Source of the DNA: a virus
Length of the DNA: 21,360 nucleotides
Direction: 5' to 3' (one strand)
IMG/VR virus record: IMGVR_UViG_3300047551_000895
Location: 1 to 21,360 of that record
The translations under genes and the position numbers were made by a program. The notes under the pieces are model-generated. The model was not told the origin of the DNA, did not search any database, and saw only the letters and a program-made list of their open reading frames with translations. Shown here one piece after another: positions 1-21,360 of the stretch. Each line of letters opens with the position of its first letter. Within the stretch, counting starts at the first letter, position 1.

Positions 1-1
1 C

Positions 2-160
2 ACCTCACCATTCAGGGATTCATTTGTTTATAAAGTTCCCATTTATCAAAGGCCAGATAACTATACAATGAAAGTAACTTCAAATACTCCGTTCCCTGTT
101 AGTCTTGTGTCTATGCAGTGGGAAGGACAATACTCACCTGGCTTCTATCGGAGGAGTTAG
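2..160 (+). CDS. Tail tubular protein B C-terminus (T7 gp12-like), partial
   Basis: An open frame enters from the left edge and runs 52 codons to TAG, two bases before the next start codon. It contains KVPIYQRPDNYTMKV and ends SMQWEGQYSPGFYRRS. T7-like tail tube B proteins finish with a similar beta-rich 'Q-hydrophobic-x-W/F-E-G-x-Y' segment, and gene 12 sits before the internal virion genes, as here. The protein would form the tail tube/nozzle to which fibres attach. Only the last ~50 residues are visible, so the call leans on position and this short resemblance. The frame overlaps the 5' part of the longer reading of the next ORF, which supports a later start for that gene. Confidence 0.65.
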   Translation, partial: TSPFRDSFVYKVPIYQRPDNYTMKVTSNTPFPVSLVSMQWEGQYSPGFYRRS

Positions 161-162
161 TA

Positions 163-1011
163 ATGGATCTAATTAGTCTAGGTATTGCTGGTATTAGTTC
201 CATCCTTGGTGGTCTAGGTGGCCAGGCTGAGGCAGACGCGCAGAATGCAGCGATTGAAGCTAAGTATAAATACGACTTACAAGGGTGGCGTTATGGCACT
301 CGTCGTATTATGGCTGACTACAGGCATAGTAACAAGCAATGGCGTCTTAACCAAAAGAACGAAGAAACATTAGCAGCATTCAAGGATTCTACTAATCTTC
401 AGGATTGGGACTTTAAACTAAAGATTCAAGCTGCTGAATATGCCTCTCAGATGAAGCAATATGCTAAGTCTGAACAGATCTACGGTCAGCAACTCACCTT
501 CAATCAAATGGCACAAGTTGCTGCTAATGAAGCTGAGTACCGTAAACTGGAAGATGCTATGAAAGAAATGGCATTCCAGAACCAAGATATTATCATTAAA
601 GCCCTGCAAAGTGAAGGTGCTACTGCTGTTAAAGGTCAACAAGGTAGGAGTGCTGAGAAGCTAGAACAGGCTGAGTTTGCTGCACTAGGACGTAATCAAG
701 CTATCCTAGCTGAGTCTCTGTTGAGTGCTAAGGCTGATTCAGCAGCTGCTATCCGTAAGATTGCCAACGACAAGTTCGGTGCTGATCTTGCAGCAGAAGC
801 TAATCGTATGCTCAAGCCTGACCGTCTTCCTGAACCGCCTAAGCCTATCACTACACCACGTGCTGAGTATCTTGCTCCACGTAAACCTAAGAAGTTTGAC
901 TTTGGACCTAAGCCAATTAAGGGTGCTGCTGCATCTCCTGCTGGTGCATGGATGGGAGCAGCTAGTAGTTTTATAAGTAGTGCTGGTAGTATCTACGCTG
1001 CTGGTAAGTAA
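163..1011 (+). CDS. Internal virion protein (T7 gp14-like)
   Basis: A 282-aa protein. The start at 163 is chosen over an in-frame ATG at 118 because GGAGGAG lies just upstream (151-155) and the earlier start would run deep into the tail tube gene. The N-terminus is a glycine-rich hydrophobic stretch (LISLGIAGISSILGGLGG), followed by a long Ala/Gln/Glu/Lys-rich helical region and a Pro/Lys-rich section. The C-terminus is again small and hydrophobic (AAASPAGAWMGAASSFISSAG). In T7, gp14 is about 196 aa, is ejected at infection and makes the outer-membrane part of the ejection channel; the hydrophobic ends here fit membrane insertion. Assignment comes from this architecture and from its place as first of three core genes. 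No catalytic motif is visible. Confidence 0.65.
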   Translation: MDLISLGIAGISSILGGLGGQAEADAQNAAIEAKYKYDLQGWRYGTRRIMADYRHSNKQWRLNQKNEETLAAFKDSTNLQDWDFKLKIQAAEYASQMKQYAKSEQIYGQQLTFNQMAQVAANEAEYRKLEDAMKEMAFQNQDIIIKALQSEGATAVKGQQGRSAEKLEQAEFAALGRNQAILAESLLSAKADSAAAIRKIANDKFGADLAAEANRMLKPDRLPEPPKPITTPRAEYLAPRKPKKFDFGPKPIKGAAASPAGAWMGAASSFISSAGSIYAAGK

Positions 1012-1026
1012 AAGTAATTACTAAAA

Positions 1027-4017
1027 ATGGATCAAGTAAGTTACAGAGGGTACGCCCGGAGTATAGGTTTCGATCCTATTAAAGCACCTACGGAAGGTCT
1101 TGCTAGAATGCAAGAACGTGATAACCGTATCATACGTGGTATGGAAGACAACCGTAGGGAGATTAAACAGGTTAGAGACGAGTATGGTGCTGGACTTGAG
1201 CGTAAGCTCAGTATCGAAGCACGAGATCGTGATCAGAATTACCAATGGGAAAAAAGGCTTGCTGAGAATCGTCAGGAAGCTATTGGTAAAAATGCACAGA
1301 CACTTATTCAAAGTGAATTGCAACGTGGTAAGAATGTAGAAGCTGTCTTTGATAGCCTCGCTAAGTTCAGTACTACACTTGCTGATGGTATCACTGAATA
1401 CCGTAAAAAGAAAGATGAAGCTGATAAGGTTCAAGGTGCATATCTTGTAGCCTCTGGTCAAATCTCTCAAGAGGAACTTAGGAATCATCTTACAGCTAGG
1501 TCTCTACTTAAGACATCTGGAGAGGCTACTAATCAAATCGTTGGTGGCCTACAACAGCGTAATGCTAACCCATACCTAGTTAGTAACCTAGCTTCTAGTA
1601 ATAAGGCTCTCCATGTAGGTATGATGGAAGCCTATGCAAGGCAAGCTCTTAGCAACTATCCTTCATGGGCTCAAAATAAACTAGATGAACGTGGTCTTAG
1701 CTCTGCTGAGCAAAGGCTTGCTGCTGCCCCTGAATTGCTTGGTGAGTTCCTTAAGGAGAATGGGCTACTTGATATCAAGCCAATGGCTATCATGGAGCCC
1801 CTACAGCGTGCTAATCAAGCCTATAGTGGTCTTGTAGAGGCAGCTAGGCGCTCTGATATCCGTAATAAATCGGATGATATTAGGTCTCAAGCAAAGCGAC
1901 TGCTGGTAGAGAATCCTACTGGTGAGTCCTTTATGGAAGCATTCAATATGATTGCTACCACCTATGCTGAAGATGGAGCTACTCCACTTGGTCGTAGGGG
2001 TGCTAGGGATGAACTCATTAAGCTTACTTCTGATACTACTCTCTTTACTGATCAACAGGTAGAGCAGATCTGGTCTAGTGCTATGACCGATCAGGGTAGC
2101 ATGAAGGATCGCTTTAAGGCTGAGTACGATGAGCTTCTCACTAATCGACAAAAAGATAAAGAAGCTGAGTTTCAGATTGTTGAAGCACAAGAACGTCGTG
2201 AGAACAAAAGGCAAGAGAATCAACTACTTGATTGGGTCAGTAATAACAATCCTAATGAAGAGACTCTCACTGCTATTATTAAAGAAGCTAAGGCAAAAGG
2301 TATTCCTACAGACCGCCTTCAAGCTCACCTTGCCTTTACTACTGAACAACAGAATGCTGACTTCTGGACTAAGCAATTCCGTGAACAGTATGAGCTAGGT
2401 ACTCTCACCGCTAGTGATGTAGATCAACCTGGTGTCCCTGTTGAGGTACGTGAGACATGGCGTAACCGTGCTCAGCAGCTAGACCAGCAACGGGCTGATT
2501 CTGGTATCAAGCAAGAGACTATTAAGTCTGAACTTACTGATGCACTTAAGCAAAATTTGATTGGTGATAGTACTAACCGTAGTGCTCACTATAGTCTACG
2601 TGGTGCTTCTGATTATGCACTTAAGTTGTACAATAAGAAGTTCCAGCAATATGCTAAGACAATGGAACCTAGTGTTGCTGCTAATAAAGCACGCCTAGAT
2701 GTCCTAACAGCTATTGAAGCGAAGAAAGGTGCCTTTGCTGTTATTGCTTCTTCGCAAGCAAAGGCAGGTCAGACACAAGCCTTCTATGCTGCATTTACTC
2801 CTGGTAAGCATCCTGGTGCCCCAGCTACCATCAATGTTATCAACTCTTCTGAAGTCATTAAGAAGGTACGTGCTAATCCTAATGTAGTTAACACTGAAGT
2901 ACTTGCGAGTCCCGCTCTTCTTAGAGACATTGATAACCGTATCACCAGTGGTAAGCCTATCTCTGTTCCCGAGATCTACACTGATTTGTCTAGGGCTATG
3001 CCTGGCATGAGTCCTACTCAAATCCTCAATGCTCAACTTAAGGCGGCTGGCCTTAAAGGTCAAATCAAACCTGGCTTTAGGGATCAACTAAGCCAAATCA
3101 ATGATCCTACACTACGTGCTATCTTTGCTCAACCTACCACTCAGGATCGTCTTAACACTACTATCATTGGTAGTGGTAATGCACCTGCTACTGTACGTAC
3201 AGGCAACAGTGGCTATGCTGATGTAGTAGCACTTGGCAATGCTTCTGGGTTTAAGTTCCCTCAGGTGATGGCAGCTATGTGGGCACTGGAATCTGGATGG
3301 GGTAAGTATACCTCAGGCAAGAATAATGTCTTCAACATTAAAGCACGTCCTGGTCAAGGTACTATGAAGAATGGTTCCTATTGGAGGGACTACGCTTCGC
3401 CTCTTGAATCCGCTAAGGACTTCTTAAACCTCATGACTGATCCTAGGTATGCTCCTGGTCTGTCTAAAGCTAAGACACCACGTCAAGCTATCGAAGCTAT
3501 TGCAGCTGGTGGCTATGCTGGTGGTGAGGCTGCCTATCCTAGTAAGATCATTCGTGTGATGCAACAGATGGGTGTTAATGTTGATCAACCTTATACCCAA
3601 GCACCTCCTGCACGTAACCAAGCATTCATGCGTCCTACTCTTGCTTACATCACAGATAACATTGGACCTACCTCTACTGGTCCTCACCTAGATGTTAAAC
3701 AACAAGACAACCCTAATACACCTGTTAATGAGTTTGCTAGGGAGTTCTCAGCTAAAGCTCTTGATAACTTTGTCGTTGTTGACGATCCTCAATTTGGACG
3801 TGTTCCTTTGAGTCGTATTCCTGTTACTGATACCTTTGCTGGTCATGTAGCCCGTGGTTCACACGGTATTGACTATGGTACAGCTAAAGGATCCAAAGTG
3901 TTCCTGCAGAATGGAGCACGTATTGTATCTAAAACCCGTACACAACACGGAGATAAATTGGTTATTCAACTGCCGGATGGACGGCGTTTCAGTTTCTTAC
4001 ATGGTAAATCAGTATGA
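1027..4017 (+). CDS. Internal virion core protein with glucosaminidase domain and degenerate M23-like tail (gp15-like)
   Basis: A 996-aa protein. Residues 1 to ~720 are mostly charged and helical, as expected for a core protein. Residues ~730-855 form a FlgJ/LytG-type glucosaminidase domain: FKFPQVMAAMWALESGWG with E755 as the likely general acid, then TSGKNNVFNIK. The last ~60 residues look like a LytM/M23 peptidase barrel (SHGIDYGTAKG, then RFSFLHG). However, H946 and D949 are three residues apart instead of the usual four, so zinc binding is doubtful. T7 gp15 (747 aa) has no such domains; T7 carries its wall-cutting activity on gp16. The protein probably opens the peptidoglycan during DNA ejection. 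Its stop overlaps the next start (ATGA), suggesting translational coupling. The start lacks a clear Shine-Dalgarno. Confidence 0.75.
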   Translation: MDQVSYRGYARSIGFDPIKAPTEGLARMQERDNRIIRGMEDNRREIKQVRDEYGAGLERKLSIEARDRDQNYQWEKRLAENRQEAIGKNAQTLIQSELQRGKNVEAVFDSLAKFSTTLADGITEYRKKKDEADKVQGAYLVASGQISQEELRNHLTARSLLKTSGEATNQIVGGLQQRNANPYLVSNLASSNKALHVGMMEAYARQALSNYPSWAQNKLDERGLSSAEQRLAAAPELLGEFLKENGLLDIKPMAIMEPLQRANQAYSGLVEAARRSDIRNKSDDIRSQAKRLLVENPTGESFMEAFNMIATTYAEDGATPLGRRGARDELIKLTSDTTLFTDQQVEQIWSSAMTDQGSMKDRFKAEYDELLTNRQKDKEAEFQIVEAQERRENKRQENQLLDWVSNNNPNEETLTAIIKEAKAKGIPTDRLQAHLAFTTEQQNADFWTKQFREQYELGTLTASDVDQPGVPVEVRETWRNRAQQLDQQRADSGIKQETIKSELTDALKQNLIGDSTNRSAHYSLRGASDYALKLYNKKFQQYAKTMEPSVAANKARLDVLTAIEAKKGAFAVIASSQAKAGQTQAFYAAFTPGKHPGAPATINVINSSEVIKKVRANPNVVNTEVLASPALLRDIDNRITSGKPISVPEIYTDLSRAMPGMSPTQILNAQLKAAGLKGQIKPGFRDQLSQINDPTLRAIFAQPTTQDRLNTTIIGSGNAPATVRTGNSGYADVVALGNASGFKFPQVMAAMWALESGWGKYTSGKNNVFNIKARPGQGTMKNGSYWRDYASPLESAKDFLNLMTDPRYAPGLSKAKTPRQAIEAIAAGGYAGGEAAYPSKIIRVMQQMGVNVDQPYTQAPPARNQAFMRPTLAYITDNIGPTSTGPHLDVKQQDNPNTPVNEFAREFSAKALDNFVVVDDPQFGRVPLSRIPVTDTFAGHVARGSHGIDYGTAKGSKVFLQNGARIVSKTRTQHGDKLVIQLPDGRRFSFLHGKSV

Positions 4018-7000
4018 CACAAACCCCCTATGTGGATGAAGAGGAGCTGAAGCGTCTAGAAGCTGAAGCACTTGCTGAAGAGCAAGCCTTACAACAGGCA
4101 GCTCCAGCTTATAGTCCTCAGACAGCCCCTCAAACAATGTACAAGGAGGCTACACCAGCAGAGAACAAAGCTGCTGGTAATGTACAGCCTGTTAAGTCTC
4201 CTCAACAACAAGCTACTCAGCAACTACTTGGTACTGGTGAGAACAAGCCACAACAACCTCTCAATAAAGGTAGTGGCTTTATCTACGGTAGTGGCGATCC
4301 TAATGCTACCCTTGGTCAAGATATTGGTACCTATGCCCAACGTACCCTTGAGGGACTTGGATCCGTTGGTATGGGTATTATTGACTTCGGTATGGATGCT
4401 ATTGGTCGTATCCCTGGTGCTGAATGGATTGATGATGCCTGGGATGCCAAGACAAAGTTCAAGAACCCTGGCTTTCAAAAGGTAAGGGAAGTATCTTCTA
4501 TTCTTGTCCCTAGCATTGGTGTTGGTGCTGCATCTCGTATTGGTACTGCTGGTATGGCTGGTGGTCCTGTAGCACGTGGTCTTGCTGCACTTGGCATTAA
4601 CGTTGCTGGTGATGTCGCTGTTAATGCTATCAGCGATCAATCAGAAGGTGAGACTGTATCGACGATTGTGAAAGAAGCGGCACCTTGGTTGCCTGTTCCT
4701 GATGCACTAGTTGTTAAGGATACTGACTCACCTGAGCAACGTCGTCAACGTAACATCTATGAATCAGCTGGCATTAGTATTATTGGTGATATCATTGGTT
4801 ACTCTGCTGCTGCAGGTCGTGGAGTAATGGATTGGTTTAAGCCTAACGATAAGACCGCTCAGGAGTTTATGTCTTCTGAAGTTATCGTTAATGCTGATGC
4901 TGCTACTGCTACTCGGTTGTCTGAGATCGACACTCAACGCATGGCTCTGCAAGAAGAGTTGGCTCAAGTATCTTCTGTTGCTCCTCTTGATGAAGCGCAG
5001 CTGATCGAACAGAGTGTACGTATTGGTGATCTTGAAGCACAGATTAAAGGATTGGATAGTGAAGCTGGTAAGCTTGGCAAACAGTACGCTGATACCGGAG
5101 CGTCAGAACTCACTGAGAGCCCTCTAGAATCGTTTGTAGAGCGTCAGCAGATCAGCAGGGATACACAGGTAGATGAGGTAGGTAAAGGACGCCTTATGGA
5201 CGATCCTGAAGGGGCTGGTGGTGTTGATCCGATGATCACTCCTACGATGTTCCCTGAGGGCTCTACTGCTGCACTTAGTGTTCCTCCTGGTAACATTGCC
5301 CGTAACATGGCTGACACTACCGCTATCAAACTTGGTAACAGTGGTGGTACTCCTGCTCCTATTCTCTCTGAGCGTGCCTACTACGACCTTAGTAAAGGTA
5401 ATGCCGTCTCACGTAACATCATTGAAGACCTAGCTGAAAGCACTCGTGCTACTGGTAACTTTGATGCAACGGTAGAGGGGTTTAGGTACACTAAGGCTCA
5501 AATGAGTGATGCTGCATGGAAGATCTACAATGATATCATTGGTACTGATAAAGTATCTGATCTTAAGAACCTCTTCCTCAACAACCGTGATGTAAAACAT
5601 CTCCTGGATGGTCGTTCTATTAAGTATATCAATGATGTACAAGCAGAAGCTATTGGCTATGCTATGCGAGAACTGACTGATAAGTACATCGGTCAAGTTG
5701 TTACTGAAACATCAGCTCGTGCTATGGATACCGTAGGACGTGAAGTAGCAGATATTGCTGAGGGTTATAAGGCATTCCCTGAGACTGCTGACCTTGGTCG
5801 TGTTACTGAGATGCTTGGTGATCGTCTTGCCTTCCTTATGGAAGAGTATGCACTAAATAAGTACATCGCTGGTTGGGCACTTAAGAACCAAGATCGTTGG
5901 CAGAAGTTCCTTAAGGAATCACCTGACAAGGAATCTGCTATCAGGCAGATCACTGAACAGTTTGATCTCAAAGTACAAGAGAAGAACATTCAGGCACAAG
6001 GTTATCGGGATATGATTCGGACTATTGCTCGTGATCGTCCTGATGCTGCTCAGCCTTTGATTGATGCGTTTGCATTATCTAAAGGTGATGTGGACTCCCT
6101 TGATAAGCTGATGAAGTGGAGTGCTAAGCAACTTAGCCCCATGGGTCTTCTTAAGAGTGGCGATGAGGGACTCAATGCCTTTGCACAAGGTGTATGGTCA
6201 GTACGTTATAACAACATGTTGTCTGGTATCTCTGCTCTCAAGGCTATTACTGGTAACACTGTTGCTCTTACCCTACGTACTAACAACGCATTTCTTGGTA
6301 CTGGTCTCGGAATGTTGATGGGTCGTAATACTGTTGAGGATCTCCGTAAGGCTACACATGTCTACGGTTCATTCTGGCAGGTCAATAAACGAGCACTTGC
6401 TGATTCCTGGGATACTTTTAAGCGTACCTGGAATAATGGTAAGTGGGGTAACGACGCCAATGCAGACTTCCGTGAACTAGCACGTGAGGACCTTGTTACT
6501 GACTATAATCCTAACCTTTGGGACACACTGGCCGATATGGAACAGGTGTGGGAAAAAGATGGTAACTGGGGTCGGCTCTTCCAATACAGGTCTGCTAGGT
6601 TCTTGTATGACCTTGGTAACTGGCGTTGGTTTAAGTACGGCACTAACGCAATGATTAGTGCTGATGCCTATGTACAGACTACTGTTGCTTCTCAACTGGC
6701 TCGTGCTAGGGCTTGGGATGAAGTCTACGGTATTGGTTATAAGGGTGCTGAACTTGCACAACAGCTAGCTAAGGCTGAGAAGATTGCTTATGATGAATCG
6801 TTTGATGCTCTGGGTAATCTCACTGATGCTGCTGCTAAGAATGCTGCTGGAGAGATTTCACTTAACCTAGACGATGAAACTGCTACATGGTTGAGCCGTG
6901 GTGTAAACAAACTGCCTATCTTGAAGCCATTCTTCATGTTCCCTAAGACTGGTGTTAATGGTGTTAAGGCTGCTATGTCTTACACTCCTATCGCTACTCT

Positions 7001-8228
7001 CCCTGGCATGAACAGGTACTCTAAGGTACTGTGGGCTGGTGATGACATTGACAAGATCAAAGATGCTCTTATGGAGCACGGTATTGCTTACGATGGTGTA
7101 CCTAATGGTATGGCTATCTTCAAAGGTCTTGAAGCTGAATACCGTGGTCGTGTAGCCTTTGGTGCTCTATTGTCTACGTCTATGCTTGGCTACGCCCTTG
7201 GTGGTAATATCCGTGGCAATGGTCCTGTTAATGCTGGTGAACGTAAGAAGCTTCGTGATAACTTTGGTTGGCAGCCTAAGACGATCAATGTTGCAGGTAA
7301 GTGGGTCAGCTATGCTGGCTACGAACCTCTTGACACTATCCTCACTCTTGTCGGTGACCTTGCTTATTACTCACGTGATATCGGCTCTACCCTTACTGAG
7401 TCGTTTGTAGATAAGCTAGCATGGACACTCTCTGCTACCTTTGTTAACAAGTCTTGGGTGGCTGGTCTTGAGCCTGTTGTTGCTGTTGCTAACGGTGATG
7501 AGACAGCTATCACTCGATTCCTTGCTAATGAAGTGAGAGCTGCTATTCCTATGTCTGGTGCTCTTGGCGTTGTCTCTAACGCTATTACAAGCTCCCAGAA
7601 GGACATCTATAACGACTTGGTGGGTTATGTAACCAACAAGGTCCCTGGCTTCTCTAGTCAGCTTCCAGAGCAGATTGATATCTACACTGGTAAGCCTATT
7701 AATGACATCGATAATCCTGTACTGCGTGCTCTTAATGCTGTTAACCCAGTTAAGATCAGTGAAGGTACCGAACCTTGGCGTCAGTGGCTTATTGATAGTG
7801 GCTGGGATGGTATTCAAATGATTCGTAAAGATTCTACTGGTAATCACGAATACACCACACAGGAACGTGAAGTACTGTATAAGTACATTGGTGAACAACA
7901 GCTATGGAAGGAGTTTGATAAACTTAGCAAGAACAAGAAGTATAACGATCAACTAGATCGTATTCGTGCTATGCGTGTTCAAGGTCGTCCATCTGAAGAG
8001 ATCCAAGCAGCTCAAAGTGAAGTCTATTCAGTGATGAATGATATCATGTCTCAAGCCCAAAAGGCTGCTGAGTTGCGTATGCAGCAAGAGAATGAACCGA
8101 TGTGGCGTTCCATTCAAGAATCCCTGACCAATAAGAACCTTATGAAACAGGGTCGTATTGATGATGCTGCCAGGGCTGCTGATCGTCGTAAAGCAGAGAT
8201 TGAGCGACTAACCCAAATGTACCGATAA
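4014..8228 (+). CDS. Large internal virion core protein (T7 gp16-like)
   Basis: A 1404-aa protein, close to the 1318 aa of T7 gp16, and third in the 14-15-16 order. The first ~90 residues are Gln/Ala/Pro/Glu-rich and look disordered. Gly/Ala-rich hydrophobic stretches follow (near GMGIIDFGMDAIG and VPSIGVGAASRIG), then a Leu/Glu/Gln helical region and a long mixed region. The C-terminus is highly charged and helical (ends RRKAEIERLTQMYR). I see no lytic transglycosylase motif at the N-terminus where T7 gp16 has one; the wall-degrading module in this phage is on the preceding protein. Its expected job is to span the inner membrane and pull the leading end of the genome into the cell. The call is positional and by size; I recognise no single conserved motif. 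Confidence 0.7.
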   Translation: MTQTPYVDEEELKRLEAEALAEEQALQQAAPAYSPQTAPQTMYKEATPAENKAAGNVQPVKSPQQQATQQLLGTGENKPQQPLNKGSGFIYGSGDPNATLGQDIGTYAQRTLEGLGSVGMGIIDFGMDAIGRIPGAEWIDDAWDAKTKFKNPGFQKVREVSSILVPSIGVGAASRIGTAGMAGGPVARGLAALGINVAGDVAVNAISDQSEGETVSTIVKEAAPWLPVPDALVVKDTDSPEQRRQRNIYESAGISIIGDIIGYSAAAGRGVMDWFKPNDKTAQEFMSSEVIVNADAATATRLSEIDTQRMALQEELAQVSSVAPLDEAQLIEQSVRIGDLEAQIKGLDSEAGKLGKQYADTGASELTESPLESFVERQQISRDTQVDEVGKGRLMDDPEGAGGVDPMITPTMFPEGSTAALSVPPGNIARNMADTTAIKLGNSGGTPAPILSERAYYDLSKGNAVSRNIIEDLAESTRATGNFDATVEGFRYTKAQMSDAAWKIYNDIIGTDKVSDLKNLFLNNRDVKHLLDGRSIKYINDVQAEAIGYAMRELTDKYIGQVVTETSARAMDTVGREVADIAEGYKAFPETADLGRVTEMLGDRLAFLMEEYALNKYIAGWALKNQDRWQKFLKESPDKESAIRQITEQFDLKVQEKNIQAQGYRDMIRTIARDRPDAAQPLIDAFALSKGDVDSLDKLMKWSAKQLSPMGLLKSGDEGLNAFAQGVWSVRYNNMLSGISALKAITGNTVALTLRTNNAFLGTGLGMLMGRNTVEDLRKATHVYGSFWQVNKRALADSWDTFKRTWNNGKWGNDANADFRELAREDLVTDYNPNLWDTLADMEQVWEKDGNWGRLFQYRSARFLYDLGNWRWFKYGTNAMISADAYVQTTVASQLARARAWDEVYGIGYKGAELAQQLAKAEKIAYDESFDALGNLTDAAAKNAAGEISLNLDDETATWLSRGVNKLPILKPFFMFPKTGVNGVKAAMSYTPIATLPGMNRYSKVLWAGDDIDKIKDALMEHGIAYDGVPNGMAIFKGLEAEYRGRVAFGALLSTSMLGYALGGNIRGNGPVNAGERKKLRDNFGWQPKTINVAGKWVSYAGYEPLDTILTLVGDLAYYSRDIGSTLTESFVDKLAWTLSATFVNKSWVAGLEPVVAVANGDETAITRFLANEVRAAIPMSGALGVVSNAITSSQKDIYNDLVGYVTNKVPGFSSQLPEQIDIYTGKPINDIDNPVLRALNAVNPVKISEGTEPWRQWLIDSGWDGIQMIRKDSTGNHEYTTQEREVLYKYIGEQQLWKEFDKLSKNKKYNDQLDRIRAMRVQGRPSEEIQAAQSEVYSVMNDIMSQAQKAAELRMQQENEPMWRSIQESLTNKNLMKQGRIDDAARAADRRKAEIERLTQMYR

Positions 8229-8234
8229 ACCTAA

Positions 8235-10202
8235 ATGGCAATTACACAAAATACATTCACTGGTAATGGGTCCAACTTAGGACCCTTTTCTTTTACCTTT
8301 AAATGGCTTGAATCTACTGATATTAAGGTTAGTGTTGGTGGTGTACTGAAGACAGCTGGTACTCACTATAACCTTCAGAGCCTTAATTACACGACAAAGA
8401 CTGGTGGTCAGGTTCTGTTTACTGCGGGTAATGCTCCTGCTAACGGAGCCTCTATTCGTATCTACCGAGATACTGATGATGATGCTTTGTCTGCTGTTTT
8501 CTCTTCTGGTTCTGCTATCCGAGCAAAGGATCTGAATGATAACTTCACGCAGAACCTTTATGTAACTCAAGAAACTAACAATAACGCGCTTAATGTTGAT
8601 GGCTCCAACCCTATGGTTGGTAACCTCAATATGAATGGCTATCAAATTGATAACCTAGGTGAACCTACTTCTGATAGTGATGCTGCCACTAAAAAATATA
8701 TTGATGACCGTTATGGCAATCTAAGTATTCCCGGCTTTACCCGTTGGAGTAAGACTGCTGTTGGTGGTGAGACGACATTGTCTGGTGTTGGCACGACTGG
8801 TGGTACACTTGGTTATAGCCCTAACCGTGAACAGGTATACCTTAATGGTGCTCAACTGCAACGTGATGCTGACTACACCGCTAATAACGGTACTAGTATT
8901 GTCCTCAACGTAGCACTCCTTGCAGGTGATGTTCTTGAGGTAATCTGCGTCAATAACCTCAACACTGGTACAACAGCTCAAGCACAGGATGTCTACTGGA
9001 ATCAATCTGGTAGTGGTGCTGTTACTAGGACTGTTGAAAGCAAGCTGCAAGATGTGGTGAGTGTTAGAGATTTCGGAGCTGTAGGTGACGGGATATCTAA
9101 TGACACGTCGAAGGTTCAGGCAGCAGTCAATGCAGTCGGTGCAAACGGCAGCATTTATTTTCCGAAAGGCGTTTACTACGTCACCGCTCTTACGGGCGCA
9201 GATAACGTCGTCTTCTATGGAGACGGCGCATCATTCACTGGCGGCTACTCTAGAAAGATCGCGCAGAATGGTTCTATCTCAGGTGATGGCCAGCGCCAAT
9301 ACGATTATTTGAGCTGCGCCATTCGCAACAGTGGAGGCACGTTTGCCTTTATTGCTGACAGCGACCACCAGCCAACAGGGCTGCAGTCTGTTGTGCATTC
9401 CGACGCCACGACCATTCAGGTTAACTACAAAAAAACGTGCAAAAAAGTAGGCACATTCCTTGTTGCACCTGACGAAACCCTGGCTCCTTACGGCGTCACT
9501 GCTGGATCCAGCGTGGGGCTCAGCGCTTCTTACATTAAAACGGCTGCTCCTCTTGGCTTTACCGTTTCAGGCACTGGTGTTGTAACAACGACTCCTTTAT
9601 GGAGTGGGTCCATTACGGCTACTGTTGCTAGTGATGCTATTACTATTCTTCACCCGCCAGTTGCGCACGCCGAAGACCCTACGTCGATTTGCATCGTTGG
9701 CAGCAGCACTGCGAAAGAGCTTGTCTATGCAACCTACAGCATTGATCAAGTAACACTACGTTGCATGGATCAGATGAATGGTTATGTGTATTACAACGGC
9801 TCTTCATGGGTTTGGGACCAATCTTTTTCTACAAATGTAAATGCGCCAACTCTTACGTGGACGGCAAGCAACACTTTGAGAGTTGCACATGAAAACGTAG
9901 GAGACAGGTACGGTATTTCTTTAACGCATCATGGGTCAGTAGGGACAATCCGTTCAGCGGTTAGCACGGCTGGAACCAATCTCTTTGAAATTATCTTCTT
10001 CGATGCTGCAGGAGCCCAAATAACAACGCCGTCAACTGGAATGAAGGTCTGGTACACACGCTGCGCAAAGGTTCCAAGCAAACTGCCTTCAAATCTTTTG
10101 GTCAGTGTTAGAAGAGGTCATGCAACTGTGCCTATCGCCAATTACGCCAACATCGCAGCGCAAAACTTTTGGATTATCGGCACGATGGAGAACAATACTT
10201 AA
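8235..10202 (+). CDS. Tail fibre/tailspike with T7 gp17-type anchor and pectate-lyase-like beta-helix
   Basis: A 655-aa protein. Residues ~1-125 match the T7 tail-fibre N-terminal domain that docks on the tail: FSFTFKWLESTDIKV, IRIYRDTDDD and AIRAKDLNDNF (T7 gp17 has ILRAYDLN). A shaft-like segment follows (NPMVGNLNMNGYQIDNLG, DAATKKYIDDRYG), then a beta-rich domain and the linker TVESKLQDVVSVRDFGAVGDG at ~266-286. That linker opens a pectate-lyase-3-type beta-helix (NDTSKVQAAVNAVG, YFPKGVYYVT). It recognises, and possibly cuts, host surface glycan. Codon style changes at about 9090, from GGT/GCT/ACT-rich to GGC/GCG/ACG/TCG-containing, marking the distal part as foreign to the phage backbone. 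No Shine-Dalgarno is visible at the start. Confidence 0.85.
   Translation: MAITQNTFTGNGSNLGPFSFTFKWLESTDIKVSVGGVLKTAGTHYNLQSLNYTTKTGGQVLFTAGNAPANGASIRIYRDTDDDALSAVFSSGSAIRAKDLNDNFTQNLYVTQETNNNALNVDGSNPMVGNLNMNGYQIDNLGEPTSDSDAATKKYIDDRYGNLSIPGFTRWSKTAVGGETTLSGVGTTGGTLGYSPNREQVYLNGAQLQRDADYTANNGTSIVLNVALLAGDVLEVICVNNLNTGTTAQAQDVYWNQSGSGAVTRTVESKLQDVVSVRDFGAVGDGISNDTSKVQAAVNAVGANGSIYFPKGVYYVTALTGADNVVFYGDGASFTGGYSRKIAQNGSISGDGQRQYDYLSCAIRNSGGTFAFIADSDHQPTGLQSVVHSDATTIQVNYKKTCKKVGTFLVAPDETLAPYGVTAGSSVGLSASYIKTAAPLGFTVSGTGVVTTTPLWSGSITATVASDAITILHPPVAHAEDPTSICIVGSSTAKELVYATYSIDQVTLRCMDQMNGYVYYNGSSWVWDQSFSTNVNAPTLTWTASNTLRVAHENVGDRYGISLTHHGSVGTIRSAVSTAGTNLFEIIFFDAAGAQITTPSTGMKVWYTRCAKVPSKLPSNLLVSVRRGHATVPIANYANIAAQNFWIIGTMENNT
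9042..9066 (+). repeat. 25-bp direct repeat, copy 1 (fibre linker)
   Basis: This 25-bp block starts AAGCTGCAAGATG and encodes KLQDVVSV at residues 270-277 of the first fibre. The same 25 bases occur at 10377-10401 in the second fibre gene, 1335 bp (445 codons) downstream and in the same reading frame. Bases on both sides encode nearly identical amino acids but differ at wobble positions. Confidence 0.95.
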
Positions 10203-10243
10203 TAGTATGCTGAGCCTATCTAGTCCGAAACACGAAACTTATC

Positions 10244-10285
10244 ATGATCACTATTCTCGGCATCAAAGTGTTGTTTATCCGGTAA
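10244..10285 (+). pseudogene. 5' relic of the holin-like gene between the two fibre genes
   Basis: This stretch reads MITILGIKVLFIR then stop. The intact gene at 11908 begins MITILGIKVSYETLAFF, so the first nine residues are identical. Over those nine codons the DNA differs only at four third-codon positions. Upstream sequence is also alike (CTATCTA... and AATCATG/TATCATG). After codon 9 similarity stops. The silent-only differences mean this relic was once part of a functional gene in a related phage and was carried in with the end of the first fibre gene, rather than being a fresh local duplication. It leaves a 90-bp gap between the fibre genes with no other gene in it. Confidence 0.8.
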
Positions 10286-10292
10286 TTAACTT

Positions 10293-11885
10293 ATGACTAA
10301 AACACGTGACTTAGCCGACCTGGGTGGAGGTTTTATCCAGGCCGGTACTGGTGCCATGCAGCGCACCGTTGAATCAAAGCTGCAAGATGTGGTGAGTGTT
10401 AAAGACTTTGGGGCGGTTGGTGATGGTGTTGCTAATGATACTGCTTACATTCAAGCTGCACTAATAGCATCTGCTGGGAAAACACTGTTTATCTCAAAGC
10501 CTACTGTTAAATACATTTCTGGTGAACTAACTATTCCATCAAATACTCGCATCCAAATTGAACCTGGCACAGTTATAGAATCAAACTCTACACTGCTGAC
10601 AGGTACAAAAAAACTATTTAACATTGCTGGCAGTAACGTACATATAGTTGGTTTTGGTGCAACGCTGCAGATGGTTAAAGCTGGTTTTTCCAGTGAACAT
10701 AATCATGGAGTAAGTATTGTTTCAGCTTCTGGGCAGATTGTCATTGAGGGTTTAGCGAGCAATGATTCTGGAGGAGATGGTTTCTATGTTAATTCTCCAT
10801 TAGCAGATGTTACTCTTAAAAACTGCAAAGCTAACAATAATAGGCGGCAAGGTTTATCAATTATCCAATGCAAATCTTTTTTTGATTATAGTGGAATCTA
10901 TACAGGCACAACTGGTACAGCGCCTTCGGCTGGTGTAGATATTGAGCCAAATAATACGACTGATATTCTTGGCCCAATTCGTATGTTTAATACTGTAACG
11001 TCAGGAAACGACGGGCCGGGTTTTGAGATTTTTCTTAGCGCCTGGCAGGCTGTAACGAACTACGCCGATATTAAAATTGTTGGCGCATATACCAAAAATA
11101 ATGGATTGGTTTCAATCGGTGGACGTTTTCGGGCAGGTTTCGACATAAACCGCATTACATCTACTACACCATGTAAGGGGCGCATTCAAATTATAGATCC
11201 AGTTTGCGAAGATGAGAATGTAGCTGGCATTCATGTCTATGATTGGGATATTAACGGCCCCGTGGTTGAAATAGTGCGTCCAACTATAATTAATCCAAAC
11301 CAAGCCAACGGAAATGTTAGTACCATTAATGGTGGTATTATCTTCCGCAACTCTGGTTCATTTACTGCTGACTCAGGGAATATCTTTGTGGTTGACCCGA
11401 TTATTCGTGATGATGATAATCGTCTAAATCCAAACTCTCTTGCACCTTTTAGATTTTCTGGTACTGTTTCTCTGAGTATTGAGAATCCAACTACGGTTTT
11501 TGCTGGAACAAACCCTTGGTCAGCTGATGTTACTTCAACTCCAACAATTATACAGCAAAAAGAGCAACTTGTTGATTTTTCAACTAATTTAACAATGACA
11601 GATTGGCGCTACGTTGGTCGTACTGTAACTAACAATGGTGCTACAGGAACTGTTACTAGAACCTTACCTTTGGCAAAAGTCGGAATTGTTCTTAACTTTG
11701 TTCTTATGGAATCGTTTGCTCTTCGCATTTATCCAAATGCTGCTGATCGAATTGTTCCAGTAGGAACTGCTGTTGCTAAATATATTGAAGCAAGTGTGCG
11801 AGGTGCCCGAGTTACCCTTCGATGTCGAGAAGCTGGTTTCTGGGATATGGAGAACGTATCAGGAAGTTGGACAAGCGAACCTTGA
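10293..11885 (+). CDS. Second tailspike, pectate-lyase-like beta-helix without gp17 anchor
   Basis: A 530-aa protein starting MTKTRDLADLGGGFIQAGTG, then TVESKLQDVVSVKDFGAVGDG at ~25-45, the same linker as in the first fibre. A pectate-lyase-3-type beta-helix follows, with NDTAYIQAALIASAGKTLFI and repeated short beta segments (VTLKNCKANNNRRQGLSI, IVDPIIRDDDNR). The T7 gp17 anchor domain is absent. The short opening resembles, from memory, the start of free-standing cyanophage spikes. How it attaches is open: through the first fibre, directly to the tail, or not at all in this state. No Shine-Dalgarno precedes the start, which lies just after the holin-like relic. The 3' end runs up to the intact holin-like gene. 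Base use is more AT-rich than in the core genes. Confidence 0.75.
   Translation: MTKTRDLADLGGGFIQAGTGAMQRTVESKLQDVVSVKDFGAVGDGVANDTAYIQAALIASAGKTLFISKPTVKYISGELTIPSNTRIQIEPGTVIESNSTLLTGTKKLFNIAGSNVHIVGFGATLQMVKAGFSSEHNHGVSIVSASGQIVIEGLASNDSGGDGFYVNSPLADVTLKNCKANNNRRQGLSIIQCKSFFDYSGIYTGTTGTAPSAGVDIEPNNTTDILGPIRMFNTVTSGNDGPGFEIFLSAWQAVTNYADIKIVGAYTKNNGLVSIGGRFRAGFDINRITSTTPCKGRIQIIDPVCEDENVAGIHVYDWDINGPVVEIVRPTIINPNQANGNVSTINGGIIFRNSGSFTADSGNIFVVDPIIRDDDNRLNPNSLAPFRFSGTVSLSIENPTTVFAGTNPWSADVTSTPTIIQQKEQLVDFSTNLTMTDWRYVGRTVTNNGATGTVTRTLPLAKVGIVLNFVLMESFALRIYPNAADRIVPVGTAVAKYIEASVRGARVTLRCREAGFWDMENVSGSWTSEP
10377..10401 (+). repeat. 25-bp direct repeat, copy 2 (spike linker)
   Basis: Identical to 9042-9066. 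It encodes KLQDVVSV starting at residue 29 of the second spike and lies in the same codon phase as copy 1. Recombination between copies would remove 1335 bp and give one continuous fibre gene of about 771 codons, ending directly before the intact holin-like gene. Confidence 0.95.
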
Positions 11886-11907
11886 ACTATCTAAACCTTA
11901 CTTAATC

Positions 11908-12114
11908 ATGATTACCATCCTAGGCATCAAAGTGTCCTATGAAACACTAGCCTTTTTCATCCTATTTATCGCTTCTGAATACCTTGGTATGACTAAGAAG
12001 CGTCGTTCTAATAGCGTTACCCAAGCCATCTCTCTGGCTGCTGCTTACTTTAGTAAGACTCGTACTGAAGATGACACAGTACGTCGTATCCGTAGAACCT
12101 TTAGAGGGAAGTAA
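11908..12114 (+). CDS. Small membrane protein, candidate holin (T7 gp17.5 position)
   Basis: A 68-aa protein starting at the ATG in AATCATGATTACC. Longer readings run into the fibre gene and are rejected because the homologous relic at 10244 also begins with MITILG. A single hydrophobic segment (YETLAFFILFIASEYLG, residues ~11-27) is followed by a basic tail (TKKRRSN, RRIRRTFRGK). T7 gp17.5 is a 67-aa, one-segment holin directly after the tail fibre gene; size, topology and position match, though the sequences are not clearly alike. It would permeabilise the inner membrane and set lysis timing. It lies six bases before the lysis enzyme gene. Other small membrane roles remain possible. Confidence 0.55.
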   Translation: MITILGIKVSYETLAFFILFIASEYLGMTKKRRSNSVTQAISLAAAYFSKTRTEDDTVRRIRRTFRGK

Positions 12115-12119
12115 TTATC

Positions 12120-13118
12120 ATGGTATTGCTGCAAGTTAAGCAGTACTACCCCCAGACAGATAGTGCAACAGGTCATGGAGATCGGATGTGCTTTAGCTCT
12201 ACATGTGCTATGGCTATCAAGTATCTCCTACCTGATGCCCTCAAGGGTAGTAATGCAGATGATGATTACCTCCGTACAGTACTTAAATACGGTGATACTA
12301 CTTCCTCTACAAGTCAAATCAAAGCCTGTCAGCAATACGGTGTGTTTGCTACCTTCTACCAGAAAGGTACAAGACAGGATCTACTCAATGAACTTAAAGC
12401 TGGTTACCCAGTAGCTACAGGTATCCTCCACAAAGGTCACGTATCCAATCCTATTGGTGGTGGTCACTGGATGCTTCTTATTGGTGACACTGGAGAACAT
12501 GGTGTTTTCCATGATCCATACGGTGAGATGGATAACGTTAACGGTGGTTACGTTACCATTGGTTCCGGTGGTAAGGATGTTAGCTATTCTTGGGCTAATT
12601 GGCTAAAGCGTTGGGAAGTAGAAGGTAAAGGTACTGGTTGGTATATGACCTTCCGTCCTTTGTCAACGCCTGTTCCTAAGGCTGCCGAGATGCAACCTAT
12701 CGATCTCGTGGATAACACCTGGAAGGGAGTTATGGCTGCCGCTTCTAAGGCAGGGGCTAAGTTTCCACAAGTAGTAGCTGCTCAGTGGGCTCTTGAGAGT
12801 GGCTACGGTGAGCACACCTCTGGTAAGAATAACTTTTTTGGTATCAAGGGCAAAGAAGGTGAAGGTACCCTTGTTTCTACTACTGAGTTTGTCGGTGGTA
12901 TGGAGATTAGGGTAGATGCTTGGTTCAAGAACTTCACTTCTTTTGATGCCTGTATTGCCTACATTGTAGACCGTTGGTACAAGGACTACAAAGGTTACAA
13001 GGGGGTCAACCGTGCTTCTACACCTGAGGAATGCGCTGAACTGTTGGTAAAAGAGGGATATGCAACTGATCCACTATATGCCACCAAATTACAACGTCTA
13101 CTAAAAGAAAATGATTGA
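12120..13118 (+). CDS. Bifunctional lysis enzyme: C39-like cysteine peptidase plus glucosaminidase
   Basis: A 332-aa protein. Residues ~1-180 look like a peptidase C39-like fold: QYYPQTD, MCFSSTCAMAIKYL with C24 as candidate nucleophile, GGGHWMLLIG with H116, and FHDPYG with D132. Residues ~195-330 are a FlgJ/LytG-type glucosaminidase domain: AKFPQVVAAQWALESGYG with E226, TSGKNNFFGIKG, then an SLT-like helical end (TPEECAELLVKEGYA). The enzyme would cut both peptide and glycan bonds of the wall at lysis, with the holin-like protein upstream as partner. The glucosaminidase part is a paralogue of the domain in the virion protein at 1027-4017. Its stop overlaps the next gene by 8 bases. No signal peptide is visible, so export would depend on a holin. 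Confidence 0.8.
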   Translation: MVLLQVKQYYPQTDSATGHGDRMCFSSTCAMAIKYLLPDALKGSNADDDYLRTVLKYGDTTSSTSQIKACQQYGVFATFYQKGTRQDLLNELKAGYPVATGILHKGHVSNPIGGGHWMLLIGDTGEHGVFHDPYGEMDNVNGGYVTIGSGGKDVSYSWANWLKRWEVEGKGTGWYMTFRPLSTPVPKAAEMQPIDLVDNTWKGVMAAASKAGAKFPQVVAAQWALESGYGEHTSGKNNFFGIKGKEGEGTLVSTTEFVGGMEIRVDAWFKNFTSFDACIAYIVDRWYKDYKGYKGVNRASTPEECAELLVKEGYATDPLYATKLQRLLKEND

Positions 13119-13356
13119 GGCAATTATCACAGGAGTTGCATCCCTTGTTATTGGTGTTGGAAGTGGCGTGGCTTCTATCAGCAGTAGAAATAGTTCACGT
13201 ATGGATCTTATTGACAAACGTATTGATGAGATTGAGTTACGTCTTGCTGAGAAGTATGTACCAAGGCAAGAGCTAGCCAATGCACTACAAAAGATGGAGG
13301 ATCACATGATCCGCATCGAAAATAAACTAGATCAAATTGTATTGAGAAATGGCTAA
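13111..13356 (+). CDS. Short membrane-anchored coiled-coil protein (spanin or holin-accessory candidate)
   Basis: An 81-aa protein. The N-terminus is a glycine-rich membrane segment (IITGVASLVIGVGSGVASI, ~4-22) followed by a charged coiled coil (IDKRIDEIELRLAEKYVPRQ, MEDHMIRIENKLDQIV). This one-anchor/coiled-coil layout fits an Rz-type inner-membrane spanin or a small holin-like helper; T7 has its Rz gene in the neighbouring 18.5 slot. I know similar small proteins from cyanophages as hypothetical proteins only. It starts inside the end of the lysis enzyme gene and its stop overlaps the TerS-like start, so the three are probably translated together. Function is inferred from topology and neighbours. 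Confidence 0.6.
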   Translation: MIEAIITGVASLVIGVGSGVASISSRNSSRMDLIDKRIDEIELRLAEKYVPRQELANALQKMEDHMIRIENKLDQIVLRNG

Positions 13357-13741
13357 CAAGAAGGCCACAGAAGATCAGTTCAACGAACTGCATAACCTTG
13401 TAACCAAAGAGTTTCTTGCTCGTATTAAATCAGGTGAGGCACCATTATGCCTAAGGTGGATCCTGAACTTATCCAGAAGAGGTTGTATGGCAAGTCGCAC
13501 GTCTAAATACTATAAAGAGAATCCAGAGGCTAACAAAAAGCGTCTTAAGCAACAGGCCGCTTACAATAAGACAAAGGAAGGACTTAAGATTCGTACTAAT
13601 GCGAATAAACTAAACCGTAAACTTGGTACCTACGGTAATGGTGATGGTATGGATGCTTCCCATACTGGTCCTAACAAAGGCAAACTAGAATCACCTAAAG
13701 CTAATCGCACACGACCACGTAAGGGTAAGAAGTATGGCTGA
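13349..13741 (+). CDS. TerS-like N-terminus fused in frame to a small basic cyanophage protein
   Basis: A 130-aa frame in two unlike parts. Residues 1-31 (KKATEDQFNELHNLVTKE, FLARIKSGEA) resemble the start of T7-like small terminase subunits, and the place before terL fits. In that family SGEA is normally followed by T-x-x-[DE]-L and an LK-rich helix. Here it becomes PLCLRWILNLSRRGC, which looks like out-of-frame sequence. Residues 47-130 (MASRTSKYYKENPEANKKR, LGTYGNGDGMDASHTG, basic end) look like an independent small basic cyanophage protein with its own start at 13487. In the +2 frame a 19-codon ORF, MPKVDPELIQKRLYGKSHV, begins at 13447. TerS therefore appears truncated, unless ~31-46 residues suffice or a frameshift restores it. 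Confidence 0.6.
   Translation: MANKKATEDQFNELHNLVTKEFLARIKSGEAPLCLRWILNLSRRGCMASRTSKYYKENPEANKKRLKQQAAYNKTKEGLKIRTNANKLNRKLGTYGNGDGMDASHTGPNKGKLESPKANRTRPRKGKKYG
13477..13489 (+). promoter_or_regulatory. Internal ribosome binding site and start for an 84-aa basic protein
   Basis: AAGAGG at 13477-13482 stands four bases before an ATG at 13487, in the same frame as the fused ORF. Translation from here gives an 84-aa basic protein beginning MASRTSKYYKENPEAN. I remember cyanophage proteins that start almost like this, with the same GTYGNGDGxD-x-SH element. It is therefore likely that 13487-13741 is a gene in its own right and the upstream 46 codons are a separate, damaged terS. Confidence 0.6.
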
Positions 13742-14333
13742 TCCGTTAAAGATTAAACCATCACCACAGATTGCACGTACCATCAAACTCCTTACTGATG
13801 GCACTATGACTAAATGGAGTGGTGGTCGTATTCCTAAATTAACGAGAGAACAAGCTATTGGATTCACTGCTAACTTAATTCAAGAGACGGGCTCACCTGA
13901 TCTCAGTAAATTAGATGTAGTTGAAGGTGGTAGTGGTGCTGGTCGTGGTATTGGACAATTTACTGGTGCTAGACGTACTGCTTATGATCAATGGGCTAAT
14001 CGTTACCAAAATAGGAATAACCCTGATGCTCAACTACAGTATGTAGCAAAGGAGTACAAAGGAGATTATGATCCTAACGGTAACTCACTAATCGGTTACA
14101 CTAGATCATTTGAGAACGCACCTAAAGGTGTTACGCCTCAACAAGCAGCTTTGTACTTTAGTAACACATACTTTAGACCTAGTGAGCCACATAATGAGCG
14201 TAGGTCTAGTTATGCACAACAGTTAGATAAAGCTTATCCGATTGCTGCACCTAAACCTAAACCGATTCCAAAACCAACCCTAAAGCGTCAAGATCCAATG
14301 AAGATCTTTGGTATTTCTCTACCCTTCCAATAA
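13734..14333 (+). CDS. Phage tail-lysozyme-like protein
   Basis: A 199-aa protein. Residues ~12-150 resemble the tail-lysozyme fold (Phage_lysozyme2 type): TREQAIGFTANLIQETGS with E51 as candidate catalytic acid, GAGRGIGQFTGARRTAYDQW, PDAQLQYVAKEY, and YFSNTYFRPSEPHNERR. The C-terminus is a Pro/Lys linker (APKPKPIPKPTLKRQDP) ending IFGISLPFQ, which could tether it to a virion partner. It overlaps the preceding gene by 8 bases. Sitting between terS and terL is unusual for such a protein. It is the third separate wall-hydrolase candidate in this window. A virion role is suggested by the family; a lysis role is possible. Confidence 0.65.
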   Translation: MADPLKIKPSPQIARTIKLLTDGTMTKWSGGRIPKLTREQAIGFTANLIQETGSPDLSKLDVVEGGSGAGRGIGQFTGARRTAYDQWANRYQNRNNPDAQLQYVAKEYKGDYDPNGNSLIGYTRSFENAPKGVTPQQAALYFSNTYFRPSEPHNERRSSYAQQLDKAYPIAAPKPKPIPKPTLKRQDPMKIFGISLPFQ

Positions 14334-14385
14334 TGTGACACCACTACTGCCTAGTCCTGATCACTACCTCCATAACCTAATAACG

Positions 14386-14661
14386 ATGACAAGCTCTGAA
14401 GCAAAAAGGCTACACCGTCGTGCAATTAAAGAATACTTTAACTGTCAATGTGTTTATTGCGGAGAAACTTATGAATTACATGAACTTACACTTGATCACG
14501 TTCGCCCTAAGTGTCTTGGTGGTCAAGACCTTACATCAAATCTTGTACCCAGCTGTAGGAAATGTAATCAGGCTAAAGGCAGTAGAAATTGGTTACAATG
14601 GATGAGGGATACATTTGGCCCTACCAATAGGGAAACACTAATCCTAGCACACATTCGTTAA
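14386..14661 (+). CDS. HNH endonuclease
   Basis: A 91-aa protein with a complete HNH/McrA-type core: CVYC (C22, C25), LTLDHVRPKCLGG (D37, H38), SNLVPSC (N52), CRKC (C57, C60) and NQAKGSRNW. The two CxxC pairs bind structural zinc; the D-H...N residues form the betaBetaAlpha-metal active site. The start at 14386 (MTSSEAKRL) is preferred over 14308 because the latter overlaps the lysozyme gene and adds unrelated residues. It may be a free-standing homing endonuclease, or a packaging-associated nuclease as some HNH genes near terminases are. The second HNH gene at 16404 belongs to a different subfamily. Confidence 0.85.
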   Translation: MTSSEAKRLHRRAIKEYFNCQCVYCGETYELHELTLDHVRPKCLGGQDLTSNLVPSCRKCNQAKGSRNWLQWMRDTFGPTNRETLILAHIR

Positions 14662-14663
14662 TC

Positions 14664-15038
14664 ATGGACAAAAAGAAAACACTTAAAGAGATGCGTGAAG
14701 AGATCAAACAAATGGTCGAAGCATCTCAACGGCGTCAAAAAGGTGAGAAAGTAACCTCACAAGATATCAAGAGTAACCCTATTGGTACACGGGCTAAGTC
14801 GGTTAAGGCTGAAAACTTCCGTACTGATGTCGATATGGGCATGAAAGCACAGAAGTCTAAGGACTACAGTAAAGCAAAAACCTCTGGTACCTATATGGAC
14901 TCTAATAATAAGCCTAATCCTCCTAAGCAGGAGAAGCCTCGTCAACGTCCTGGCTCTGGTAAAGAGCGTATGTTAGCTAAGGAAGAGGAAGAGCGTAAGC
15001 GTCGTATGCGTGGTGAGTCGGCTGTTGTTGGGAGCTAA
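14664..15038 (+). CDS. Unrecognised highly charged protein
   Basis: A 124-aa protein that I do not recognise. It is rich in Lys, Glu, Arg and Gln, with no hydrophobic core: KKKTLKEMREEIKQMVEAS at the start, a Ser/Lys middle, a Pro-rich stretch (NKPNPPKQEKPRQRPG) and a Glu/Arg-rich end (KEEEERKRRMRG). It is probably disordered with helical ends. It lies two bases after the HNH gene and three bases before the 429-aa ORF, so it is co-expressed with them. Codon use matches the late genes, which argues that it is long resident. Confidence 0.6.
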   Translation: MDKKKTLKEMREEIKQMVEASQRRQKGEKVTSQDIKSNPIGTRAKSVKAENFRTDVDMGMKAQKSKDYSKAKTSGTYMDSNNKPNPPKQEKPRQRPGSGKERMLAKEEEERKRRMRGESAVVGS

Positions 15039-15041
15039 GTA

Positions 15042-16331
15042 ATGGCTCCACGTAAAATGCCTGTGCGTAGTCAGCAAAGTCGTGAGATTAAAAAAGTACT
15101 TGGTGAAGGTACGTACACAACTACTGATCCACAGGGTCAGATTAATGTTATGCGTCAATACCAAGCAGCTAATTTAATCCCTCCTCAATTCAATGCCCCT
15201 AATGAAGTGTCTGATGCTGTAGGGGCTTTAATGGCTGCCGGTAAAACTAAAGAACAGGCGCTTAATGAATTAGGTATTGATTTGCCTCGTTCTTTCTTTG
15301 ACAATAAGGGCAAACTTATTGGTAGAAAGTTTAGGGATGCTCAAAGCCCAGCATTAGTAGAAGCTTGGAATAAGGCAAATCGAGGATTCTCTGCTCAAGA
15401 CCTCAGTAAACTTGAGGGAAGAGAGTGGACTAACGCTCAAAAGGTTGCTCAAGAAGTTGGCAGAAGGCTTGGTATGAGACTTGACCTTGGCCACTTTCAA
15501 ACCTCAGCTTCTGGCGCTCCTGGTAATATAGCAGCTGCTGGCGAGGAGTATGCTCAAGCTAATCAAGCTGCTGGGCGTAGCCTAGAAAATCCATTTAGAC
15601 CTCAAACAGCATATGAGGTAGAAAACCTTGGAATGGCTATCAATAAAGTCCAGGGTTTAGGAGAGGCTGCTTTATTGACTCAAGACATTCCAACTAGAGG
15701 TGGCCTTACCGGTTCACCACTTAATCCTTATATTTCAGTTCTACTTGGGACTAATTTAAGTGGACAAAGTTCTAGGCTATTACCTGAAACTAACCTAGAA
15801 ACACTAAACTATACTTTTGATCAACTAGCTAAACAAGGCGCTAATCCAGTTGCTATGTATGACTATATACGTGAGCGAGCTGGTGAAGGCATAGACATAG
15901 AGGAAATGGCTAGGGCTGGTCAAAATCAATACGATATCTCTAAGTTTGCTCCAACTGTAGAGGCGCCTAATGCTGGTACAGTTAAAGTAGTGAAACCTGC
16001 AATGCCTAAAGGGCCTACGGTTACTACAAAAGGTGTACCACTTGGCCTTACAACTAGTCAATCACTTGGTCAAAAGGCTGCGGCTATTGCTAATAGGGAA
16101 CCTGTACCTCAACCTAGGCCAGCAGTTGTTACAGCTAAACCAGCAGCTAAACCAGCAGCTAAACCAAAAGTCGTAACTAAGCCAACACCAGTTGTTGCTG
16201 CAAAAACAACTAAGGTCAAGCCCACCAGTGCTAGTATGCAGATTAGGGCTATGCAAAACACTGTACCGGATGTGATTCGTATTCAACCTGGTATGAGTCT
16301 CCCTAGTCAATCATTGATTCAAGGTATTTAG
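15042..16331 (+). CDS. Unrecognised 429-aa protein, possible HNH-fold element, Pro/Ala/Lys tail
   Basis: No family is recognised with confidence. Residues ~1-290 look folded; residues ~300-395 are a low-complexity Pro/Ala/Lys/Val linker (including AKPAAKPAAKPK), and the end is IRIQPGMSLPSQSLIQGI. In the folded part, LDLGHF (D148, G150, H151), APGN (N162) and N174-QAAG178 resemble the D-x-GH...GxxN...NxxxG pattern of some HNH/GH-E-type nucleases, but the match is loose. The tail suggests a tethered structural or DNA-associated protein. It follows the 124-aa ORF by three bases and is followed by a strong hairpin, so it ends a transcription unit. It belongs to the extra material between terS and terL. 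Confidence 0.6.
   Translation: MAPRKMPVRSQQSREIKKVLGEGTYTTTDPQGQINVMRQYQAANLIPPQFNAPNEVSDAVGALMAAGKTKEQALNELGIDLPRSFFDNKGKLIGRKFRDAQSPALVEAWNKANRGFSAQDLSKLEGREWTNAQKVAQEVGRRLGMRLDLGHFQTSASGAPGNIAAAGEEYAQANQAAGRSLENPFRPQTAYEVENLGMAINKVQGLGEAALLTQDIPTRGGLTGSPLNPYISVLLGTNLSGQSSRLLPETNLETLNYTFDQLAKQGANPVAMYDYIRERAGEGIDIEEMARAGQNQYDISKFAPTVEAPNAGTVKVVKPAMPKGPTVTTKGVPLGLTTSQSLGQKAAAIANREPVPQPRPAVVTAKPAAKPAAKPKVVTKPTPVVAAKTTKVKPTSASMQIRAMQNTVPDVIRIQPGMSLPSQSLIQGI
16133..16166 (+). repeat. Tandem 12-bp repeat in the linker of the 429-aa protein
   Basis: The unit AGCTAAACCAGC occurs about 2.8 times in a row and encodes the AKPA repeat. It keeps frame, so copy number could vary and change linker length without breaking the protein. 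Confidence 0.85.
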
Positions 16332-16346
16332 TAAATCCTCACCATT

Positions 16347-16383
16347 GGTGCCTAGGAGCCCCTTGTAGGGGCCTCTAGGTGCC
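16347..16383 (+). terminator. Long hairpin before the second HNH gene, terminator candidate
   Basis: Starting at GGTGCCTAGGAGCCCC, the left arm pairs with the right arm GGGGCCTCTAGGTGCC across a TTGTA loop. I count ~16 bp with one A/C mismatch and a few G-T pairs. Only three T follow (CCTTTACG), so it may be a weak intrinsic terminator, an RNA-processing site or an insertion boundary. It fills most of the 72-bp gap between the 429-aa ORF and the HNH gene. A possible -10 box, TATATT, follows at 16390. Confidence 0.6.
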
Positions 16384-16403
16384 TTTACGTATATTCTACC
16401 ATT

Positions 16404-16874
16404 ATGAACAAACAATGCCGCTCCTGTGGCGTGGAAAAGCCTTTAAGCGAGTTCTATAAAAAAGGAGCAGGATGTACAGCTCGCTGTATTACATGTACAA
16501 AGGAAAAATACAGAACTGAGGAGTACAGATCTTATCAGCGTAATTACAAAAAAGAAAATACAACTATCGAGCAAGCAATGCTCAACAGAAGTAAAAGCCG
16601 AGCCAAACGTAAGGGGTTCGAGCATAACATTACATTAGAGGATATTCAGATTCCTGATAAATGCCCGTTATTAGAAATACAACTAAGTAAGGGCTCGGTA
16701 AGTGTCCAAGAAAGCTCTCCAACCTTAGATAGAATAGACTCGTCCAAGGGTTATATTAAGGGTAACGTCTGGGTAATCTCCTATAAAGCTAACACCATTA
16801 AATCCAATGCCACGCCAGAAGAACTCCTCACCATCGCAACAAGACTCACTGACTTTATTGCAGCAAGACTTTAA
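16404..16874 (+). CDS. HNH/endonuclease VII-like homing endonuclease upstream of and overlapping terL
   Basis: A 156-aa protein. The N-terminus has a zinc-finger pattern, CRSC (C5, C8) and CITC (C28, C31), preceded by an extra Cys at 24. A basic helix (NRSKSRAKRKGFEH) is followed by PDKCPLL and the nuclease signature LDRIDSSKGYIKGNVWVIS (D109, R110, D112, N121), then KANTIKSNATPEEL. This layout is typical of phage free-standing HNH/EndoVII-fold endonucleases. Its last 23 codons overlap terL in another frame. The overlapped end (ATPEELLTIATRL) still looks like the family, so the nuclease gene kept its own C-terminus and terL was re-started inside it. The gene follows a strong hairpin and has no Shine-Dalgarno. 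Confidence 0.8.
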   Translation: MNKQCRSCGVEKPLSEFYKKGAGCTARCITCTKEKYRTEEYRSYQRNYKKENTTIEQAMLNRSKSRAKRKGFEHNITLEDIQIPDKCPLLEIQLSKGSVSVQESSPTLDRIDSSKGYIKGNVWVISYKANTIKSNATPEELLTIATRLTDFIAARL

Positions 16875-18573
16875 GTACTTTCTTCAAGCAATTTGGGCGC
16901 AATTAGATTTACCGTCACCAACTCGTGCTCAATATGCAATCGCTGATTATCTACAATATGGCCCAAAACGTTTAATGGTGCAGGCTTTTCGTGGTGTTGG
17001 TAAGTCATGGATTACTGCTGCCTTTGTTCTTTGGACGTTGTTTAATGACAATGATAAAAAGGTAATGGTAATTAGTGCTAGTAAAGAACGTGCCGATAAC
17101 TTTAGTATTTTCTGTCAAAAGTTAATTATTGAAACGCCTTGGTTACGGCACATGCAACCTAAAGCTGATACTTCTAGATGGTCACGTATTAGCTTTGACA
17201 TTAATTGTGCCCCTCACCAAGCTCCTTCTGTTAAAAGTGTGGGCATTACTGGTCAATTAACTGGATCTCGTGCTGACTTAATGATTCTGGATGACGTAGA
17301 AGTTCCGTCCAATAGCTTAACTGAGATGATGAGGGAGAAGCTACTGCAACTCTGTACGGAGGCTGAATCTATCCTTACACCAAAAAAAGATAGTCGTATC
17401 ATGTACCTTGGTACACCACAGACTACCTTTACTATTTATCGTAAGTTAGCTGAACGTAACTACCGTCCCTTTGTGTGGCCTGCACGTTACCCTCGTTCAC
17501 TTAGTAACTATGAAGGACTGCTAGCTCCTCAGCTACAAGAGGACATAGACGCAGGTGCTGAAGCTTGGGAAGTAACAGACCCTGATCGCTTCTCATCTGA
17601 TGACCTAGTAGAACGTGAAGCTGCTATGGGTCGTAGTAACTTCATGCTTCAATTCATGTTGGATACGACTCTTAGTGATGCAGAAAAGTTCCCACTTAAA
17701 TTCTCAGATCTTATCATTACCTCTGTTAACCCGACTCAAGCGCCGGATGCTGTTGTGTGGTGCAGTGACCCTCGTAATGTGCTCAAGGATCTGCCTACGG
17801 TTGGCTTACCTGGTGATTACTTTTACTCCCCAATGCAACTACAAGGAGACTGGAGTGACTACACAGAAACGATCTGCTCGGTAGACCCATCAGGTAGGGG
17901 TAGTGATGAAACAGCAGCAACATACATAAGTCAAAAGAATGGGTTTCTCTACGTTCACGAGGTACGAGCTTATCGCGACGGTTATAGCGACAATACACTT
18001 CTTGACATCCTTCGTGGGTGTAAGCGGTACAATGTTACGAAATTACTCATCGAAACAAACTTCGGAGATGGTATCGTCGCAGAGTTGTTTAAGAAGCACC
18101 TCCAACAAACTAAACAAGCAATAGACGTAGAGGAAGTACGTGCCAATGTCCGTAAAGAAGACAGGATCATTGATTCCCTTGAGCCAGTCCTTAATCAGCA
18201 TAGGCTTATTGTTGATAGGTCTGTGGTGGAATGGGACTACAACTCTAATAAAGAAGCCGCACCCGAGGAGCGTCTCCTATACATGTTGTTCTATCAGATG
18301 TCTAGGATGTGCAGAGAAAAGGGAGCTGTTAAGCATGACGACAGATTAGACTCACTAGCACAAGGTGTTAAGTATTTTACAGATGCTATGTCTATTAGCG
18401 CCTATGAAGCTGTTAAAATGCGTAAGCAGGAAGAGTGGAATGACATACTAGACACATTCCTAGATGACCCTCAAGCTGCTACAAATCACCTTGTGATGGG
18501 GATGAATTTAGAGCAAAGACGTAAGGCTAGAGGTAAGACAAAAAGCTCTACTGCTACATGGGTTAGCTTGTGA
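16807..18573 (+). CDS. terL: Terminase large subunit (T7 gp19-like)
   Basis: A 588-aa protein (T7 gp19: 586 aa). ATPase domain: QAFRGVGKSW Walker A (K66), ISASKERAD, SVKSVGITGQLTGSRAD, LMILDDVEVPSN Walker B/catalytic (D162-E165) and YLGTPQT coupling motif. Nuclease domain: SVDPSGRGSDETA (D360), IETNFGDG (E416) and KHDDRLDSLAQG (D512), a full metal-binding set. Nearly every block is recognisable in T7 gp19. It packages concatemers and cuts them at the terminal repeat. Similarity to gp19 begins at about residue 15; the first ~14 residues (MPRQKNSSPSQQDS) come from sequence shared with the overlapping HNH gene. The next in-frame ATG would lose the start of the ATPase domain, so 16807 is kept. 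Confidence 0.97.
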   Translation: MPRQKNSSPSQQDSLTLLQQDFKYFLQAIWAQLDLPSPTRAQYAIADYLQYGPKRLMVQAFRGVGKSWITAAFVLWTLFNDNDKKVMVISASKERADNFSIFCQKLIIETPWLRHMQPKADTSRWSRISFDINCAPHQAPSVKSVGITGQLTGSRADLMILDDVEVPSNSLTEMMREKLLQLCTEAESILTPKKDSRIMYLGTPQTTFTIYRKLAERNYRPFVWPARYPRSLSNYEGLLAPQLQEDIDAGAEAWEVTDPDRFSSDDLVEREAAMGRSNFMLQFMLDTTLSDAEKFPLKFSDLIITSVNPTQAPDAVVWCSDPRNVLKDLPTVGLPGDYFYSPMQLQGDWSDYTETICSVDPSGRGSDETAATYISQKNGFLYVHEVRAYRDGYSDNTLLDILRGCKRYNVTKLLIETNFGDGIVAELFKKHLQQTKQAIDVEEVRANVRKEDRIIDSLEPVLNQHRLIVDRSVVEWDYNSNKEAAPEERLLYMLFYQMSRMCREKGAVKHDDRLDSLAQGVKYFTDAMSISAYEAVKMRKQEEWNDILDTFLDDPQAATNHLVMGMNLEQRRKARGKTKSSTATWVSL

Positions 18574-18853
18574 CAGTTAGAAATTGGCTAATCGCTGAGA
18601 TCCCTTCTCCTGGAATTGATTTGGAGAAACCACCCGATTAGGGGGGAGTGGAGGGTGGACCACTCTCTCCGAGGGGAGGAAGACATGCCTCTATCGAGAC
18701 ACATCTTCCTCTTTATTAATGTCCCTGGGGAAGGACATTCTGTAAGTACTACCTCCAAAGACACAAACTTCCACTAACTAATACTGAATCTTGGAGTACT
18801 GATTCTCCCCAATCCTTCTGAATCCTGTCACTACTTATTCTACTGTATACGTT
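18574..18853 (+). other. Hairpin-rich non-coding gap after terL
   Basis: There is no plausible gene in 280 bp. Several inverted repeats follow one another: TCTCC/GGAGA around 18606-18627, CCACCC/GGGTGG around 18631-18659, GAGGAAGA/TCTTCCTC (18676/18704), ATGTCC/GGACAT (18719/18733), and AGTACT near 18745 with its partner near 18795. One looks like a terminator (listed separately). The rest could be a structured leader or a small RNA upstream of the thyX unit, or packaging signals. I see no clear host-type promoter. Confidence 0.6.
18676..18716 (+). terminator. Terminator candidate downstream of terL
   Basis: The stem GAGGAAGA (18676-18683) / TCTTCCTC (18704-18711) encloses a 20-base loop that can itself pair, and TTTATT follows. 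It would end the late transcript after terL. The loop is large for an intrinsic terminator, so certainty is moderate. Confidence 0.5.
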
Positions 18854-19054
18854 ATGAGTAGAACATATCGTAAGCAACCATTACGTAATCAATTCCGTCA
18901 TCCTAAGACACTTAATGAACAAAAACAAGTTAATGTGTCAAAAAACTATTACGATTCAGAGTATACGGTAAAAATTAGGAATCGTTATATCCCTACAGCA
19001 TGGGATGATATCACTGCCACCTCCATCTACCAAAACGATCACAAGTCCCAATGA
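18854..19054 (+). CDS. Small basic cyanophage-type hypothetical protein
   Basis: A 66-aa protein starting MSRTYRKQPLRNQFRHPKT, basic at the N-terminus and more polar/acidic toward the end (YIPTAWDDITATSIYQ). I recall similarly opening small hypothetical proteins in cyanophages, but no function is known to me. Its stop overlaps the thyX start (ATGA), so the two are coupled; it may act with, or simply be carried with, nucleotide metabolism. No domain or catalytic residue can be named. Confidence 0.65.
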   Translation: MSRTYRKQPLRNQFRHPKTLNEQKQVNVSKNYYDSEYTVKIRNRYIPTAWDDITATSIYQNDHKSQ

Positions 19055-19686
19055 CTACCCACCAAGTCAAACTAGTCCACATCACCCCTAACGCTGAAGA
19101 GCTTATCTCTTACATGGCTCGTGTTAGCAATCCAGCTAATCAGTCAAACACTGAGACCAGTGCTAAACTAATTAGGTATCTCATAGACCATCAACATTGG
19201 TCACCGTTTGAAATGGTTAATATGTGTGTAGAGATTAACACTACCCGTAGTATAGCAGCACAGATCCTTAGGCATAGAAGCTTTAGTTTTCAAGAGTTCT
19301 CCCAGAGATACGCTGAAGCATCTATTCCAGCAGGACTGCCTAGTCTTCGTAGACAAGATACTAAGAACCGACAGAATAGTATTGATGACTTAGACACTGA
19401 TACCAAGAATCTCTTTAACTATCGTATTGGTATGCTGTATGGTGATGCCTATAAGATCTATAAAGACATGATAGCAGCTGGGGTAGCTAAAGAATGTGCT
19501 AGAGAAGTACTCCCACTAGCAACACCTACTCGACTGTACATGAATGGCACTATCAGGTCTTGGATTCATTACTGTCAGCTTAGGTGCGGTAACGGTACAC
19601 AGCTAGAGCATAGGATCATCGCAGAAGGGGCCTATAAGCTCCTAGAGAAGCATCTACCTAGTGTCTGTGCAGCTTTGACCGTTTGA
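19051..19686 (+). CDS. thyX: FAD-dependent thymidylate synthase ThyX
   Basis: A 211-aa protein of normal length for the family. The ThyX signature RHRSFSFQEFSQRY (residues 74-87) fits the consensus RHRxxSxNExSxRY, with Q in place of N at position 81. Other family elements include ARVSNP near 23-28, HWSPFEM at ~49-55, the REVLPLATPTRLYM block and a C-terminal RSWIHYCQLRCG. The enzyme makes dTMP from dUMP using methylene-tetrahydrofolate, FAD and NADPH, feeding phage DNA synthesis. Its place after terL, far from where a replication module would lie, is noteworthy; a hairpin with a T-rich tract follows. It starts in the stop codon of the 66-aa ORF. Confidence 0.95.
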   Translation: MTTHQVKLVHITPNAEELISYMARVSNPANQSNTETSAKLIRYLIDHQHWSPFEMVNMCVEINTTRSIAAQILRHRSFSFQEFSQRYAEASIPAGLPSLRRQDTKNRQNSIDDLDTDTKNLFNYRIGMLYGDAYKIYKDMIAAGVAKECAREVLPLATPTRLYMNGTIRSWIHYCQLRCGNGTQLEHRIIAEGAYKLLEKHLPSVCAALTV

Positions 19687-19714
19687 CTGTTTAGAGGGGC
19701 GTTCTAGGGCGTTG

Positions 19715-19754
19715 TAGTGTGCGTTAGCACGCACTAGGGGTCCCTTTAATTTTT
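19715..19754 (+). terminator. Terminator candidate after thyX
   Basis: The stem TAGTGTGCG (19715-19723) / CACGCACTA (19728-19736) has a TTAG loop, one C/A mismatch and one G-T pair, and is followed at a short distance by CCCTTTAATTTTT. It stands ~30 bp after the thyX stop and just before a host-type promoter. Confidence 0.5.
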
Positions 19755-19780
19755 GACATAAATTTGTTAAACCTTATATC
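19753..19780 (+). promoter_or_regulatory. Host sigma70-type promoter candidate
   Basis: A perfect TTGACA (19753-19758), a 16-base AT-rich spacer, then TATATC (19775-19780; 4 of 6 consensus bases). It would be read by host RNA polymerase toward the early genes, as early T7 promoters are. Confidence 0.5.
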
Positions 19781-20314
19781 GCCAGTGGGCCTCGTATTTC
19801 CCCCCAGTGCCCCCCTCTTGCGATCAAGGACTCCTACCGTATATCAATGCTCAGCACTGTATGTAGTGTACTGCTAGCCTGTGTGTAACTAATTGATAGC
19901 GGTGGAGTACTGGGCACAGGTGGTTAGTAATAGGTAAGAGGTAGGCATAACGCTATATGTAGTGGTGTGTTGATACGGTGACACTAGGGTGGATATCAAG
20001 GCATCTGTCTGCCACCCCTAACTCAATAGGACAGTGCAGCTATAACGCCCTGAGACACGCCTAGAAGCGGCTATAAGGCGCCTCTAACCGTTGTTAGGTA
20101 TACTGACACCATCAGGCCACTAGAGGGGCATTACAGAGGCACGTAGAAAAAGTGTTCACACGCTGTATTTATTCGCATTCACACTCACGCAAACTAACGA
20201 GAATACAACAGCACTGTTTTAATAAGACACATCAGTCCAGCACACGGTTCGGATCGATAAGGAAGGCTGATAGGGTCAATTAGGGGGCTACACGGATCCA
20301 CTGGGTTCTTGGGT

Positions 20315-20344
20315 TTGACACTCAAAGGGGGTATGGCCTATGGT
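20315..20344 (+). promoter_or_regulatory. Second host-type promoter candidate
   Basis: TTGACA (20315-20320), an 18-base spacer, TATGGT (20339-20344; 4 of 6). The -10 overlaps the left arm of the following inverted repeat, which could act as an operator or a leader hairpin. Confidence 0.35.
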
Positions 20345-20386
20345 GGTTACATCGGTGGGGGAGGCGAGACCGTCGCTCTACCACCA
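20341..20386 (+). other. Inverted repeat in the early leader
   Basis: Outer arms TGGTGG (20341-20346) and CCACCA (20381-20386); inner arms GAGGCGA (20361-20367) and TCGCTC (20373-20378) with one bulge. No T-run follows, so a terminator is unlikely. It could be a leader structure, protein site or RNase target. Confidence 0.45.
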
Positions 20387-20490
20387 GCACCTTGACAACT
20401 TAATATGTATGGTCGTCACAAGACGGAACTAGCGGAGCGAGCGATCCCGCGAACAGTTATAGGTTGCAACCCGACCTGACTGTACGATCA

Positions 20491-20499
20491 TGTTATCAT
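20491..20499 (+). promoter_or_regulatory. Extended -10 promoter candidate before the first early ORF
   Basis: TGTTATCAT reads as TGn plus TATCAT, five of six -10 bases with the extended TG element, 78 bp before the first early start codon. No good -35 is seen at 16-18 bases upstream (CGACCT), which extended -10 promoters do not require. Confidence 0.35.
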
Positions 20500-20576
20500 T
20501 ACAGCGCAGAGCCACATGCGCAGACATAAATTAGATCATGGCAACACAGTTAACACTTACAAACGGAGGTTTGCTT

Positions 20577-20747
20577 ATGTCTATTACAGTGAGCCAGCGA
20601 ACTGTCTCTGTTGACAAGAAGATTGCTACTGGTCTGCTTGGTAAAGCTAAGACTGGTGATGAGTTGTTGTCTGTCCTTGATATGATCATTGACAGCTTCA
20701 CTAAACCAGCTCTAGCTACCCCTACACTTGAAGAGATTGAATTTTGA
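20577..20747 (+). CDS. Small early protein of unknown function
   Basis: A 56-aa protein. The start at 20577 follows GGAGG (20565-20569) by seven bases, one of the few strong ribosome sites in the window; an in-frame ATG at 20538 has none and is rejected. The sequence begins MSITVSQRTVSVDKKIATGL and contains a helical TGDELLSVLDMIIDSF, ending PTLEEIEF. I recall DELLxxLD-type short ORFs in cyanophages but no function. It is the first gene after the non-coding joint and its stop shares a base with the next start (TGATG). Confidence 0.7.
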   Translation: MSITVSQRTVSVDKKIATGLLGKAKTGDELLSVLDMIIDSFTKPALATPTLEEIEF

Positions 20748-20827
20748 TGTTTAGCCTTGCCTTACTCATTCTTATTTCCGGTACCGTATTCGCCATTAAG
20801 GAGATCAATGACAACATTTACCTTTGA
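20747..20827 (+). CDS. Very small single-span membrane peptide
   Basis: A 26-aa ORF: MFSLALLILISGTVFAIKEI then NDNIYL. It starts in the stop of the preceding gene (TGATG) and overlaps the start of the next by 20 bases. Eighteen of the first 20 residues can form one membrane span. The tight overlap on both sides suggests translation, and its 3' part also carries the AAGGAG ribosome site of the next gene. Alternatively it is only a spacer with a chance hydrophobic frame. Confidence 0.4.
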   Translation: MFSLALLILISGTVFAIKEINDNIYL

Positions 20828-21026
20828 CCAGTTACAGGCTGCCGTGCAAGACTGCACCGGTTATGACCTTATCCAACGGTTTGGTGATGACTATGATGAG
20901 TATGTTCTTATCGACCCTTATGGTGATGAGGATGGTGATCCCTTCTACGAACTAGCTGATGTAGAGGACTTCATCCGTAACAACGATCAGGTTGATGCTT
21001 ATCTTTATGAGCTTACCTCTAAATGA
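20808..21026 (+). CDS. Strongly acidic small early protein
   Basis: A 72-aa protein starting MTTFTFDQLQAAVQD; the start at 20808 is set by AAGGAG (20798-20803). An alternative longer frame from 20757 adds an unrelated leader and is rejected. It has about 19 Asp/Glu against three Arg/Lys and clusters such as FGDDYDEY, PYGDEDGDPFYE and LADVEDF. Early T7-like genes often encode acidic proteins that block host nucleases or polymerase (T7 Ocr is a DNA mimic), and charge and position fit such a role, but there is no sequence match I can name. Its stop overlaps the next start (ATGA). Confidence 0.7.
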   Translation: MTTFTFDQLQAAVQDCTGYDLIQRFGDDYDEYVLIDPYGDEDGDPFYELADVEDFIRNNDQVDAYLYELTSK

Positions 21027-21172
21027 CCTACACTATTGCACGCATGGATGATGAGGGCAACATGATTGCTCTTGAGTCATTTGAAACATATAGTGAGGCT
21101 GAGATGAACATCAATGCCTACTTTAACATGTACCCTAATGCTTATGTAGACATCATCGTATCGCCAAATTGA
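21023..21172 (+). CDS. Small early protein of unknown function
   Basis: A 49-aa protein, MTYTIARMDDEGNMIALESF to the end YVDIIVSPN, starting in the stop codon of the acidic ORF. It is mildly acidic with an alternating pattern (IARMDDEG, ALESFETYSEAEM, AYVDIIV) that suggests a small alpha/beta fold with a strand at each end. Overlap with its neighbour and normal codon style support translation. I do not recognise it. Confidence 0.6.
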   Translation: MTYTIARMDDEGNMIALESFETYSEAEMNINAYFNMYPNAYVDIIVSPN

Positions 21173-21201
21173 CTTCATTCACAATCACGATTCCTTCCAC
21201 T

Positions 21202-21360
21202 ATGACTACCACCACTGCTGTTCTTCCGTTTATGCTCAAGGGTTCTTCACTTCTTGACTTCGTTAATGAAAAGATGGAGCTTGTTAATAGAGGTGAGCTT
21301 ACACGCACTGATATGATCAAGGACGCTGGTTACATGCGTGACAATGGCACTGCTATGTAT
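21202..21360 (+). CDS. cyAbrB-like regulator, partial
   Basis: Fifty-three codons to the right edge. The segments KGSSLLDFV, then RGELTRTDMIKDAGYM followed by RDNGTAMY, fit the layout of cyanobacterial AbrB-like proteins (AbrB-like, PF14250 type): 'GxxLLxxV...L.R.E....CGY......' followed by a 'FY.ALL.A' end, which here would lie beyond the window. Host cyAbrB proteins are DNA-binding regulators of carbon/nitrogen genes, and related short ORFs occur in cyanophages. A role in changing host transcription early in infection is inference. The C-terminal half is needed to confirm the family. Confidence 0.5.
   Translation, partial: MTTTTAVLPFMLKGSSLLDFVNEKMELVNRGELTRTDMIKDAGYMRDNGTAMY

Follow-up and report, generated by a model that had tools for sequence, protein, structure and literature searches.

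A stretch of DNA from a freshwater T7-like cyanophage (IMGVR_UViG_3300047551_000895; 21,360 nt, hereafter the window) encodes, as judged from sequence, a two-member, probably branched receptor-binding apparatus, and comparison with relatives supports the reading of its C-terminal tips as interchangeable cassettes that are shuffled between loci. An exact 25-bp repeat shared by the two receptor-binding protein (RBP) genes is most likely the footprint left when a slot-2-type cassette (tip 1) moved into slot 1 by a crossover between linkers. A working, reversible on/off fibre switch is not supported.

The first gene carries a virion anchor (PF03906, Phage_T7_tail, residues 6-157, E 7.1e-14), which is 93-98% identical to the anchors of the closest relatives (e.g. 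loci L001, L157 and L172), followed by the head of a pectate-lyase-like domain (PF12708) at residues 275-352. In gene 2 this head begins at residue 34, and domain and phrog scans gave no anchor match. The holin-like gene normally comes after slot-2 or single-fibre cassettes. The features of the locus are as follows.

8235-10202, + strand, gene 1, anchored RBP, 655 aa (ORF; PF03906 and PF12708)
8235-8714, + strand, T7 gp17-type anchor domain of gene 1 (PF03906)
8715-9008, + strand, anchorC (anchor C-terminal domain), candidate docking or branching domain for the second protein (co-occurrence, profile match)
9009-9134, + strand, linker block copy 1 (71% identical to 10344-10469)
9009-9041, + strand, front half of the slot-1 linker, slot-1 DNA allele (diagnostic-site typing)
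9042-9066, + strand, 25-bp repeat copy 1, slot-2 DNA allele within slot 1 (allele typing)
9135-10199, + strand, tip (cassette) 1, 355 aa (slot-2 homologue in L043; composition)
10244-10272, + strand, relic of the start of the holin-like gene, MITILGIKV (similarity to 11905-11935)
10293-11885, + strand, gene 2, second RBP, 530 aa, without anchor (ORF; PF12708)
10293-10343, + strand, conserved N-terminal peptide of gene 2, MTKTRDLADLGGGFIQA, probable docking peptide (identity across two-fibre loci)
10344-10469, + strand, linker block copy 2 (71% identical to copy 1)
10377-10401, + strand, 25-bp repeat copy 2, native slot-2 allele context (allele typing)
10470-11882, + strand, tip (cassette) 2 (82% full-length identity to the anchor-fused tip of L033)
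11908-12114, + strand, intact holin-like gene, 68 aa, phrog_15106, bounding slot 2 downstream in relatives (ORF, phrog match)
12120-13118, + strand, endolysin (C39-like and glucosaminidase), right-hand landmark (ORF, domain matches)

The repeat, AAGCTGCAAGATGTGGTGAGTGTTA, is present at 9042-9066 and 10377-10401 with different flanking bases on either side, and both copies lie in codon phase 0 of their own gene, the offset of 1335 being a multiple of 3; the preliminary description, which had reported an exact 25-bp repeat in phase and 1335 bp apart, was thus correct. It forms the core of a longer homology between 9009-9134 and 10344-10469 (126 nt), where both genes encode the head of their PF12708 domain, in agreement with the earlier placement of the repeat at the beta-helix linker. 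Joining the two genes at the repeat yields a computed product of 771 codons, as had been anticipated for a fused fibre of ~771 aa. Exact identity over 25 bp goes beyond protein homology alone, because the 13 other within-genome linker pairs on related contigs share exact runs of just 5-17 bp, and the repeat pair is not kept in relatives of the same layout. General homogenisation of linkers within a genome (concerted evolution) was considered and rejected, as similarity within genomes (0.69) is not higher than between genomes (0.70).

At the DNA level slot-2 linkers hardly vary, and 25 diagnostic sites separate them from slot-1 linkers, the two alleles encoding the same residues with different synonymous codons. 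Typing of these sites revealed that the slot-1 linker of the window has a slot-1 allele at its front and a slot-2 allele at its back, the change falling within the six bases AAGCTG (9042-9047). Compared with the slot-1 linkers of five close relatives, the allele switch is non-random (permutation p 5e-5 to 7e-3, values that are optimistic because the loci compared are kin). Among 37 IMG/VR stretches that contain the 25-mer, slot-2-type sequence precedes it in 36, and the window's combination of a slot-1 front with the 25-mer is matched only by L116/L053, whose anchor differs. Judged by its codons, the 25-mer in slot 1 is an imported slot-2 allele joined to a slot-1 front, which makes this linker a recombinant and the repeat more plausibly the trace of an earlier exchange.

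Downstream of tip 1, the relic of the holin-like gene's start, which had been noticed before, proved to be real: 10241-10271 matches the start of the intact gene (11905-11935) at 27 of 31 positions, and the relic, which reads MITILGIKV, runs into a stop after 13 codons. Gene-start relics are found at 18 of 97 cassette ends among relatives, a second-gene start preceding the holin-like gene in 13 cases and the order being reversed in five. Relic type agrees with donor slot in 5/7 cases (2/2 and 3/5), a result that, with so few cases, is not significant (Fisher p 0.43). For most second-gene relics in single-fibre genomes, plain loss of that gene is an equally good explanation. In L047, a relic identical over 28 nt and a related spacer stand next to an unrelated cassette, on an anchor of 61% identity and behind a slot-1 linker of native type. 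Tentatively, such relics may be retained as recombination handles: the linker and the copy of the holin-like start would give slot 1 the boundary sequences of slot 2, so that ordinary homologous recombination would suffice to carry any tip from one slot to the other, or from one-fibre to two-fibre phages and back, leaving the next gene undamaged. The identical relic of L047 beside a different tip and anchor is what this idea predicts.

Both tips have homologues in the opposite slot. Tip 1, whose GC content reaches 0.52 compared with 0.40-0.45 in its surroundings, has as its only detected full-length homologue the slot-2 tip of L043, which precedes the holin-like gene and is 46-47% identical; an IMG/VR search with the helix-1 protein alone found no relative, and one with an alignment of tip 1 and L043 recovered L043 again. 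Tip 2 has a full-length homologue fused to the anchor in slot 1 of L033 (82% identical). Further cross-slot pairs are the slot-2 tip of L172 and that of the first gene of L040 (96%), slot 1 of L127 and slot 2 of L152 (80%), and slot 2 of L157 and slot 1 of L119 (78%). With tblastn against phage records, both tips gave merely weak partial matches, and the profile of slot-2 proteins matches solved beta-helix enzymes and tailspikes. AlphaFold2 models were poor, their mean pLDDT of 41 and 38 being too low for judging beta-helix fold or docking. The earlier suggestion of cassette capture is supported, in that tips are both captured and exchanged.

The second protein probably docks through its N-terminal peptide on the anchorC domain of the first. 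The peptide MTKTRDLADLGGGFIQA is 100% identical over 17 aa in nine of the first two-fibre loci, whose anchors are 66-97% identical, and it is near-invariant across many relatives. All 22 complete loci that have a second-fibre gene also have anchorC, as against 7 of the 28 that lack such a gene (Fisher p 2.6e-8, the contigs not being independent); conversely, docking is supported because the second gene occurs in 22/29 loci with anchorC and in 0/21 lacking it. The presence of anchorC in single-fibre genomes counts against this reading. Its profile matches the tandem N-terminal domains of a K1-specific depolymerase (PDB 9k4a, whole-sequence E 4.6e-7), and one of 15 members matches the baseplate wedge subunit phrog_2885 (E 0.0023), with no direct match to T4 gp10.

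Layouts with one fibre and with two replace each other among relatives. The single-fibre relatives L001 and L002 have anchors 94-97% identical to that of the window, which supports part of the earlier reading; the fused fibre predicted there exists in that tip 2 sits on a T7-type anchor in L033, but this anchor has diverged, so L033 reflects mobility of the tip between lineages and not the ancestral state of this one. In layout C (L161, L152, L153, L180, L194), the anchor is bare, carries two anchorC repeats and is accompanied by a separate RBP gene. The joint presence of both fibres in distant relatives, named earlier as an observation that would speak against the cassette reading, is borne out in part: the two-gene layout is widespread, but its tips, its spacing and the number of genes are variable.

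The chimeric linker, the relic and the cross-slot homologues of both tips are most readily explained if tip 1 came into slot 1 from a slot-2 context. From these observations we infer the order and setting of events: slot-1-type and slot-2-type linkers would have crossed over in or beside the shared AAGCTG, with the far end of tip 1 bounded by the holin-start relic, either within one genome, which would have lost an older slot-1 tip, or between two phages infecting the same cell. That the homologue of tip 1 is just 47% identical counts against such a swap.

A possible, though rather doubtful, alternative is that linker-linker recombination removed the first tip of a two-fibre ancestor, fusing tip 1 to the anchor, and that a new second gene was later inserted behind the start of the holin-like gene, leaving the relic. 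This course of events accounts for the chimeric linker and the relic together, and anchor fusions with full slot-2-type linkers are seen in L013, L122, L126, L159, L166 and L192, besides the fusion in L033; against it, the same relic occurs in L047, whose slot-1 linker is native and whose cassette is unrelated, a context more in keeping with a relic that was there before tip 1 arrived.

Far less probable is the reversible population switch proposed earlier, in which frequent recombination between the 25-bp copies would toggle the population between two fibres and a fused one. The repeat is exact and in phase, the 771-codon product is intact, L033 shows a fused tip 2 in another lineage, and laboratory recombination between the tailspike genes of one phage is described in PMC11414711, but deletion of tip 1 is irreversible from the same molecule, and comparable in-genome repeats are lacking in relatives. 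In the 37 IMG/VR stretches with the 25-mer, no second copy was found outside the window and no predicted junction occurs on the window's anchor, which is weak evidence against a switch. A long in-genome repeat occurs in the window alone and is therefore no conserved device. Around the fibre genes of the window there is no inverted repeat, and no recombinase family matched among the proteins scanned, which cover part of its ORFs.

Chance identity and assembly error were both judged unlikely, given the allele codons, the six-base overlap and L116/L053. An artefact joining two strains at a common short word is conceivable in a metagenome-derived record, since assemblers can be misled by such words, but is highly improbable: the six bases that the alleles share at the switch are too few for assembler joining, a tip swap at the 25-mer would not alter either linker, many relatives agree with the two-gene order, and L116/L053 carries the same chimera on another anchor. 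Least likely of all, the repeat could reflect only the conserved PF12708 head, which the block does encode and which is common to hundreds of viral tail proteins, through protein constraint or chance codon use, but the slot alleles differ in synonymous codons and the window's slot 1 changes allele abruptly.

Among the closest known systems is the anchor-branched RBP1/RBP2 pair of Klebsiella podoviruses (KP32viruses group A; Latka 2019, PMC6872550), in which, as in the window, the first protein bears a T7-type anchor and has a further domain separating anchor from tip, the second protein starts with a short conserved peptide, the tips vary strongly, and relatives with a single RBP exist. The window's peptide differs in sequence, its hosts are cyanobacterial and not Klebsiella, and, in contrast to the KP32-type system, its DNA alleles and gene-start relics reveal the exchange of tips between slots. 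In the tail spike cluster of Kuttervirus (Ackermannviridae), excerpts of PMC8432352 and PMC11414711 describe one receptor-binding module shared by several types of tail spike, a proposed crossover site in the form of a conserved motif ahead of the beta-helix, and recombination between tsp4 and an added tsp5 in the laboratory; that system has four tail spikes on a myovirus, and these excerpts do not describe gene-start relics at the far end of the module. In lytic E. coli phages, conserved short DNA motifs flank an exchangeable receptor-binding domain and are proposed recombination hotspots (Pas 2023, PMC10408124); the window's tip likewise has short conserved DNA on both sides, but the E. coli motifs surround one RBP gene across genera, whereas the boundary here is a truncated copy of the next gene's start. 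The adapter systems of K1-5 and SP6 resemble layout C at the sequence level, whereas the window itself has an anchored tip. A search for tail-fibre domain exchange in cyanophages gave no match in the collection of papers searched.

Exchange of tips is the main way in which phages change hosts, and the direction and route of natural exchanges can as a rule no longer be traced. At this locus the slot of origin of a tip is preserved in linker alleles specific to each slot and in truncated gene starts, so that the DNA itself tells donor from recipient and gives the direction. Paired-fibre systems of this kind seem little described in freshwater cyanophages, and the locus offers a testable system for the conversion of single-fibre into double-fibre phages and back.

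The window, a virus record of 21,360 bases, has the Synechococcus phages DSL-LC07, S-SRP01 and S-CBP1 (Autographiviridae) as its closest named relatives. Two receptor-binding protein (RBP) genes are flanked on one side by the gene for an internal virion protein and on the other by a small holin-like gene (phrog_15106), with the endolysin next; we refer to their positions as slots 1 and 2, and to the exchangeable C-terminal parts of their products as tips.

8235-10202, gene 1 (slot 1): T7 gp17-type anchor, anchorC domain, linker and tip 1
10293-11885, gene 2 (slot 2): no anchor; N-terminal peptide MTKTRDLADLGGGFIQA, linker and tip 2

A PF01832 glucosaminidase domain occurs in both the large internal virion protein (1027-4017) and the endolysin (12120-13118). 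The window also encodes an HNH endonuclease (14308-14661; PF14279, PF01844) between the structural/lysis genes and the terminase, and a ThyX-type thymidylate synthase (19051-19686; PF02511, E = 1e-46).

The 25-bp repeat of the preliminary description is exact and in phase, with copies at 9042-9066 and 10377-10401. A longer block of 126 nt (71% identity), of which the repeat is the core, encodes the head of a PF12708 pectate-lyase-like domain. Slot-2 linkers are nearly invariant in DNA, and 25 diagnostic sites, many of them synonymous, separate them from slot-1 linkers. In the slot-1 linker of the window, the front bases at these sites are of slot-1 type and the back bases of slot-2 type, an ordering with permutation p values of 5e-5 to 7e-3 against five relatives; the allele change falls within AAGCTG, six bases common to both alleles at the beginning of the 25-mer. 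A search of IMG/VR found the 25-mer in 37 stretches, one copy in each, and in 36 it is preceded by a slot-2-type or similar front. These fronts, together with the allele change inside the linker, argue that the repeat is slot-2 sequence now lying in slot 1. The only stretch with the window's slot-1 front, L116 (on the same contig as L053), belongs to a different protein; its positions 1720-1780 hold a second linker that is a slot-1/slot-2 chimera and shows the window's allele switch, in a protein without a T7-type anchor.

The tips carry their own record of movement. The only full-length homologue found for tip 1 (46-47% identity) occupies slot 2 of the related locus L043, where the holin-like gene follows directly; in the window, tip 1 is followed by a relic, i.e. 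a truncated copy, of the holin-like gene's start, and its GC content exceeds that of its surroundings. Together, these features suggest that tip 1 once stood next to the holin-like gene, either in slot 2 or in a single-fibre arrangement. The predicted fused single-fibre layout does exist in locus L033, where a tip 82% identical to tip 2 is joined to an anchor, although that anchor has diverged from the window's; this shows apparent traffic of tip 2 in the direction opposite to that of tip 1.

The holin-start relic and the real holin-like gene start form a second repeat pair in the window (27/31 identical). Among 97 cassette ends, we found relics of second-gene starts before the holin-like gene in 13 cases and of holin-like-gene starts before the second gene in five. 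The former show several different junctions, indicating that such relics arose more than once, and many of those in single-fibre genomes can be explained by simple loss of the second gene. A relic correctly predicted the neighbour of a relic-free homologue in 5 of 7 cases, numbers too small for a test. In loci L074 and L077 (about 7689-7950 of L074), a longer holin-start relic, extending to SYETLA, occurs together with a second-gene start that runs into an in-frame stop right after GGGFI; this second gene has decayed. In the window, GTCCGAAACACGAAACTTATC (10205-10243), which lies ahead of the holin relic, bears a faint resemblance to a decayed second-gene-start relic and may reflect an earlier round of exchange.

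In the reading we favour, tip 1 entered slot 1 through a crossover in the linker, with resolution of its far end close to or at the holin-start relic. Two routes would lead there: two phages exchanged sequence, or a two-fibre ancestor suffered a deletion and later acquired a new second gene. The window's 28-nt relic recurs without a difference in locus L047, followed by a related spacer (shuffle p = 4e-4). L047 nevertheless differs in its tip and in its anchor (61% identical), and its slot-1 linker is native, so the boundary marked by the relic probably predates the arrival of tip 1. Owing to this locus we prefer, with modest confidence, exchange between two phages. Deletion between the 25-bp copies is possible in principle, its joined product being intact at 771 codons, and deletion between the two holin starts could take out gene 2. 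We saw no sign that either deletion is regulated or reversible: none of the relatives compared has an in-genome repeat of this length, no recombinase family matched among the window proteins scanned, and IMG/VR searches, which may not have covered the very closest records, returned no deletion-junction contig.

The related loci come from IMG/VR searches in which genes 1 and 2, the N-terminus of the second gene, the holin-like gene and DNA patterns served as queries; 188 remained once near-duplicates were dropped. As they were gathered using the window's own sequences, their counts are no census, and the contigs are related to one another and partly fragments. Four layouts occur among them.

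Layouts of the RBP genes among the 188 loci
A: one anchored RBP, holin-like gene next
B: anchored RBP and second gene (the window's own layout)
C: bare anchor with two anchorC repeats, and second gene
D: bare anchor and two second-type genes

Anchors 94-98% identical to the window's occur in single-fibre (L001, L002) and double-fibre loci (L157, L172), so the second gene has been gained and lost recently on that scale. In L161 (4233-6958), L152, L153, L180 and L194, a tipless T7-type anchor of ~325 aa with two anchorC repeats precedes a second-type RBP gene, resembling the K1-5/SP6 adapter systems. Three genes, a bare anchor and two second-type RBPs, are present in L012 (95-4244), L140 (3913-7402), L123 and L106, with variant N-terminal peptides MTKTRDLANLANGVTSAN, MTNSRDLANLGGGFIQAG and MTKTRDLADLANGITSAN.

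A second gene accompanies anchorC in 22 of 29 complete loci, versus 0 of 21 without the domain (Fisher p = 2.6e-8, the contigs being related). Among 28 single-fibre loci, second-gene-start relics precede the holin-like gene in 5/7 with anchorC versus 3/21 without (p = 0.009). The anchorC profile matches the tandem N-terminal domains of a capsule-specific depolymerase (PDB 9k4a). These observations agree with the anchor-branched model described for Klebsiella podoviruses, where a conserved peptide serves to dock a second RBP (PMC6872550); docking itself is what we infer here.

Module exchange between tail spike positions is already known from accounts of Kutterviruses, which describe receptor-binding modules exchanged between positions (PMC8432352) and two spike genes recombined in the laboratory (PMC11414711); for flanking DNA motifs, a role as recombination hotspots has been proposed (PMC10408124). 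What is new here is a cyanophage case in which slot-specific linker alleles and truncated next-gene starts record the direction of exchange.
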